This document shows positions 1 through 64,000 of a stretch of DNA of 64,000 nt, one piece after another (position 1 is the first letter of the stretch; every line of letters begins with the position of its first letter). This DNA comes from Hydrogenovibrio sp. JE_KL2 (GTDB lineage: Bacteria > Pseudomonadota > Gammaproteobacteria > Thiomicrospirales > Thiomicrospiraceae). The notes beneath the pieces were generated by a model, which was not told the DNA's origin, made no database searches, and was given only the letters and a program-made list of their open reading frames with translations. The stretch covers positions 1-64,000 of the forward strand of contig NZ_WBJR01000001.1 of NCBI RefSeq assembly GCF_009296185.1, read 5' to 3'. The position numbers and the translations under genes were made by a program.

Positions 1-210
1 GCCGCCCGAAGGGGTAAGGCGAGAAACGAAGCACTCGCCGCCCGAAGGGGTAAGGCGAGAAACGAAGCACTCGCCGCCCGAAGGGGTAAGGCGAGAAACG
101 AAGCACTCGCCGCCCGAAGGGGTAAGGCGAGAAAGTTTACTGGAGCCGACCCGAAGAGGGGTAAGGCGAGAAAGTTTACTGGAGCCGACCCGAAGAGGGG
201 TAAGGCGAGA
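1..210. repeat. Tandem repeat array, 36-bp then 39-bp units, truncated by window edge
   Basis: Three identical 36-bp units occupy 1-36, 37-72 and 73-108. A hybrid unit follows at 109-144, then a 39-bp unit at 145-183 and a partial one from 184. All share the core GGGTAAGGCGAGAAA. Unit lengths are multiples of three, and plus-strand frame 1 stays open from base 1 to a TGA at 250-252. That frame would encode a basic repeat (AARRGKARNEAL, later ADPKRGKARKFTG), so this may be the C-terminal tail of a protein lying outside the window. GGCGAG and CTCGCC in neighbouring units can pair. There are no spacers, so it is not a CRISPR array. Confidence 0.9.
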
Positions 211-230
211 AAATCTACCAGGTTGGGGGT
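210..230 (+). repeat. Dispersed ~20-bp motif, copy 1
   Basis: AAAATCTACCAGGTTGGGGG followed by T, directly abutting the last tandem unit and 11 bp before the stop codon end of the universal stress gene. It matches the motif found at nine other places in the window. It lies in the open frame that continues from the tandem array. Confidence 0.85.
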
Positions 231-241
231 GCTGTTTGAAG

Positions 242-688
242 CTATTTGCTGACGGTCAGTACATCACATTGAGCGTGGTTCAATACGCTGGTAGTGGTTG
301 ACCCAATCAGCTTTTCCAAGAAAGAATGTCCGTGACGCCCCATGACAATCAAGTCAACATTCAGTTCATCGGCACGTTCGGCGATATCAACTTTTGAGAA
401 GCCGGAAAACACTTCGCAGCGTTCTTCGGCCACCCCATTTTCTTCCGCCAAAGCGTAAAGTCGGCTCTTGGCCGCATCAATCATCGCATCGGCTATTTCC
501 GGTATCCAAATGCCGGAAGCCCCACTTAAACTGATGTCTTCAAATACCGGGTAAGTCGGTTCTTCAACCAAGTGCAACAACATGAGTTCGGCCTGGTAGA
601 TCTCGGCCAACTGTTTGCCGCGGGCAATCGCCTTTTCGCTGTCTGGCGAGAAGTCGACCGCGACGAGAATGGTTTGGTAGTTGTGCAT
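242..688 (-). CDS. Universal stress protein, UspA family
   Basis: A 148-residue UspA-fold protein, the usual length for a single-domain Usp. The N-terminus TILVAVDFS is the typical first strand. Near the C-terminus the nucleotide-binding loop reads GRHG, eight residues, then GS, so ATP binding is likely. UspA proteins are cytoplasmic stress and starvation proteins of poorly defined biochemical role. I chose the ATG at 688 because AAGGAGG lies about 6 bp upstream. The longer frame starting at 733 would begin inside the 160-bp palindromic element and is rejected. Transcription must initiate within or beyond that element. Confidence 0.9.
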   Translation of the reverse strand: MHNYQTILVAVDFSPDSEKAIARGKQLAEIYQAELMLLHLVEEPTYPVFEDISLSGASGIWIPEIADAMIDAAKSRLYALAEENGVAEERCEVFSGFSKVDIAERADELNVDLIVMGRHGHSFLEKLIGSTTTSVLNHAQCDVLTVSK

Positions 689-703
689 GCGTACCTCCTT
701 ATT

Positions 704-863
704 GAGAGCTTTGCACGAGGTGGATGCACACATAAAAAAGGTTAAAATTGTGCTGTTCTGTGTTAAAAACCTTGCGAATAGCTAGCTATTCACTGCGCTT
801 TCTGCCTTGAACAGCAAAATTTTTCCACTTTTTTCTAATGCGTCCCACTCATGCAAAGCTCTC
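704..863. mobile_element. 160-bp palindromic MITE-like element, copy 1
   Basis: Terminal inverted repeats GAGAGCTTTGCACGAG (704-719) and CTCATGCAAAGCTCTC (848-863) match at 15 of 16 positions. The exact centre of the element (783.5) is the centre of the perfect palindrome AATAGCTAGCTATT (777-790). The arms between are imperfectly complementary, so the whole element can form one long hairpin. It encodes no credible protein. Two more copies of identical length lie at 20100 and 54013. No clear target-site duplication is visible. Confidence 0.9.
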
Positions 864-864
864 T

Positions 865-1779
865 TTATTTTGCGCGAATGGAAAAAGTATCGGTTGCTTT
901 CAATTTGATTGGAGTTGGGTTCGGGGTGTTGTTGTCGATCAGCCAAGCCAATTCGCTTTCCTGCTGACTGGCATCAATGACTTTTTGCCAGACACGTTCG
1001 GAAACATTCCAGCGATAACCTCGAGAGCGTAAATCGTCTTTCAAATCAAACGGCGCGCCAGTGGCTTTCATCATGACCTTTTGCTGACGAACAACATTCA
1101 ATAAAAAGTGGAATGCAGGGCGTTGCTGCTCGGAAATCTGACGAGTCAAAAGGTGCGTCAGCGCCTGAACATCATCCAACGCGCGGTGGGCGTGGTAGAA
1201 AAACTGACCAACTTTCCAGCAGAGGAATTCCTGGCTTCGTGAACTGACTTTGGCAAGATTGAACCAATCAATCTGCGAGGCGGAACAGCCCCAGACTTTG
1301 TCGATAAACACCTCGTTGTAGCGCTCGACGACAGGGCGGTCAAAGCCCGCATTGTGGGCGACAATAAGCTGGACTTCTTGCATGTCGGCAACCACTTCAT
1401 CCCAAGGAATTTGATGACCTTTGACATCGTCAATCGTCAGCCCTGTAACTTGAGTGACTTCCGGGGTGATGACCCCTTTAGGTTCGTTGAGGAAATTTTT
1501 GGCACACAAGACTTCATAAAACTGACCGTGAGAATCGAAGCTGAGGATTTGATAACCCAGTTCGATGATTTCACAACGCTCGGTATCCAGCCCAGTGGTT
1601 TCGGTGTCGATAATGCAGACCTTGTGCAGTGTCTCGCCACGGTCAGGGTGGTAACAGGATACGGGTTGGAAACGTCGCAGTACCTGATAGTCTTCTGACT
1701 GATCCAGTTGTTGTGCGATAAGTTCCAAGTCTGAAGCGGCGTGATTTTGTTGCATAATTCGATAGGATATTTGATTCAA
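865..1779 (-). CDS. 3'-5' exonuclease, DnaQ-like DEDDh family
   Basis: A 304-residue protein with all three exonuclease motifs: ExoI DTETTG at about residues 58-63, ExoII NAGFD at 144-148, and ExoIII with His199 and Asp203 (HRALDD). This is the metal-dependent DEDDh nuclease arrangement of DnaQ/RNase T proteins. It is longer than RNase T and has an extra C-terminal region of about 90 residues that I cannot assign. The substrate (DNA proofreading, repair or RNA trimming) cannot be told. An alternative ATG at 1755 is possible because neither start has a strong ribosome site. It lies 58 bp downstream of the HIRAN gene on the same strand and ends 1 bp from palindromic element copy 1. Confidence 0.85.
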   Translation of the reverse strand: MNQISYRIMQQNHAASDLELIAQQLDQSEDYQVLRRFQPVSCYHPDRGETLHKVCIIDTETTGLDTERCEIIELGYQILSFDSHGQFYEVLCAKNFLNEPKGVITPEVTQVTGLTIDDVKGHQIPWDEVVADMQEVQLIVAHNAGFDRPVVERYNEVFIDKVWGCSASQIDWFNLAKVSSRSQEFLCWKVGQFFYHAHRALDDVQALTHLLTRQISEQQRPAFHFLLNVVRQQKVMMKATGAPFDLKDDLRSRGYRWNVSERVWQKVIDASQQESELAWLIDNNTPNPTPIKLKATDTFSIRAK

Positions 1780-1837
1780 TTAGCGACATTCTAGCATGCA
1801 TTGTCTTGTATTGCTTAGAGGCGATGGATTGCTGAAA

Positions 1838-2200
1838 TCAAAAACGCAGCAAGCTCAGCCAGTAGTCAAGGCGTAACTTCCATGGCAGTGCGTAATCCAC
1901 TCGCAGTTGTAGTTTTAAGCGCTGATTGCGGTAGCGGATGTAATGAAGTGCCGGGTTTTGTATCAAGTCGTGTTCGAGCAGGTAGCCGATAAAACGGGCT
2001 TTACGGCGTGGCACATAACCAATCAGCCAGCAGGGAAAATGGTGCGTCCAGATTTGGACGGCATGTTTGTCTTGCAGGTTCTTTGGTTCTGGAGTCAAGG
2101 TAATAGGCGTTTCTGGGCGAAGCAGTCCAATATCATAGGCTTGCTGTGCCGAGTAGTAATAGTGCCCCTTTACCGGGAAGACAAGCGATTTGGTTTTCAA
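1838..2200 (-). CDS. HIRAN-domain protein
   Basis: A 120-residue protein whose centre fits the HIRAN domain. It has a G-Y-Y start, the stretch LTPEPKNLQDKHAVQIW, then IGYVPRRKARFIGYLL. In eukaryotic HLTF the HIRAN domain binds 3' DNA ends; small bacterial stand-alone versions are poorly characterised. It sits just upstream of an exonuclease on the same strand, which suggests, without proof, a DNA-end related pair. Start taken as the ATG at 2200. Confidence 0.75.
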   Translation of the reverse strand: MKTKSLVFPVKGHYYYSAQQAYDIGLLRPETPITLTPEPKNLQDKHAVQIWTHHFPCWLIGYVPRRKARFIGYLLEHDLIQNPALHYIRYRNQRLKLQLRVDYALPWKLRLDYWLSLLRF

Positions 2201-2348
2201 ATGACCTCACTTTGATAGTAATGGTATTGAAAATAATTTTTGTTTTTAACAACTAAAATATCGATAATAGTTGCTTCATGTTAACTTACCAAGTTCATTG
2301 ATTGAACAGAAAAACGGATTTTTTCCGTGTCGAAACAGGACGGCCTCC

Positions 2349-3335
2349 ATGGAAAATCACACACCACACGCACACACTCACGACCACGATCATAGCCATC
2401 ATGATCATCATCACGACCATGCACACGGTCATGCGCACGGGCATCATCACCATCATGGTGATTTGACCGGCTCGAAACTGTTGTGGACGGTCATCCTGAA
2501 TGTGATTATCACCGTCTCGCAAATTATCGGAGGGTTGGTTTCCGGGAGTTTGGCGCTGTTGTCGGATGCCTTGCACAACTTCAGCGATGTGGTGGCCTTG
2601 GTGATTGCTTATGTTGCCAACCGTTTGGTGAAACAGCCTTCTACCCAGGAAAAGACTTTCGGCTACAAGCGCGCGGAGATGTTCGCGGCGTTGTTCAATG
2701 CCTCTGTGTTGATCGGTGTGGGGCTGTTGCTGTTTATCGAAGCCATTGAGCGTTTGATGAACCCTGAACCGATTGCCGGCGGTTGGGTGATTGGGCTGGC
2801 GCTACTGTCTGTGGTGTTGAATTGGGTCAGCGTGATGTTGATTGCCAAAGACTCCGAACATAATTCCAATATCCGTGCCGCCTATCTGCACTTGTTGACC
2901 GATACGCTGACGTCTGTTGGGGTGTTAATCAGTGGGGTGTTGGTGCTCTGGTTCAATATCTATTGGGTCGATGCGGTCATGACGATTTTGATTGCGTTGT
3001 ACCTGATGACTTCCGCGTGGGGTTTGCTGAAACACACCACAGGCGTTTTGCTGTTGTTTGCCCCTAGTCATATCGATTTGGATGCATTGGTGAAGGCAAT
3101 CGAGAGTGAAGCGAGCATCGACAATGTGCATCATCTGCATTTGTGGCAGTTGGACGACCACCGCGTGCACCTTGAAGCCCATCTGGATTTCAAAGAAGAT
3201 GTGAGTTTAAGCGAAGCGACTCAAGTCACGCAGCGCATCGAGTCCCGTTTGGCGGAAGTTTTTGGCATCACCCATTGTAATTTCCAAGCGGAATTCAACC
3301 GAGACGATGATAAACACTTGATTGCTCAATGCTAA
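2349..3335 (+). CDS. Cation diffusion facilitator (CDF) metal exporter, ZitB/CzcD-like
   Basis: A 328-residue inner-membrane CDF transporter that should export Zn2+ or a similar divalent metal in exchange for protons. The cytoplasmic N-terminus (about residues 1-37) is extremely His-rich. The second transmembrane region contains the HNFSD metal-site motif (ALLSDALHNFSDV), matched later by HLLTDTLTS. About six membrane segments are followed by the cytoplasmic domain (HHLHLWQLDD). I chose the ATG at 2349 because family homology begins there; the frame can be extended to 2271 but that adds an unrelated tail. The gene is divergent from the HIRAN gene across an AT-rich 148-bp gap and converges on the pseudouridine synthase. 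Confidence 0.92.
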   Translation: MENHTPHAHTHDHDHSHHDHHHDHAHGHAHGHHHHHGDLTGSKLLWTVILNVIITVSQIIGGLVSGSLALLSDALHNFSDVVALVIAYVANRLVKQPSTQEKTFGYKRAEMFAALFNASVLIGVGLLLFIEAIERLMNPEPIAGGWVIGLALLSVVLNWVSVMLIAKDSEHNSNIRAAYLHLLTDTLTSVGVLISGVLVLWFNIYWVDAVMTILIALYLMTSAWGLLKHTTGVLLLFAPSHIDLDALVKAIESEASIDNVHHLHLWQLDDHRVHLEAHLDFKEDVSLSEATQVTQRIESRLAEVFGITHCNFQAEFNRDDDKHLIAQC

Positions 3336-3344
3336 AGCATGCGG

Positions 3345-4265
3345 TTAAAGCGTGTGAAAATCGTTGAGTGTTTGGTTAAGGTCGGCTGGTAAAGTGAACT
3401 CATAGGGTTTGTCCTCAAACCCGAGATGCAGAAAAACCGCTGTCAGCATCATGTCCAGCGTTGGCAGGGTTGCGTTGAGTTTGGCATCGCCATGCAGTCG
3501 GTCGCCGACAATCGGGAAACCCGCGCCGGATAAATGACGGCGGATTTGGTGTTTTCTGCCGGTTTCGATATGCACTTCCAATAGCGAGATATTCTTTTCC
3601 GCGTTGTAATCCAAGCGTTTGGTGTGACTGATGGCAGCTCTGCCTTCAATCGGCTGGCTATAGGTTTGCTCAGTTTCAGGAAACGCTCCCCATACCCCAA
3701 CCTGGTAGATTTTAGTGGTTTCTCTGCCCATGAAAGCTTCAGTCAGCAGCTTCGCTGCCTGATGGGTATGTGCCAGTAAGATCAAGCCATCGGTTGCGCG
3801 ATCCAAACGGTGTACCACCAAAGCTTGACGTTGCTTGCCATTAAAAAGGTGGTGCATTTCCACCCAGCGGGCAATGGTACTGTGATCTCCCCATTTGGAA
3901 CCTTGTGACAACAACCCTTTCGGTTTGTACCAAACACTGAAATTATGACAGTCATCGATTAGCTTCGGTTTCGGTATGCTGGCGTTGAGCACGGCTTCGT
4001 CATAGTAGATGGAGATTTCATCGCCAGGGGTGACTTCTTTTTTGACACGCCGCACCCGTGTGACTTTCTGGGTTTTACCCTTTGCTTTGAACCAAACACA
4101 GCCTTTGGCGAGCGCGCCTTTCAGTTGTTGCTTGGAAATCTCAGTTTGCTGAGCCAAAACATCGATTAAAGTCGAGGCGTGTTCGACTTCAAACTGAAGT
4201 TCAAAACGAGCCTTATCCACATGACTTTTTGAAATCGAATTTTGTTGTCGGTTAGTTGTGTCCAT
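3345..4265 (-). CDS. RluA-family pseudouridine synthase
   Basis: A 306-residue enzyme that would convert uridine to pseudouridine in rRNA or tRNA. The catalytic motif is VVHRLDRATDGL, with the aspartate as nucleophile. The later motif GRKHQIRRHL and the GD-R-HG segment are also typical. The N-terminal 80 residues (LIDVLAQQTEISKQQLKGAL) resemble an S4-like RNA-binding domain. The exact RNA target cannot be assigned. One copy of the dispersed 20-bp motif (3694-3714) lies inside the gene and encodes KIYQVGV. The gene ends 9 bp from the CDF gene (convergent). Confidence 0.88.
   Translation of the reverse strand: MDTTNRQQNSISKSHVDKARFELQFEVEHASTLIDVLAQQTEISKQQLKGALAKGCVWFKAKGKTQKVTRVRRVKKEVTPGDEISIYYDEAVLNASIPKPKLIDDCHNFSVWYKPKGLLSQGSKWGDHSTIARWVEMHHLFNGKQRQALVVHRLDRATDGLILLAHTHQAAKLLTEAFMGRETTKIYQVGVWGAFPETEQTYSQPIEGRAAISHTKRLDYNAEKNISLLEVHIETGRKHQIRRHLSGAGFPIVGDRLHGDAKLNATLPTLDMMLTAVFLHLGFEDKPYEFTLPADLNQTLNDFHTL
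3694..3714 (-). repeat. Dispersed ~20-bp motif, copy 2, inside a gene
   Basis: Read on the minus strand this is TAAAATCTACCAGGTTGGGG followed by T. It falls within the pseudouridine synthase in the sense direction, in the frame giving Lys-Ile-Tyr-Gln-Val-Gly. Confidence 0.8.
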
Positions 4266-4346
4266 AAGGCGTATTCTAAGCTATTATGTTCTCCGCCTGA
4301 AAAGGAAAAAGAGATAAGAAAAAGACAAAGCAAAGACGTTAGAGAT

Positions 4347-5069
4347 ATGCACTTTACCCTCGGTAATCATGAATTAGAAATTATCAAAACCACACGTAGA
4401 GGCTCGATAGGCCTGAGAGTAGAACCCAACCGCATTGCACTCATGGTGCCGAAGCAATTGGCGGATGCTGCCATTACCGCCTTTGTGGAAAGTGAGCAGG
4501 GCTGGTTGTTACAGCAAATAGAAGCGCATCAGTCGCAAATGCCGAAACAGTTGGTGATGAAATCAGGTCATGAATTGTTGTTGTTCGGTGATAAGGTGAT
4601 GTTCAAGGAAGATCACCATACACCGGTGAAAAAAATGCATCTGACGCACGACGATACCTGTATTACGGTGTTCTGCAAGCAATCGCGTGCATTGAAGAAC
4701 GAACGTCACCATATCTATCGACACCTGGTTGATTTTTACCATCAACAACTTATTGATTATCTTACGCCGAAAGTTGCAGACTGGGAAAAGCGTATCGGTG
4801 TGAAAACGCAATCCGTACAAATCAAAAACTACCGTTCCCGTTGGGGAAGCTGTTATTCAGACGGTCGCGTGCAATTCAACTGGAAGTTGGTGATGGCTCC
4901 GAAAGCGGTCATCGATTATGTTGTGGTACATGAACTTTGTCATCTGGTGCATGCCAACCACTCAGCCGCATTCTGGAATTTGGTCGAACAGCATTGCCCG
5001 GATTTTGAATCCCATAAAGCCTGGTTGAAAGAAAACGGCACAGCGCTGATCTCGTTTCAGGCAGTATAA
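4347..5069 (+). CDS. YgjP-type zinc metallohydrolase (DUF45, SprT-like fold)
   Basis: A 240-residue protein with the zincin motif HELCHLVHANHS near residue 195, preceded by NYRSRWGSCYSDG, the hallmark of the YgjP/DUF45 family. The two His and the Glu of HExxH suggest metal-dependent hydrolysis; the substrate is unknown. The open frame extends back to 4242, overlapping the divergent pseudouridine synthase, but the extension is low-complexity and family similarity starts at MHFTLGNHELEI, so the ATG at 4347 is preferred. Confidence 0.85.
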   Translation: MHFTLGNHELEIIKTTRRGSIGLRVEPNRIALMVPKQLADAAITAFVESEQGWLLQQIEAHQSQMPKQLVMKSGHELLLFGDKVMFKEDHHTPVKKMHLTHDDTCITVFCKQSRALKNERHHIYRHLVDFYHQQLIDYLTPKVADWEKRIGVKTQSVQIKNYRSRWGSCYSDGRVQFNWKLVMAPKAVIDYVVVHELCHLVHANHSAAFWNLVEQHCPDFESHKAWLKENGTALISFQAV

Positions 5070-5144
5070 TCTTCGGATTTCGTCTGGCGAAAGCCCCGTC
5101 TTTGGGATCGAAGAAGAATGTGTTTGAGTGCGGTTGTAGTGGTT

Positions 5145-5483
5145 TTAGACTTTGATTTGATGAGCGTATTTCAAATAGGATAAAACGGCAGTGTCTGGGT
5201 CTAACATATTGGTCGACATGGTTTTGATGCCGCTGTCGTGAAGTTTGGTATTCAGTCCATCTCCCAGGTTTCTACTGATGACACAACCGATGTCTGATAA
5301 CGCATGGTCTTGCTGTTGGGAAAGGTTGCCTTTGATTTTGCCTAACAGTTCTTTTTCATCCAAGTGGATGAGCTTCTTTGAAAGGATTTTGGATTGATCT
5401 GTGTCGTAAACCCAAAAGTTGGGACACAAGGTCGCGGGACCAGAAACCTGCCTCTGGTTGGCGCAACTAACTGCAATTTTCAC
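5145..5483 (-). CDS. NifX/NifB-like dinitrogenase FeMo-cofactor-binding family protein
   Basis: A 112-residue single-domain protein of the DiNase FeMo-co superfamily. It starts KIAVSCANQRQVSGPATLCPNF and has the conserved GCVISRNLGDGLNTKLHDSGI segment. The family includes NifX and stand-alone proteins of unknown function in organisms that do not fix nitrogen, and no nif genes are nearby. I chose a GTG start at 5483 because AGAGG lies 5-6 bp upstream. The gene follows the sulfide dehydrogenase operon on the same strand, separated by a strong stem-loop (5523-5557), so it may be a low-level extension of that transcript. Confidence 0.8.
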   Translation of the reverse strand: MKIAVSCANQRQVSGPATLCPNFWVYDTDQSKILSKKLIHLDEKELLGKIKGNLSQQQDHALSDIGCVISRNLGDGLNTKLHDSGIKTMSTNMLDPDTAVLSYLKYAHQIKV

Positions 5484-5522
5484 ATTCACCTCTTTTTGAA
5501 TATTTTTTATCTTATATTTAAT

Positions 5523-5557
5523 GCTCGGTATTGAAACTTTTGGTCTCAATACCGAGC
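5523..5557 (-). terminator. Perfect 11-bp stem-loop between the FCSD operon and the NifX-like gene
   Basis: GCTCGGTATTG and CAATACCGAGC pair perfectly around a 13-nt loop. On the minus strand the hairpin lies downstream of the small membrane ORF and upstream of the NifX-like gene. The following sequence is AT-rich (ATTAAATAT) but lacks a clear U-run, so it could be a partial terminator, an RNA-processing or stabilising structure, or an operator. Confidence 0.55.
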
Positions 5558-5578
5558 AGATTTATCACGTGGCATCAA

Positions 5579-5677
5579 TCAGGTTGACACTACCGTAATT
5601 AAGCTGAGTAGATAAATCAGAGCCACTGAACCGAAGGTCAGAATGAAGCCCCATAAAATCGCTTTTAAACCAGTCAT
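5579..5677 (-). CDS. 32-residue single-pass membrane peptide at the end of the FCSD operon
   Basis: A small frame starting MTGLKAILWGFILTFGSV and ending in SLITVVST, almost wholly one hydrophobic helix. Its ribosome site AAAGGAG overlaps the last codons and stop of the diheme cytochrome gene (5681) and sits about 6 bp before the ATG at 5677, so its translation is probably coupled. Its size and position recall accessory subunits of oxidases such as CydX or CcoQ, but there is no evident sequence match. I infer a structural role in the membrane complex encoded upstream. Confidence 0.7.
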   Translation of the reverse strand: MTGLKAILWGFILTFGSVALIYLLSLITVVST

Positions 5678-5680
5678 GAT

Positions 5681-6409
5681 CTACTCCTTTCCAGCAGGAT
5701 GAGAAGGGTGCTTAGGCATCAAGTTCGCATAGTATTCTGCCAAGCCTTGGATTTCGGCATCGGTCAGATCTTGTGTGAATTGCGCCATACCCTCATGGAT
5801 ATCATTGGTACGTTTACCATGCTTGTAAGCTTCCATCGTGCGGATGAAATAAGCCGGAACCTGTCCCGCCAATGCCGGTGTGATATCTCTACCTTCACCA
5901 TGAACACCGTGGCAAGAGGCACAAGGGGTAATCATGCGTGACACATCACCCTTGGTGACCAATTTCTTGATATTCGCAGGCGGCGTGTAGTGACCCGTTG
6001 GTGCCGGTAGCTTTTGCGCTGCATAGTAAACCGCCAGATCCGCCATGTCTTGTTTCGACATAGGCGTGGTGGCTGCGTGCATGACGCTCGCTTTACCGTT
6101 ACCTTCATTGCGTAGACCGGATTGATAATCCATCAATGCCTTGTAGGTGTACAGTGCGGTATTTCCTGCCAGGTTGGGGGCGTTGCGTGTAGGCGCAATA
6201 CCTTGCTCACCATGGCAAGTGATACACAAACCATAACTCTCTAGTTTTTCACCACGGGCATAATCGCCTTTAGGCATATCTTTTGCGGTCTTATCCCACG
6301 TGATGTTACTCCAAGCGTCAGCGACAGGCATGCTGTGACCACTAGCCAAAGCGGCTGTGCTGGCGGTTGAAGTGATGGAAACAAGGCCAATTAATAGTAA
6401 GTTTTTCAT
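5681..6409 (-). CDS. Diheme cytochrome c (c4/FccA-like)
   Basis: A 242-residue exported cytochrome with a Sec signal peptide (about residues 1-23, cleavage near ALAS). It has two heme sites, CITCH and CASCH, in two similar halves, the pattern of cytochrome c4 and of the diheme FccA subunit of flavocytochrome c. It should accept electrons from the FCSD flavoprotein encoded immediately upstream. The start at 6409 is supported by GGGAG about 8 bp upstream; the longer frame to 6436 would overlap the flavoprotein stop and destroy the signal peptide. Confidence 0.88.
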   Translation of the reverse strand: MKNLLLIGLVSITSTASTAALASGHSMPVADAWSNITWDKTAKDMPKGDYARGEKLESYGLCITCHGEQGIAPTRNAPNLAGNTALYTYKALMDYQSGLRNEGNGKASVMHAATTPMSKQDMADLAVYYAAQKLPAPTGHYTPPANIKKLVTKGDVSRMITPCASCHGVHGEGRDITPALAGQVPAYFIRTMEAYKHGKRTNDIHEGMAQFTQDLTDAEIQGLAEYYANLMPKHPSHPAGKE

Positions 6410-6432
6410 TCTTTTTCTCCCTTGAATCCCTA

Positions 6433-7731
6433 TCAACTAAAGATGTCTTTACGGAACGTACGCTGCCAGTTTTTAGCAACTTCAGCACGAATATGGCGGT
6501 AGTACGGGTTATCCGTTGGGTCTGACATGACGTAGCTTTCTTCATAAGGGTGGTGGTTGCCCGCGTAACGGAAAGTTTCCGCAACGGTCATCCCCCAGTC
6601 TTCTGCTGCCATGGCGACACAGTTGTTAGTGATAAAAGGCGTACCGATTTCCTTGCCGGTCAATTCGGCTTGAATCGCTTTAGTCACGACTTTTGCCTGA
6701 TTACTGGCGATATAACCGGTTTTCGGCATAGGGTCCGCCGCCGCCGAATCCCCGATGATATAAACGTCTTTGTCACGTTTGGTCGAGAAGTCCTGCGAGT
6801 TGAACGGTGCCCAGTCACCTTCCGCTAGACCGTTCATGCGCACGAATGAACCTGCCATTTCAGGTGGGATGATGTTGATGACATCCCCTTTGTGAACCTG
6901 GCCGTTGGCAGTAGTCAAGGTGCGGTTTTTGGTGTCCAGCTTGGTGACGTGACCGCCAGCTTTTTTCGGAACCCATTCAATACGCGCATCAGGTGTTCCC
7001 AAGCCGTGCTCTTTTTTCCAGAAATCCAGATAGACGTCATGGAAAATGAAGTCGTCTTTTGAATCCAGAATAATGACCTTAGCTGTTGGGTTGGTGTCTT
7101 TCAATTTGTTGGCAATGAAAGAAGCACGCTCATAAGGTGCCGGTGGGCAGCGATATGGGTCGACCGGAGAAGAAATCAACACGGTACCGCCTTGAGGTAG
7201 TGCGTTGATTTGATCTCTTAATACCAGTGTTTGTGGGCCAGCATGCCAAGCGGCAGGGAAGTTGCCTTCCGCTAGTTGTTTACTGTAGCCTTCAACCGCA
7301 CCATATTTGAAATCTGGGCCAGGAGAGACAATCAGTTTGTCGTAAGACAAAACATCGCCTTTCGCCAGCTTCAATTTCTTGGCAGCGTAATCGATTTCGG
7401 TAGCACGGTCTTGAATGATATTGACGGCATAGCGTGACTTCAAGGTATTGTAGTCAACCGTTAGCGTTTCTAGCGTGTCAAAACCGGCAACCACTTCATT
7501 ACTGCCAGGGCAGAAAATGTATTTTGGCTCAGGCTCGACAATGGTGATGCGAACATCGGCATTCAGCAAACGCATATATTTTGCAGAAGCCGCGCCACCG
7601 ACACCGCCACCAACGATAACGATGTGTGCGCTCTTGCTGGCAAACGCTAAGCTGGAAGCGCCCATCAGTCCAGTACCTAATGCACTTGCACCGAAAAGTT
7701 TGATCAGATCGCGACGTGTAATCTTATTCAT
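6433..7731 (-). CDS. fccB: Flavocytochrome c sulfide dehydrogenase flavoprotein, FccB-like
   Basis: A 432-residue periplasmic FAD enzyme that should oxidise sulfide to sulfur or polysulfide and pass electrons to cytochrome c. The N-terminus carries a twin-arginine motif (TRRDLIKLFG, Arg6-Arg7), so it is probably Tat-exported. The Rossmann FAD motif IVGGGVGG follows at about residues 39-46. Cysteines occur in FCPGSN and RCPP, and the C-terminal FCSD flavin-binding region is present (AAEDWGM to the end). The start at 7731 has AAGGAG 8 bp upstream and overlaps the preceding cytochrome stop by 8 bp, indicating translational coupling. The longer frame to 7860 is rejected. Confidence 0.9.
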   Translation of the reverse strand: MNKITRRDLIKLFGASALGTGLMGASSLAFASKSAHIVIVGGGVGGAASAKYMRLLNADVRITIVEPEPKYIFCPGSNEVVAGFDTLETLTVDYNTLKSRYAVNIIQDRATEIDYAAKKLKLAKGDVLSYDKLIVSPGPDFKYGAVEGYSKQLAEGNFPAAWHAGPQTLVLRDQINALPQGGTVLISSPVDPYRCPPAPYERASFIANKLKDTNPTAKVIILDSKDDFIFHDVYLDFWKKEHGLGTPDARIEWVPKKAGGHVTKLDTKNRTLTTANGQVHKGDVINIIPPEMAGSFVRMNGLAEGDWAPFNSQDFSTKRDKDVYIIGDSAAADPMPKTGYIASNQAKVVTKAIQAELTGKEIGTPFITNNCVAMAAEDWGMTVAETFRYAGNHHPYEESYVMSDPTDNPYYRHIRAEVAKNWQRTFRKDIFS

Positions 7732-8152
7732 GGCTGTTCTCCTTAGCATTCCCTTTGATTGAAGCGTTCCAATTAGGAAGCGTCCATTCTTCAGGTTTTT
7801 GTTTTGCAAAGAAATCCGCCATTGCCTCGATTTCCTCATCGGAAAAAACACGTGCAACATCGTACATCACGATGGATGGAAATTTATTAGCACGATAGAT
7901 TTTCATTTGCTTAATGAACTTTTGTTTATCCATTCCTGCCAAAGGAGGCATAGCTTCGTTGAATTCCGCTCCTTTGGTGCCGTGGCATGCTGAGCAGTTG
8001 TCGCCCAGCATTGCGCCTGAAGGCATAGGATATTCGGAGCGAACTTTTGCTTCCTGTTCAAGAGTTAAACCTCCTGTAAGAGCAAAGCTGGCAGGTGCTT
8101 GCAATAGGCAAGTCAAACCTGTCATGGCACTTATCAATAGTAATTTTTTCAT
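7724..8152 (-). CDS. Monoheme cytochrome c, exported
   Basis: A 142-residue protein with a signal peptide (MKKLLLISAMTG start, cleavage near SFA) and one heme site CSACHG at about residues 52-57. A candidate sixth ligand Met occurs further on (IVMYDVARVF). It is a class I-type periplasmic cytochrome and, by position, an electron carrier of the adjacent sulfide dehydrogenase complex. The ATG at 8152 follows AAAGGAAC and lies 14 bp after the upstream membrane gene. The longer frame to 8380 overlaps that gene and is not credible. Confidence 0.85.
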   Translation of the reverse strand: MKKLLLISAMTGLTCLLQAPASFALTGGLTLEQEAKVRSEYPMPSGAMLGDNCSACHGTKGAEFNEAMPPLAGMDKQKFIKQMKIYRANKFPSIVMYDVARVFSDEEIEAMADFFAKQKPEEWTLPNWNASIKGNAKENSHE

Positions 8153-8166
8153 AATCCGTTCCTTTC

Positions 8167-9417
8167 CTATCTTGCCCAAACATAGAAGCCGACAACAAAG
8201 AACTGCACTACCCAAAGGACAACGATCCAGATAGATAGGGTTCCCAGTCTGTTGACGAACGCGCTTGGCGTGTAAACACCGACGGTCTGACCGGCTTTCC
8301 ATGCGATTGTCAGGAAGTAGGACAATACAATCCCACCGACGATGGCAAACGTCAGGAAGAACAAGCCTGTGGAGTACCAATCGAACTCGATTTTGTAATC
8401 CCAGAAGTTGTAGTGGAAGAAGCCGTTCAGGATATCGTAGCGCAACATTTCACGAGAAATTGCGACAACCAAACCGATCACCAGCGCCATTGGCAATGCC
8501 ATATAGCTACAGAACTTGGCTTCACCATTTAGGCGAATTTGTGCCCAAAGAGCATAGAACAACACCATAACTCCCCCTAGAATTCCCCAGAAAGAGGTCG
8601 CGAAGTTACCTGCCGTTTCCGGTAGTGTCATCATCCAGCCGACATAAAGTACGGTAGAAATGATAGAACCGACTTTGATCCATTTTTTACCAACTTCTGC
8701 CGCCCAGTTCAGGTAAGCATGGTCTGCATCGGAACGTACCGATTTGAAGCGACGGTAAGTCACCAACATGCCACCGGCAACCGGAATCGACAAGCTGATA
8801 AAGAATGCATAACGCCATAGGTTCCACTCATGCAGTTTGTCACCTGTGTAGTCCACCATGCCGTTTTTTTGCATGTACCAAGACTTCCACAACTCAGGGT
8901 GTAGGATTTGCGAGGTCAAGCTGTGCATGATGAAACCAACCAACAACATCAGTGCCAAGCTTAATAGCATTGACCAACGGGCTTTAGGCGTTGCTGATTT
9001 ATCTTGGTTAGCGTTATTGACGAAGTAGTAGTAATACATCGCCCAATAGCCCAAAATCAAGAAGATGATAAAGCCGATAACCCAGTCTGCCGACAAGACA
9101 TTGGAGGTATACCAATGCGGGTCATACACGACTTGTACGAACAGCAGCGGAGCAACCCCAATCACGATGGCGACGGATACCGATACTTTGGCGACTTCCA
9201 ACATCGCAGCACCCAGTCTGCGCCAGTAGGTATTTTGGCTAAAAGCACCGATTAAGGTAATGACGGAGGTTCCCAACATCAGTTGCACGAATAGAATGTG
9301 CAAAGCAAAGGTCAGTACGCTCAGTCCAATGAAAATGATTGGATAGCTTGGTAGCCCGGCAGGGTTACGCAACGCATACATCATGTCTGTAATTTGAGAG
9401 ACTTGTGAAGCATCCAT
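8167..9417 (-). CDS. Polytopic membrane protein, CydA-related, partner of the next gene
   Basis: A 416-residue integral membrane protein with about nine or ten helices and no heme c site. His40 in LHILFV sits in the first helix, in the place where cytochrome bd subunit I carries its heme ligand, and the overall plan resembles a CydA half. I therefore suggest a b-heme membrane subunit pairing with the 483-residue protein. It overlaps that gene by 1 bp (TAATG), with AGGAG 8 bp upstream. It is not a canonical CydB. Distant homology is judged by eye only. Confidence 0.6.
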   Translation of the reverse strand: MDASQVSQITDMMYALRNPAGLPSYPIIFIGLSVLTFALHILFVQLMLGTSVITLIGAFSQNTYWRRLGAAMLEVAKVSVSVAIVIGVAPLLFVQVVYDPHWYTSNVLSADWVIGFIIFLILGYWAMYYYYFVNNANQDKSATPKARWSMLLSLALMLLVGFIMHSLTSQILHPELWKSWYMQKNGMVDYTGDKLHEWNLWRYAFFISLSIPVAGGMLVTYRRFKSVRSDADHAYLNWAAEVGKKWIKVGSIISTVLYVGWMMTLPETAGNFATSFWGILGGVMVLFYALWAQIRLNGEAKFCSYMALPMALVIGLVVAISREMLRYDILNGFFHYNFWDYKIEFDWYSTGLFFLTFAIVGGIVLSYFLTIAWKAGQTVGVYTPSAFVNRLGTLSIWIVVLWVVQFFVVGFYVWAR

Positions 9418-10868
9418 TAGTTATTCTCCTGTGTCAAAGCGGCAATTTTATTTTTCGCTTTTTCAGCAAGCTTGGCTTGTTGACGTGCTTCAATTTCTTG
9501 ACGAATGGCAGCATCAACCGCTTTTTCACCACCTTTTCTGTTCATAACTAAGAAGGTAGACAAAGCTTTTACTTCTGAATCCAGCATCGGCATTTTTGGC
9601 ATATAAGCGATATTGCCTGTTGTCAAAACACCTTTGACGTATTTTTCCATACGCGCTTCGGTAATATTGTCAGGAATATAGCGATGCAATGGACGAATAC
9701 CGGTTTTGCTAGGTGAGTGACAGTTAGAGCAATACACCATGGCAATGAACTTACCGGCCTGAACCACGTTGCCATCATTCACAGTTCGCAAATCTTTAGG
9801 GGTGAATGGGTGCGCTTTCAAAATCCCTTCTTTTTCCAGTAGTGGAATTTGAGACTTAATACCCATGCCAGGGACATCACGACCAATGACTTGGTTTGAG
9901 TAAACATACTGTCCTGCAACCCAAGGTTTACGCATGGATTCACGAGCGGTTTCTTCAGGCCACAAACCGGCAACTAGAATCACAACCGCCATGCCACCTG
10001 CAAACGCTTGTACCAGCACTTGAGGGCGAAGCATCGTCAAGATGAAGTAAGCCAAAGTCCCTGCCAACACTGCAATAATGCTTGGCTCGAAATAGCTTGG
10101 TAAACGGTTTTCCATGACCAAAAGTGCTTGATCTGGCACTGCTTTCAAATAAAGTTGGAACATAGCCGCACCGATAATGGTAGAGATAATCCCCAACCAA
10201 CCGAGTTTGCGTGCCATTTCTTTTTTGAACGCTGGGTCTTTGATGCCGGCAACAACGATACCACCCACCACGGCTGTCATGGTGAACATGAATGCCATGC
10301 GCATTGCCAATTGGATAAAGGTGTTTTCACCGTAGAAACCATTTAGGTAACCACCCTGCTGGAACCAAGCTTCTTTCCCTGGCACCATCATGAAAGACAG
10401 GATACCAACGATAATCAACATGGTTGCCAAGGACGCAACCCCGAAAATCACCGAGATCTTCATATGAGTTCTCTTATCGACCTTGCCGACCAAGTAAACG
10501 ATCATGTAGACCCCGACCACTTCGATCACGAAGAACACCCATTCGGTTGCCCACTTCCAAACGAAGGAGTGGATCAAAGCACCGATACCGTTCGGGCTGG
10601 CGACCGTTGTCGAATACCAGATACCCGGACCAGTGATAGACCCAGCAACATAGGTGAATACCAAAAGAAATAAGCCGTACTTCTTGATAAAGTCGAGCAA
10701 ATCTTCACGGTCTTCGCGATAAGCCTTATGAGAGAGATAGGCGAAGAGGAGTGCAGCACCAACAGAGGTATGGGATGCAAGAACGTGGAAAGTTGCGATA
10801 AAGGCAACTACCCAGCCGGATCCCACTGTTGGTTCGTACCATGTAGGATACAAACTGATTAAGTCCAT
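9417..10868 (-). CDS. CydA-like membrane protein fused to a C-terminal cytochrome c domain
   Basis: A 483-residue protein with about eight helices followed by a periplasmic-type heme site CSNCH near residue 380. The N-terminal helix holds His28 and His33 (TFHVLASH). The region WATEWVFFVIEVVG followed by GKVDKRTHM resembles the acidic-pair helix and following His-Met of cytochrome bd subunit I. The helix equivalent to the one bearing CydA His186 seems to read TFIQLAMRM, so that His appears absent. The C-terminus is a charged coiled-coil tail. The ATG at 10868 has GAAGGAAG upstream. As first gene of the FCSD operon it probably links periplasmic cytochromes to a membrane electron acceptor; whether it reduces quinone or oxygen cannot be told. 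Confidence 0.65.
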   Translation of the reverse strand: MDLISLYPTWYEPTVGSGWVVAFIATFHVLASHTSVGAALLFAYLSHKAYREDREDLLDFIKKYGLFLLVFTYVAGSITGPGIWYSTTVASPNGIGALIHSFVWKWATEWVFFVIEVVGVYMIVYLVGKVDKRTHMKISVIFGVASLATMLIIVGILSFMMVPGKEAWFQQGGYLNGFYGENTFIQLAMRMAFMFTMTAVVGGIVVAGIKDPAFKKEMARKLGWLGIISTIIGAAMFQLYLKAVPDQALLVMENRLPSYFEPSIIAVLAGTLAYFILTMLRPQVLVQAFAGGMAVVILVAGLWPEETARESMRKPWVAGQYVYSNQVIGRDVPGMGIKSQIPLLEKEGILKAHPFTPKDLRTVNDGNVVQAGKFIAMVYCSNCHSPSKTGIRPLHRYIPDNITEARMEKYVKGVLTTGNIAYMPKMPMLDSEVKALSTFLVMNRKGGEKAVDAAIRQEIEARQQAKLAEKAKNKIAALTQENN

Positions 10869-11276
10869 AATATAACTTCCTTCTTATATTAATACGTACT
10901 AATACGTTATATTGATCGGCATTTCTTATTATGCTTGCAACGGATTGTAGTGACTATTACTATTAGTTGGTATTCAAAAGATTTTATTTATTTAGGCATA
11001 AAATATTTTATGAGTACTTGGCGTTAGATGTCGGTTTTTGCGTATATTGTTGTTTTTGAATAATATTTCAGGTTTTTGATGACAGTGGTTTTTTGGGGGT
11101 TACGCTAAAATGCGCGCTATTAGCCATAAAATAAATGATGTATTTTGCAAATAAATGTTTGAGTTTGGCTCAAATCGGCAAAATTCTGGAGGTTGAACTC
11201 GCTTGTAATTAACAGAAATTGTCGCTAGTCTAGCGATTAATTTATAGCCTTCAATCGTTGGGTTTGAGGAGAGCAT
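10869..11276. promoter_or_regulatory. 408-bp divergent intergenic region, FCSD operon versus addB-like gene
   Basis: No gene seen. It must hold the promoters of both divergent transcripts. Close to the FCSD operon a direct repeat AATACGT occurs at 10891-10897 and 10901-10907, spaced exactly 10 bp, which could be a tandem operator. Near the other side TTTGAG-TTTGG-CTCAAA forms a perfect dyad at 11158-11174. No convincing sigma-70 pair was found. Confidence 0.4.
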
Positions 11277-14183
11277 TTGAGTACCCAGAGAAAGACATCA
11301 ACAGCCACTTTGCATCTCACCGTCAACAGTCGTTTGACACAGTTCCTGAAGTCAGAGTTTATGTTGCAACAAGCCAAGCAGCAAACCGCTCAAGTTATTG
11401 TGACGCCTCAGGTGATGACTTGGGGGCAGTGGTGGGAAAGTTGGCAACAGGCGCAATTGCTTCGCGGGGTGCTTCCGCTTGAAAGTCTGCCGGAAAAGAT
11501 TCTCTCGGATTTCGAGGCGCAATCCATTTGGCAAGCACTGCTTGACGAAGCCTGTGAGGCAGATGATTTGCTGTTATTAAATCCTGCACAAACCGCAAAA
11601 CAGCTCTACCAAGCTTGGCAGTATGACTGCGAATACTTGACTGGACAGTTTGGTGACGACATTTTACAAGGCCAGTATCTCACCGAAGAAACACAACTCT
11701 ATCTACGCTTGAAATCACGCTATCAGCAGTTGATGGGCAAGGCGAACCTATGGGATGCCTCTTTGCTCATGCAACAACGCCTGCAATGGTTCAAAGACTT
11801 GGATGATGGTGTGTTGGCGGTGCAGCTGCATGGTTTTGACGACCTGACGCCTTATATGAAAAGCTGGATTCAAATGGTGAAAGTCAAAGGCGGGCAAGTT
11901 GCATTGGCGCAGCCAGAGACTTCAAGTGACTCTGTTCAGCAATGGTATGTTGCATCCGATGAATCGGATGAAGCCAAGCAAGCGGCATTCTGGGCATATC
12001 AATGCTATAAAACATTGTCGGCACAAACCAAGATTCCGCCACGAATTGCGATTGTAGCACCGGATATTGCCGAGGTTGAAGCGTCACTGATTTGGGCGCT
12101 GGACGAGCAGTTGTTTGTGCATGAGTCGCAACCGCTTAAACTGTTTCAAACTCAAGCAAAGCCGTCTCCTTTTTATAACGTGTCCCTAGGAAAACCTTTG
12201 GCGGAAGTGCCATTGGTTAAAAATGCTTTGTCAGTATTAGAGTTTGCCATCAGTCATGCCAATAAGGGCGGTGAGGCGGCTAAGTTTAGCTATAACCAAG
12301 TGTCAGAGTGGTTGGTTTCGCCTTATACCCCCGGTGATTTTATTCGACGGCAGGCGCTTGATTTCGGCTTGAGAAGTTGGCAGTGGGCAGAGTTGTCAAT
12401 TGCCGGATTGTTAGCAGCGTTCAAAAGAGTCAGGGACGAGGTTGATGCAGAAAGCGGACTTAGATTATCAGCAAAACCACCGAGAGCCTTGATGGATAGC
12501 TTGTATGCTCTGACCCAACCTGGCAGATTTTTGAATGAAAAAGGCGGTAAAAGCTTAACGGTTCATGCCTTTTACCAAGCCGCATTGAATGTGTTGGATA
12601 GCAGTGGCTGGGCAAATTCTGGTGTTGGCGGATCTTTAAATAGTGTTGAGTTCCAGCAGAAGCAGGCGTTGTTAAAAGCCTTGCACCAATTTTCTCAGCA
12701 ATGGCTTGTCACCGGTAGCGTTCAAGCAGGCCATGAAGCCTTGCAGATGAAGTCGCTCACGGCGGTGGAATGGTTGAGCAAGCTTCGTCAGTTTGTTGCC
12801 GAGCAATTGCATCAGCCGGAATCTGTCAGTGGTGCGCCGATTCAAATTATGGGGATGCTGGAAGCCGGAGGGCAAAGCTTTGATGCGCTTTGGGTGATGG
12901 GCATGACTGCCAGCGCTTGGCCAAGAGAAGCCAGACCGAATCCTTTTTTACCAATGGGGCTGCAGCGCGAGCACCAGCTGCCGCGTGCCGATGTCGGTCG
13001 AGAGTTGCACTATGCGCAAGCGCTGACTCAACGTTTATCCGGTTCCGCACGACAAGTGGTTTGGTCTTATGCAAAACAGACAAAAGGGCAATTGAACCTG
13101 ATCAGTCCGTTGATTGATAAAAAAGCACAAGTCGCGGCAAACGTTTATGCTCCGCAACTCTATCAGACTTTGGCGGAAAGCCTGTTTAATCAAAAGCAAT
13201 CGTTGGAGTGGGTTGAGGATGCCAAAGCACCGAAAGTGCCGCTGGGCGAAAAAGTGCCGGGTGGTTCCGCTATCCTCACTGCGCAGAGCAAATGCCCGTT
13301 GATGGCGTTTTTCGATTATCGCCTGGGTGCCAAATATCAACTGGAAACCGTCGAGCCGGGATTGCGCAGCAATCACCTCGGAACGCTGGTGCATTTGGTG
13401 TTGGAAAACTTCTGGCAAGAAGTGAAAACACAAAAACGTCTATTGGCGATGGATGAATCCGCGCTCCAGCAAAAAATAGACTTGCTGCTGGATGATGCCA
13501 TGTCAGCGATGAGCCAACATTTCAATGCGCACTATCTGTCACTGGAGAAAAAGCGCATTGGTTTGTTGTTGCAAGATTGGTTGGCGCTTGAAAAGCAACG
13601 ACCGGCATTTGAATTGTTAGCATCCGAGCAGGATATTGAGTTGGACTTGGCGGGCCTTAAACTATCCATCAAAATCGACCGAATTGATCGCATGGCGGAT
13701 GACGAGCAGGCACTTATCGTACTCGACTATAAAACCGGTAAGGCCAGTTTGGGCGATTTGATGAAAATGCCGCTTAAGGCTCCGCAACTCGCAGTTTATC
13801 TGCATGCATTCGAGGGGAAAACGTCCACGGTGAAAGGCTTGGGTTACGGCATGATTCACAGCGATACCGGTATAGATTTTTCCGTGGTAGCGGAAAGCGA
13901 GGACTTTCTTCCCAATGCTTACAAAAACAAACAGGTCAACAACTTTGCCAAATTGTCCGCGAAAGAGGGAAGTGATTATGACGGGGCGAGTTGGAATGAT
14001 TTTATCGACCATTTAAAACAGGCTGTTTGGCAGTTGGCAGAAGAAGTTCAGCAGGGTCGAGCCGATTTGCATTATGAAAAGGTTGATGACTTACAGTACG
14101 CCGCCAGTTTGCTAGCGTTGCGATTACCGGAAGCCAAACGTTTTCTGGTAGACACATCGGAAGAGTCTGAGGCGGTTTCTTAA
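11277..14183 (+). CDS. AddB/RecB-like PD-(D/E)XK repair nuclease
   Basis: A 968-residue protein of the gammaproteobacterial probable-DNA-repair family that pairs with a UvrD-like helicase, here at 16.5 kb. The C-terminus has the RecB-type nuclease signature: a CPLMAFFDYRLGA segment, then H-E in LVHLVLENFW, then VLDYKTGK and the Q-Y motif APQLAVYLHAF. The N-terminal part resembles an inactivated helicase fold. The pair should process double-strand breaks like AddAB or RecBCD. The start is TTG at 11277, supported by GAGGAG 6-7 bp upstream. An antisense copy of the dispersed motif lies at 12513. Confidence 0.8.
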   Translation: MSTQRKTSTATLHLTVNSRLTQFLKSEFMLQQAKQQTAQVIVTPQVMTWGQWWESWQQAQLLRGVLPLESLPEKILSDFEAQSIWQALLDEACEADDLLLLNPAQTAKQLYQAWQYDCEYLTGQFGDDILQGQYLTEETQLYLRLKSRYQQLMGKANLWDASLLMQQRLQWFKDLDDGVLAVQLHGFDDLTPYMKSWIQMVKVKGGQVALAQPETSSDSVQQWYVASDESDEAKQAAFWAYQCYKTLSAQTKIPPRIAIVAPDIAEVEASLIWALDEQLFVHESQPLKLFQTQAKPSPFYNVSLGKPLAEVPLVKNALSVLEFAISHANKGGEAAKFSYNQVSEWLVSPYTPGDFIRRQALDFGLRSWQWAELSIAGLLAAFKRVRDEVDAESGLRLSAKPPRALMDSLYALTQPGRFLNEKGGKSLTVHAFYQAALNVLDSSGWANSGVGGSLNSVEFQQKQALLKALHQFSQQWLVTGSVQAGHEALQMKSLTAVEWLSKLRQFVAEQLHQPESVSGAPIQIMGMLEAGGQSFDALWVMGMTASAWPREARPNPFLPMGLQREHQLPRADVGRELHYAQALTQRLSGSARQVVWSYAKQTKGQLNLISPLIDKKAQVAANVYAPQLYQTLAESLFNQKQSLEWVEDAKAPKVPLGEKVPGGSAILTAQSKCPLMAFFDYRLGAKYQLETVEPGLRSNHLGTLVHLVLENFWQEVKTQKRLLAMDESALQQKIDLLLDDAMSAMSQHFNAHYLSLEKKRIGLLLQDWLALEKQRPAFELLASEQDIELDLAGLKLSIKIDRIDRMADDEQALIVLDYKTGKASLGDLMKMPLKAPQLAVYLHAFEGKTSTVKGLGYGMIHSDTGIDFSVVAESEDFLPNAYKNKQVNNFAKLSAKEGSDYDGASWNDFIDHLKQAVWQLAEEVQQGRADLHYEKVDDLQYAASLLALRLPEAKRFLVDTSEESEAVS
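12513..12532 (-). repeat. Dispersed ~20-bp motif, copy 3, antisense inside a gene
   Basis: Read on the minus strand: AAAAATCTGCCAGGTTGGGT. It is antisense to the AddB-like gene, where the plus strand encodes Gln-Pro-Gly-Arg-Phe-Leu. Confidence 0.8.
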
Positions 14184-14340
14184 GTGCCGCTGCCATCGCC
14201 TTTAAACGCTAGGTTTTTGAATAATCAGTAAAAATGGCAGTCATTTTTATCAATGATGACTATAATAAAACGCTAAGAGATGACTCCAATGTTTAAACGA
14301 TGTGAGTCCTCAGTCTGGGTTTTAAACAAAAGAGAATGCT

Positions 14341-15447
14341 TTGAGTTCACAAAACGCCGCCCTTTACGAAGTGTATTACCAAGACTCACCGGACAGTCCG
14401 GTTGATAAGGATATTGTCTTTTCGATTGAAGAGGCGCAAGAGTCGGTATTGGGTTTCTATAATGACTGCATCCAAAAATACCTGGCGGATGACGTTGAGC
14501 CTCTTGAGTCTTATGATGAGGTCGCTTTGTTGCAAAACCAATATGCCAGACAGCTAAAAGGTAAGGCTTGGTTTGTTGCCGTGCAAGAAGACAAGATGCT
14601 GGAAATCGAGTCGGACGGCATGGATGATTTTTACGATGAAGCACTGGATTTCAGTGAAAAACTCCCTTCGGCCGATGAATTGGATACCCTCTTTGACACC
14701 GTCAGCGATCAATTCTTTACCAGATTGACGACGAACCTCAAGCGTAATTTGGAAAATCGGCGCGTCTTTTTGAAGGACAGTGAAATTCACCAGATTGTTT
14801 CCGATGCCTTGTGGCAGGAAGTGACGGATGCCTTCCTTATTTCTCGTCAGGATAAAGACATTCAGGCGGATGCGGGCGCGGTGCCGGAAGTGTTTTTGGT
14901 GATGGTCAAAAACAACGATGTCGCAGTCTATTTTGGTACGGAGTACATTGACGCTGCCGACCAGTCCAATGACGATGACTTACAAGTGATTGTTGATACC
15001 GCGCAAATGTTGGCGGAGAAGTATGAAACCACCATCCATACTCACCAGTTTGAAGCGATGGAAGACGGCTGGAACTGGACGAAGATCGAAAACATCTTGA
15101 AAGCTGCCGGTATCATGCCAGCAGAAAAGCCCAATCTACTCAGAGTGTTGCAGGATATCGAATCTTTACGTTTGTCCGTCAACGCACATGCGACAGTAAA
15201 TGGTTTCGAGTATCATTTGGATGCGTTCAACGCTTATGTGTTCTGCGGGGACGATACGAAAGAAGTGTTGACCATTGATATCAATCATCAGTTCCAACAG
15301 GATCAGATTCATTTGACCGTGGAAGACGTAGTCAAAGCCATTGAAATCGAACCGAATCGTTGGGTTTGTGGGGATTTGTTATCGACAGAAGTAATCGTCA
15401 ACCCCCGCAAGTATTTCAACACCTCCATTCAAAACTTGGTGCGTTAG
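14341..15447 (+). CDS. Uncharacterised acidic protein, 368 aa
   Basis: I do not recognise this protein. It is soluble, acidic (many Asp and Glu), and has no signal peptide, membrane helix or evident catalytic motif. Two stretches look structured: LPSADELDTLFDTVSDQFFT and a C-terminal segment resembling a beta-rich domain (EVLTIDINHQFQQDQIHLTV). The start is TTG at 14341, with AGAG upstream and no nearby ATG that preserves the N-terminus. It lies 157 bp after the addB-like gene and before the HDOD gene, within the region separating the two nuclease-helicase genes. Confidence 0.7.
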   Translation: MSSQNAALYEVYYQDSPDSPVDKDIVFSIEEAQESVLGFYNDCIQKYLADDVEPLESYDEVALLQNQYARQLKGKAWFVAVQEDKMLEIESDGMDDFYDEALDFSEKLPSADELDTLFDTVSDQFFTRLTTNLKRNLENRRVFLKDSEIHQIVSDALWQEVTDAFLISRQDKDIQADAGAVPEVFLVMVKNNDVAVYFGTEYIDAADQSNDDDLQVIVDTAQMLAEKYETTIHTHQFEAMEDGWNWTKIENILKAAGIMPAEKPNLLRVLQDIESLRLSVNAHATVNGFEYHLDAFNAYVFCGDDTKEVLTIDINHQFQQDQIHLTVEDVVKAIEIEPNRWVCGDLLSTEVIVNPRKYFNTSIQNLVR

Positions 15448-15500
15448 TCGGTCACCAGAAGCTTTTTAGTTGGGGGTGTCTAGTCTAGCTTAGGTAGTAG

Positions 15501-16325
15501 TTAGGCAAGACTTTGACGCAGCTCGCTCATTTGCTCGTCGCTGAGCTCCAGCACCAGTTGTGTGCGCTCAATCATATCCTTCAGTTCCGGCGTCATGTAA
15601 ACCTTAAATACTTGTTCACTTACCAGTCCATTGGCCAGTTGCACCAATGCCACCAGTTTTTTCAACTCCAGGTTGCGGATGGTTTCAAGGTTTGGCTCAT
15701 GATGCAGAATCATGGTCTTTTTGAAAGGCGTATCCAGTTCCCACTCCTCAGCGACAAGAACCCCAACCAAACCATGTGAGGTGCGGTAGGTTTCCAACTC
15801 TGCACTGTTGCTTGAGAATGGCGAGGATAGGCTTTTGGCAAAAATGGTTTCGTAGTGGCTATCCAATTTCGTCATCATGATTGCGCCGATATTGTGGAAC
15901 AAACCGAGCAAATAAGCCTCATCCCCCGTGGTGATGGTGGTTGCCTTAGCGATTTCCGCGCAGGCTTCAGCGACTCTAACACTGTGTTTGATCAGTTGAG
16001 GGTGGCCGAAGTTTTCCATACCGAGTTTTAATGAAATCGCCGTTACAAGGTTTCTTAGGCGGCGGATACCTAGGATATCGATAGCATCGTGAATGGTGTG
16101 GATGACGCGAAAATTATTGCCATGCATCGAAGGCAGGTTGGCAGCCTGTACGATTTCACCCGCTAAAATCGCATTTTGACCAATGATATTTGCCATTTCT
16201 TGTGGGTTTGGAAATTCTTGAGCGGCAAGCAGTTGTCTGAGCTTAAGGACTTCACGCGGAATAGAAATTTTCTCAGTCTTGTTCAAGAGTACGCGTGCTT
16301 GAGTCAGTTGGTCTTTTAATTCCAT
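15501..16325 (-). CDS. HDOD-domain protein
   Basis: A 274-residue protein made mainly of one HDOD domain. Key segments are LAGEIVQAANLPS, the IHDAIDILGIRRLRNLV helix-turn and GLFHNIGAIMM. HDOD proteins are catalytically degenerate relatives of HD phosphohydrolases that act in signalling and regulation, often of motility or attachment. The start at 16325 is supported by AAAGGAA about 6 bp upstream. It is convergent with the uncharacterised gene and divergent from the AddA-like gene, so it has its own promoter in the 200-bp gap. Confidence 0.85.
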   Translation of the reverse strand: MELKDQLTQARVLLNKTEKISIPREVLKLRQLLAAQEFPNPQEMANIIGQNAILAGEIVQAANLPSMHGNNFRVIHTIHDAIDILGIRRLRNLVTAISLKLGMENFGHPQLIKHSVRVAEACAEIAKATTITTGDEAYLLGLFHNIGAIMMTKLDSHYETIFAKSLSSPFSSNSAELETYRTSHGLVGVLVAEEWELDTPFKKTMILHHEPNLETIRNLELKKLVALVQLANGLVSEQVFKVYMTPELKDMIERTQLVLELSDEQMSELRQSLA

Positions 16326-16523
16326 TGATTTCCTTTCCCTCTTCGGTCAAGTGGCTGATGTTTTTACTATCATGTTCTCGTGCCGAGTTTGTTATGATGT
16401 TTGTCGGTCATCGGTGCTCGAAATCTTACGGGCAAAATTTGCCAATTTGTCGGTCATTTAGCTTTGAAATGCTTGGGTTAATGAAAACGACACAGCAACC
16501 GATTATAGTCAAATTTGTTCAAA

Positions 16524-19500
16524 ATGGGTATTTTTACGATAGAGATGGCGGTTTTCCAAGAGTTACAGCAAAGTTTGCAGGTTGATGCCAGTCTGGAAGA
16601 CGGTCAGGCGCGTTTTGACGCCATTCATCCTCATCAATCTTTTATCGTTCAGGCGCCGGCGGGTTCCGGTAAAACCGCTTTGTTGACCCAACGCTTTCTT
16701 TCACTCTTGACGCAGGTCGAGTTCCCAGAACAGATCGTCGCCATGACCTTTACCAAGAAAGCGCAGTCTGAAATGCAGGAACGTATTTACCATGCGTTGA
16801 CTTCGGCACTTACGCCTCTCAAACCTGATGCCGGCATTTACGAAACCAATACTTGGCTGCTGGCACAAGCCGCACTCGACAATAGTGGCAGGCAAGGCTG
16901 GCAGTTGCTTGACAACCCACAGCGCTTACGTATTCGGACGCTGGACTCTATGAATTCCTCGCTGGTGCAACAGATGCCATTGCTTTCACGGTTTGGCGCC
17001 AGTGCTTCGGTGATTGAAAATCCAGAACCTTTGTATCGTGAAGCGGTTCGTGAAGCGTTGAATAATCCTGATATCGCTTATAGTAGTGCGACCCTGTTGG
17101 AAAAGGTCAATGGCAATTTATCACGTGCCGAAAATCTACTGATTTCCATGTTGAGAAAGCGCGACCAGTGGATGCCACTGTTGAGCCGATTGTCGGGTGC
17201 TACGGATAAGGACGTGTTCGATAAAGGGTTGGAACAGTTGGTCAATGCCGAGTTTGCAACCTGTCATCAGCAATTAAAACCTGTCTTTCCATCTTTGGAA
17301 AAAGCCCGTTCAATTTTATTGTCGATCGCGCCAGAAAATCGTCCCGAAGGCTCGGATTGGTCATTGTTGCAAGCATTGAAAATCGATCAAAATCTACCAG
17401 GTTGGGGTGGTTATGCCGGTTGGAAACAGCTGGCAAATGCTCTGCTGACCCAAAAGGACGAAATTCGTTCCGGCAAAGGTCTGAATAAAAACAATGGATT
17501 TCCGTCGAGCAAAATTGCGGAAGAAAAACAGCTCAAAGACGATATGTCGGAAGTGCTGTCAGAGTTGTCGGCGCGTAATGGCAATGGCAGTATTTCTGCT
17601 GCACTGGGTTTGATTCGCAGCCTGCCGGATGCGCGTTATACCGATGAACAATGGTTGGGTGTTGTCAACCTGATGTCGTTGTTGAAAACCTGTGCTGCCT
17701 ATCTGAAGCTAGCATTTGCCCGTGCCGGACAGACGGATTTTATCGAAGTCGCACAGGCGGCGTCCGATGCTTTGGGGGAGGAAGATCAACCGACCGACTT
17801 GGCGCAACGCTTGGATTACCAAATCAAACACCTGCTGATTGATGAGTTTCAGGATACCTCGGTCAGCCAATTCAGTTTATTGAAAAAACTGGTGGCGGGC
17901 TGGCAGCCTGATGAGGATCGAACGTTATTTATCGTGGGTGACCCGATGCAGTCCATCTACCGATTCCGGGAAGCGGAAGTCGGTAACTTTCTTGAGGTGT
18001 GGCAAGGCTCTTTGGGCGCGGTGACGCTGTCATGCAAAAATCTGACGGTCAACTTCCGCTCTGATGCAGCGGTTGTTGAATGGGTGAATGAAACTTTTCC
18101 GCAAGTGTTGCCGCCGCAAAATGAAATCGAACGCGGCGCGGTGACCTATAGCGCCTCTACCGCCAAGAAAGCGTCGGATGCCGATAGTCAGGTTCAGACG
18201 CATTGGGCACTTAACCGAACACCTGCCGAAGAAGTCGAGCAGATTGTTGCGTTGATTCAACAGCGTTTACCTCAAATGAAACCGGGCGAAACTATTGGTG
18301 TTTTGGGCCGTTCGCGTGGTCACTTGATGCCGATTGCCAATGCTTTGAAACAGCAAGCGATCGCTTTCAGAGCGGTAGAGTTGGAAGCGCTGAACGAGCG
18401 TCAGGAAATTCAGGATGCGCAAGCACTGACCCGTGCATTGCTACACTTGTCGGATCGCCCCGCCTGGCTAGCGTTGATGCGCACGGCAGCCATTGGGTTG
18501 AGTTTGGCGGATTTGTATGTCTTATTCGGTAATCCGAAAACCTTCAGAAAACCTGTCTTGCAACAGCTTGCAGAGGGCGTACCTAAGAACTTATCTCCCG
18601 AAGGAAAGGCTAGATTGGAAGCGGCATTGCCGGTTTTAAATCGAGCGGTTTCACAGATAGGGCATTTGCCTTGGTCGCGGTTGATTAAGGAAACCTGGCT
18701 GGCGTTGGGGTTGGCAGAGACGATTGAGTCTGCGGTGGCGCTGGAAAACCTTGAGGCCTACTGGCAAATGTTGGAAGGGTTGGTACAAGACAGAACCGAT
18801 GTTTTGGACTTTGCCAAACTGGAAGAAACGATGGTGAAGCTGTTTGCGCTGCCGGATGCTTCGGTTGAAAGCCTGCAAATCGAATTGATGACCATGCATA
18901 AATCCAAAGGGCTGGAGTTCGATACCGTGATTTTGCCGGGGCTAGGTAAGAAACCGCGGGGGGATGATAAGCCGCTGCTAAGCTGGTTGAACTTCAAGAG
19001 TGAACGTGCTGATTATCTGGTAATGGCGCCGTTGGATCAGAAGGGACAGGGTTCGTCAGAGTTGGTGAGCTTTATCCAGAAATTTGAAGCGGAAAAACAG
19101 GAATATGAATCGGGTCGCTTGCTTTATGTGGCGACCACACGAGCCAAAAAGCAACTGCACCTGTTCGGTAGCGTGACCGTCACCGAAAAAAACTTGGATG
19201 CCATTGCCGAAGGCAAAAAAGCTTTGGAAGCGACCAAGAAATCGTTGCTGGAAACACTATGGAAGAGTGAAGCAAAGGCGTTTGAAACGCTCCTTAAAGA
19301 TTATGAGTTCAATCCAGATGAAGAGGGCATTGAGCAGCCTGTGCCGCGGGTCAGCCGACTGTCGCTTGAGGCGGTTCAGCTTCAAAGGCATTGGTGGAAT
19401 GCACGACTTGAGTCGGAAGTGTCACTCAAGCAGCTGGAGAAGGCGTCAGACATTAAAGCCGATAATCCATATGAAGCGATGTCTGAAGAAGATGCTTTGA

Positions 19501-20081
19501 TGATTACCTTAATTGGTAATCTGGTGCATGGTGTATTGGAGCAGTGGGTGGAAACCGGTTTTTTGCAAGAAGATAATGCGGTGTCCAAACTGCAACAGCA
19601 AAGTGGTTATTTTCGCTATTGGTTGCGTCAGCAGGGTTTGAGTGGTTCCGGTTTAGATGCGGCATTGGGTCGAGTGATGCATTCGTTGGAAAATGCAGCA
19701 AGTAACCCGGAGTTACGGTGGGCGTTGAATAAGAATCTGACAGCGTCCGCTACTGAGTTGGCCTTAAGTTCATTTGGTATGCACTTCAACGATCCAGTGT
19801 CTGATGACTTGGTTCGAATGGAAAGTCATAGCATGACGCAACATCATATCGTTGACCGTACCTTTGTGGATGATGCCGGTGTGCGTTGGATTGTCGATTA
19901 CAAAACCAGTTATTGGCATGAAGGTTCCGGTACAAGCAAGGCCACATTTGTGAGCAGCAAGGTGGAGGAATATCGTCCGCAATTGCAGAGATATGGCACG
20001 TTGTTTGCCCAGTTGGAACAACGTCCGCAAAAGTATGTTTTGTATTTCACTTATTTGGATGAATGGGTCGAGTTGAATTAG
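16524..20081 (+). CDS. AddA/RecB-like UvrD-family helicase-nuclease
   Basis: A protein of about 1185 residues with the full superfamily 1A helicase set. It has Walker A QAPAGSGKT, motif Ia AMTFTKKAQSEM, Walker B LLIDEFQDTS, motif III IVGDPMQSIYRFR, motif V TMHKSKGLEFD and motif VI LLYVATTRAKKQ. The C-terminus carries the nuclease core IVDYKTS. It should be the motor subunit that works with the AddB-like protein at 11.3 kb in break repair. The start is uncertain: TTG at 16515, ATG at 16524 or ATG at 16545, none with a strong ribosome site. A dispersed motif copy lies at 17389. Confidence 0.85.
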   Translation: MGIFTIEMAVFQELQQSLQVDASLEDGQARFDAIHPHQSFIVQAPAGSGKTALLTQRFLSLLTQVEFPEQIVAMTFTKKAQSEMQERIYHALTSALTPLKPDAGIYETNTWLLAQAALDNSGRQGWQLLDNPQRLRIRTLDSMNSSLVQQMPLLSRFGASASVIENPEPLYREAVREALNNPDIAYSSATLLEKVNGNLSRAENLLISMLRKRDQWMPLLSRLSGATDKDVFDKGLEQLVNAEFATCHQQLKPVFPSLEKARSILLSIAPENRPEGSDWSLLQALKIDQNLPGWGGYAGWKQLANALLTQKDEIRSGKGLNKNNGFPSSKIAEEKQLKDDMSEVLSELSARNGNGSISAALGLIRSLPDARYTDEQWLGVVNLMSLLKTCAAYLKLAFARAGQTDFIEVAQAASDALGEEDQPTDLAQRLDYQIKHLLIDEFQDTSVSQFSLLKKLVAGWQPDEDRTLFIVGDPMQSIYRFREAEVGNFLEVWQGSLGAVTLSCKNLTVNFRSDAAVVEWVNETFPQVLPPQNEIERGAVTYSASTAKKASDADSQVQTHWALNRTPAEEVEQIVALIQQRLPQMKPGETIGVLGRSRGHLMPIANALKQQAIAFRAVELEALNERQEIQDAQALTRALLHLSDRPAWLALMRTAAIGLSLADLYVLFGNPKTFRKPVLQQLAEGVPKNLSPEGKARLEAALPVLNRAVSQIGHLPWSRLIKETWLALGLAETIESAVALENLEAYWQMLEGLVQDRTDVLDFAKLEETMVKLFALPDASVESLQIELMTMHKSKGLEFDTVILPGLGKKPRGDDKPLLSWLNFKSERADYLVMAPLDQKGQGSSELVSFIQKFEAEKQEYESGRLLYVATTRAKKQLHLFGSVTVTEKNLDAIAEGKKALEATKKSLLETLWKSEAKAFETLLKDYEFNPDEEGIEQPVPRVSRLSLEAVQLQRHWWNARLESEVSLKQLEKASDIKADNPYEAMSEEDALMITLIGNLVHGVLEQWVETGFLQEDNAVSKLQQQSGYFRYWLRQQGLSGSGLDAALGRVMHSLENAASNPELRWALNKNLTASATELALSSFGMHFNDPVSDDLVRMESHSMTQHHIVDRTFVDDAGVRWIVDYKTSYWHEGSGTSKATFVSSKVEEYRPQLQRYGTLFAQLEQRPQKYVLYFTYLDEWVELN
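17389..17408 (+). repeat. Dispersed ~20-bp motif, copy 4, inside a gene
   Basis: AAAATCTACCAGGTTGGGGT in the sense direction of the AddA-like gene, read as Gln-Asn-Leu-Pro-Gly-Trp. This is a different frame from the copies in the pseudouridine synthase and methyltransferase genes. Confidence 0.8.
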
Positions 20082-20099
20082 ACCGACTAGACTTTTAAG

Positions 20100-20259
20100 G
20101 AGAGTTTTGCACGAGTGGGGCACGAGGTAAAAATGAGATAAAATTTCTCTGAATTAGGCGAAAAACGCAGCTAATAGCTGGCTATTGGCAAGTTTTTTAA
20201 CAACATTCAGGGGGATTTGAGCCATTTTTAGCCATGCATCCATCTCGTGCAAAGCTCTC
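20100..20259. mobile_element. 160-bp palindromic MITE-like element, copy 2 (inverted orientation)
   Basis: Termini GAGAGTTTTGCACGAG (20100-20115) and CTCGTGCAAAGCTCTC (20244-20259). Length is exactly 160 bp. The core CAGCTAATAGCTGGCTATTG lies at the middle, and its reverse complement aligns with the cores of copies 1 and 3. It lies between the AddA-like gene and the methyltransferase gene. The frame beginning MHPSRAKLS is an artefact of its right terminus. Confidence 0.9.
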
Positions 20260-20281
20260 TTATAGATGGATAAACCGCACG

Positions 20282-20974
20282 ATGAAAGATTTAGCGAAAA
20301 CACAGGAACAAATTTTAAGACATCACGGTGGTGATGGCGCATTTGCGCGTGAGCGAATTACCGAAACCTACCAGCGTCGACATGACGAAACTTTCTGGCA
20401 ATACTGGGACGAAAAAGTCGCCAAAAACTACCAGGTTGGGGATGGTGTACTGGATATGGGGGCAGGCATCGGCCAGTTTGTGGAAGATTGCGCCAAGCGT
20501 TATCCGGATTCTCCAGTTTACGGTATTGAAGCCGCGCCCTATATGTTGGAAAATCCGTTGCCTTTGCCAGCGAATGCCAAGATTCTGATGGATGACTTAA
20601 ACAATCCTCAAGCCAATATTGCCGATAACTCCTTGGCAATGGTGATGGCGAATATGGTGGTGCATGAATTGACGCAGCCCATCAAAATGTTTCGTGCCGC
20701 ATACCAATGGTTGAAGCCGGGCGGGCGCTTGTGCATTATCGATTTAGTGCGCCAACCGCTGGCGGATTATCTGCAGCGCCGTTATGAAGGTACGGCATTG
20801 TGGGCGGGGGACACCACGGTTGCGGATTTGGAAGATGCCTTTGAGCATTTTTTGGAGCACAACCGTTATCATGCGGATGATATAGAGTTCATGTTGACCG
20901 CCGGTGGTTTCAAGGTGGTGGAAAAGTCTTTGGAACGCAACGGGCGTTTTGCCTGGATAGTGGTTGAAAAGTAA
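20282..20974 (+). CDS. Class I SAM-dependent methyltransferase
   Basis: A 230-residue Rossmann methyltransferase. Motif I is VLDMGAGIGQFVED (about residues 47-60), followed by the acidic VYGIEAAPYM (motif II), a MVMANMVVHELTQP motif IV region and WLKPGGRLCIIDL. Small-molecule or lipid methylation is plausible but the substrate is unknown. The start is taken as ATG 20282 because the longer frame from 20234 begins inside the palindromic element. No strong ribosome site is seen. A dispersed motif copy spans codons for Asn-Tyr-Gln-Val-Gly. Confidence 0.8.
   Translation: MKDLAKTQEQILRHHGGDGAFARERITETYQRRHDETFWQYWDEKVAKNYQVGDGVLDMGAGIGQFVEDCAKRYPDSPVYGIEAAPYMLENPLPLPANAKILMDDLNNPQANIADNSLAMVMANMVVHELTQPIKMFRAAYQWLKPGGRLCIIDLVRQPLADYLQRRYEGTALWAGDTTVADLEDAFEHFLEHNRYHADDIEFMLTAGGFKVVEKSLERNGRFAWIVVEK
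20423..20441 (+). repeat. Dispersed ~20-bp motif, copy 5, inside a gene
   Basis: AAAAACTACCAGGTTGGGG, a variant lacking the T of the ATCT part, in the sense direction of the methyltransferase gene just before SAM motif I. Confidence 0.65.
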
Positions 20975-20990
20975 GTTTGTCAAACTCAGG

Positions 20991-21011
20991 AACCCAACCT
21001 GGTAGATTTTA
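20991..21011 (-). repeat. Dispersed ~20-bp motif, copy 6, intergenic
   Basis: Read on the minus strand: TAAAATCTACCAGGTTGGGT followed by T. It lies in the 70-bp gap between the methyltransferase and YhcH-family genes. Confidence 0.85.
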
Positions 21012-21044
21012 TGCAATCAATTCGATTTAAAAGTGGAATGAGCT

Positions 21045-21545
21045 ATGGCTGTTATCGGTAATTATTTTGAAGTGAAAAAATTCTTTAAGAACAACGACAA
21101 ACTAGGCGTTGTGTTCGATTATTTGGAGGAAGCATTAGACCCTACCTCGCAAGTGCACCAGCGAATGTTCTCGAGCATTGAGCCTAGAGCGCAAAAAATT
21201 GATATTGGCGGTGGTTGTTTTGTGGTGGAGCAGGTTTACATGACAAAAGACCGCGCGGACTGCTTTTTTGAGTCACACAAGCAATATGTCGATTTCCAGT
21301 TGATTCTTTCCGGCAATGAGCAGATGGAAGTGATTGATATTCGTCACCTGACGTTTAAGCGTTTTGAGGAAGATAAGGATTTTATCGCCTACGAAGATAC
21401 CGATAAGGCTTCAAAAATAGTGATGCAACCTGAAGATCTATCGGTGTACTTTACAAATGATGCACACCTTGGACTGGCGTCTTTTGAAAGCAAGCAGCTC
21501 GTTTATAAAGCGGTGGTTAAAGTGCCAGTCGAGTTTTTTGAATAG
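21045..21545 (+). CDS. YhcH/YjgK/YiaL family protein
   Basis: A 166-residue cupin-like protein of the YhcH/YjgK/YiaL family. The conserved block is SHKQYVDFQLILSGNEQM, followed by DLSVYFTNDAHL and a KAVVKVPVEFF C-terminus. Family members are linked to sialic acid and other sugar catabolism, but no such genes are adjacent here, so the role is open. A dispersed motif copy precedes the gene. Confidence 0.85.
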   Translation: MAVIGNYFEVKKFFKNNDKLGVVFDYLEEALDPTSQVHQRMFSSIEPRAQKIDIGGGCFVVEQVYMTKDRADCFFESHKQYVDFQLILSGNEQMEVIDIRHLTFKRFEEDKDFIAYEDTDKASKIVMQPEDLSVYFTNDAHLGLASFESKQLVYKAVVKVPVEFFE

Positions 21546-21560
21546 TCGTTATATAGAACG

Positions 21561-21824
21561 CTATTCATAATGCGTCCAAAGTCTTAAAATTTTGACTATT
21601 TTTTGATCTTCAATCACTTGATAAACAATGCGATGCTGGATGTTAATTCTTCTGGAAAATGCACCAGATAAATCCCCCACCAAGCGTTCATATCTCGGTG
21701 GGTTTTGAAAAGGATTTTCTTTGAGTAGGTCTAAAAGTTCTGCCGCTTTTGGTTTCAAACCGCTCACAGCGAGTTTTTTCGCGTCTTTTTGAGCTTGTTT
21801 GGTATAAATCAACTGCCAGGCCAT
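21561..21824 (-). CDS. yoeB: YoeB/Txe-family mRNA interferase toxin
   Basis: An 87-residue RelE-fold toxin that should cleave mRNA on the ribosome. It ends in the YoeB signature (LRLWTHYE, with His85-Tyr86) and has RYERLVGDLSGAFSRRIN and HRIVYQV. It lies 6 bp downstream of the antitoxin gene in one operon, so synthesis should be controlled with it. All features of an active toxin seem present. Confidence 0.92.
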   Translation of the reverse strand: MAWQLIYTKQAQKDAKKLAVSGLKPKAAELLDLLKENPFQNPPRYERLVGDLSGAFSRRINIQHRIVYQVIEDQKIVKILRLWTHYE

Positions 21825-21830
21825 TTACTG

Positions 21831-22073
21831 TTACCAGTTAAGTTCAGTTTCACAATTCTCAACAGGTTCTTTCATACCGGAAATAATCGACTCTCTCATG
21901 CCTTTTATATTTAGAAGATTTAAGGTTTCATTAATCGCATTCCAATCATCTTCGGAAATTAAAACAGCATTGCCTTTTTTTCCGGTAATGGTGATGTGCT
22001 CGTGTGAATCATTGACCTGTGCAATTAATCCATAAAAGTTTGAGCGCGCCTCTGTGGAATTAAGTGTTGTCAT
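21831..22073 (-). CDS. yefM: YefM/Phd-family antitoxin
   Basis: An 80-residue antitoxin with the Phd/YefM DNA-binding N-terminus (MTTLNSTEARSNFYGLI), HITITGKKGNAVLISEDDW, and an acidic C-terminal tail expected to wrap the toxin. It represses its own promoter in known systems. The ATG at 22073 is preferred over the longer frame to 22142, because the latter would run through the promoter and operator. Confidence 0.92.
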   Translation of the reverse strand: MTTLNSTEARSNFYGLIAQVNDSHEHITITGKKGNAVLISEDDWNAINETLNLLNIKGMRESIISGMKEPVENCETELNW

Positions 22074-22110
22074 AATGATTTTTGTAACCTCTGAAAAAGA
22101 AATAGAGAAG

Positions 22111-22142
22111 ATTATCGTACGTAATAGCGTACTTTTTGTCAA
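22111..22142 (-). promoter_or_regulatory. yefM-yoeB promoter overlapped by a paired operator
   Basis: On the minus strand TTGACA (22142-22137) is followed by a 17-bp spacer and TACGAT (22119-22114). Two CGTAC palindromic hexamers, CGTACG at 22116-22121 and CGTACT at 22128-22133, lie inside it with centres 12 bp apart. In E. coli yefM-yoeB the operator is two TGTACA palindromes also 12 bp centre to centre, so this is very probably the YefM binding site. Confidence 0.8.
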
Positions 22143-22175
22143 GTTTTATGGTCCGTTATCATAAGGTCCAGGCTT

Positions 22176-22190
22176 ACCTGGCAGATTTTT
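22176..22190 (-). repeat. Dispersed motif, copy 7, partial, intergenic
   Basis: Minus-strand AAAAATCTGCCAGGT matches the first 15 bases of the motif, then diverges to AAGCC. It lies in the gap between the toxin-antitoxin promoter and yraN. Confidence 0.6.
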
Positions 22191-22207
22191 GCCGGGTTAT
22201 CTTTTCT

Positions 22208-22594
22208 TTATTCAAGCCAAAAAGCGTTTTGTATCCAATTAGGTGCGGACTGATCGCCTGTAAAGCTCAGCGAGTCAAAACGCATAGCGTGATGCTGATA
22301 GTTTGGATGCTTTTGTAAAAAGGTTTGTGCGCAAAGTATGATTTTGCGTTGTTTGGCGGCATTTATGGCTTCTTCTGGTTCGCCAAAGGTTGTTGATTGG
22401 CGATGTTTGACTTCGACAAAAACCAAGGTGGTTTCTTGTGGAGAAGTCTGCTCTAGGCAGATCAAATCAATCTCGCCGCCTTTGCAGCGGTAGTTTTTGT
22501 GCAGAACTTCTAAGCGTTGCGACTGAAGAAAGCTTGCGGCGTCGGCTTCTTTTTGTTGACCAATGAGCTTGCTGAAAAGTCCGATGCTATTAAT
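22208..22594 (-). CDS. yraN: YraN (UPF0102) nuclease-like protein with non-canonical start
   Basis: About 128 residues matching YraN. Conserved blocks are GQQKEADAASFLQ, NYRCKGGEIDLIC, FVEVKHR and the C-terminal RFDSLSFTGD...WIQNAFWLE. The E-I-D and EVK residues form a Holliday-junction-resolvase-like PD-(D/E)XK core. The open frame after the upstream TGA contains no ATG, GTG, TTG or CTG before the conserved region. The best candidate start is ATT at 22594, 15 bp after the lpoA stop. The TTG at 22465 would cut into the GGEIDL motif. Translation may be coupled to lpoA. Confidence 0.75.
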   Translation of the reverse strand: MNSIGLFSKLIGQQKEADAASFLQSQRLEVLHKNYRCKGGEIDLICLEQTSPQETTLVFVEVKHRQSTTFGEPEEAINAAKQRKIILCAQTFLQKHPNYQHHAMRFDSLSFTGDQSAPNWIQNAFWLE

Positions 22595-22608
22595 TCCAAG
22601 AAAAGTGT

Positions 22609-24270
22609 TTAGGGTGTCGTTGAATCAGGGGTGGTTTCCCCGGGCAAGACTTTTGCAGGTTGAACTGCATCAGAAGGCGCTTGAGGAATATCTATGTAGT
22701 GGCTTTCATCGGCATTATTGGTTTCTGTCAGTGGAACCACTTCACCTCTGGCGTTGTATCTTGCCCATGACATTTTGTAATCAAACTCATTGTCTTGTTT
22801 GCTGAGCTTGCCGAGCATCCCCGTGTTTAAACAGATGTTTGGACCAAGGCGGTATTTTTGCGTTGCAAGCGTAAAGCTGTCCCAGCCATAAGCTTCAAGG
22901 GTGGAAGCGAGATTGGTTTTCTTTAATGCCGCTTTAAAGGTCGGGAAGATAACATTTGCCAAGTCTTTGTTTGGTTCGGTTTTATCCAGATTAATCGGCG
23001 TTAGCTTTGACGAACCATACACCGGGAGTTGTAGTTCAAAGAAAGCAAATTGCGGTTTAAATACCGCAACCTGTCTTGCATTGCCTAAAAGTACGATGGC
23101 GTCCAGATCCTTACGTGTGCGAGGGGTAAAGGATAGGTTTTCTTTAAATAGCCATTGCAGGTTGTTTTTGCGAGCTTGGCTGTAAGTTTCATTGATGACG
23201 CTTCCCAAAGCTTCCCGAAGTTTTGGGTGGGTTGCCGGGTAGCTTTTGAGTGTCAACTTGTGGTCTGGTACTTGCTGCCAGTAGTCTGCAATTTGCACCG
23301 CCAGGTTACTGTCAGCAGGCGTTGTACTCGTTAGAATGGCGATGTTTTTATAGTGTTTTTGGCAAAGCTTAGTGGCGATTTGCAGGGCTTCACTATTTGA
23401 GATGAAATTGAAGTGCTGAATGCCAAAGGCATCATTAAGTGTGATGACAGAATTATCGCCCCCTATTGCATTGAGTTTTTTGGTCAGGATATCAATATTT
23501 TCTTTTTGCAGAGGCCCTAAAATGACGTCTGCACCGTTTTGTTTTGCAGTCTGATAGGTAGACAAAATCTGGTTGGGTTCACTGGGGTTGAAATTGGTAT
23601 TGTAAAAGGCCAATTTAACATTTGGCGCGTGCGCTAACTGGTTGCGGATAATGCCGTCACGAATTTGCATGGCGATGTTTTTGTAAGGGCCGGTTAGGGG
23701 TAGAAATACCGCAACTTGCTGCACTTTGTTGGTGTTCAAAAGCTGTTGGCTCAATGCTTGGTTGAGGTGTTGATTGAAAAGCGCAGATGGGTTGAAGCGC
23801 TTTAAGTCCGCCAAAGCTGGCTTCTGCCAAATAGGATGCAGTTCGGTCGCTTTGACAAAATCCAGCCAGGACATTAAATCAGGAGATGTGTCAGGGTCTG
23901 ATGTGAGTTTGTCTTTTTCTGCTTGCGGCAGGTCTTTTAACGTTTGCCAGATTTGGTACTCAATTGCCAACTGGTTTTCAGGAGAGGCTTTAGACCAAAG
24001 TAATTGGGTCAACTCCAAGTAATTGTTCCAAGATTTTGCCTGTTGCGCTTCTCTGATCTCTTCCTGCAAGACTTGGTTGGAAGTTTTTTTTGTGATGGCT
24101 CCAGACGAAGGCATTCCAACAATTGGTTTTTGTTGTGAAACCGGTGTAGTACTACAAGATGTCAGAATGGCTGCCGTCATTCCAATCGCAGCTGCTAACG
24201 CGAGTGCTTTTCCGGACTGGGCAATAAAACGATTCTGCGGGGTAGGAAGTGATAAAATTCGCTGGAACAT
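22609..24270 (-). CDS. lpoA: LpoA, outer-membrane lipoprotein activator of penicillin-binding protein 1A
   Basis: A 553-residue LppC/LpoA homologue. The N-terminus has a lipoprotein signal with lipobox LTSC (cysteine near residue 39), so it should be anchored in the outer membrane facing the periplasm. A TPR-like N-terminal half is followed by a periplasmic-binding-protein fold (VAVFLPLTGPYKNIAMQIRDG, GADVILGPLQKENID). LpoA stimulates peptidoglycan synthesis by PBP1A and is specific to gammaproteobacteria. The ATG at 24270 is preferred over TTG 24288; neither has a clear ribosome site. It is divergent from rsmI and followed by yraN, the usual arrangement. Confidence 0.88.
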   Translation of the reverse strand: MFQRILSLPTPQNRFIAQSGKALALAAAIGMTAAILTSCSTTPVSQQKPIVGMPSSGAITKKTSNQVLQEEIREAQQAKSWNNYLELTQLLWSKASPENQLAIEYQIWQTLKDLPQAEKDKLTSDPDTSPDLMSWLDFVKATELHPIWQKPALADLKRFNPSALFNQHLNQALSQQLLNTNKVQQVAVFLPLTGPYKNIAMQIRDGIIRNQLAHAPNVKLAFYNTNFNPSEPNQILSTYQTAKQNGADVILGPLQKENIDILTKKLNAIGGDNSVITLNDAFGIQHFNFISNSEALQIATKLCQKHYKNIAILTSTTPADSNLAVQIADYWQQVPDHKLTLKSYPATHPKLREALGSVINETYSQARKNNLQWLFKENLSFTPRTRKDLDAIVLLGNARQVAVFKPQFAFFELQLPVYGSSKLTPINLDKTEPNKDLANVIFPTFKAALKKTNLASTLEAYGWDSFTLATQKYRLGPNICLNTGMLGKLSKQDNEFDYKMSWARYNARGEVVPLTETNNADESHYIDIPQAPSDAVQPAKVLPGETTPDSTTP

Positions 24271-24364
24271 GTGGCGGTAGATGACCAATTAAAATTAATG
24301 AGATTTATTATACATAAATGCAAATCAGAAGTGCGACCAGAAGTGCAATAGGAATCCTTGCAAA

Positions 24365-25195
24365 ATGAGCGGAAAATTATTTATTGTTGCAACGCCGATA
24401 GGGAATTTGAAAGACATTACCTTGAGAGCGTTGGAAATACTTGAGTCTGTTGACTGGATTGCCTGTGAAGATACGCGACACTCTAAGAAACTGTTGCAAC
24501 ATTTCGGTATTAGTAAGCCGTTAATCAGTTTGCATGATCATAATGAACAGGCCAAGAAAACCGAGTTATTGGCGAAGTTGCAAGCGGGTGAGAATGGTGC
24601 TTTGGTGTCGGATGCAGGTACCCCGTTGATTAGTGATCCAGGCTATCACTTGGTTTCTTATTTGCGTGAAAATGGTTTGAGTGTTGAACCTATTCCAGGG
24701 CCATCAGCCGTTATTACCGCCCTAAGCGCTGCAGGTATGCCGACAGATCGTTTTACTTTTGAAGGTTTTTTACCAGCCAAAGAACAGAAGCGTTTGACTG
24801 CTTTGGAAGTGTTGTCAGCTGAAACGCGAACAATGGTTTTTTACGAGTCGCCGCACAGACTAATGGAGTCTCTAAGATCAATGATGGTTGTTTTCGGAGA
24901 AGAGAGACAGATTGCTGTAGCCAAAGAAATCACCAAGCAGTTTGAAAGATTCGTTTTCGGAAGTATTCCTCAGGTGATCGAGCAGTTTGAATCGAATGAA
25001 GATTGGCAGAGAGGCGAATTTGTCATTATGGTTTCAGGTGTAGAAGAGAAAGATTCTCAACAAGAAGATTATGATGATTTGATTAAAGTATTGTTGACTC
25101 AATCACTGCACGTTAAACAAATATCTGAAATTGTTGGTGAATTTTACAACGTGCCGAAAAAGGCCGTGTATCAGCGCGTGTTGACGTTGAAATAA
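24365..25195 (+). CDS. rsmI: 16S rRNA 2'-O-ribose C1402 methyltransferase RsmI
   Basis: A 276-residue tetrapyrrole-methylase-fold enzyme modifying C1402 of 16S rRNA. Conserved features include the N-terminal LFIVATPIGNLKDITLRALE, EDTRHSKKLLQHF, SDAGTPLISDPGYHLV and IPGPSAVITALSAAG. Its position divergent to lpoA is the standard gammaproteobacterial arrangement. The length is normal. Confidence 0.95.
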   Translation: MSGKLFIVATPIGNLKDITLRALEILESVDWIACEDTRHSKKLLQHFGISKPLISLHDHNEQAKKTELLAKLQAGENGALVSDAGTPLISDPGYHLVSYLRENGLSVEPIPGPSAVITALSAAGMPTDRFTFEGFLPAKEQKRLTALEVLSAETRTMVFYESPHRLMESLRSMMVVFGEERQIAVAKEITKQFERFVFGSIPQVIEQFESNEDWQRGEFVIMVSGVEEKDSQQEDYDDLIKVLLTQSLHVKQISEIVGEFYNVPKKAVYQRVLTLK

Positions 25196-25205
25196 TAGTG
25201 TCATT

Positions 25206-25230
25206 GAACTAAGGTATAGTTCGTCTTTTT
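25206..25230 (+). terminator. Weak rho-independent terminator after rsmI
   Basis: GAACTA (25206-25211) and TAGTTC (25217-25222) form a 6-bp stem with a 5-nt loop, followed by GTCTTTTT. The stem is AU-rich, so efficiency is doubtful. Confidence 0.45.
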
Positions 25231-25357
25231 AAATAATTGAGAGCCTGTTTGCTACTTAATATGCAAAAGGCGACACAAAGAAAAAGATAAATGGTTAAGC
25301 ATTTGATAAAATGTGTAGTCAAAAAATAACAATAACATCTGTCGGGTTACTAGTTAA

Positions 25358-27229
25358 ATGTGTGGAATTGTTGGCGGCGTCGCTGAGAGGAACGTTGTTC
25401 CGATCTTATTGGAAGGTTTAAGAAGGCTTGAATATCGAGGTTACGATTCATCAGGAATCGCGCTCCTAAATTCTGCAGAAAGTCCAGAAAGAGCAAGTTT
25501 TCAAATTCAGCGCCTACGCGCCGTAGGCAAAATCAAAGAGCTTGACTCGAAGATTCAGCAAAATTCTTTTTTTGATGGAAATATCGGGATTGCGCATACC
25601 CGTTGGGCGACGCATGGCGTTCCATCCGAAAATAACGCTCACCCGCATATCTGTAATAATGAAGTTGCCGTTGTTCATAATGGCATTATCGAAAATTATC
25701 ATATCTTGAAAGAAGCTCAATTGGCAGAGGGGTATCGTTTTACTTCTGAAACCGATACCGAAGTGGTTGCGCACGCCGTTCATTATGAGCTTAAAACTTC
25801 GACTTCACTATTGTCCGCTGTTCAACAGGCAATTACGCATTTTGAAGGTGCTTATGCGCTGGGAGTGATTAGTCCAAAATTTCCGGATACACTTATTGCG
25901 GCAAGAAAAGGTAGTCCATTAGTGATTGGTGTGGGGATTGGCGAGTTTTTCATTGCTTCTGATGTATCTGCATTGCTACCTGTTACACAAAATTTCATTT
26001 TTTTGGAAGAAGGTGATGTCGCCGAGTTAACCCGCCAAGGTGTAACGATTTTTAATGGTGATGGTGAACAGGTAGAAAGAGAGGTAAAACAATCTTCTTT
26101 GAATATGCACTCGGTGGAGTTGGGGGATCATCGCCACTATATGCACAAAGAGATTTTTGAGCAGCCACAAGCCGTTATTGATACTTTGGAAGGTCGTATT
26201 TCGCAAGAGCATGTTTTACCATCCGCTTTTGGTTATCAAGCCGAATCCATTTTTAAAGCCGTTAAGCAGGTTCAGATTATTGCTTGCGGTACCAGTTACC
26301 ATGCAGGTTTGGTTTCAAAGTACTGGTTTGAAGATATTATCGGCTTGCCATGTTCTGTTGAAGTGGCGAGTGAATATCGTTACCGAAATCCAGTGGTGCA
26401 AGACAATACGCTGTTTGTCACCATTAGCCAGTCTGGCGAAACAGCAGATACGCTAGCTGCCCTGCAACAAATCAAGCAAGTTGCTAATGAGAAGAATGTT
26501 TCAACGCTGACTATCTGTAACGTTCCTGAGTCTAGTTTGACAAGGGAGTCTGATCTTACTTTCCTAACGCATGCTGGGCCCGAAATCGGGGTGGCGTCAA
26601 CCAAAGCCTTTACGACACAATTAGTTGCTTTGTCATTGTTGGTGACGGTGATTGGTAAATTGCAAAAGCGTATTTCAGAAAGAAGAGAAACGATTATTGT
26701 CAAAGGCTTGCAAAAACTTCCTGGTTTGATTCAAAGCGCGTTGGCTCATGAAGAAGTTGTGAAAGAAATCGCCAAAAACTTCTCCGATAAGGACAATGCT
26801 CTCTTCCTTGGTAGAGGTACCATGTATCCTATCGCAATGGAGGGAGCGCTTAAGCTAAAAGAAATTAGCTATATTCATGCTGAAGCCTATCCGGCGGGTG
26901 AACTTAAGCACGGTCCGCTGGCTCTCATAGATGAAAATATTCCAGTCATTGCAATTGCGCCTCATAACGACTTGTTGGAAAAGCTCAAGTCAAACCTCCA
27001 AGAGGTTAAGGCCAGAGGCGGACAAATGATTGTGTTTGAAGATGAACAGTCAAATGTCGGTTCCGAGGAGGGTATGAAGGTTGTTAAAACAACCACAAAT
27101 GTAGGACGAATTACTGCACCAATCACTTTTAATATTCCGTTGCAGTTGTTGGCCTATCATGTTGCTTTGATTAAGGGAACAGATGTTGATCAGCCGAGAA
27201 ATTTAGCAAAATCAGTAACAGTAGAGTAG
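25358..27229 (+). CDS. glmS: Glucosamine-6-phosphate synthase, isomerising
   Basis: A 623-residue enzyme making glucosamine-6-phosphate from fructose-6-phosphate and glutamine, the entry to UDP-GlcNAc. The N-terminal glutaminase begins MCGIVGGV with catalytic Cys2; two SIS domains follow (CGTSYHAG, SQSGETADT, GRGTMYPIAMEGALKLKE). It is slightly longer than the usual 608-610 residues because of extra residues near 45-55 (NSAESPERA). It heads the polysaccharide gene run, with the next gene 7 bp downstream, so it may be co-transcribed to supply amino sugars. Upstream 162 bp carry no visible ribozyme. Confidence 0.95.
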   Translation: MCGIVGGVAERNVVPILLEGLRRLEYRGYDSSGIALLNSAESPERASFQIQRLRAVGKIKELDSKIQQNSFFDGNIGIAHTRWATHGVPSENNAHPHICNNEVAVVHNGIIENYHILKEAQLAEGYRFTSETDTEVVAHAVHYELKTSTSLLSAVQQAITHFEGAYALGVISPKFPDTLIAARKGSPLVIGVGIGEFFIASDVSALLPVTQNFIFLEEGDVAELTRQGVTIFNGDGEQVEREVKQSSLNMHSVELGDHRHYMHKEIFEQPQAVIDTLEGRISQEHVLPSAFGYQAESIFKAVKQVQIIACGTSYHAGLVSKYWFEDIIGLPCSVEVASEYRYRNPVVQDNTLFVTISQSGETADTLAALQQIKQVANEKNVSTLTICNVPESSLTRESDLTFLTHAGPEIGVASTKAFTTQLVALSLLVTVIGKLQKRISERRETIIVKGLQKLPGLIQSALAHEEVVKEIAKNFSDKDNALFLGRGTMYPIAMEGALKLKEISYIHAEAYPAGELKHGPLALIDENIPVIAIAPHNDLLEKLKSNLQEVKARGGQMIVFEDEQSNVGSEEGMKVVKTTTNVGRITAPITFNIPLQLLAYHVALIKGTDVDQPRNLAKSVTVE

Positions 27230-27236
27230 GATGTAA

Positions 27237-28289
27237 ATGAAGATATTAATCACGGGTACAGCAGGATTTATTGGTTTCCACTTGGCTAAGAAGCTTGTTG
27301 CTCGTGGCGATGATGTGGTGGGTTTAGACTCTATTAATGATTATTATGACCAGGGTGTAAAATATGGTCGATTAGAGTATGCAGGGATAGAGCGAAATCA
27401 AATTGAATACAATAAAATAGTTCAGTCTACAAAAAGTTTAAACTACCGTTTTATACAGCTACAGCTTGAAGATAAAAAGAATCTTGATAAGTTATTTGAA
27501 GCTGAAAACTTCGACGCAGTATGTAATTTAGCGGCCCAAGCAGGGGTGCGTTATTCAATTGAGAACCCGATAGCATATATTGATGCTAATATTGTTGGTT
27601 TTATTAATATCTTAGAAGCTTGTCGTCACTATCAAGTAGACAACCTTTCTTATGCATCTAGCTCTTCTGTATATGGTTTAAATGAGTCCTATCCATTTTC
27701 AACTTCAAGCAATGTTGATCACCCAATGAGTTTGTATGCAGCTTCTAAGAAATCTAATGAGCTGATGGCACACACTTACTCGCATTTGTATGGAATATCT
27801 ACAACAGGGCTACGTTTTTTTACCGTTTATGGCCCTTGGGGTCGCCCGGATATGGCGTTGTTCTTATTCACTAAAGCAGCGTTGGAAGGCAGGTCGATAA
27901 AAGTATTTAATAATGGTGAAATGTTGCGTGACTTCACTTATGTGGATGATATTGTTGAGGGTATTACCCGTGTGATTGATAATCCTGCTCAACCTAATCT
28001 TGAATGGTCAGGGAAGTCGCCAGAACCATCTTCTTCTTCGGCACCTTATAAAGTGTATAACATTGGCAATAACAATCCAGTGAAGCTAATGGATTTTATT
28101 CAAGCGATTGAAAACACCTTAGGAAAAACCATTGAAAAAGAATTATTGCCTTTGCAAGCGGGGGATGTACCTGCTACCTATGCCAATGTAGATGATTTAG
28201 TTAGAGATATGAATTATCAACCTGCAACGCCAGTGCAACAAGGAATTGATAATTTTATCGCTTGGTATCGCGAATTTTTTAAAGTTTAA
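27237..28289 (+). CDS. NAD-dependent UDP-hexuronic acid 4-epimerase
   Basis: A 350-residue extended short-chain dehydrogenase. The cofactor motif is [12 protein letters not shown]; catalytic residues lie in SSSSVYG and YAASK (YxxxK). DSINDYYD near residue 35 is characteristic of UDP-glucuronate 4-epimerases. It should interconvert UDP-GlcA/GalA or their N-acetylated forms. The following dehydrogenase makes hexuronic acids, so the pair probably yields UDP-GalA- or UDP-GalNAcA-type precursors. An AGGAT ribosome site lies 6 bp before the ATG. Confidence 0.85.
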
Positions 28290-28321
28290 GTTTTGTAAGT
28301 TTATTGGAAGGGATGTTGAAA

Positions 28322-29587
28322 ATGTCTGAATACAAAATTGCCGTGATTGGTTTGGGGTATGTAGGTTTGCCGTTAGCAGTGGAGTTTGCTCGGAAGTATC
28401 CGACTATTGGCTTTGATATTGCGCAATGGCGTGTAGATGAGTTGAATGCAGGGCATGATCGCACTTTAGAAGTGGAAGATGAATATTTAGCTCGCATGAA
28501 TAAAGAATTTGGCTTTCGGTCAACGGCGAATTTAGATGATATTCGCGATTGTAATGTGTATGTGGTGACGGTTCCTACCCCGATTGATAAAAACAAACGC
28601 CCGGATTTAACGCCTTTGATTAAAGCGTCTGAGTCGGTTGGTAGGGTGTTAAAAAAAGGCGATATTGTGATTTATGAATCGACGGTTTATCCGGGGGCGA
28701 CCGAAGAAGATTGTGTGCCTGTGTTGGAGAAGTTTTCTGGCTTGAAGTTTAATGCTGATTTCTTCTGTGGGTATTCGCCGGAGCGCATTAACCCGGGTGA
28801 TAAAGTTCATACTGTGACTAAAATTAAAAAGGTTACTTCAGGATCAACACCTGAGATTGGTTTAAAAGTGGATGCATTGTATCGTGAGGTGATCACTGCT
28901 GGTACGCATTTGGCACCGACGATGAAAGTGGCAGAAGCAGCGAAAGTTATTGAGAACTCGCAGAGAGATTTAAATATCGCGTTTGTAAATGAGTTGGCAG
29001 TTATCTTTAATAAAATGGGTATCGACACAGCTGCTGTACTGGAGGCAGCGGCAACAAAATGGAATTTTTTGCCGTTCAAGCCAGGTTTAGTAGGGGGTCA
29101 TTGCATTGGAGTTGATCCATATTACCTAACACATAAGGCGCAAGAAATTGGCTATAATCCAGAAATTATTTTGGCTGGACGTAGATTAAATGACAGTATG
29201 GGAGTTTATGTAGCAAATCAAGTTGTTAAGCTGATGATTAAAAAGGGGCAAAAAGTTGAAGGGGCCAAGGTCTTAGTTTTAGGTATTACTTTTAAAGAAG
29301 ATTGTCCTGATATAAGAAATTCTAAGGTTATTGATGTAATTGTTGAGTTGGAGGATTTTGGCATTGAAGTTGATGTTTACGATCCTTGGGCTGATTCAGA
29401 GGAAGTAAGGTGTGAGTACGGAATAGAACTCTTGAATCAAGGAATGGATGTCAATTGTGAAGATTATCAGGCAGTTGTTCTTTCGGTAGCTCATGCCGCA
29501 TTTAAAAATATTTCATTTGATAAAACTAATAACCAAGTAGTTTATGATGTTAAAGGGATTGTCGATAATCCTGATGCTCGTTTGTAA
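28322..29587 (+). CDS. UDP-N-acetylhexosamine 6-dehydrogenase, TviB/WbpO type
   Basis: A 421-residue UDP-sugar dehydrogenase oxidising the C6 hydroxyl to a carboxylate with two NAD+. The Rossmann motif is [31 protein letters not shown] and [14 protein letters not shown] are typical of the WbpO/TviB branch, and the catalytic cysteine lies in [12 protein letters not shown]. The ATG at 28322 is used (AAGGG upstream); the in-frame start at 28304 adds six residues. It follows the 4-epimerase, as in Vi antigen clusters. Confidence 0.88.
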
Positions 29588-29599
29588 TTGTTCTTTTTT

Positions 29600-31408
29600 A
29601 TGATACAAGATATATATCAAATTTTCAGTGTACTGTCTGTAAAACAAAGGAAGACATTTTACATTCTCCAGTTCTTTGTGGTTATTATGGCTGTGTCGGA
29701 AATAGTAGGGGTTGCTTCCATAGCGCCCTTTATGGCATTGGTTTCTAATGCAAGCTTGATCAACGACAACAAAATTTTGTTTTCAATTTACACCTATATA
29801 GGTTTCTCTTCAACCAATGCGTTTATCATCTCTATGGGTGTGTTGGTTTTGCTCATTTTGTCAATTTCGACGCTTTTGTCAATCATAACCACATGGAAGC
29901 TTTCAATGTTCGCTACTCAAGTTGGTGCGGAGTTTTCGGAGAGGCTTTATGGTTACTATTTAAGGGAGTCATGGCAGTTTCATAAGCAGACAACTAGTGC
30001 CCAGCTGAGCAAGCAAATCGCGACAGAGGTTCAGCGCTTTACTAATTCAGTTTTGCTTCCTTTGATGAACGTAAATGCAAAATTTTTTGTTGCCTTGTTA
30101 ATGTCTATGTTGCTTTTTGCGCTTAATCCATTAGTAGCGCTTACAGGGGTGATGGTTTTTGGGCTTTCATACTTTGCAATATACTCATTTATTAGATACA
30201 AGTTGATACTCAATGGGGAGTGTACATCAAGTTATGCTGGAAAGTATTATCGGCTGTTAGGTGAGGGGTTTAGAGGTATAAAAGATATTATTCTTTTAGG
30301 GAAACAATCAGAATTTGAAGCCAAATTTATTGAGGCTTCAAGAGAAATGGCGCGAAGTCATGGTGAGACGACAGCTCTCTCGCAAATTCCTAGGTACTTC
30401 TTAGAGCTGGTGGCATTTGGCGTTTTGATAGTTTTGGTTATTTATCTGGTGATATTTGAGAATAATAAGTTGGACGAGTTTCTTCCAATCCTGTCGTTAT
30501 ACGCATTTGCAGGCTTTAAGCTTTTGCCCGCTTTTCAACAAATTTATGCAGGTGTTGCTCAAATAAAAGGAAATATTTCAGCGTTCGATTCAATAAAAAA
30601 TGACCTAGATAAAGCAATGAATATAGCGAAGGATGAGATTGCAGTCCACAAAAAAAACAAAGCATTAAAAATAACGCAGTCTGTTGCATTGTGTAACGTT
30701 GATTTCAGTTACCAAGATTCTGAAAGTGTGATCTTGAATAGGATTAATTTAAGTATTTCTGCAAATAAAATGGTTGGCCTTGTTGGACCTTCAGGGTCAG
30801 GCAAAAGTACCATAGTTGATATTCTCCTAGGATTGATAGCACCAAACTCAGGTTGTCTGGCTGTTGATGGTAAGAAGGTAGATGACTCAAATGTTCGTGA
30901 TTGGCAGAATTTGATTGGATTTGTTCCTCAAAGTATATTTCTTACAGAGGGCTCAATTGTTGAAAACGTTGCTTTTGGCGTGGATCTAAACAGAATTGAT
31001 TTAGTAAAAGTTAATAAAGTATTAGAACTGGCACACTTGTTAAGTTTTGTAAATAGTCTTCCGAAAGGTGTGTATACAAAAGTTGGTGAAGGAGGCGCTA
31101 AACTTTCAGGAGGTCAGAAGCAGCGTATAGCTATTGCCCGAGCCTTATATCATGATGCTGATGTACTGATTTTTGATGAGGCTACTAGTGCACTGGATTC
31201 ACTTACTGAAAAGAATGTCATGGACGCAATTTTCGATTTTTACGGTAAAAAAACTATAGTGATTGTTGCACATCGCTTAGCGACATTAAAAAAATGTGAT
31301 GAGATTTTTATGATCGAAGATGGAGCTGTAGTTGCTTCAGGGAATTTTAATGATCTCAATGAAAAAAATGAGGACTTCAAAAAAATGGTATTTCATAGCC
31401 ATGTTTGA
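29600..31408 (+). CDS. ABC transporter, fused membrane and ATPase domains (PglK-like glycan flippase)
   Basis: A half-transporter of 602 residues. Six predicted helices occupy residues 1-320, followed by an ATPase with Walker A GPSGSGKST, signature LSGGQKQRIA and Walker B LIFDEATSALD. In this cluster it most likely flips undecaprenyl-linked oligosaccharide across the inner membrane, as PglK does in Campylobacter, replacing a Wzx. No separate Wzx gene was seen in the window, which supports this. From here to about 48 kb the DNA looks more AT-rich. The start may be ATG 29600 or TTG 29588; no ribosome site is clear. Confidence 0.8.
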   Translation: MIQDIYQIFSVLSVKQRKTFYILQFFVVIMAVSEIVGVASIAPFMALVSNASLINDNKILFSIYTYIGFSSTNAFIISMGVLVLLILSISTLLSIITTWKLSMFATQVGAEFSERLYGYYLRESWQFHKQTTSAQLSKQIATEVQRFTNSVLLPLMNVNAKFFVALLMSMLLFALNPLVALTGVMVFGLSYFAIYSFIRYKLILNGECTSSYAGKYYRLLGEGFRGIKDIILLGKQSEFEAKFIEASREMARSHGETTALSQIPRYFLELVAFGVLIVLVIYLVIFENNKLDEFLPILSLYAFAGFKLLPAFQQIYAGVAQIKGNISAFDSIKNDLDKAMNIAKDEIAVHKKNKALKITQSVALCNVDFSYQDSESVILNRINLSISANKMVGLVGPSGSGKSTIVDILLGLIAPNSGCLAVDGKKVDDSNVRDWQNLIGFVPQSIFLTEGSIVENVAFGVDLNRIDLVKVNKVLELAHLLSFVNSLPKGVYTKVGEGGAKLSGGQKQRIAIARALYHDADVLIFDEATSALDSLTEKNVMDAIFDFYGKKTIVIVAHRLATLKKCDEIFMIEDGAVVASGNFNDLNEKNEDFKKMVFHSHV

Positions 31409-31435
31409 TTTGGAAATAAAAAAAGGAGTGAAGGG

Positions 31436-32431
31436 GTGATTGTTACAAGAACACCATTTAGGATTTCATTTTTTGGTGGCGGGACAGATTATCCTGGATG
31501 GTTTGCCAATCATGGAGGAGCGGTGCTATCGACTACCATTGACAAGTATTGTTATATTTCTTGTCGGCGTTTACCTCCATTTTTTGAGCATAAGCATCGC
31601 TTGGTATATTCATCTATTGAAAATGTTGAATCAACAGATCAAATTAAACACCCTGCTGTAAAAGGGATTTTTAACTGGCTGAATGTGAAAGAAGGGCTAG
31701 AAGTGCATCATGATGGTGACTTGCCTGCTAGATCAGGGTTGGGCTCAAGTTCGGCATTTACGGTTGGTTTGATTAAGGCGTTGCAAGGGCTTGAGGGTAA
31801 GCTTATCAGCAAAGAGCAGTTGGCGAAAGATGCAATTTATGTAGAGCAATGTGTCATAAAAGAAAATGTTGGCTCACAAGATCAGGTTGCAGCAGCTTTT
31901 GGTGGGTTCAACAGAATTGACTTTAATCGGAATGGCTCATTTGATGTCCAGCCTATTCTTACTTCCCCTGATACCGTAAATTCACTTAACAATCACTTAA
32001 TGTTGTTTTTTACTGGATTTTCTCGAATAGCATCTGAAATTGCGGATTCAAAGATTAAGAACTTAAAAAATCGTGAGCAGGAATTGATGAAGATGTATTC
32101 GATGGTTGACGAGTCAATCAATATTCTTCAAAAAGGAGTGGGTTCTATAGAAGATTTTGGGATGCTCCTTGACGAAAGTTGGCAATACAAAAAGAGTCTT
32201 TCCAGTAAGGTTTCAACTCCTGAAATAGATGAGATTTACGATATCGCCATGAAGGCTGGTGCGCTAGGCGGTAAAATTTTGGGTGCTGGTGGAGGGGGCT
32301 TTATTCTCTTTTTTGCAAAACCTGAAGTTCAGCCATATATAAAAAATAAATTAAGTCACTTAATTCACGTACCTTTTAAGTTCGAGGATGCGGGTAGTCG
32401 AGTGGTTTTGTATCAGCCAAATGGGTTTTAA
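31436..32431 (+). CDS. hddA: D-glycero-D-manno-heptose-7-phosphate kinase HddA
   Basis: A 331-residue GHMP kinase with the ATP motif SGLGSSSAFTVG and C-terminal GGKILGAGGGGF. HddA phosphorylates the heptose at C1 on the way to GDP-D-glycero-D-manno-heptose. N-terminal TPFRISFFGGGTDYP is highly typical. The GTG start at 31436 follows GGAG by 8 bp. Its pathway partners hddC and gmhA are at 36.4 and 37.1 kb; gmhB is not in the window. Confidence 0.9.
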   Translation: MIVTRTPFRISFFGGGTDYPGWFANHGGAVLSTTIDKYCYISCRRLPPFFEHKHRLVYSSIENVESTDQIKHPAVKGIFNWLNVKEGLEVHHDGDLPARSGLGSSSAFTVGLIKALQGLEGKLISKEQLAKDAIYVEQCVIKENVGSQDQVAAAFGGFNRIDFNRNGSFDVQPILTSPDTVNSLNNHLMLFFTGFSRIASEIADSKIKNLKNREQELMKMYSMVDESINILQKGVGSIEDFGMLLDESWQYKKSLSSKVSTPEIDEIYDIAMKAGALGGKILGAGGGGFILFFAKPEVQPYIKNKLSHLIHVPFKFEDAGSRVVLYQPNGF

Positions 32432-32434
32432 GTG

Positions 32435-33376
32435 ATGGAAGCAAGTTCAAAAATTTTTGTTGCAGGGCATAAGGGGTTGATTGGTTCTGCAATTGTTGAG
32501 AACCTTCGACTTAGAGGGTTCAATAACATTGTGACTGTGGATCGCAGTCAACTGGATTTAACCGATAAAAAAATGGTTGATCAGTTTTTTGATCAACAGA
32601 AGCCGGAATATGTGATATTAGCAGCTGGAAAAGTTGGGGGTATTGTTGAAAACAAAACTTATCCAGCTGATTTCATGAATGTCAATTTAGCGATTCAGTT
32701 AAATTGTTTGCAAGCGGCAAATCGAAATGATGTGAAAAAATTAATTTTCTTTGCGTCATCTTGCATGTACCCAAAAGTTTGCCCACAACCTATGTCTGAA
32801 CAAGCGCTGTTTTCGGGTTACCCTGAGCCAACAAGCATGGCGTATGCTGTGTCTAAGATGGCAGGTATGCAAATGTGTTTGTCATATAATGTTCAATACA
32901 ATTGTTCTAAGTTTATTCCCATAATTCCTAACAGTGTATATGGGCCTAATGATAACTTTAATCCTGAGTCTGGTCATGTAATGTCTGCGCTTATTAGGAG
33001 GTTTCATGAGGCTAAAGCAAAGAGAATTCCACATGTCGAGTTATGGGGTACAGGAACCCCTCGGCGAGAGTTTATACACTCTGATGATGTAGCTAAATTT
33101 TGCCTGCATGTTCTTGAAACAGAGGAGCTCGCAATTGATTTGCCAATCAATATAGGGACAGGAACGGATTACAGTATTGCTGAGTTAGCTAAAGAGATTG
33201 CCAGTGTAATTGGTTATTCTGGAGATATTAGGTGGGATGCGTCTAAACCCGATGGTGCGCCGAGAAAGTTACTTAATAGTTCTAGGGCATTTAGTATGGG
33301 ATGGAGGCCTGAAATTACATTGGAAACAGGTTTGTATTCAACATATCAATGGTATTTGGAAAATATAGCGGATTGA
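32435..33376 (+). CDS. GDP-sugar epimerase-reductase, GDP-L-fucose synthase (WcaG/Fcl) family
   Basis: A 313-residue short-chain dehydrogenase with FVAGHKGLIGSAI at the N-terminus, FFASSCMYP, and catalytic YAVSKMAG. This is the GDP-fucose synthase family, whose members also act as GDP-6-deoxy-heptose reductases in Campylobacter and Yersinia. Given the GDP-heptose genes beside it, a heptose substrate is as likely as GDP-4-keto-6-deoxymannose. No GDP-mannose 4,6-dehydratase gene was recognised nearby. The ATG at 32435 directly follows a GTG that could also serve. Confidence 0.78.
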   Translation: MEASSKIFVAGHKGLIGSAIVENLRLRGFNNIVTVDRSQLDLTDKKMVDQFFDQQKPEYVILAAGKVGGIVENKTYPADFMNVNLAIQLNCLQAANRNDVKKLIFFASSCMYPKVCPQPMSEQALFSGYPEPTSMAYAVSKMAGMQMCLSYNVQYNCSKFIPIIPNSVYGPNDNFNPESGHVMSALIRRFHEAKAKRIPHVELWGTGTPRREFIHSDDVAKFCLHVLETEELAIDLPINIGTGTDYSIAELAKEIASVIGYSGDIRWDASKPDGAPRKLLNSSRAFSMGWRPEITLETGLYSTYQWYLENIAD

Positions 33377-33381
33377 TTACT

Positions 33382-34215
33382 ATGAAGAAAGAAATGCAGA
33401 CCTCAGAAATGTTAAAAGACAAAGCAGAGTGGGTGTGGAAAGAAACTTTAGCAATTCACAGAAGAGCGCCAGAAACAAGGATTGCATCTTCTCTTTCGTG
33501 TGTGGAAATTTTTGTTGCCCTTTATTATGGAGGGATTCTTGAAATATTTCCTGAACAGCCGCTATCAGAAGGTCGTGACCGATGCATTATCAGTAAGGGG
33601 CATGGCTCTATATGTATGTATCCTATTCTTGCTGACTTGGGTTTTTTTGCGATGGATGAGCTTAATAAAGTATGTGAAAGTGGAGGGTTTCTCGGAGGAA
33701 TTCCTGATCCGGTGATTCCAGGTTATGAAACTGTTAATGGTTCTCTAGGTCATGGTCTTGGCGTTGGAACTGGGGTGGCTCTAGGCTTAAAGAACAAGAA
33801 TTCACCTAACCAAGTCTATGTTGTTACTGGTGATGGGGAACTGCATGAGGGATCCAACTGGGAGGCAATTATGTTCGCATCGCACCATAAGTTGGATAAT
33901 TTACATCTGATTGTTGATAACAACAAAATAAGTATGCTTGACCACACGGATAACATTGTTTCTCATGATGCGTTAGCAAAAAGGCTTTCTGCCTTTGGCT
34001 GGCATTGTGAGGAAGTAGATGGTCATGATGTTGAGGCGGTTCAATTGGCATTACAAAAAATGTCAAAACTACATGAAGGGAAGCCAAAAGCAATTATTGC
34101 GAATACAGTAAAAGGCAAAGGTGTTCCAGGTTTAGCTAATGAATCACTAGCACATATTTTAAATCCAAAGCCAGAATTGATAGATCAAATACTTGGAGAT
34201 AATCGTGGAAATTAA
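33382..34215 (+). CDS. Transketolase-like N-terminal subunit (ThDP binding)
   Basis: A 277-residue stand-alone N-terminal half of a transketolase. The thiamine diphosphate motif runs from GDGELHEGSNWEA to DNN (33.83-33.93 kb). KGHGS and NGSLGHGLGVG are typical substrate and cofactor-site segments. The C-terminal half is the next gene, overlapping by 11 bp, so the two form one enzyme. Split transketolases in sugar clusters move two-carbon ketol units; here it could build a branched sugar (see findings). The ATG at 33382 is preferred over the in-frame start at 33349. Confidence 0.85.
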   Translation: MKKEMQTSEMLKDKAEWVWKETLAIHRRAPETRIASSLSCVEIFVALYYGGILEIFPEQPLSEGRDRCIISKGHGSICMYPILADLGFFAMDELNKVCESGGFLGGIPDPVIPGYETVNGSLGHGLGVGTGVALGLKNKNSPNQVYVVTGDGELHEGSNWEAIMFASHHKLDNLHLIVDNNKISMLDHTDNIVSHDALAKRLSAFGWHCEEVDGHDVEAVQLALQKMSKLHEGKPKAIIANTVKGKGVPGLANESLAHILNPKPELIDQILGDNRGN

Positions 34216-35170
34216 ACCTAGAGCGATGAGGGATGCTTTTCTTGAGCAGATATGGATTGCTATGCAGAGTAATGAAAAAATTTTCTTTCTTTCTGCAGAT
34301 TTTGGTTCTCCTGTGTTAGATAAAATTAGAAAAGATTTTCCTAACAGGTTTGCAAACGTTGGCATTGCGGAGCAAAACCTTATAAATGTTGCGGCTGGTT
34401 TGGCAACAGAAGGTTTTACAGTTTTTGCATATGCGATAGCACCTTTTATTACTATGCGTTGTTATGAGCAATCCCGTGTGAACTTGGCGTTATTGTCTGA
34501 AGTAAGAGATATGAATGTTAACTTAATAGGTGTTGGAGCAGGTTATAGCTATGTCGTTTCCGGGCCAACACATCAATGTTATGAAGATATTACTCTAATG
34601 CGTGCTATGCCTAATTTCAGAGTTCTTTCTCCTAGTGATCATGTGGTCGCAGAATCTTTGATTGATGAGTGTTTAAATAACACGGGGCCAAAATACTTAA
34701 GGTTTGATGCTCAAATTTTGCCGCCAATTTATGAGCAAGGAAGTGTTAATACAGAAGCTGGCTTTTCTGAAATAAGAGAAGGTGACAATGTTTGTTTGAT
34801 TGCAACAGGGTATATGGTTCATACCGCAATGCAAGTTGCAGAAGAGTTAGAGAAAGAAGGTGTTAAAGTCGGGTTAATTGATCTTTTCGATTTGTCTGGT
34901 TTTGATTCTGCTTTATTGTCAGAAAAAATTAAAAATTACAAAGGTTTAGTGTCTTTAGAGGAAGCGTTTAAGGGTAGAGGGGGGCTTGATGCCCTCTTGT
35001 TTAATTTTATTCAAGAATTAGCTTCAAAGCCAAAGTTTTGCAATATAGGTGTTCATTCGCAATATGAGTTTGAGTTAGGGACTCGGCAAGAATTACACGA
35101 AAAGGCGGGGATTGGACCTGTTTCTGTGATGTCCACCGTAAAAGACTTTATGTCTTCCCATGATATTTGA
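34205..35170 (+). CDS. Transketolase-like C-terminal subunit
   Basis: About 321 residues forming the pyrimidine-binding and C-terminal domains of a transketolase. The catalytic glutamate lies in NVGIAEQNLINVAAGLA. It begins with GTG at 34205 (GGAG 6 bp upstream) inside the end of the N-terminal subunit gene, indicating coupled translation. TTG 34193 and ATG 34226 are alternatives. It is expected to form a heterotetramer with the preceding product. Confidence 0.85.
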   Translation: MEIKPRAMRDAFLEQIWIAMQSNEKIFFLSADFGSPVLDKIRKDFPNRFANVGIAEQNLINVAAGLATEGFTVFAYAIAPFITMRCYEQSRVNLALLSEVRDMNVNLIGVGAGYSYVVSGPTHQCYEDITLMRAMPNFRVLSPSDHVVAESLIDECLNNTGPKYLRFDAQILPPIYEQGSVNTEAGFSEIREGDNVCLIATGYMVHTAMQVAEELEKEGVKVGLIDLFDLSGFDSALLSEKIKNYKGLVSLEEAFKGRGGLDALLFNFIQELASKPKFCNIGVHSQYEFELGTRQELHEKAGIGPVSVMSTVKDFMSSHDI

Positions 35171-35199
35171 TTTTAGAAATTTCCACGGAGAGAAAATAG

Positions 35200-36372
35200 A
35201 TGAAATTCCCGCTAATGCGCAACAATATTCAAAGAGAAGATCTTGATGCGGTGATTGAGCACCTTAAGCAAGATGATCCAATTCTAACAAACGGGGCAAA
35301 TGTAAGAGCGTTTGAGGCAGAATGGTCAGATTGGCTGGGCGTGAAACATAGTGTTTTTGTCAACTCAGGTGCTTCTGCAAACCTTTTAACGATGGCGATT
35401 TTGAAACTTCGTTATCCTGAAGGTGGGGAAGTTATTGTTCCTCCTTTAACGTGGATATCCGATGTTTCCTCTGTACTTCAGCATGGGTTTACCCCGGTTT
35501 TTGTTGATATAGATCCTGAGTCATTAGCGATGGATGGTGACAAAATTATTGAAAGTCTTTCTGATAAGACCAGAGCAGTTTTTTTGACACATGTACAGGG
35601 CTTTGATGGATTAACAGATGAGTTGATTAGTGAACTAGAAAAAAGAAATGTTCTTTTAATTGAGGATGTGTGTGAGTCTCATGGTGCGACGCACGGCGGG
35701 AAAAAATTGGGAAGTATTGGTTGGATTTCAAACTTTTCTTTTTACTATGCTCACCACATGAGTACTATCGAGGGTGGGATGATTTGTACCAATGACCCAG
35801 AAGTATATCAGCAAGCTAGAATGCTTAGATCTCATGGTATGTTAAGGGAGTCAAATGACGAAGCTTTACGCCAAGATTATTTAGCTAAAAACCCCGAGTT
35901 AAACCCTGACTTCATTTTTGCTTTTACTGCCTACAATGTTCGCAATACCGAGATTGGCGGGATTATGGGACGTAAACAGCTAAAAAGGCTAGATTATAAC
36001 GTCAAGCGTAGAACAGAAAACCTTCACCGTTTTTTGAATCAGCTTGATAGTAAGAAGTATAGAACTAACTTTAAGTTAGAAGGCTCAAGTAACTATGCAT
36101 TTAACTTGGTGTTGAATGAGCCAAATGATGCGTTCGTTGAAAAGCTGATGAAAAAAATGAATGAGTCTGGTGTTGAGTACAGAAGAGGAAGTGCTGGTGG
36201 CGGGAACCAGTTGCGCCAGCCATATTTGCAAGGAATAGTTCCTGATGGCTACTATAAACAATTCCCAGAAACAGACCACATTCATTTTTACGGATTCTAT
36301 ATCGGAAACTTTCCAGATTTAAAAGATGAAGAAATTGATGAAATCTGCCAAATCCTAAATTCTGTGGAGTGA
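35200..36372 (+). CDS. DegT/DnrJ-fold PLP enzyme with His-His in place of the PLP lysine; RfbH/ColD-type 3-dehydratase
   Basis: A 390-residue fold-type I PLP enzyme. The region NFSFYYAHHMSTIEGGM (residues 178-194) matches the PLP-lysine site of sugar aminotransferases, but His185-His186 replace the lysine. This substitution marks 3-dehydratases (RfbH, ColD) that remove the C3 hydroxyl from 4-keto-6-deoxy sugar nucleotides. LLIEDVCESHGA gives the PLP-contacting aspartate. So a 3-deoxy sugar rather than an amino sugar is predicted. GGAGAG precedes the ATG. It directly follows the transketolase pair. Confidence 0.8.
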   Translation: MKFPLMRNNIQREDLDAVIEHLKQDDPILTNGANVRAFEAEWSDWLGVKHSVFVNSGASANLLTMAILKLRYPEGGEVIVPPLTWISDVSSVLQHGFTPVFVDIDPESLAMDGDKIIESLSDKTRAVFLTHVQGFDGLTDELISELEKRNVLLIEDVCESHGATHGGKKLGSIGWISNFSFYYAHHMSTIEGGMICTNDPEVYQQARMLRSHGMLRESNDEALRQDYLAKNPELNPDFIFAFTAYNVRNTEIGGIMGRKQLKRLDYNVKRRTENLHRFLNQLDSKKYRTNFKLEGSSNYAFNLVLNEPNDAFVEKLMKKMNESGVEYRRGSAGGGNQLRQPYLQGIVPDGYYKQFPETDHIHFYGFYIGNFPDLKDEEIDEICQILNSVE

Positions 36373-36376
36373 GACG

Positions 36377-37075
36377 TTGGTAAAGATAGCTATTATCTTA
36401 GCGGGTGGACAAGGAACAAGGCTTAGAAGTGTTGTTTCCGATGTTCCTAAACCGATGGCTCCAATTAATAATCGGCCGTTTCTTGAATACCAAATGGATT
36501 ATTGGATTAACCAAGGTGTTGAGCAGTTTGTTATTTCCGTCGGATATAAAAAAGAAGTGATTATTGACTATTTCGGCGAAAACTACAAAACTGCAAAAAT
36601 TCATTATGTTGTTGAAGATACCCCTCTGGGAACAGGTGGAGGCTTTCTATTGGCGATTAAAGACATAAATGAAAGTTGTTTGCTTCTGAATGGCGATACC
36701 TTTTTCGAAGTTGACCTGCCACACCTAGAAAAGTTTCATAATGAGCATGCATCAGACTGGACAATGTCATTATTTCGGACTAATGAGTCTGGTCGGTATA
36801 TGGGGTTAGATGTTGATGATGATGATGGGAAAATTGTATCTTTAGAATCTGGTACGGACAAGGTAGGGCGTCTTGCCAATGGAGGGGTATACTTGTGCAA
36901 CCCTTCATTTATAAAAGCAATAGGGCAAAAATTTGTCGGCAAAGTTTCGCTTGAAGATGATTTGATGCCAAAATTTATAGAGGAAAAAGGGCGATTGTTT
37001 GGTGAAGAGTTTTCAGGGTGTTTTATTGATATTGGCGTTCCTGATGACTACTACCGTGCAAGCTCAATTTTGTAG
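36377..37075 (+). CDS. hddC: D-glycero-D-manno-heptose-1-phosphate guanylyltransferase HddC
   Basis: A 232-residue nucleotidyltransferase. The signature LAGGQGTRLRSVV is followed by PKPMAPI and LLLNGDTFFEVDL (metal-binding Asp). It should form GDP-D-glycero-D-manno-heptose from GTP and the heptose-1-phosphate. The start is TTG at 36377 with GGAG 8 bp upstream; no ATG preserves the N-terminal strand. It lies between the dehydratase and gmhA genes. Confidence 0.88.
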   Translation: MVKIAIILAGGQGTRLRSVVSDVPKPMAPINNRPFLEYQMDYWINQGVEQFVISVGYKKEVIIDYFGENYKTAKIHYVVEDTPLGTGGGFLLAIKDINESCLLLNGDTFFEVDLPHLEKFHNEHASDWTMSLFRTNESGRYMGLDVDDDDGKIVSLESGTDKVGRLANGGVYLCNPSFIKAIGQKFVGKVSLEDDLMPKFIEEKGRLFGEEFSGCFIDIGVPDDYYRASSIL

Positions 37076-37085
37076 GAAAGAGTGA

Positions 37086-37679
37086 ATGGTAAGAGCAATT
37101 AATGCCCTTGAGCAGAATCTAAATGCTTCAATTGACGCGAAAAAAACCTTTCTTCTTAACAAAGAACAGTTAGAAGTATTCAATCAAGCAGTTCAAGAGG
37201 CTATTAAGCGATATAAATCCGGAGGAAGACTGTATATTGCCGGTAACGGTGGCTCGGCAGCTGATGCGCAGCACCTAGCAGCAGAATTCGTAAGTAAACT
37301 TGCAAGAGATCGCGCACCACTTCCGGCAGAAGCACTTACTGTTGATGCATCAATTTTGACTGCAATTGGCAATGATTACGGTTTCGACCAGGTTTTTTCC
37401 CGACAGCTTCAGTGCAAAGCAGGTAAAAATGATATTTTTCTAGGGATTACTACTTCTGGTAATTCGGAGAATATTTTAAAAGCTGTTGAAGCCTGCAAAG
37501 AGTTATCAATTCCTAGCATTATTTTTACCGGTTGCTATGGTGGAAAAGTAGCAAGTAAGGCGGATTTTTGTATTGTTGCACCAGGAGCTGCAACGAGCAC
37601 AATTCAAGAAATTCATATAGTTTTGGCTCACACTCTTTGTCAGTGTGTAGAGGCAGAAATTTTTAACTTTATAGATTAA
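37086..37679 (+). CDS. gmhA: Sedoheptulose-7-phosphate isomerase GmhA
   Basis: A 197-residue SIS-domain protein making D-glycero-D-manno-heptose-7-phosphate from sedoheptulose-7-phosphate. GNGGSAADAQHLAAE and ITTSGNSENI are the phosphosugar-binding segments, and AAEF with the later IQEIHIVLAH carry the metal and catalytic residues. A cluster-specific copy alongside hddA and hddC is usual where GDP-heptose is made for surface polysaccharide. Confidence 0.92.
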   Translation: MVRAINALEQNLNASIDAKKTFLLNKEQLEVFNQAVQEAIKRYKSGGRLYIAGNGGSAADAQHLAAEFVSKLARDRAPLPAEALTVDASILTAIGNDYGFDQVFSRQLQCKAGKNDIFLGITTSGNSENILKAVEACKELSIPSIIFTGCYGGKVASKADFCIVAPGAATSTIQEIHIVLAHTLCQCVEAEIFNFID

Positions 37680-37692
37680 ACGGAGAAGTTTG

Positions 37693-38631
37693 ATGTCATT
37701 TAATATATTAGTAACTGGTGGTGCGGGGTATTTAGGTTCAACAATGGTTCCTGACTTATTGGCAGCTGGGCATAATGTTACGGTTTTAGATAACTTTATG
37801 TTTAAGCAAGCTAGCCTAAATCATTGTTGTTATCACCCAAACTTTTCTGTTGTAAAGGGCGATATTCGCATTGAAAGTGTTATTAAGCCCTTACTAAAGG
37901 AAGCAGATATTATTATCCCTCTTGCAGCACTTGTTGGGGCGCCGATTTGTAGCCAAGATCCAATTGGAGCTAAGACGACGAACCATGATGCAGTTACATT
38001 AATGCTGAAAAACATCTCTAAAGAACAAAGAATTCTTATGCCAACAACAAATAGCGCATACGGAACAGGAGATGAAAATAACTACTGTACGGAAGAGTCT
38101 CCGTTGCGACCTATTTCACAATATGCAATAGATAAAGTTGAAGTGGAAAAAGAGCTAATGCAGCACGAAAATGCCATTAGTTTCAGGCTGGCTACTGTAT
38201 TTGGTATGTCTCCAAGAATGAGACTTGATCTGCTTGTAAATGATTTTACATACCGTGCTGTATATGACAGATTTGTTGTGTTGTTTGAGAGTCAATTTAA
38301 GAGAAACTACGTTCATGTAAGAGATGTTTCAAGAGCGTTCCAACACGGGATCAATAACTTTGATTCGATGAAAGGTGAAATTTTCAATGTTGGTCTATCT
38401 GATGCGAATGTTTCTAAAAAAGAGCTTTGTGAAAGAATTCAACAGTTCGTTCCTGACTTCACATTTTTGGAAGCTCCTGTAGGTAAGGATCCAGATCAAC
38501 GTAACTACATCGTGTCCAATGACAAAATCGAAGCGACAGGATTCTCTTCTGAGTTTTCCTTGGATCGTGGTCTTCAGGAGTTAATCAAAGGCTATACTAT
38601 GATTAAAAACACTCGATACGGAAATGTATGA
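37693..38631 (+). CDS. NAD-dependent epimerase/dehydratase family protein
   Basis: A 312-residue extended short-chain dehydrogenase with VTGGAGYLGSTM and catalytic Tyr-Lys in YAIDK. The usual T-D-E dehydratase motif is absent (TTNSAYG), so epimerase or reductase activity is more likely than 4,6-dehydration. The exact sugar is unknown; by position it acts on the GDP-heptose or deoxy sugar pathway. GGAG lies 7 bp before ATG 37693. The stop overlaps the next start (ATGA). Confidence 0.8.
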   Translation: MSFNILVTGGAGYLGSTMVPDLLAAGHNVTVLDNFMFKQASLNHCCYHPNFSVVKGDIRIESVIKPLLKEADIIIPLAALVGAPICSQDPIGAKTTNHDAVTLMLKNISKEQRILMPTTNSAYGTGDENNYCTEESPLRPISQYAIDKVEVEKELMQHENAISFRLATVFGMSPRMRLDLLVNDFTYRAVYDRFVVLFESQFKRNYVHVRDVSRAFQHGINNFDSMKGEIFNVGLSDANVSKKELCERIQQFVPDFTFLEAPVGKDPDQRNYIVSNDKIEATGFSSEFSLDRGLQELIKGYTMIKNTRYGNV

Positions 38632-39839
38632 AAACTATCGAATGCGATGCTTTGATTGTTGGAGGAGGGGTTGTTGGACTTTCTGTGGCATATGAGCTGA
38701 TTCAGGAAAAGCCTGATCTTAACATAATTATTTTAGAAAAGGAGATGGAGGTAGGGGTACATGCAAGTGGTAGGAATAGTGGTGTGCTCCATTCAGGTCT
38801 TTACTACGGACAAGACTCTTTGAGAGCGAAGGCTTGTTCTATAGGCTCAAGGAAAATGATGGAATTTTCCTTGAAGCATTCAATCAGGTTTGTAGATAGC
38901 GGTAAAGTGATTGTCCCTACAAGTGAAAAAGAAGATGAAGATCTAGATAAACTAATAGAAAAAGCGCATGCAAATAAAGTTGATGTTGATGTTCTAGATA
39001 GGGGGCAATTGAATGAAATTGAACCTTTTGCATTTGAGGCGAAAAGAGCTCTGTATTCACCAACAACAAAGACCATAGATTCTGTAGGTGTTTTGAAGGC
39101 GCTCGTTTCTGAATTGCAAGAAGGAGGGGTTCAAATATTGTTTGACTCAAAATTTATAGGTCCTTGTGGTCAGAATAGAGTCAAAACTAGTGTTGGAGAA
39201 ATAGCTTTCGAGAGTTTAATAAATTGTGCGGGAATGTATGCTGACGATGTTGCGAAAAGCTTTGGAGTGGGAGAAGAATATTTTTGTTTACCTTTCAAAG
39301 GGGTTTATAGAAAATTAATTAAAGAGAGTTCTTATAAGGTTAATGGAAACATTTATCCTGTGCCTGACCCTAGAATGCCGTTTTTAGGGGTTCATTATAC
39401 AAAGTCTATATTTGGCGATGTTTATGTAGGTCCAACAGCTATTCCCGCGTTGGGGCGAGAGAATTATTCCATACTATCTAATATTGAGTATAAGAGGCTT
39501 CTGGACTATATGAGCGTTATATTAAAACAGTATGTTGGAGATGAAGGTTTTAGGCTGAACGCCAATTCAGAAATATTGAAGTATTCGAAAACTTTTTTTT
39601 ACAGGAGTGCAAAAAAGTTGATGCCATCGCTGAGCGATTATGAACTTGGAGGTGTTTCAAAGGTAGGTATCAGACCCCAGCTCTATGATAGAAAAAAAGA
39701 TGAGCTGGTAATGGATTATTTAATCATAAATCAGGATGGAAATGTTCATTTGCTGAACGCCATTTCACCAGCGTTCACCAGTGCATTTGCAATTGCTGAG
39801 TTGATTGTAAAGGAACTGGACTTGTTGAAAAAGAAATGA
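38628..39839 (+). CDS. FAD-dependent oxidoreductase, LhgO/DAO family
   Basis: A 403-residue flavoprotein beginning with the FAD motif LIVGGGVVGLSVAYEL and the GVHASGRNSGVLHSGLYY block. This closely matches the L-2-hydroxyglutarate oxidase (LhgO) group of the D-amino-acid oxidase superfamily. Its location inside a sugar cluster suggests a role on a hydroxy-acid sugar or precursor rather than hydroxyglutarate, but that is inference. It overlaps both neighbours by 4 bp (ATGA), indicating tight coupling. Confidence 0.8.
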   Translation: MKTIECDALIVGGGVVGLSVAYELIQEKPDLNIIILEKEMEVGVHASGRNSGVLHSGLYYGQDSLRAKACSIGSRKMMEFSLKHSIRFVDSGKVIVPTSEKEDEDLDKLIEKAHANKVDVDVLDRGQLNEIEPFAFEAKRALYSPTTKTIDSVGVLKALVSELQEGGVQILFDSKFIGPCGQNRVKTSVGEIAFESLINCAGMYADDVAKSFGVGEEYFCLPFKGVYRKLIKESSYKVNGNIYPVPDPRMPFLGVHYTKSIFGDVYVGPTAIPALGRENYSILSNIEYKRLLDYMSVILKQYVGDEGFRLNANSEILKYSKTFFYRSAKKLMPSLSDYELGGVSKVGIRPQLYDRKKDELVMDYLIINQDGNVHLLNAISPAFTSAFAIAELIVKELDLLKKK

Positions 39840-41110
39840 AGTATTTGAATGATACTAGTAATGTACTAGTTTTAACCCACCTATTTGAAAACAACCAGGT
39901 TTTTGAAGATTACGTCGAAGGTATTAAAGAAAATGCAGATCATACAGTCGTTTTAGATTATGTTGAGTTTTTATATTTAAACTCTCTAAAACAGCTATAT
40001 GTAAAAATTGATGATTTAATTGAAAGAAATCAAATAACAATGATTTTCTTTGTAATGCCTTCAGCAGATTTAACATTTGGGATTGATTACCTGTACAAAC
40101 TAAAGAAAAAGCACTCCTTAAAATATGTGTTTAACTTTTTTGACACAGAGTATTTTTTTGAAGCAGTTGATAAGTACTATTCCCAGTTAGCCGACTTGGT
40201 GATTCTACCGGATTACTACTCTCAATATAAATTTAGGCTTCTCGGCATCAATGTCATAACAACATTTGCACTATATTCTGCTGAAAAAATAAAAAAAACA
40301 TTGTCGGTAAAAGATCAGAATAAATATGAGTATGATGTTTCATTTGTAGGAAATATAAAACAATCCAATAGACAGGAAATAATTAATGCGTTGGCTTTAA
40401 AAGGTATAAAGGTAAATACATGGGGGGTTGGCTCAATTAACGGATTTGTGGATCGAGAAGACATGTTCAGGGTGTTTAATAGTTCTAAGATCAATTTAAA
40501 TTTTACAGGGACTATGAATAGAGATAACTTTGTTGTTGATTTGTCTTCCGTTGATAAGAGGATTAGGCAAGTCAAGGGTAGGCCTGTAGAAATCGCGATG
40601 GCGCAAGGATTTATTTTATCTGAATACGCTCCTGGGATAGAGCAATTATTTATTCCAGGAGAAGAAATTGCAATATTCAGGAATGTAGAAGAATGTGTTA
40701 AAAAAATAGAGCACTATTTATCCAAAGAAGGGGAAAAAGAGAGGGAGTTGATGGCAGAAAGGGCAAGTGTCCGAGCCCTTAAAGAATACGATTCAAGGAA
40801 AGGCATTAGCAAAGTGTTCAAGCAAATTTCGTTGAATACTGATGTATATAATACATGTTGTACAGATGAAAAATTTAACAAGCAGCAATATTCCTATATT
40901 TACTATTATTATGGCGCTAAACTTTTGGATGGAAGCGTCAGGGAAGCTTTAGTAGGGGCATTAGTAAGTGTTTTTTCAAGAAATTTTTCATTCCATTATT
41001 CATATAGGTTTTTTATTAAGGGACTTGTATTTCGGCTTTTTCAAAATCCTCAGTTATACAAAAAAGTCAAACGGATAAAAGATGCTTTAGGATTAAGGGT
41101 TAGGTGGTAA
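39836..41110 (+). CDS. CgeB-like glycosyltransferase (GT4-like C-terminal domain)
   Basis: A 424-residue protein resembling CgeB/DUF3880 glycosyltransferases. VSFVGNIKQSNRQEIINAL starts the second Rossmann-like domain; KGRPVEIAMAQGFILSEYAPG contains the acidic donor-binding site. No signal peptide. It probably adds one sugar to the lipid-linked unit. The gene carries a G6 run near 40.42 kb. Its C-terminal 80 residues are basic and may contact the membrane. Confidence 0.7.
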   Translation: MKYLNDTSNVLVLTHLFENNQVFEDYVEGIKENADHTVVLDYVEFLYLNSLKQLYVKIDDLIERNQITMIFFVMPSADLTFGIDYLYKLKKKHSLKYVFNFFDTEYFFEAVDKYYSQLADLVILPDYYSQYKFRLLGINVITTFALYSAEKIKKTLSVKDQNKYEYDVSFVGNIKQSNRQEIINALALKGIKVNTWGVGSINGFVDREDMFRVFNSSKINLNFTGTMNRDNFVVDLSSVDKRIRQVKGRPVEIAMAQGFILSEYAPGIEQLFIPGEEIAIFRNVEECVKKIEHYLSKEGEKERELMAERASVRALKEYDSRKGISKVFKQISLNTDVYNTCCTDEKFNKQQYSYIYYYYGAKLLDGSVREALVGALVSVFSRNFSFHYSYRFFIKGLVFRLFQNPQLYKKVKRIKDALGLRVRW

Positions 41111-41117
41111 TGTTAGT

Positions 41118-41876
41118 ATGCTTGTCAGTGTAATTTTACCTAGTTTAAGAAAACAAGAGGCGGAAGAAGTCGTTCATTTGATTGATAATGAACTTTCAGT
41201 CTGTTCTGATGAGTATGAAATTATTCTTGTTTCGCCTTTTCCTATCCATGGTGATCGAATAGTAAATGTAGTTGAAACTACGCCTAAAGGCGTGTTGAAT
41301 GCAATGCAATTAGGATATTTAAAGTCAAAGGGCGACTATATTATTCCTTGGTCCGATGACGCAAAACCAGTTAAAGGTAGTTTTTTCCAAATGTTTGAAT
41401 GCATTTCAAATGTTCATCAAGAAAATACAGTTTTCGCCTTTCGTCGATTTGACTCTAGCGGGAGAAGATTATACGAATGGCAGGTTTTTGGTGTGCATTA
41501 TGCCGGATGGTTTTGCGCTAGTAGGAAGACTATAAACAATGCAGGAGGATTTTTTTCTGCCGATTTTGTAAACTTTTGGGCAGATCCCGATTTTTGTTTA
41601 AGGGTAAATGAAATTGGGGGGGGGGTTCATCTCTGCAAATCAGCTGTTATTCTTGTCGATCAGAAAGATGATGATGTAAAGAGCTCTAATCTCAGTTTGT
41701 CGTTTTTCGACGATTACAGAACTTTTTTGAGAAAGTGGCAAGGTTTAGCAAGCGCTTATGATGTTTCCGATTGGGAAAATATAAATACTGTAATTCCCGA
41801 GACTTTTAGTGAAAAGGTTCGATTCATTTTTTCTAGAATTAAACCTTTAAAAAAGTTGTGGAGGAGCATGTTCTGA
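41118..41876 (+). CDS. Family 2-type glycosyltransferase with poly-G tract
   Basis: A 252-residue GT2-fold enzyme. VSVILPSLRKQEAEEV is the nucleotide-binding start, IIPWSDDAKP carries the DxD-like aspartates, and FWADPDFCLRV is near the catalytic base region. A run of ten G residues (41616-41625) encodes Gly-Gly-Gly in EIGGGVHLC, so a one-base slip would truncate the enzyme. In the present sequence the frame is intact (ON). Confidence 0.78.
   Translation: MLVSVILPSLRKQEAEEVVHLIDNELSVCSDEYEIILVSPFPIHGDRIVNVVETTPKGVLNAMQLGYLKSKGDYIIPWSDDAKPVKGSFFQMFECISNVHQENTVFAFRRFDSSGRRLYEWQVFGVHYAGWFCASRKTINNAGGFFSADFVNFWADPDFCLRVNEIGGGVHLCKSAVILVDQKDDDVKSSNLSLSFFDDYRTFLRKWQGLASAYDVSDWENINTVIPETFSEKVRFIFSRIKPLKKLWRSMF
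41616..41625 (+). repeat. Homopolymeric G10 tract inside a glycosyltransferase gene
   Basis: Ten consecutive G residues inside an AT-rich coding region. Such tracts mutate by slipped-strand mispairing and switch surface-glycan genes on and off in other bacteria. Confidence 0.85.
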
Positions 41877-43168
41877 AATTTTTTGTCAAAAAGGAGTTTT
41901 CACTATTATTTATAGTGACAATATTTTTTTCTCCATATTTTTTTTTAAGGCCGGGAGGGTTTGACTACCCTTCAGGGATTTCGTTTACCTTTGGAGACTT
42001 TTTATTATCGCTTCTTTTTCTAATGGTTGCCATAAATAGAGGGCAGATTAGGTATAACTTTTTGTTTCTCGTGCTGTTTTTCATGCTCATACTTTTTTTG
42101 TCATTTCTGAGCGAAGCTCTTTTTGGGTATATATATGAGGCGAAAAGCTTTTTTTCAGCATCGTTGCAGTACTTTTATATTTTGATAGTGATGTCTTTTA
42201 TTGCGAACCATTTTATTAAGTTTGAAAACTTACATTCATTTTTTAAAATAGTTGGTATTGCTTATTTGATTCCTTTACTGATGTCGTTAAGCGCGTTAGC
42301 CTTTAATTTTCCTCATCACGATTTGTTTTTTTCGGCAAGCAGGGCAATAGGAACATTTGGAAATGCGAATTCTTTTGCTTACATAACCTTGCTTATGCTC
42401 CCAATCATTTTATTTTTGGTTTTGAAGTCAGGAGGATGCTATGCGCGAGTCGCATGGATAGTAGTTTTGACAGTATTGCTGTTCAACTTGCTTTTGACGA
42501 TGTCTTTCAGTGCGTTCCTCATTCTTTTATTTTTAATTTTTGTTAACTCAGTTTTGTTTTATAAATACAGGAAAAGATTACCTAGGCATTTTTTAAAAAA
42601 ATATTTAATGTGGATTGTTGGAATAGGATTTGTAATGGGAGCTAGTCTTTTTCTGATAACCCTTTTTAATAGCAGTTTTCATAACACCTTACTATTAAGG
42701 CTAAATATTGGTCATTCAGGATTGGGAAGTTCGGCAGATCGTATCTCCTTGATGGAAAATGCCTTGGAAATTTTATTGAAAACCCCGCAAAATTTTCTTT
42801 TAGGTATAGGTCTGCAACAAGCCAGTTTTTACGAGCTTTCGCCATCGGGTGTTGCTGAAACAGTTCATAATACATATATATTGATGTTGTTAGAGACCGG
42901 AGCTTTCGGTTTGCTAGCCTTTTTAATGATATGGTTTCAATTATACAAAAATATCAATAGTTTGAAGTATCTAGACTTAAGTGTTTATATTTTGTTACTT
43001 AACCTTTTTTTGATTTTTTTGTTAATTATGTTTTTTAACCCTCATACTTATTTAAGGTATTTTTTTATTCCTGTGATGCCAATTTTTGTATCAGGCTGGA
43101 TAAGGGAGAGCACTCAAGACTGTTGTAAGTCCAATTCTATTTCTGGAGGGGTGGATGGAAGTCATTGA
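41858..43168 (+). CDS. O-antigen polymerase/ligase-like membrane protein (Wzy family)
   Basis: A 436-residue protein with about eleven transmembrane helices and a large loop around residues 280-320 (LNIGHSGLGSSADRISLMENAL), the R-rich periplasmic loop pattern of Wzy/WaaL. It should polymerise repeat units or ligate glycan in the periplasm. The start is unclear. The frame opens with GTG at 41858, but GAGGAG lies just inside it and is ideally placed for a CTG start at 41873, giving MKFFVKKEF. It overlaps the preceding gene. Confidence 0.82.
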   Translation: MEEHVLKFFVKKEFSLLFIVTIFFSPYFFLRPGGFDYPSGISFTFGDFLLSLLFLMVAINRGQIRYNFLFLVLFFMLILFLSFLSEALFGYIYEAKSFFSASLQYFYILIVMSFIANHFIKFENLHSFFKIVGIAYLIPLLMSLSALAFNFPHHDLFFSASRAIGTFGNANSFAYITLLMLPIILFLVLKSGGCYARVAWIVVLTVLLFNLLLTMSFSAFLILLFLIFVNSVLFYKYRKRLPRHFLKKYLMWIVGIGFVMGASLFLITLFNSSFHNTLLLRLNIGHSGLGSSADRISLMENALEILLKTPQNFLLGIGLQQASFYELSPSGVAETVHNTYILMLLETGAFGLLAFLMIWFQLYKNINSLKYLDLSVYILLLNLFLIFLLIMFFNPHTYLRYFFIPVMPIFVSGWIRESTQDCCKSNSISGGVDGSH

Positions 43169-44306
43169 CAACGCTTTCATGAGAAAAATTACAGTAGTGC
43201 ATATTATATCTAGTTTGGAAATGGGAGGGGCTGAAACCACCTTGTTTCGCCTTTGTTCCAACGATACGACCATAAAGCACGTGGTAATTTCTTTAACTTC
43301 GGAGGGAGTTTATGGAAAAAAGTTTAGAAAGATGGGGGTGGATGTTTATTCTTTAAACCTTTCAAAAAGTGTTTTTGGGATTTTAAGGTGTTGGAATTTG
43401 TATGGGATACTTCGACAAATTGACCCTCAGATTGTGCAGACATGGATGTACCATGCGGACTTTTTAGGTGGAATAATGGCAAAAATAGCTAAAGTCAAGC
43501 ATGTGGTCTGGGGGGTAAGAACAACTGAACTAAAAGAAAAGTCTTATTCTACGGCAGTTATAAGAAGGGTTTGTGCGTTACTGTCTCATGTACTCCCTAG
43601 TAAAATTGTTGTTGTGGCTGAAGCTTCAAGGGCGCGGCATCATCAGCTTGGTTATGATGCCGCAAAAATGATATTAATCCCGAATGGATTTTTAGTTGCA
43701 GATTTTAGTGTTGAAAACATGCAAAAGGAAGCTTTGAGAAAGGAGTTTTCGATAACGGGTGAAGACACTGTCGTTGGGTGCGTTGGCAGACTTTCTCAAG
43801 ATAAGGGGCAGGATGTTCTAATTGAGGCATCAAGATTTGTACTGGATAAATACCCTTATGTTAAATTCTTGATGATAGGTAGAGGAATTGATAACTCTAA
43901 TTTAGATTTACGCTCTAAAATTGAAAAAGAATCAAATTTACAGGCATTTATTCTTGCAGGAGAGCGTAATGATATACCAGTATGCATGAGTGTGATGTCT
44001 ATTTTTTGCTTGCCGTCGAGAACGGAGGGGTTTCCCAATGTCCTGGTTGAGGCTATGATTTCAGAGGTTTGTTGTGTGTCAACAGATGTTGGTGATGCTA
44101 GGTTACTTGGAGGCGATGATGTTATTCTTGCCGAACCTAACAGTCCAGAAGATTTATCGAGAAAGATTTTACTTTTAGTTGAAAAGTCGAAGGATGAGCG
44201 GCGACAACTCGGAGAGAGGCTAAAAAACAGAGCTATAAGTGAGTTTTCAATAGAAAAAATGGTTCACAGGTATCAGATTTTGTATCAAGGTTTAATAAGA
44301 AGTTAA
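43155..44306 (+). CDS. Glycosyltransferase family 4
   Basis: A 383-residue GT-B glycosyltransferase. The N-terminal SSLEMGGAETTLFRLC is the acceptor-side loop; GCVGRLSQDKGQDVLIEA and PSRTEGFPNVLVEAM (E-x7-E) are the donor-binding signature of GT4. ATG 43155 has GAGG 6 bp upstream and overlaps the polymerase stop by 14 bp; MRKI at 43179 is an alternative. Confidence 0.88.
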   Translation: MEVIDNAFMRKITVVHIISSLEMGGAETTLFRLCSNDTTIKHVVISLTSEGVYGKKFRKMGVDVYSLNLSKSVFGILRCWNLYGILRQIDPQIVQTWMYHADFLGGIMAKIAKVKHVVWGVRTTELKEKSYSTAVIRRVCALLSHVLPSKIVVVAEASRARHHQLGYDAAKMILIPNGFLVADFSVENMQKEALRKEFSITGEDTVVGCVGRLSQDKGQDVLIEASRFVLDKYPYVKFLMIGRGIDNSNLDLRSKIEKESNLQAFILAGERNDIPVCMSVMSIFCLPSRTEGFPNVLVEAMISEVCCVSTDVGDARLLGGDDVILAEPNSPEDLSRKILLLVEKSKDERRQLGERLKNRAISEFSIEKMVHRYQILYQGLIRS

Positions 44307-44312
44307 CTACTA

Positions 44313-46235
44313 ATGTGCGGTATAGCAGGTTTTATTGGTCAATATCCTCAGCCTATTGAGCAATTAAAAAATATGGCTGAAGCCATTCTGCATCGAGGTC
44401 CGGATGATCAAGGTGTATGGTTTGATAAAGAACATAAAGTAGGATTGTCGCATGCGCGGTTATCAATATTAGATTTAAGTTCAGCTGGCCATCAGCCAAT
44501 GAGTTCAGCGTCAGAACGGTTTGTAATAGTATTTAATGGCGAAATTTATAATCATAATCAATTGCGTACTGAGCTTGACGTGCTAGAGACGCGTCAATGG
44601 AACGGTCATTCCGATACTGAAACGCTGTTGGCTGCCATTGAGCAATGGGGATTAGAAGCAACGCTCAAAAAGGCGACGGGGATGTTTGCAGTTGCATTGT
44701 GGGATAAACAAAAAAAAGTTTTGTCCATTGCTCGAGATCGAATGGGCGAGAAACCCCTCTATTATGGTTGGATAGATGGAAAGTTTGTATTTGCTTCGGA
44801 GCTAAAAGCTATTAAAAAAGTGCCGGGCTTTACTCATGCTGTTGACAGGAATTCTTTAGCCGTTTTCTTACGTTATAATTCAATACCAGCTCCGTATTCA
44901 ATCTACAAAGACATTTATAAGCTAGAACCTGGCTGTATTGCATCTATATGTCATGGCGAAAGGAGTGTTGAAAAAAGCTATTACTGGTCCTTAAGTAATG
45001 TTGTTGAATCTGGGAAGAGCGCTATGTTTATGGGGTCTTCTAAAGAAGCCGTGGATCAATTAGAGCTTGTTTTGATGAATGCGGTGGCTTTGCAGATGGA
45101 TGCAGATGTGCCTTTGGGTGCATTTTTGTCTGGAGGCGTTGATTCAAGTACTATTGTTGCTCTAATGCAGTCTCAATCTGAGACAAAGGTGAAAACTTTT
45201 TCTATTGGCTTTGACGTGGAGCTATTTAATGAGGCTGAATATGCTAAAGCAGTTGCAAAACACTTAGGTACGGAACACTATGAGATGTATGCATCCTCTC
45301 ATGATGCTCTGAATGTCATACCTAGCTTGCCTGAGATTTATGATGAACCATTCGCGGATTCATCACAAATTCCTACGTACTTAGTATCTAAAATTGCTAA
45401 GGAGAAGGTAACGGTTTCTCTATCAGGCGATGCTGGTGACGAGCTTTTTGCCGGTTATAATCGGTATTCCTTCTCTAATGAACTTTGGAATAAGATTTCT
45501 TGGCTACCTATTCCTATGCGCAATTTGGCAAAGAAAGCAATTACTTCTGCTTCTCCAGAAGCCTGGTCTAAGGCAGCATCTTTTTTTATAAAAAGTAAGG
45601 GCGGGCACTGGGGTGATAAGCTTTATAAAGGTGCGTCAATTTTGGATTGTAAAAATTTAGATGAGCTTTATCTAAGGTTGGTCTCTCAAATAGACCACCC
45701 TGAGGAGTGGTTAGTTGAGGCAACTGAATACCCAACAGCGTTAACTCAAAATAAAAGTGCGTTTAATTATTTGTCTCCTATTGAAAGAATGATGGTTTAT
45801 GACATGCTGGGCTATTTGCCTACAGATATTCTTACTAAGGTTGATCGAGCTGCAATGTCCGTATCATTAGAAACTAGGGTTCCTTTACTTGATCCAAATG
45901 TTATCCAGTATGCAGTTTCATTGCCCATGGATTTTAAAATACGTGAAGGTGTTAGTAAGTGGGTTTTGCGTGAAGTGCTTTATAAACATGTTCCCAAAGA
46001 ACTGATTGAACGTCCTAAAATGGGGTTTGGCGTACCTTTAGCAGAATGGTTGCGTGGCCCGTTAAGAGATTGGGGAGAGTGTCTTTTGGATGAACAAAGG
46101 TTATCAAATGAAGGATATTTTAATGTGTCAATAGTTAGGGATAAATGGATGGAGCACTTGTCAGGTAGGAGAAATTGGCATCACCAACTATGGAATGTTC
46201 TGATGTTTCAGGCTTGGTTGGAACAAAATAAATGA
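44313..46235 (+). CDS. asnB: Asparagine synthase (glutamine-hydrolysing), AsnB
   Basis: A 640-residue class II glutamine amidotransferase starting MCGIAGFIG with Cys2. The synthase domain has the PP-loop LSGGVDSSTIVAL and SLSGDAGDELFAGYNRY. AsnB homologues inside polysaccharide loci may amidate a uronic acid carboxylate rather than make asparagine, which fits the hexuronic acid genes at 27-29 kb. It overlaps the next gene by 4 bp (ATGA). Confidence 0.9.
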   Translation: MCGIAGFIGQYPQPIEQLKNMAEAILHRGPDDQGVWFDKEHKVGLSHARLSILDLSSAGHQPMSSASERFVIVFNGEIYNHNQLRTELDVLETRQWNGHSDTETLLAAIEQWGLEATLKKATGMFAVALWDKQKKVLSIARDRMGEKPLYYGWIDGKFVFASELKAIKKVPGFTHAVDRNSLAVFLRYNSIPAPYSIYKDIYKLEPGCIASICHGERSVEKSYYWSLSNVVESGKSAMFMGSSKEAVDQLELVLMNAVALQMDADVPLGAFLSGGVDSSTIVALMQSQSETKVKTFSIGFDVELFNEAEYAKAVAKHLGTEHYEMYASSHDALNVIPSLPEIYDEPFADSSQIPTYLVSKIAKEKVTVSLSGDAGDELFAGYNRYSFSNELWNKISWLPIPMRNLAKKAITSASPEAWSKAASFFIKSKGGHWGDKLYKGASILDCKNLDELYLRLVSQIDHPEEWLVEATEYPTALTQNKSAFNYLSPIERMMVYDMLGYLPTDILTKVDRAAMSVSLETRVPLLDPNVIQYAVSLPMDFKIREGVSKWVLREVLYKHVPKELIERPKMGFGVPLAEWLRGPLRDWGECLLDEQRLSNEGYFNVSIVRDKWMEHLSGRRNWHHQLWNVLMFQAWLEQNK

Positions 46236-47368
46236 AACAATCGGTAACGGTTTTATTTGTAGTTAACTGCCCAAAATTTTTTGTTTCCCATCGTTTGCCT
46301 GTTGCAAAAGCCATGTTGGATGCAGGGTGCGAAATTCATGTTGCATCTTCTGGCGGTTCGTTACCTGTTTTTCAGGAGCTTGGAATACATTTCCATCAAA
46401 TAAACTTTTCGCGCAAGGGGGGGGACCCACTGAGTGAGCTGAAAGTTGTTTGGAAGTTGCTTAGTGTGTTTAAGGCATTGCAGCCGGACCTTGTGCACTT
46501 GGTCACAATAAAACCTTATTTGTATGGTGGTATTGCAGCTAAGCTGGCAAAAGTTCCCTCAGTAGTTTCTGCTGTTTCTGGTCTTGGAGCAGTTTTTATT
46601 TCTTCTAGAGCAAAAGCAAGGCTTTTAAGGTTGTTTCTGTGGCCACTATTTAAGCTGGCATTTAGTCATAAAAATCAATCTATTATTTTTCAAAATGAAG
46701 ATGATGCAAGGCTGTTAGAGGCTTGGGGAGTGGTTTCTCCAGGAAAAATCAAGTTTATTCGTGGTTCTGGAGTTGATTTGAAAGATTATTCATATATTAC
46801 AGAGCCAGAGGGTAAGATTGTTGTTACTTTTGCTGCAAGGCTGTTACTTGATAAGGGAATCAGGGAATTCGTGGAAGCAAGTAAGCTAATTTATGAAAAA
46901 GGAATCGAAGCTGAATTTTGGGTGGTTGGTAAAGTTGACCATGGAAACCCTGCTTCAATAAAGCAGTTAGAAGTCAATTCTTGGAGAGGGTTACCTAATA
47001 TAAAGGTGCTAGGCTTTAGAAAAGATATAGTTCAATTATACCAACAATCCAACATAATATGCTTGCCGTCATATCGAGAGGGCTTGCCAAAATCATTGAT
47101 TGAGGCAGCTGCATGTGGCCGAGCGGTGGTAACGACGGATGTTCCAGGTTGTCGAGATGCTATTATTCCGGGTTTGACGGGGGTTTTGGTTCCTGTAAAT
47201 GATGCTAAGGCTTTAGATAATGCTATTTCTGATTTAATTCAACACCCTGAAAAAAGGAAAATGATGGGATATGCGGGTCGAAAATTCGCCGAGAGAGAGT
47301 TCACAATTGAAAAAGTTGTAGCGGCTCATATAGCGATTTATGATGAACTTTTGAAAGCGAGAAAATAA
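46232..47368 (+). CDS. Glycosyltransferase family 4 with G8 tract
   Basis: A 378-residue GT-B enzyme. VVNCPKFFVSHRLPVAKAM starts the N-terminal domain; VTFAARLLLDKGIREFVEA and LPSYREGLPKSLIEAAACG (E-x7-E) are GT4 hallmarks. It resembles enzymes adding the second sugar to a lipid-linked QuiNAc- or Bac-type primer. A G8 run (46417-46424) lies near codon 63. It overlaps asnB by 4 bp. Confidence 0.85.
   Translation: MKQSVTVLFVVNCPKFFVSHRLPVAKAMLDAGCEIHVASSGGSLPVFQELGIHFHQINFSRKGGDPLSELKVVWKLLSVFKALQPDLVHLVTIKPYLYGGIAAKLAKVPSVVSAVSGLGAVFISSRAKARLLRLFLWPLFKLAFSHKNQSIIFQNEDDARLLEAWGVVSPGKIKFIRGSGVDLKDYSYITEPEGKIVVTFAARLLLDKGIREFVEASKLIYEKGIEAEFWVVGKVDHGNPASIKQLEVNSWRGLPNIKVLGFRKDIVQLYQQSNIICLPSYREGLPKSLIEAAACGRAVVTTDVPGCRDAIIPGLTGVLVPVNDAKALDNAISDLIQHPEKRKMMGYAGRKFAEREFTIEKVVAAHIAIYDELLKARK
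46417..46424 (+). repeat. Homopolymeric G8 tract inside a glycosyltransferase gene
   Basis: Eight G residues in the Arg-Lys-Gly-Gly-Asp codons of the GT4 gene, a possible second slippage site. Confidence 0.7.
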
Positions 47369-47369
47369 C

Positions 47370-48359
47370 TTGAAAGTTTTTTTAACTGGAGCTACGGGGT
47401 TCGTTGGTTCAGCTTTATTGAACCGTTTTGTTGTTGATGGTGTTGAGATTACAGCTTTGGTGCGTAGAGAATCATTGTTTCCGGCTGGTGTAAAGCAGCT
47501 TGTTGGAGATATTTCTATTGTTATGGGTAAAGAGAACCTAAGCTTTTCACTCTCTAACCGTGATGAGTTTGAGAGTATTTTGCGTGGTATGGATTCGGTA
47601 GTACATGTCGCTGCACGGATACAAGGCTTGAACGATAAATCACTTAATTCTATGGCAGAGTACCGAAAGATAAATAGAGATGCGACTTTAGCGTTGGCAA
47701 GTTTAGCTTCAGATGCAGGGGTAAAGCGTTTTGTTTTTTTAAGCACTATTAAAGTGAATGGTGAGAGTAGTGGTGATTGCCCGTTTGAACCTGAAACTCA
47801 CTTCATTCCAGACGACCCTTATGCACTTTCAAAATATGAAGCGGAACAAGGATTAATGCAAATAGCGGAAAAAACAGGCATGGAGGTTGTAATTATCCGC
47901 CCGCCACTCGTTTATGGTCCAGGTGTAAAAGGCAACTTTGCTTCAATGGTTGCTTGGGTCAAAAAAGGTATTCCATTGCCATTGGCGGCTGTAAATAATC
48001 GCAGATCTCTGATTGCTTTAGATAATTTGGTAGATTTTATCGCTTTATGTAGTGAACGTAAGCATTCCCCAATGGCTGCAAATGAAGTATTTTTGATATC
48101 TGATGATGAAGACGTCTCAACCGCTGAATTACTGAGTAAAATCGCTTTCGCTTACAAGAGGAAAAGTCGTTTATTTTCCATTCCTGTATGGCTAATGAAG
48201 TTAGTTGCAAAATTGCTAGGTAAAGAGTCTAAAGCTGAACGTGTGTTAGGCAATTTACAGGTAAACAGTTCCAAGGTTCAAGCTAAGCTAGGTTGGAAGC
48301 CAATAGTGACAATGGATGAACAGCTGATGAAGATGGCTTCTCTTGAAAAGGTTGAGTAG
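47370..48359 (+). CDS. NAD-dependent 4-ketoreductase/epimerase, WbpV-like
   Basis: A 329-residue short-chain dehydrogenase with FLTGATGFVGSALLNRF, FVFLSTIKVNG and catalytic YALSKYEAE (YxxxK). It resembles WbpV-like enzymes that reduce UDP-4-keto-6-deoxy-GlcNAc to UDP-QuiNAc. The WbpM-like dehydratase that would supply the substrate is two genes downstream. The start is TTG at 47370. A poor ribosome site suggests coupling to the previous gene. Confidence 0.8.
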   Translation: MKVFLTGATGFVGSALLNRFVVDGVEITALVRRESLFPAGVKQLVGDISIVMGKENLSFSLSNRDEFESILRGMDSVVHVAARIQGLNDKSLNSMAEYRKINRDATLALASLASDAGVKRFVFLSTIKVNGESSGDCPFEPETHFIPDDPYALSKYEAEQGLMQIAEKTGMEVVIIRPPLVYGPGVKGNFASMVAWVKKGIPLPLAAVNNRRSLIALDNLVDFIALCSERKHSPMAANEVFLISDDEDVSTAELLSKIAFAYKRKSRLFSIPVWLMKLVAKLLGKESKAERVLGNLQVNSSKVQAKLGWKPIVTMDEQLMKMASLEKVE

Positions 48360-48363
48360 TTTT

Positions 48364-48933
48364 ATGCTTCGATTTTTAGATATTTTGCTTTCATTATTCG
48401 GACTAATCGTGGGGTTCCCTGTATTCTTAGTTCTTTATATTACAGGGCTTTTTGACACTGGCTCCCCACTTTTTTTTCAGGAGAGAGTTGGTCGTAACCA
48501 AAAGCCATTTACTTTGGTGAAGTTTCGCACTATGAGTAAGGATACTGCTTCTGTAGCAACCCATTTAGCGTCTTCAGCGTCAGTCACGAAGTTTGGTTCT
48601 TTTTTGCGAAAAACTAAACTGGATGAATTACCTCAGCTTTGGAATGTGTTGAAGGGAGAAATGAGCTTGGTTGGACCTAGGCCAGGGCTTTTTAATCAAA
48701 GGGAGCTGGTACTAGCTCGCCAGCGTCTTGATGTTTTTATTGTTAGACCTGGAATTACAGGTTTGTCACAGGTTAACAATATTGATATGTCTACTCCTGA
48801 ATTGTTGGCAGAGATCGACGCCCAAATGATTCAAAATATGAGTATACTGAATTATTTTAGATATATATTTTTAACGATTACTGGTAAAGGTTCAGGAGAT
48901 GCGATAAACAAGGGTGGAAAAAGTGAAGTTTAA
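48364..48933 (+). CDS. PglC-like phosphoglycosyl transferase (initiating sugar transferase)
   Basis: A 189-residue small monotopic transferase. One N-terminal hydrophobic segment (FLDILLSLFGLIVGFPVFL) is followed by the conserved FFQERVGRNQKPFTLVKFRTM, DELPQLWNVLKGEMSLVGPRP and GITGLSQVN. It transfers a sugar-1-phosphate to undecaprenyl phosphate to start the repeat unit. With the flanking enzymes the sugar is probably QuiNAc or a relative. ATG 48364 is preferred; the frame opens at TTG 48343. Confidence 0.9.
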   Translation: MLRFLDILLSLFGLIVGFPVFLVLYITGLFDTGSPLFFQERVGRNQKPFTLVKFRTMSKDTASVATHLASSASVTKFGSFLRKTKLDELPQLWNVLKGEMSLVGPRPGLFNQRELVLARQRLDVFIVRPGITGLSQVNNIDMSTPELLAEIDAQMIQNMSILNYFRYIFLTITGKGSGDAINKGGKSEV

Positions 48934-50818
48934 AGAGGCTTTGTTATCGCTTTCACGTTTCCAAAAGCGTTTAATTTTTTTTGTTGTTGATTTATTTGGT
49001 TTATATGCGGTGGCCATTGTCGCCACTTGGATTAGGTTGGGATATATTGATGCCTCAATAGAGCCATTTCTTCCCGCTATTGCAATACTTCCGTTTTTGG
49101 CAATACCTATTTTTGTCACTCAAGGTTTATATCGAGCAGTTATTCGTTACTTAGGTAGTAAGTTTGCTACGACGGTTTTCTATTCAGTTTCTTTTGCGTT
49201 TGTGTTATGGGCCACTGCAATTTTTATGTTGCAATGGCCTTACCCTCGTTCTGCCATTCTGATCGCATGGCTATTGACTTTGCTTTATATTTCTGCCACT
49301 AGACTCTTTGCACGCTGGTTGTTGCTGGAAGGGCTTCACAAGGACTTGTCTATTCTTAAGTCTGTTGTCATCTTTGGTGCTGGCACATCAGGAAAGCAAT
49401 TGGCTAGTGCTATTGAAAAAATACCTAATATGCGAGTGATTGGGTTTATTGACGATGATGAAACTTTGTATAAGCATCAGATTGCATCTATTACTGTTTA
49501 CAAGCGGGAAAACTTAGAGCGCTTAATTGAAAAACACAAGGTTTCGGAGGTTTTGATGGCATTGCCTTCTATTACGGCCAGTGAAAGAAAAAAGATTTTG
49601 GATTGGCTAGAGCCATTTGCTTTGAAAGTTTCTACTTTGCCAAGTATTGATGAAATTGTTTCAGGGAAAGTTTCTTTTTCGGATGTTCGTGAAGTCAATA
49701 TTGAAGATTTATTGGGAAGAGATCCGGTTCCTCCGAGAGCTGAGCTATTGTCGAAATGTATTGAAGGGCAAGCGGTTCTTGTTACTGGTGCAGGAGGCTC
49801 AATTGGCTCTGAATTATGTAGGCAGGTAATTAAGCAAAATCCTAAGGTGCTGATTTTATATGAGTTAAGTGAGTTTGCTTTATATACGATTGAACATGAT
49901 CTATTGAAGAGTGGAGCACTTTCAACAACAAAGATGATTCCTATTCTTGGAAGTGTTTTAGATGAGTTTAAATTAGGAAGAGTTATCCAAAAGTTTGAGG
50001 TCGATACGGTTTATCATGCTGCGGCTTATAAACATGTTCCTATTGTCGAGCACAATATTCAGGAAGGCATTGTTAACAATGCTTTTGGTACTCATGCAGC
50101 CGCTAAGCTTGCTGCTGAAAATGGTGTGAAGAATTTTGTTCTTATATCGACGGACAAAGCTGTGCGACCGACGAATGTAATGGGAGCAAGCAAGCGTTTA
50201 GCTGAAATGGTTTTGCAGGCTTTACAACAGGAGTTTACTACCACTCGTTTTGTTATGGTGCGTTTTGGTAATGTTTTGGGGTCGTCTGGTTCGGTGATTC
50301 CTTTGTTTAGAAAACAAATTATTGATGGCGGACCTGTGACGGTCACCCATCCTGAAATTACTCGTTATTTTATGACTATTCCAGAAGCGGCTTCTCTGGT
50401 TATTCAGGCAGGATCTATGGGTGGAGGAGGGGATGTTTTTGTCCTTGATATGGGAGAGCCTGTCAAAATTGATACGCTTGCACGTAAGATGATTAAATTG
50501 TCAGGCTTTGAGGTAGTGAATTATTCAGGAGAAGGAGACATTGAAATTCACTACACGGGACTTCGTCCAGGAGAAAAGCTTTACGAAGAGTTGTTAATCG
50601 GAGATTGTGTTGATGGTACAGACCATCCAAGAATTATGACTGCTCATGAAGATTATGTTCCTTATGGGCAGCTGCTGCAACTTTTGAAATTGATTGAAAA
50701 TGATTTGAAATTGTACGATTATGAAATTGTTTTGGAGAGGTTGAAAACAGTTGTTTCGGGATTTGAGCATCCTTCAGGGATTGTGGATTATTTGGCTAAA
50801 AGTGGCATGTCAACTTAA
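48923..50818 (+). CDS. Membrane-bound UDP-GlcNAc 4,6-dehydratase, WbpM/FlaA1-CapD family
   Basis: A 631-residue protein with four N-terminal membrane helices, a first Rossmann domain (IFGAGTSGKQLASAI) and the catalytic second domain (VTGAGGSIGSELCRQ, STDKAVRPTNVMGASKR). This is the long WbpM type, converting UDP-GlcNAc to its 4-keto-6-deoxy form. GTG 48923 fits the ribosome site GGGTGG and overlaps the previous gene by 11 bp. It supplies the WbpV-like reductase. Confidence 0.9.
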   Translation: MKFKEALLSLSRFQKRLIFFVVDLFGLYAVAIVATWIRLGYIDASIEPFLPAIAILPFLAIPIFVTQGLYRAVIRYLGSKFATTVFYSVSFAFVLWATAIFMLQWPYPRSAILIAWLLTLLYISATRLFARWLLLEGLHKDLSILKSVVIFGAGTSGKQLASAIEKIPNMRVIGFIDDDETLYKHQIASITVYKRENLERLIEKHKVSEVLMALPSITASERKKILDWLEPFALKVSTLPSIDEIVSGKVSFSDVREVNIEDLLGRDPVPPRAELLSKCIEGQAVLVTGAGGSIGSELCRQVIKQNPKVLILYELSEFALYTIEHDLLKSGALSTTKMIPILGSVLDEFKLGRVIQKFEVDTVYHAAAYKHVPIVEHNIQEGIVNNAFGTHAAAKLAAENGVKNFVLISTDKAVRPTNVMGASKRLAEMVLQALQQEFTTTRFVMVRFGNVLGSSGSVIPLFRKQIIDGGPVTVTHPEITRYFMTIPEAASLVIQAGSMGGGGDVFVLDMGEPVKIDTLARKMIKLSGFEVVNYSGEGDIEIHYTGLRPGEKLYEELLIGDCVDGTDHPRIMTAHEDYVPYGQLLQLLKLIENDLKLYDYEIVLERLKTVVSGFEHPSGIVDYLAKSGMST

Positions 50819-50833
50819 GTTGTGTAGTAATTT

Positions 50834-51826
50834 ATGAAAATTTTAGTCGTGGGTGGCGCTGGTTATATTGGCTCACATATGTGCAAGTCTCTTGAGATGG
50901 CTGGGCATGAGGTTGTGGTGCTGGATAACTTGACTACGGGGCATCATCAGTTGGTTAAATACGGTCTCTTAGTGGTTGGGGATTTGGCAGATGTGAATGT
51001 GCTAGAAAATCTTTTCATAGAGCATTCTTTTGATGGAGTGATGCACTTTGCTGCCAATAGTTTAGTGGGTGAGTCAGTGGCTAATCCAGCCAAGTATTAT
51101 CGTAACAATGTGAGTAACACACTGAACTTGCTAGATGTAATGGTTCGGCATGATGTAAAAAAAATTATATTTTCCTCTTCAGCAGCAACATTTGGTGAAC
51201 CGGAGTATGTGCCGATAGATGAGTTGCATCCACAGAAGCCGATTAATCCTTATGGCTCATCCAAGTTAATGATTGAACGCATTTTGCAGGATTATGCCGG
51301 TGCCTATGAATTGAATTCGGTGAGTTTGCGTTATTTTAATGCCTGTGGTGCAGACCCTGAAGGAGAGATTGGCGAATGTCATGACCCTGAAACCCATTTG
51401 ATTCCGTTAATATTACAAGCGGTATCCGGCAGAAGAAAAAGTATTACTGTTTTTGGGCGTGATTATGCCACTGAGGATGGAACATGTATCCGCGATTACA
51501 TTCACATTAATGATTTGTGTTCTGCGCATGTATTGGCATTGGAAGCGTTAGTGTCGGGAGAAAAGTCTGGTGCTTTGGCTTATAACTTGGGTAATGGTCA
51601 GGGTTTTTCTGTGCAGCAAGTGATTGATGTGGTGAAAAAAGTCGTGGCTGAAGACGGCTGTGAACTAGTTGTTGAAGATGGTGAGCGCCGTGCTGGTGAT
51701 CCGGCTGTATTGGTTGCTGATGCTGCACTAGCCAAAAAAGAATTGAACTGGGAACCCCAATATGGCGACCTAGAAACCATAGTCCGTCATGCTTGGGCAT
51801 GGGAGAAGCAACGGGCAAATCTATAG
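50834..51826 (+). CDS. galE: UDP-glucose 4-epimerase GalE
   Basis: A 330-residue epimerase of UDP-glucose and UDP-galactose. VGGAGYIGSHMCKSLE is the NAD motif, and SSSAATFGEPEYVP and YGSSKLMIE hold the catalytic Ser/Thr and YxxxK. Length is normal. It lies 15 bp after the wbpM-like gene and is the last enzyme gene of the locus before wzz. A dispersed motif follows 14 bp downstream. Confidence 0.93.
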   Translation: MKILVVGGAGYIGSHMCKSLEMAGHEVVVLDNLTTGHHQLVKYGLLVVGDLADVNVLENLFIEHSFDGVMHFAANSLVGESVANPAKYYRNNVSNTLNLLDVMVRHDVKKIIFSSSAATFGEPEYVPIDELHPQKPINPYGSSKLMIERILQDYAGAYELNSVSLRYFNACGADPEGEIGECHDPETHLIPLILQAVSGRRKSITVFGRDYATEDGTCIRDYIHINDLCSAHVLALEALVSGEKSGALAYNLGNGQGFSVQQVIDVVKKVVAEDGCELVVEDGERRAGDPAVLVADAALAKKELNWEPQYGDLETIVRHAWAWEKQRANL

Positions 51827-51840
51827 TTAATTAAGAATGG

Positions 51841-51860
51841 AAAAATCTGCCAGGTTTGGG
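51841..51860 (+). repeat. Dispersed ~20-bp motif, copy 8, intergenic
   Basis: AAAAATCTGCCAGGTTTGGG, with an extra T relative to the consensus, in the gap between galE and the Wzz-like gene. Confidence 0.75.
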
Positions 51861-51996
51861 TTGTAAATTACCCATGATTAATTATTTGTAAACATGCCGT
51901 TCAGTTCTTATATTTGAGGGTAGCTATAAACGTCTCAAACTTTTGGGATGAATGTTTTATACTTCTGTAAGTTTTTAATTTTGTGTGGAGTTATGT

Positions 51997-52650
51997 ATGT
52001 CTGACACCCAACAACGTATCAAAGAGCAAGCTTATGCAGCTGCTTATCAGGATGATGAGATCGATTTGTTTGAACTGTGGAATGGATTGGTTGAGGAAAA
52101 GAAAACGATTTTTGTCTCATTTCTTTCTGGTTTGATTTTAGCCGTTGGTTATATTTTTATGAAAAGTGATGAGCCAATTTTGTATCAGGCGTCAGCTACT
52201 TTACAGGTTCAGCAGATACAGATGTCTACGATTAAAAATTTAACAAGTAGTTCTTCGGTTCCTTATATGCCAGTGGAGTCTTCTCAGGCCACTGTTCTGT
52301 TGTTATCTAATTTGATTCCAGCTGAAATGAAATCAGCTAGTAATTTCATTTCAATTTCTTCTACTGGCGAGGACAAGGTAAAGATTCAAAAAAATGTCGA
52401 GGAGTCCATTAAAATAATAGAAGATAGGTATCGAGAAATCTTCTCAAGACTAAAGCCTTTGGGATATGTTGAGATTTTACCAACGACAGTGATTGGTGGA
52501 ATTAAGGTTTTAGCGCAACCTGTTAAGCCCAAAAAAACTTTGATTTTGGCAGTTGCAGGTGTTTTAGGGTTGATTCTTGGTGTGATGATTGCTCTGGTTC
52601 GCAAAGCTTATAGAAATAGACAGGAACAAATGGAAACTTCAGTGTCTTGA
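51997..52650 (+). CDS. Short Wzz-like polysaccharide chain-length regulator
   Basis: A 217-residue protein with the Wzz plan: a cytosolic N-terminus with DDEIDLFELWNGLVEEKK, a first helix (TIFVSFLSGLILAVGYIFM), a periplasmic domain, and a second helix (TLILAVAGVLGLILGVMIALV) preceded by a Pro-Lys stretch. It is clearly shorter than usual Wzz (about 320-380), lacking much of the periplasmic helical region. GGAG lies 6 bp before ATG 51997. It has its own upstream gap of 170 bp with a TATACT-like -10 and so may be separately transcribed. Confidence 0.75.
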   Translation: MSDTQQRIKEQAYAAAYQDDEIDLFELWNGLVEEKKTIFVSFLSGLILAVGYIFMKSDEPILYQASATLQVQQIQMSTIKNLTSSSSVPYMPVESSQATVLLLSNLIPAEMKSASNFISISSTGEDKVKIQKNVEESIKIIEDRYREIFSRLKPLGYVEILPTTVIGGIKVLAQPVKPKKTLILAVAGVLGLILGVMIALVRKAYRNRQEQMETSVS

Positions 52651-52790
52651 TGGGTGTATTTGATATTTGTCTGAGAAAGAAGGGGTAACTCCTAATTAAA
52701 AGTAAGTCTGATTTTTTACTTTTTAGCAGTAGTTTGTTAATATCCAGTTTACGCTTAAGTACGTATATATAAAAAATATAAGGAGATGTT

Positions 52791-53051
52791 ATGAAGACTT
52801 TTGCATTAGTTTTGGGGGTGTTGTTTTCCTCTTTAGCGTTTGCGTCACCAGTGAATATCAATAGTGCTTCAGCGGAGAAAATTGCTACAAGTTTAAATGG
52901 TATCGGGCAGAAAAAAGCAGAAGCAATTGTGGCGTATCGCAATGAGCACGGTAAATTCATGGCAGTGTCAGATTTGGCAAAAGTAAAAGGTATTGGCACT
53001 AAGACTTTGGCAAATAATGAGGCAGATATTCTTTTAGAAGACGCTAAATAA
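52791..53051 (+). CDS. comEA: ComEA-like helix-hairpin-helix DNA-binding protein
   Basis: An 86-residue exported protein with a signal peptide (residues 1-18, cleavage at AFA) and a tandem helix-hairpin-helix domain (VNINSASAEKIATSL, IGQKKAEAIVAYR, VKGIGTKTL). It should bind incoming DNA in the periplasm during natural transformation. AAGGAG precedes the ATG. It is followed by a strong terminator and a ligase remnant. Confidence 0.9.
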   Translation: MKTFALVLGVLFSSLAFASPVNINSASAEKIATSLNGIGQKKAEAIVAYRNEHGKFMAVSDLAKVKGIGTKTLANNEADILLEDAK

Positions 53052-53054
53052 GAA

Positions 53055-53910
53055 ATGCTTTTGCAACTACTAATATCGAACATAAGGAGGCTTTGCCTCC
53101 TTTTTGTTTTTGTAGGGATTGCTGTGCCCTCTGTGGCGCTATCGGAAGCAGTAAAACCTAAAGTTTTGCTCCTTAAGGTATATAAGCCTAATCAAAACAT
53201 TGTCGGCTGGTTGATGAGTGAAAAACTGGATGGTGTTAGAGGTGTATGGGATGGTCATGTACTTCGTTTTAGAAGTGGAAGGGAAATCCATGCGCCAAAG
53301 TGGTTTTTAGAGCAGCTGCCACCATTCGCCGTGGATGGAGAGCTTTGGACTAAGCGAGATGATTTTGAAAATATTTCTTCCTTTGTTCGTCAGAAAACAC
53401 CAGATTATCGTTGGCATCAAATTACCTATAATGTCTTTGACGTGCCTAACCAAGCGGGTGGTTTAGTAGAGCGTCTGTCTGTTTTGGCGCGTTATCTAAA
53501 TCAACATCCTTCTAGCGTTGTGCGTATCATTCCACAGACACGAATTGAGTCCGAGCAGCAATTTAAGAATCATTTACAAAAAGTGCTAAGCCAGAAGGGT
53601 GAAGGTCTTGTTGTTCGTCGCGGAGATGTGCCTTATGAAGTTGGGCGCTCCAGTGATGCGTTAAAAGTGAAGCCGTTTAAGGATGACGAGTGTGAAGTAG
53701 CCGGGAACGGGAAAATATAAAGGTGAGTTAGGCGCAATTCAGTGTCGTCTAAAGAATGGTCGTGAGTTTTATATTGGTTCGGGTTTGAAAGATGCGGATA
53801 GAGTTTCTCCGCCCAAAATAGGTCAGCAAATCACCTTTAAATATCAGAAGCTCACGGTGCATGGTGTGCCTCGGCATCCGGTATTTTTAAGGGTGAGATC
53901 CTCAGAGTAA
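53055..53910 (+). pseudogene. Periplasmic ATP-dependent DNA ligase, frameshifted before the OB domain
   Basis: The frame 53055-53720 encodes a signal peptide and adenylation domain with the nucleotidyl-lysine motif SEKLDGVRG, FAVDGELW and EGLVVRRGDVPYE. After DDECEV it runs into a premature stop at 53718-53720. A second frame from about 53701 to a TAA at 53908-53910 encodes the missing OB domain (GKYKGELGAIQC, NGREFYIGSG, PPKIGQQITFKY). About four or five residues expected in between are missing, consistent with a small out-of-frame deletion. The family (H. influenzae-type ligase) is periplasmic. A strong terminator lies in its N-terminal codons, so expression is doubtful. Confidence 0.82.
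53084..53111 (+). terminator. Strong rho-independent terminator after comEA, inside the ligase signal-peptide codons
   Basis: AAGGAGGC (53084-53091) and GCCTCCTT (53095-53102) form a perfect 8-bp stem with a TTT loop, followed by TTTGTTTTTG. It lies 33 bp past the comEA stop but within the first codons of the ligase frame. Confidence 0.85.
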
Positions 53911-53940
53911 AAGTGGCGGAGATGAGCGGGCAGGACTGTG

Positions 53941-53994
53941 AAAATCTACCAGGTTGGGGGTGTATGGCTTAGATACCCCAACCTGGCAGATTTT
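53941..53994. repeat. Dispersed motif copies 9 and 10 as an inverted pair, terminator-like
   Basis: Left arm 53941-53961 (AAAATCTACCAGGTTGGGGG then T) and right arm 53975-53994 (ACCCCAACCTGGCAGATTTT) form a near-perfect 20-bp stem with a 13-nt loop. The A-tract and T-tract at the ends give a bidirectional-terminator look between the convergent ligase remnant and pcm. Confidence 0.85.
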
Positions 53995-54012
53995 AGGAAG
54001 TCTTTACTTGGA

Positions 54013-54172
54013 GAGAGCTTTGCACGAGATGGGCTCACGTATAAAAATGGTTAAAATCCGACTGATTTTCGTTGAAAAACTTGCTAATAGCTAACTATTA
54101 GCTGCGTTATCCGCCTCAACCAGACAAATTTTTCCTCATTTTTCTTACACATCCCTCTTGTGCAAAGCTCTT
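54013..54172. mobile_element. 160-bp palindromic MITE-like element, copy 3
   Basis: Termini GAGAGCTTTGCACGAG (54013-54028) and CTTGTGCAAAGCTCTT (54157-54172), core AATAGCTAACTATT at the centre, length exactly 160 bp. It is in the same orientation as copy 1. It abuts the stop codon of pcm (54173-54175). Confidence 0.9.
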
Positions 54173-54820
54173 TTAGAAAGAAAAGACTTCTTTACCTTCT
54201 GCGTTGATCAGGCTTGGCATGACGGTTTCAAATAGGGTTTCTGTTTCCCATTCAGTGTCACTGACGCGTGTCATTACTTGGCATGTCATCACGGGTGCTG
54301 AGCCTGTGGTGACGACTAGACGTCCACCAAGGTTAAGTTTGTGCTGGTAGGCAACAGGGAGTTCAGATACGGCACCGGTCAATACAATGACGTCGTAGGT
54401 TTTTCCATCATCCCAGTTATGGCTGGCATCGCCAATGGCGAACTCAATATTGTCAAAACGCGTTAATCTGTTTTTAGCGATGTCTTGTAGGCTAGGGAAG
54501 ATTTCTACGGTTGTTACGTTGGCGGCAGATTCGGCTATCAAAGCAGTCATGTAGCCAGAGCCTGTGCCGATTTCTAGAACAGTTTCGTCTTCTTCAATAT
54601 CCACAGCCTGAAGCATGCGCCCTTCGACGCGAGGCGGAAGCATGGTTTGCCCTTCACCAATCGGAAGTTCCAGGTCGCAATAAGCTAAGGCTTGCTGTGA
54701 CTCTGATACGAACTCATGGCGTGGGATCGCCATGAAGAGATCAAGCACTTTAGGATCCAAAACATCCCATGGACGAATTTGCTGTTCAACCATATTGAAG
54801 CGCGCTTGTTCTAAGTTCAT
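54173..54820 (-). CDS. pcm: Protein-L-isoaspartate O-methyltransferase family protein
   Basis: A 215-residue SAM-dependent methyltransferase of the Pcm family, which repairs isoaspartyl residues. The N-terminal MVEQQIRPWDVLDPKVL and PRHEFVSESQQALAY, motif I VLEIGTGSGYMTALIAE and ILTGAVSELP match. The ATG at 54820 follows AGGA by 9 bp. Its stop codon directly touches palindromic element copy 3. This subgroup may not be a true Pcm, since several members are annotated only by family. Confidence 0.85.
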   Translation of the reverse strand: MNLEQARFNMVEQQIRPWDVLDPKVLDLFMAIPRHEFVSESQQALAYCDLELPIGEGQTMLPPRVEGRMLQAVDIEEDETVLEIGTGSGYMTALIAESAANVTTVEIFPSLQDIAKNRLTRFDNIEFAIGDASHNWDDGKTYDVIVLTGAVSELPVAYQHKLNLGGRLVVTTGSAPVMTCQVMTRVSDTEWETETLFETVMPSLINAEGKEVFSF

Positions 54821-55149
54821 AGTTGCATTCCTACCGTGAAATTATGTTAAGCCAACGGGGCTTTGTCGTTAATATTGAATTGTGTTGTTTTACAACGTTC
54901 TAACGTGGCTGATTAAGAATCGGCAAAGCATTATAACGGATTTTTATATGAAAGCCTAGAAGCTGGCGTTGAACTCCATTTCGACAGTAGGTGTTTTTTT
55001 ACTTGAAATTGCTGAAAAAACGATATTTTGGCGCAAGGAAACTGTGCTAAAATTATCTGCTTTTACGAAAGGTCATGACGCTTGCGTTTGTGGTTTTTCA
55101 GTTTAATTTTTGATGTTTGATTTTAACGATAAAGAGTAAGAGTTTAGAC
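54821..55149. promoter_or_regulatory. 329-bp divergent gap pcm-thrS with a candidate extended -10 promoter
   Basis: No gene seen. TG-C-TAAAAT at 55045-55053 is an extended -10 on the plus strand for thrS, about 95 bp before its ATG, with only a weak -35. The long leader may permit regulation of thrS translation, but no clear tRNA-like structure was identified by eye. Confidence 0.35.
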
Positions 55150-57075
55150 ATGCCAATTATTACCTTGCCAGATGGTTCAAAAAGAGAATTTTCCGAAGCT
55201 GTATCTGTGATGCAAATCGCCACGGATATTGGAACGGGACTGGCAAAAGCTACGGTAGCAGGGCGCGTGAATGGTGAGCTTAGAGATGCTAGCGACCTGA
55301 TTACTGAAGATGCAGATGTTCAAATCATTACGCTTAAAGATGATGATGGTGTTCATATTATGCGCCATTCTTGCGCACATCTTTTAGGGCATGCCTTAAA
55401 ACAACTTTATCCAGACGCTAGGATGGCAATCGGTCCAGTTGTTGAAAACGGCTTCTACTATGACGTAGACATGGAAGCGCGCATCTCCTCTGAAGATTTG
55501 GAAAAAATCGAGCTGCGCATGAAAGAGCTGGCTAAAACCAAGTATGAAGTTGTTAAAAAAATGACTTCTCGTGCTGAAGCATTAGAGATTTTCAAAAGCC
55601 GTGGCGAAGACTACAAAATTGAATTGATTGAAGATATGCCAAATGAAACTGAGTTTGGTTTTTACTATCATCAAGAATATATCGATATGTGTCGCGGTCC
55701 GCATGTGCCAAACATGGGTTTCATTAAAGCTTTCAAACTGACACATGTTGCCGGTGCTTATTGGCGTGGTGATTCGGATAATAAGATGCTTCAACGCATC
55801 TATGGTGTGGCTTTCCCAAGCAAAGAGGAGTTGAAAGATTACTTGGTAATGATGGAAGAGGCTGAAAAACGTGATCACCGTAAGCTTGGTAAGCAGTTGG
55901 ATTTATTCCATGTCGATGAGTTGGCACCGGGTATGGCGTTCTGGCATCCAAAAGGCACAACGCTTTATAAAGTGGTCGAAGACTACATGCGTCAGCAGCT
56001 GAATGAAAGTGGTTATCAAGAAGTTCGTACGCCATTGATTATGGATCGCTCTCTTTGGGAGAAATCCGGTCACTGGGACAAATTCAAAGACAACATGTTT
56101 ACCACCGAAACAGAAAACCGTGATTATGCGGTCAAGCCAATGAACTGCCCAGGGCATATTCAAGTGTTTAATCGTGATTTGAGCAGTTACCGCGATTTAC
56201 CGATTCGCTTGGCGGAGTTCGGTTTGGTTCATCGTAATGAACCATCAGGAACATTGCATGGTTTGATGCGTGTGCGCTCGTTTACTCAGGACGATGCCCA
56301 CATTTTCTGTACACCAGATCAAATCAAGCAAGAAGTGCAAGCCTGTATTGACTTGGTATTTAGCACTTATGCAGATTTCGGTTTTGACGACATTCAAGTG
56401 AAGTTCTCGACACGTCCTGAACAGCGTGTAGGTTCGGATGAAGTGTGGGATTTGGCCGAAGCTGCGCTGGAGCAAACGCTGAAAGACGCTAATCTGGAAT
56501 ATGCGCTACAGCCGGGTGAAGGCGCGTTTTATGGTCCAAAAATCGAGTTCCAGTTGAAGGATTGCATTGGTCGTGTTTGGCAGTGTGGAACCATTCAGCT
56601 TGATTTCTCAATGACTCAAGCAGAGCGTTTGAACGCGGTTTATGTTGGTGCTGATAATGAAAAGCATCACCCTGTAATGATTCACAGAGCAATTCTTGGT
56701 TCACTTGAGCGTTTTGTTGGAATTTTGGTTGAGCATTACGAAGGGAAGTTCCCAACTTGGTTGGCTCCGGTTCAATTGGTGCTTGCTTCAATTTCTGAAG
56801 TGCACAACGAATATGTGGCAGATTTTGCAAAAAAATTGAAAAAACATGGATTTAGAGTGCAAACGGACTTGAGAAATGAGAAGGTTGGGTTTAAAATTCG
56901 CGAGCACACTCTACAACGTGTTCCCTATATTTTGGTAGTAGGGGATCAAGAAAAAGCGGATGGCACCGTTAACGTACGTGCCCGAGGTGGAAATAACTTG
57001 GGTAGTTTTACATTTGAACAATTGCTTCAAATGTTATCGGACGACATCGCTAACCTAGGTAGGGTCGTGGAATAA
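55150..57075 (+). CDS. thrS: Threonyl-tRNA synthetase
   Basis: A 641-residue class II synthetase. An N-terminal TGS domain ([11 protein letters not shown]) precedes the editing domain ([12 protein letters not shown], with [10 protein letters not shown]) and the catalytic core ([18 protein letters not shown]). A C-terminal anticodon-binding domain follows. ATG 55150 gives the normal length; the frame from 55117 adds eleven unrelated residues. It starts the thrS-infC-rpmI-rplT block. Confidence 0.97.
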
Positions 57076-57099
57076 TTTTGGTATCAAGAGGATAAAACC

Positions 57100-57654
57100 A
57101 TCGCAGTTAGAAGAGGACGTGGCAAGCCACAACAAGTAGAGGCGCCTAAAGATAGAATTAATGCAGCTATCACAGAGGCTGAAGTTCGTTTGATTGATGC
57201 AGACGGTGAACAGAAAGGTGTCGTCTCAATAGAAGATGCCCTTGCGGCTGCAAAAGAAGCAGAACTTGACCTAGTGGAGATTTCTGCAAAATCCTCACCG
57301 CCAGTGTGCAGAATTATGGATTATGGGAAGTATCAGTACCAGAAACAGAAAAAAGCACACGAAGCGAAGAAAAAACAAAAACAGGTACAGGTTAAAGAAG
57401 TTAAGTTTCGACCAGGTACCGATATTGGTGATTACCAAGTTAAACTGCGAAATGTTGTGAAATTCTTGGAAAACGGCGACCGAGTGAAAGTCACTATCTG
57501 GTTCCGTGGACGTGAAATTACACACAAAGAATTAGGAATGGCAATGCTTGAGCGTATTCGCGAAGACTTAAAAGAAATCGCGACGGTTGAGCAAATGCCG
57601 AAAATGGAAGGTCGATCACTGCAAATGATGATCGCGCCAAGCAAAAAGGTTTAA
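57100..57654 (+). CDS. infC: Translation initiation factor IF-3, ATC start
   Basis: A 184-residue IF-3, the normal size. It prevents subunit joining and checks start codons. The N-domain [14 protein letters not shown] and C-domain [19 protein letters not shown] are typical. No ATG, GTG or TTG lies at the expected start; ATC at 57100 is in frame 9 bp after AGAGG. Rare AUU/AUC starts in infC allow IF-3 to repress its own translation. The later in-frame codon at 57190 would delete the first 30 residues. Confidence 0.93.
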
Positions 57655-57908
57655 TCCAATTTGCACAAAATTTGTTCTTGAGACTGAGTGCTTAAATTTA
57701 AGACTTAAGAATGGGTAGGCTGGTTTCGAGCCGCAACAATCGAAGCAAATACAATAACTGGGGTGAGGTCAAACTCATTACCGGTGCAGCTCATTCAGTG
57801 CTGTTGATTGTAAAAGGGCTTCCCGCAAGGGAGGCAAAATTTAGAAACTGATGAATACGACTTAAAGGTAACCTCTTTAAATCGCTATTCCTTTATGGAG
57901 TTTTAGCA
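57655..57908 (+). promoter_or_regulatory. Structured leader of rpmI-rplT
   Basis: A 254-bp gap without a gene. At 57818-57835 a 7-bp stem closes a GCAA tetraloop (GCTTCCC GCAA GGGAGGC). In E. coli ribosomal protein L20 represses translation by binding a structure between infC and rpmI; this hairpin is a candidate but a pseudoknot was not established. Confidence 0.4.
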
Positions 57909-58106
57909 ATGCCTAAGATGAAATCAAATAAAAGTGCAACTAAGCGCTTTAAAAAAACCGGTTCTGGCGGTTTTAAATGCAAGCAATCGCATCTTCGTCA
58001 TATCTTGACTAAGAAGTCTACCAAGCGTAAGCGTCAACTTCGTGCCGCAGGCATGATTCATGATCACGATGTGGCAATGGTTCGCCGCATGCTTCCATAC
58101 GCGTAA
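57909..58106 (+). CDS. rpmI: Ribosomal protein bL35
   Basis: A 65-residue basic protein, normal length, starting [20 protein letters not shown]. It is a large-subunit ribosomal protein, translated with rplT 11 bp downstream. Confidence 0.97.
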
Positions 58107-58117
58107 GGAGATGACAG

Positions 58118-58474
58118 ATGGCAAGAGTTAAAAGAGGCGTAATTGCACGCAGAAGACATAACAAAGTATTAAAAGCTGCTAAAGGTTACTATGGTGCTCG
58201 TCGCAAGGTTTTCCGCGTTGCGAAGCAAGCTGTAATCAAAGCTGGTCAATATGCTTACCGTGACCGTCGTCAGAAAAAACGTCAATTCCGTCGTTTGTGG
58301 ATTGCGCGTATCAACGCTGCAACTCGTATGAACGGAATGACATACAGCCGTTTCATTTCTGGTTTGAACAAAGCTGGAATCGCGGTTGACCGTAAAGTAT
58401 TGTCAGACATCGCTATTCATGACGCTGCTGCTTTCTCTGCAATTGTAGAAAAAGCCAAAGCTGCATTAGCGTAA
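58118..58474 (+). CDS. rplT: Ribosomal protein bL20
   Basis: A 118-residue protein starting [20 protein letters not shown] with the conserved [18 protein letters not shown]-type block. It is needed for 50S assembly and is the regulator of its own operon in E. coli. A ribosome site (AAGGAG) precedes it. A clear terminator follows. Confidence 0.97.
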
Positions 58475-58491
58475 TTTCTGCAAAACGGAAT

Positions 58492-58519
58492 GAAAGGGGG
58501 CTTTAAGTCCCCTTTTTTT
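58492..58519 (+). terminator. Rho-independent terminator after rplT
   Basis: AAAGGGG at 58493-58499 pairs with CCCCTTT from 58509, followed by a T run to 58519. Confidence 0.9.
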
Positions 58520-58520
58520 C

Positions 58521-59756
<1,236 letters not shown>

Positions 59757-59784
59757 TGGCCTAGCCTGAAATTCGAGATAAAAG

Positions 59785-62175
59785 ATGAAAGTTAGTGAAA
59801 GTTGGTTGAGAGAATGGGTTAACCCTAAGTGGGATACTCAAATCCTAGCGGAAGAATTAAGTTTAGCAGGCCTTGAGGTCGACGAAGTTTGTTCAGTTGC
59901 CCCTGAGTTTTCCAATGTGGTTATTGGGCATGTTTTGTCGGTTGAAAAGCATCCTGATGCAGATAAGCTGAATGTGACCCAAGTAGATGTGGGTGACGGC
60001 GAACCTGTGCAGATTGTTTGTGGTGCAAAAAACGTTGTTGCAGGCATGAAAGCTTGTTGTGCAAAAGTCGGTGCGGTGTTGCCGGGTGAATTCAAAATCA
60101 AAAAGGCAAAGTTGCGTGGTGTTCCTTCACATGGGATGCTGTGTGGTGCAACCGAGATTGGCTTGCCGGATGATGGTGTTGACGGTTTGCATATGTTGCC
60201 GGAAGACGCGCCAATTGGTGTTGATGTCCGTGAATACTTAAGTTTGAACGATGTCATTATTGATGTTGATTTGACGCCGAACCGCGCGGATTGCTTGAGT
60301 GTTGAAGGTCTTGCAAGAGACATTGCCGCCATTAGTGGCGAGCCGATAAAGGTTCCATTTGAGCTGGAACCGATTGCGACAACTGGTGCTTGTCACCAGG
60401 AAATTAAGGTTGAAGAGAATACCGCATGTCCTAAGTACCTAGGGTGTCTGGTGACGGGCTACGATACGGGTGCTCAAACACCAGATTGGATGAAGGCAAG
60501 ATTAGAGCGTTCAGGTATTTCTCCAAAAAGCCTAACGGTTGATATTACCAACTATGTCTTGCTTGAATTAGGGCAACCAATGCATGCCTTTGATGCCGAT
60601 AAGCTTCAAGGTGTCGTCCAAGTTCGTATGGCTAAAGACGGTGAAAAACTGACCACCCTGGATGAAAAAGAGTTGGTATTGCAGAATAATACGTTGGTGA
60701 TTGCTGATGATTCCGGTCCAATTGCATTGGCAGGGATCATGGGTGGCCTTTCATCTGCCGTTTCGGATGCAACCCAGGCGATTTTCTTTGAGTGTGCACA
60801 TTTTGCACCGTTAGCGATTACCGGTCGTGCTAGACAATACGGTTTGCATACGGATTCATCGCATAGATTTGAGCGCGGTGTAGATGCCTTCTTGCCAGAA
60901 AGAGCCATGGCTCGTGCTTTGCAGCTGTTTACTGAAATTGCCGGTGGGCAAGTGTCAGATGTGAAAGCATTGGTCAACGAAGCTGCTTTACACCAACCTA
61001 AGGCGATACAGTTACGACCAGAACGTGTGGAAAAACTGCTTGGGGTGGTTCTGTCAAATGATGAAATCGAGAAAATTTTCCAACGCCTGAACTTCATCGT
61101 AGAAACAAACGATGAAGGCTGGTTGATGACCGCACCGAGTTATCGATTCGATATGGCGATTGAAGCTGACTTGATTGAAGAAATCGGGCGCGTGTATGGT
61201 TACAACAACCTGCCGGAAGTTGAAGTTAATGCGCCGATGCGATTGCCTAAGCTTGAAGAGCAAGAGCAGGAAATGCAATTGATTCGTCAAGTGTTGGTGA
61301 ATAAAGGGTATCATGAAGCGGTGACCTATAGCTTTGTTGAAGAAAACACTCAACAAAAGCTTTTCCCAGAGCAAAAATCGATCTGCTTGCAGAACCCAAT
61401 TTCAGACGATATGAGAGCCATGAGAGTGTCTCTATTACCTGGGCTATTGAGCACAGTCGCTTACAACCAAAACCGTCAACAAAGCCGTTTGCGTTTGTTT
61501 GAAACAGGACTGGTTTTCCTGAGTGAAGATGCCTCTATTGATAGATTGCAGCAAATTCCAATGATTGGCGGTGTAATAGTTGGTTCTGTTTCTGCAACAG
61601 GTTGGTCCGAAGAAGACCGTCCAGTTGATTTTTACGACATGAAGGGGCATGTTGAGAGTCTGCTGGCGCTTAGCCATGTTGCGGATAAAGTTCGCTTTGA
61701 AGCTAAAGTTTTGCCTATTTATCATCCCGGGCAGTCAGCAGTGATGGTGATGGATGGCGAAGAGATTGGCTCCATTGGTCAGTTGCACCCAGGGCATGTC
61801 AAAACTTTGGGGGTTTCCGGCAAAGTGTTTATGTTTGAGATGCGCCTGGATACGATTTCAACGACACGCATTCCAAGCGCGAAAGCAATCTCTAAATTCC
61901 CGATTGTACAACGTGATTTGGCATTCGTCGTTGAGCAATCCTTGCCGGTACAGGCGGTATTGGATGCGTTAGGTGAAGTCTCATCTGAGATCGTTCAATC
62001 TATAGAGTTGTTCGATTTGTATCAAGGCGCTGGTCTTGGTGAAAATCAAAAATCTGTTGCGTTGACAATTAAGCTGCAACATCAAGATAGAACACTTCAG
62101 GATGAAGAAGTTGATGCATTGATGCAACAAATGATTGAAGCAGCAAAACATAAAGTAAGTGCAGAATTAAGATAA
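59785..62175 (+). CDS. pheT: Phenylalanyl-tRNA synthetase beta subunit
   Basis: A 796-residue beta subunit. The N-terminal tRNA-binding (EMAP) domain ([17 protein letters not shown]), the B3/B4 editing region ([18 protein letters not shown]), and the C-terminal anticodon-binding domain ([13 protein letters not shown]) are present in order. Length is normal for gammaproteobacteria. It is followed by ihfA, a conserved order. Confidence 0.97.
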
Positions 62176-62228
62176 ATCTACAAGAGTAGTTTATTTACAT
62201 AGAAAATAAATAAGAAGGTAAGGATTGT

Positions 62229-62522
62229 ATGGCATTAACAAAAGCGGATCTTGCCCAAACACTAACTGATACGTTTGGTTTTAATAAACGCGAATCAAAA
62301 GAGCTGGTCGAGCAGTTTTATGCTGAAATGGCAACTGTGCTTGTGAAAGGTGAGCAAATTAAGCTTTCTGGATTTGGCAACTTTGAGCTAAGAGATAAGT
62401 CGGCTCGTCCTGGACGTAATCCTAGAACGGGTGAAGATGTTCCCATTTCAGCAAGAAGAGTGGTAACATTTAAACCAGGTCAGAAATTACGAGCTCGTAT
62501 CGATAACTATGGTAAAGACTAA
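62229..62522 (+). CDS. ihfA: Integration host factor alpha subunit
   Basis: A 97-residue DNA-bending protein that forms a heterodimer with Ihf[13 protein letters not shown] starts it, [21 protein letters not shown] carries the beta-arm with the intercalating proline. It overlaps the MerR gene by 14 bp. Confidence 0.95.
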
Positions 62523-62901
62523 ATCGGGTGAATCCCCAAAGCAGTTGGAAATCGAACTTCCAGATAAGAAGTACTTTACCATTGGTGAAGTCAGTGAGTT
62601 GTGCGATTTAAAACCTCATGTGCTTCGTTATTGGGAGCAAGTCTTTCCTCAACTTGAGCCTAGCAAGCGCCGCGGTAGACGTTATTATCAACGCCGCGAG
62701 CTTGAACTGGTTCTTGAAATTAAAACCCTGTTGCACGATCAAGGATTCACCATTCCTGGTGCTAAAGCGCGCTTAAGCCGTGCCGAGCCACCGTCAGATG
62801 TTCATTTCGATAAAGAAGCTGATGGACAAGCCTATCAAAACCTTTTGAACATGAAATCAGATCTTAGAGCCTTTCTCGAACATATTCGCGAAACTTACTA
62901 A
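62509..62901 (+). CDS. MerR-family transcriptional regulator
   Basis: A 130-residue MerR-type protein. Residues 20-60 ([21 protein letters not shown]) form the winged helix-turn-helix, with [19 protein letters not shown] the wing and helix. The C-terminal part is short and has no cysteine cluster, so it is not a metal sensor of the MerR/CueR kind. Its location after ihfA is conserved in gammaproteobacteria and its signal is unknown. A tRNA-Pro gene often following here is absent. Confidence 0.88.
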
Positions 62902-62963
62902 TAGTTTGCCAATTTCTCGCCTATAAAGCCGGTTCCAACAGCTTGTAAAGATTTTATCAGTCC

Positions 62964-62984
62964 ATAACGGGATACCGTTATAAT
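62964..62984 (+). promoter_or_regulatory. Candidate promoter with overlapping dyad upstream of the DUF3392-like gene
   Basis: TATAAT at 62979-62984 is overlapped by the dyad ATAACGG-GATA-CCGTTAT (62964-62981). It could be an operator on a -10 box; the -35 is not clear. Confidence 0.35.
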
Positions 62985-63026
62985 GTCCAAATACTCGTTT
63001 AATGGTAATAAAACTAGGAGAGTGGT

Positions 63027-63371
63027 TTGGATCCGGTTCTTGCTTATGTAGTAAAACTCTTGGTTGGGTTGTCAGGCTTGATGCGCCCTTATCTTTCAGA
63101 AATTGGTCTGTCCATGGTTGCGACTTTGTTGGTGATTTATGGCAATGACATCAGCCTGTTTGTTAAGCAGCAAATAGGTTCATTGAAATACTTTCTACGA
63201 TTAACTTTATTTGTGCTGTTTTGTGCGATTGGCTTTGGAATTATCACGGCTTATTTAACGCCCTTATTTGTCAGTTGGTTGTCTCATATCAGTAACGTTT
63301 GGCTCGGTATTGCCGTTATTGTGACTTACTATATCATTGGTTTATTGGCACAGAAGAAGGGACTGATTTAG
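63027..63371 (+). CDS. Small DUF3392-like membrane protein
   Basis: A 114-residue protein with three likely helices (residues 10-45, 55-78, 88-108). It resembles the DUF3392 family of unknown function found in gammaproteobacteria. The start is TTG at 63027 with AGGAG 7-8 bp upstream. It ends directly against greB. Confidence 0.7.
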   Translation: MDPVLAYVVKLLVGLSGLMRPYLSEIGLSMVATLLVIYGNDISLFVKQQIGSLKYFLRLTLFVLFCAIGFGIITAYLTPLFVSWLSHISNVWLGIAVIVTYYIIGLLAQKKGLI

Positions 63372-63842
63372 TTGAACTATATCACTGCCGAGGGATATCG
63401 CAGAGTCAGCGCTGAACTGGTGGCGTTATGGAAGGTCAAACGTCCTGAGATTGTTAGGGCAATATCTGCCGCAGCAGCTGAAGGAGATCGTTCTGAAAAT
63501 GCGGAGTACATTTACCGCAAGAAAGAACTGAGGGAGACAGATCGAAAAATTCGCCACTTAGAGAAGCATCTCAAAGACATTAAAGTGGTGCAAGATAAGC
63601 CCAAAAATAGAAACAAAGTCTTCTTTGGCGCAAGGGTCTCTCTCTGTGGTGAGAGTTTACCGGATGGAGAATGTCAGTATCGTCTAGTCGGCATGATTGA
63701 GTCGCGACCAGAGGTGGGGGAAATTTCTATTCACTCTCCTGTCGCAAAGGCTTTGCTGGGTAAAGAACTTGGTGATGAAGTGGTGATTGTGCTGCCAACG
63801 GGCGAAAAAAGATTGGTTGAAATCGTCGAAATAGATTATTGA
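63372..63842 (+). CDS. greB: Transcription elongation factor GreB
   Basis: A 156-residue GreA/GreB protein that stimulates transcript cleavage by backtracked RNA polymerase. The coiled-coil tip is AEGDRSENAEYIYRKKELRE with the catalytic acidic residues; the C-terminal domain ends GEKRLVEIVEIDY. The sequence YRKKELRE and shorter basic patch favour GreB over GreA. It begins with TTG at 63372, immediately after the previous stop codon. Confidence 0.92.
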   Translation: MNYITAEGYRRVSAELVALWKVKRPEIVRAISAAAAEGDRSENAEYIYRKKELRETDRKIRHLEKHLKDIKVVQDKPKNRNKVFFGARVSLCGESLPDGECQYRLVGMIESRPEVGEISIHSPVAKALLGKELGDEVVIVLPTGEKRLVEIVEIDY

Positions 63843-63937
63843 GAAATGCATAAAGGCGAATGCCTTTGCTGTGAATGGCTAAGGATTTGCTTGCCGGATA
63901 GCACAAAAGTTTTATTGTGCTATTTGGGTAAGGATAT

Positions 63938-64000
63938 ATGGAAAAGGAAAGGCAAATGGGTTGGATTATTAAAGATCACTATGAAGATGAGTACGATTTT
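63938..64000 (+). CDS. Partial open frame running off the window end
   Basis: ATG at 63938 preceded by AAGGATAT opens a frame of 21 codons to the window end (MEKERQMGWIIKDHYEDEYD then Phe). An internal ATG at 63956 is an alternative start. Too short to assign. Confidence 0.5.
   Translation, partial: MEKERQMGWIIKDHYEDEYDF

Follow-up and report, generated by a model that had tools for sequence, protein, structure and literature searches.

Soluble cytochrome c is a known electron acceptor of flavocytochrome c sulfide dehydrogenase (FCSD), which is usually pictured as a donor to the general cytochrome c pool. The locus described here, in which FCSD genes are joined to those of two polytopic membrane proteins, raises the question of where the electrons from sulfide go when the dehydrogenase is encoded together with a membrane module. 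The window that we analyzed is a 64,000-nucleotide stretch of Hydrogenovibrio sp. JE_KL2 (contig NZ_WBJR01000001.1), a genome that groups with Hydrogenovibrio. Its minus strand carries a six-gene operon in which neighboring genes overlap or lie no more than 23 bp apart; an earlier note on this DNA had described a compact FCSD operon with two polytopic proteins, a monoheme cytochrome, and a 32-aa peptide, and every part is where that note placed it:

MemA (MemA-cytc), 9417..10868, minus strand: 483 aa, membrane protein with a predicted CydA fold and a C-terminal monoheme cytochrome c domain
MemB, 8167..9417, minus strand: 416 aa, second membrane protein with a predicted CydA fold (CydA'-like), without a cytochrome domain
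Monoheme cytochrome c, 7724..8152, minus strand: 142 aa, CSACH, signal peptide, periplasmic
FccB, 6433..7731, minus strand: 432 aa, FCSD flavoprotein, twin-arginine signal TRRDLIK
FccA, 5681..6409, minus strand: 242 aa, diheme cytochrome c subunit, CITCH and CASCH, signal peptide
Membrane peptide MTGLKAILWGFILTFGSVALIYLLSLITVVST, 5579..5677, minus strand: 32 aa, single TM

The MemA and MemB genes overlap by 1 nt and those for the monoheme cytochrome and FccB by 8 nt; the gaps are 14 nt (MemB to the monoheme cytochrome), 23 nt (FccB to FccA), and 3 nt (FccA to the 32-aa peptide). The operon has no CydB gene; the partner of MemA is the second CydA-like protein, MemB. The 32-aa peptide, found only in Thiomicrospirales operons, is a possible small accessory subunit. 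Promoter and terminator counts were at or close to chance level.

By its domains, cysteines, and diheme partner, the FccB/FccA pair is, at the level of sequence, a flavocytochrome c sulfide dehydrogenase: FccB matches the Pfam families FCSD_central (2.5e-38) and FCSD-flav_bind (1.5e-8), its best PDB matches are the solved FCSD flavoproteins 5n1t and 1fcd, three Cys (the one for covalent FAD and the redox pair) align with those of 5n1t, and FccA, with CITCH and CASCH, is encoded alongside (5681-6409). These features are shared with the FccAB of Allochromatium vinosum (1fcd) and Thioalkalivibrio (5n1t); the window FCSD differs from both in belonging to a separate, MemAB-linked FccB clade and in having an extra monoheme cytochrome and a membrane module. 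The earlier note had called classical FCSD soluble, which holds for Allochromatium but not as a general rule, membrane-bound FCSDs having been known biochemically earlier (Visser 1997; Kostanjevecki 2000, as cited in PMC12010331).

Sequence searches of the PDB with MemA and MemB, whether by single sequence or profile, found the cytochrome c domain only or nothing, and neither NCBIfam nor PHROGs offered a useful match for either membrane protein; we therefore compared predicted folds. Structural comparison of the AlphaFold models matched ten CydA chains, and these were the best PDB matches for both MemA (Z 20.1-23.3, rmsd 3.4-4.1, ~300 residues; model confidence moderate, with pLDDT 77.8 overall and <50 at residues 87-107 and 315-322, beside key residues) and MemB (Z 22.8-25.8, ~345 residues). 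The next folds were the membrane subunits of alternative complex III and PsrC (Z 14.5-17.7); unrelated chains scored below 10. Structure prediction, which the earlier note had proposed as a check on its CydA-like proteins, thus gives the CydA fold for both. In sequence comparisons, MemA from the window reaches the Pfam family Cyt_bd_oxida_I (PF01654) at E 0.0042 (16.1 bits, under the 26.2 cut-off), 16 of 48 MemA relatives match this family at E <= 0.01 (best 1.2e-5), and a broadened MemA profile aligns with CydA at E 2.3e-5 (P 76). MemA and MemB are homologous (hhalign, E 3.6e-9, P 96), and they adjoin in nearly all loci surveyed. A Pfam hint to DUF2231 for MemB (E 0.005, under cut-off) was dropped because the predicted fold is CydA.

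The residues of MemA were compared across 56 relatives, a set that reaches out to Thermus and Agrobacterium sequences. H28, E109, R309, E310, R313, K314, P315, C380, C383, H384, and M423 are invariant (56/56), and E116 is kept in 55. The equivalents of the CydA active-site His (His19; H28 in MemA) and of its Glu-x-x-Arg-x-Pro motif (Glu445/Arg448) are therefore present in all 56; their roles as heme ligands are presumably those established for CydA. The pairing of E109/E116 with E99/E107 of CydA is approximate, the spacing being one residue off. The alignment contains no equivalent of His186, the region of that position having Arg190 in 56/56 sequences, and neither the alignment nor the predicted model has the long periplasmic loop that would be the Q-loop. 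The fused heme c site (CSNCH 380-384, Met423) is invariant among relatives. MemB keeps H40 (53/53), E323 (51/53), and R326 (53/53); equivalents of E99/E107 are missing from its alignment. Because the residues of the O2 site are kept, His186 and the Q-loop are lost, and the heme c is invariant, MemA looks, from sequence and model, like a CydAA'-type protein of the bd superfamily that takes its electrons from cytochrome c, and not like a quinol oxidase. The earlier note had seen a heme c domain on one CydA-like protein and the lack of a His186 equivalent, and had argued from the latter against an ordinary bd oxidase; these points are borne out, the quinol site being missing as well. Its suggestion of quinone as electron target is not supported, because MemA lacks the b558/quinol site and the electrons would be delivered on c hemes.

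Such pairs have precedents. Pairs of CydA-type subunits that lack a quinol site, in the OR-C/OR-N families, already have a name, CydAA' (PMC10839748, PMC12342949), and cytochrome c is held to be the donor for bd-superfamily enzymes that lack the quinol site (PMC12324825, PMC10839748). MemAB resembles these (e.g., OR-N1 and OR-N2 of Nitrospira/Nitrospinota) in all three respects; it has the CydAA' traits (high-spin-heme-site residues kept, quinol site lost, paralogous partner subunits) by residues and homology. It differs from them in that one subunit has a fused heme c and the pair lies inside an FCSD operon. From the CydAB quinol oxidase (E. coli bd-I; qOR), with which MemA shares the CydA fold and the equivalents of His19 and Glu445-x-x-Arg448-x-Pro, MemAB differs in lacking H186, the Q-loop, and CydB and in having the C-terminal cytochrome c domain. 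In Ca. Manganitrophus, a chemolithotroph, the bd-like proteins of the terminal oxidase clusters TO_1 to TO_4 are likewise encoded with other redox subunits, but FCSD is not among these, which are of the cytochrome b, complex III, or Mrp-like kind (PMC9040806). The novelty claimed for the module in the earlier note therefore narrows: the CydAA' pair as an idea has already been named, and what is new is the FCSD coupling and the fused heme c in a CydAA'-type setting.

A previous survey of fccAB context reported no conserved neighbors (PMC6382920). Viewed from MemA, FccB adjoins in 67 of the 79 best relatives; most of the others stop at contig ends, and the linked loci have two gene orders, that of the Halothiobacillus group being the different one. 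For these reasons the MemAB-FCSD link is not local chance. When 369 genomes were drawn evenly across the class, FCSD lay no more than 5 kb from MemA at 7 of its 11 loci. By both counts, the neighborhood survey that the earlier note also proposed places the membrane genes of this subfamily usually beside FCSD. FCSD itself occurs in 124 of the 369 genomes versus 10 for MemA, and most FCSD copies are without a nearby MemAB.

The FCSD-linked MemA sequences form a single clade (SH-aLRT 97). In a first FccB tree, in which the unlinked FccB were the top-scoring ones, a biased choice, a branch supported at 100/100 separates the linked from the unlinked FccB; in an enlarged tree (a quick version, with lower-scoring loci added), the linked FccB still group together (SH-aLRT 100), and one unlinked copy, from Hydrogenophilus, falls among them. 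(In both FccB trees, the row 'L076_linked' is the unlinked copy at locus L076, that is, L076b.) In T. heinhorstiae two operons lie in tandem, their MemAB 100% identical (2702 bp) and their cytochrome-FccB-FccA cassettes different, as if an FCSD cassette plugs into MemAB. The operon is widespread in sulfur-oxidizing bacteria and was previously unrecognized.

FCSD-free MemAB also exists: the genome studied here has a second copy of this kind (L022), and further ones are found at L120, L124, and L192. A small c cytochrome usually accompanies it. The module can therefore do without FCSD; the coupling that the earlier note described is usual in the subfamily but not fixed. The likely history is that a stand-alone cytochrome c oxidase was captured once by FCSD. 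One distant relative (L125) has methane monooxygenase genes as neighbors.

We consider it probable that the sulfide dehydrogenase of the operon is dedicated to an oxygen reductase encoded with it, a CydAA'-type enzyme of the bd superfamily that is fed by cytochrome c. FccB would oxidize sulfide at its FAD in the periplasm and pass the electrons to the two c hemes of FccA, then to the monoheme cytochrome, the heme c domain fused to MemA, and a di-heme high-spin site of MemA, at which H28 and E310 would serve as ligands (with E109/E116) and O2 would be reduced; MemB would be the CydA' partner, and quinone would be outside the path. The protons consumed in O2 reduction would probably be cytoplasmic and the reaction therefore electrogenic, as in cytochrome bd; because it has no copper, the MemAB oxidase, unlike heme-copper oxidases, would be expected to resist sulfide. 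We infer the heme occupancy, the electron path, O2 as acceptor, the physical complex, and the sulfide resistance; the pairing in the operon points to a dedicated path from sulfide to oxygen that would tolerate sulfide. Counting against this reading, the same genome also encodes a canonical CydA and one heme-copper oxidase, which could accept the FCSD electrons.

MemAB and the monoheme cytochrome might instead be a general oxidase for the whole periplasmic c pool, with FCSD merely co-transcribed and no dedicated path or complex. The FCSD-free loci with their small c cytochromes, the reduction of soluble cytochrome c by FCSD, and the many FCSDs without MemAB would fit. We nevertheless think this unlikely: the linked MemA fall into a single clade and so do the linked FccB, their pairing persists despite changed gene order, and an FCSD-free MemAB is maintained separately in the host, which suggests specialization. 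Quite improbable is a membrane sulfide:quinone reductase, in which MemAB would hand the electrons from FCSD on to the quinone pool. MemA and MemB do show similarity to quinone-reactive subunits of the NrfD type, those of alternative complex III and PsrC, but that identity ranks below CydA by several Z units (14.5-17.7 versus 20-26), the H186/b558 quinol-side ligand and Q-loop are missing while the di-heme O2-site residues are invariant, and electron transfer from c hemes to quinone is normally uphill. Least probable of all is that MemAB has no oxidase role and instead serves as a membrane anchor or reduces another acceptor (e.g., NO): other oxidases are present in the host, L125 has its methane monooxygenase neighbors, and we know of no measured activity for the subfamily, but an anchor would not need H28, E109, E310, R313, and the heme c site in 56/56 relatives, and the named hosts are, to our knowledge, mostly aerobic or facultative sulfur oxidizers.

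Beyond the dedicated dehydrogenase-oxidase pairing, we entertain, tentatively, a stronger version: a self-contained sulfide:oxygen oxidoreductase supercomplex, that is, a complete six-gene sulfide-respiring chain bypassing quinone and heme-copper oxidases. Such a chain would go back to a single event, the capture by FCSD of a stand-alone bd-type oxidase fed by cytochrome c, and many orders of sulfur-oxidizing proteobacteria would then have retained it. Visser in 1997 and Kostanjevecki in 2000 are said to have found FCSD at the membrane in Thiobacillus sp. W5 and Ectothiorhodospira vacuolata; we know of no bd-like partner reported for either, and the MemAB-FCSD operon could explain the membrane-bound FCSD of strain W5.

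In one FccB clade the partner genes have stayed the same through many orders, and annotation pipelines conceal MemAB behind the labels 'cytochrome c' and 'hypothetical protein', as in RefSeq for a relative on a Methylosinus plasmid. If MemAB reduces O2, the operon would provide a dedicated, possibly sulfide-resistant exit for sulfide electrons; this would revise models of respiration where sulfide poisons heme-copper oxidases and would offer a concrete target for the uncharacterized cytochrome-c-fed branch of the bd superfamily.

The operon lies on the minus strand at positions 10868–5579 of the window, and its six genes and their junctions are as the earlier note describes; the overlaps (−) or gaps (+) between them are, in gene order, −1, +14, −8, +23, and +3 nt.

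Genes of the operon, in order of transcription
Gene 1, minus strand: MemA–cytochrome c, 483 aa
Gene 2, minus strand: MemB, 416 aa
Gene 3, minus strand: monohaem cytochrome c, 142 aa
Gene 4, minus strand: FccB, 432 aa
Gene 5, minus strand: FccA, 242 aa, two CxxCH motifs
Gene 6, 5579–5677, minus strand: membrane peptide, 32 aa

As judged from its sequence, FccB is a genuine FCSD flavoprotein, with a match to FCSD_central (2.5e-38), 5n1t and 1fcd as its closest solved relatives, three functional cysteines that align with 5n1t, and a twin-arginine signal. The 32-aa peptide (5579–5677) is strongly conserved within the Thiomicrospirales; in other orders, no copy was seen after FccA, and it is therefore no general part of the system.

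Both membrane proteins are CydA-like, as had been proposed: CydA is the top solved fold for both AlphaFold models (pLDDT 77.8 for MemA and 88.4 for MemB) using Foldseek and VIA-align, with VIA-align Z scores of 20.1–23.3 (MemA) and 22.8–25.8 (MemB); the next folds, subunits of alternative complex III/PsrC, have Z scores of 14.5–17.7, and all others are <10. For the MemB model, certain CydB chains score almost equal to CydA in Foldseek. The window MemA sequence matches the subunit I family of bd oxidases weakly (E 0.0042); its paralogue in the same genome does better (E 2.9e-4), and among 48 relatives, 16 reach E ≤ 0.01 (best, 1.2e-5). When distant relatives were added, the profile matches improved, reaching E 2.3e-5 (P 76) for MemA–CydA and E 3.6e-9 (P 96) for MemA–MemB.

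In all 56 MemA sequences compared, which range from those of Thermus and Agrobacterium to that of the window, H28, E109, R309, E310, R313, K314, and P315 are invariant, as is the haem c site (C380, C383, H384, M423); at position 116, 55 sequences have E and one has D. CydA His19 aligns with H28, and, read directly from the sequences, the residues of E310-S-M-R313-K-P315 are spaced as in CydA E445-Y-G-R448-Q-P; E109/E116 occupy the CydA E99/E107 region, with a spacing off by one that makes the exact pairing approximate. The suspected absence of a CydA His186 equivalent was borne out; the position has an invariant Arg190 and no His. MemB retains H40, E323, and R326, of which E323/R326 are paired with the CydA E..R in one hhalign alignment with a weak score. 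If the matched residues have the roles established for CydA, the picture is of a bd-superfamily protein that would have kept the di-haem O2 site, lost the quinol-side haem, and gained a haem c domain.

Electrons from sulfide would most likely pass from FAD to the FccA haems, through the monohaem cytochrome to the MemA haem c, and via the MemA di-haem site to O2. The literature supports this path: bd-superfamily proteins that lack the quinol site are thought to be fed by cytochrome c (PMC12324825, PMC10839748), and, among the E. coli oxidases, the bd enzymes are sulfide resistant and bo3 is not (PMC4815019). The strongest rival is that MemAB is a general oxidase of the cytochrome c pool that is merely co-transcribed with FCSD. 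The earlier note had allowed quinone or oxygen as the acceptor; the conserved di-haem O2-site residues favor oxygen, and quinone is disfavored by the missing quinol site in MemA and by redox potentials. CydA–CydA′ oxidases fed by cytochrome c are an already published idea, and other redox partners are known for bd-like clusters (PMC9040806); in a comparative survey, fccAB was reported to lack conserved neighbors (PMC6382920), and our literature search found no such module coupled to FCSD, although an earlier mention in the paper defining the superfamily is possible.

MemA is present in 42 of 63 genomes from the order; the 20 regions extracted from these have MemA-MemB-cytochrome-FccB-FccA, most with the peptide, the exception being FCSD-free paralogues. 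Among about 85,000 species scanned, 201 relatives were identified, of which the best 79 loci, ranked by similarity to the window and so biased toward the FCSD-linked kind, are almost entirely from sulfur-oxidizing proteobacteria (including Thiomicrorhabdus, Halothiobacillus, Thioalkalivibrio, Thiomonas, Hydrogenophaga, Thiothrix, and Thiobacillus). MemB, FccB, and FccA are found in 65 of these 79; two more have FccB in a locus cut by a contig end, nine more are at contig ends, and FccB is truly absent in three (L116, L117, L120). Halothiobacillus, Guyparkeria, and genome G329 have a different order (cytochrome-FccB-MemA-MemB-FccA), so the linkage is more than one frozen arrangement. A fairer sample is one of 369 genomes drawn evenly across the class: FCSD is within 5 kb at seven of 11 MemA loci (10 genomes) and occurs in 124 genomes; thus, MemA is usually linked to FCSD, and most FCSDs are not linked to MemA.

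The window genome has a second, FCSD-free copy (L022, C1:453000-469000; MemA2-MemB2-monohaem cytochrome, 5847–10940); a RegB/RegA-like pair, a histidine kinase and a response regulator of the Fis type, is encoded divergently from it. Regulator pairs of a similar kind adjoin the FCSD-free MemAB genes of a Thiobacillus locus (L117) and of two plasmids, one from Methylosinus (L192) and one from Agrobacterium (L194); other FCSD-free sets are without them. In Methylococcus-like genomes (L120, L124), a dihaem cytochrome comes after MemA-MemB, FccB is absent, and the adjoining gene resembles a membrane pyrophosphatase (identified by eye only). A distant MemAB (30% and 26% identity) in another gammaproteobacterium (L125, 1340–9034) lies, in the same orientation, directly upstream of the genes for soluble methane monooxygenase. 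Outside the Proteobacteria, a Thermus thermophilus plasmid (L193, 6235–8801) encodes a MemAB pair with about 34% identity to MemA; genes for a metal ABC transporter and for molybdenum cofactor lie nearby.

Thiomicrorhabdus heinhorstiae (L039, 3592–12050) has two tandem FCSD operons with MemAB 100% identical over 2702 bp (either gene conversion or an assembly artefact), different cytochrome-FccB-FccA cassettes, and unrelated upstream DNA; this suggests that FCSD cassettes can be swapped while the membrane module stays the same. Linked FccBs fall on one side of a branch from 15 unlinked FccBs (ultrafast bootstrap 100, SH-aLRT 100); with further unlinked loci added, the linked set remains together (SH-aLRT 100), joined by a single unlinked FccB, a Hydrogenophilus copy with a linked operon only a few kb away. 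Linked MemAs form a single clade (SH-aLRT 97) nested in the wider FCSD-free set. From this single-clade linkage and the FCSD-free copies, we read MemAB as a stand-alone, cytochrome-c-fed module that was captured once by FCSD.
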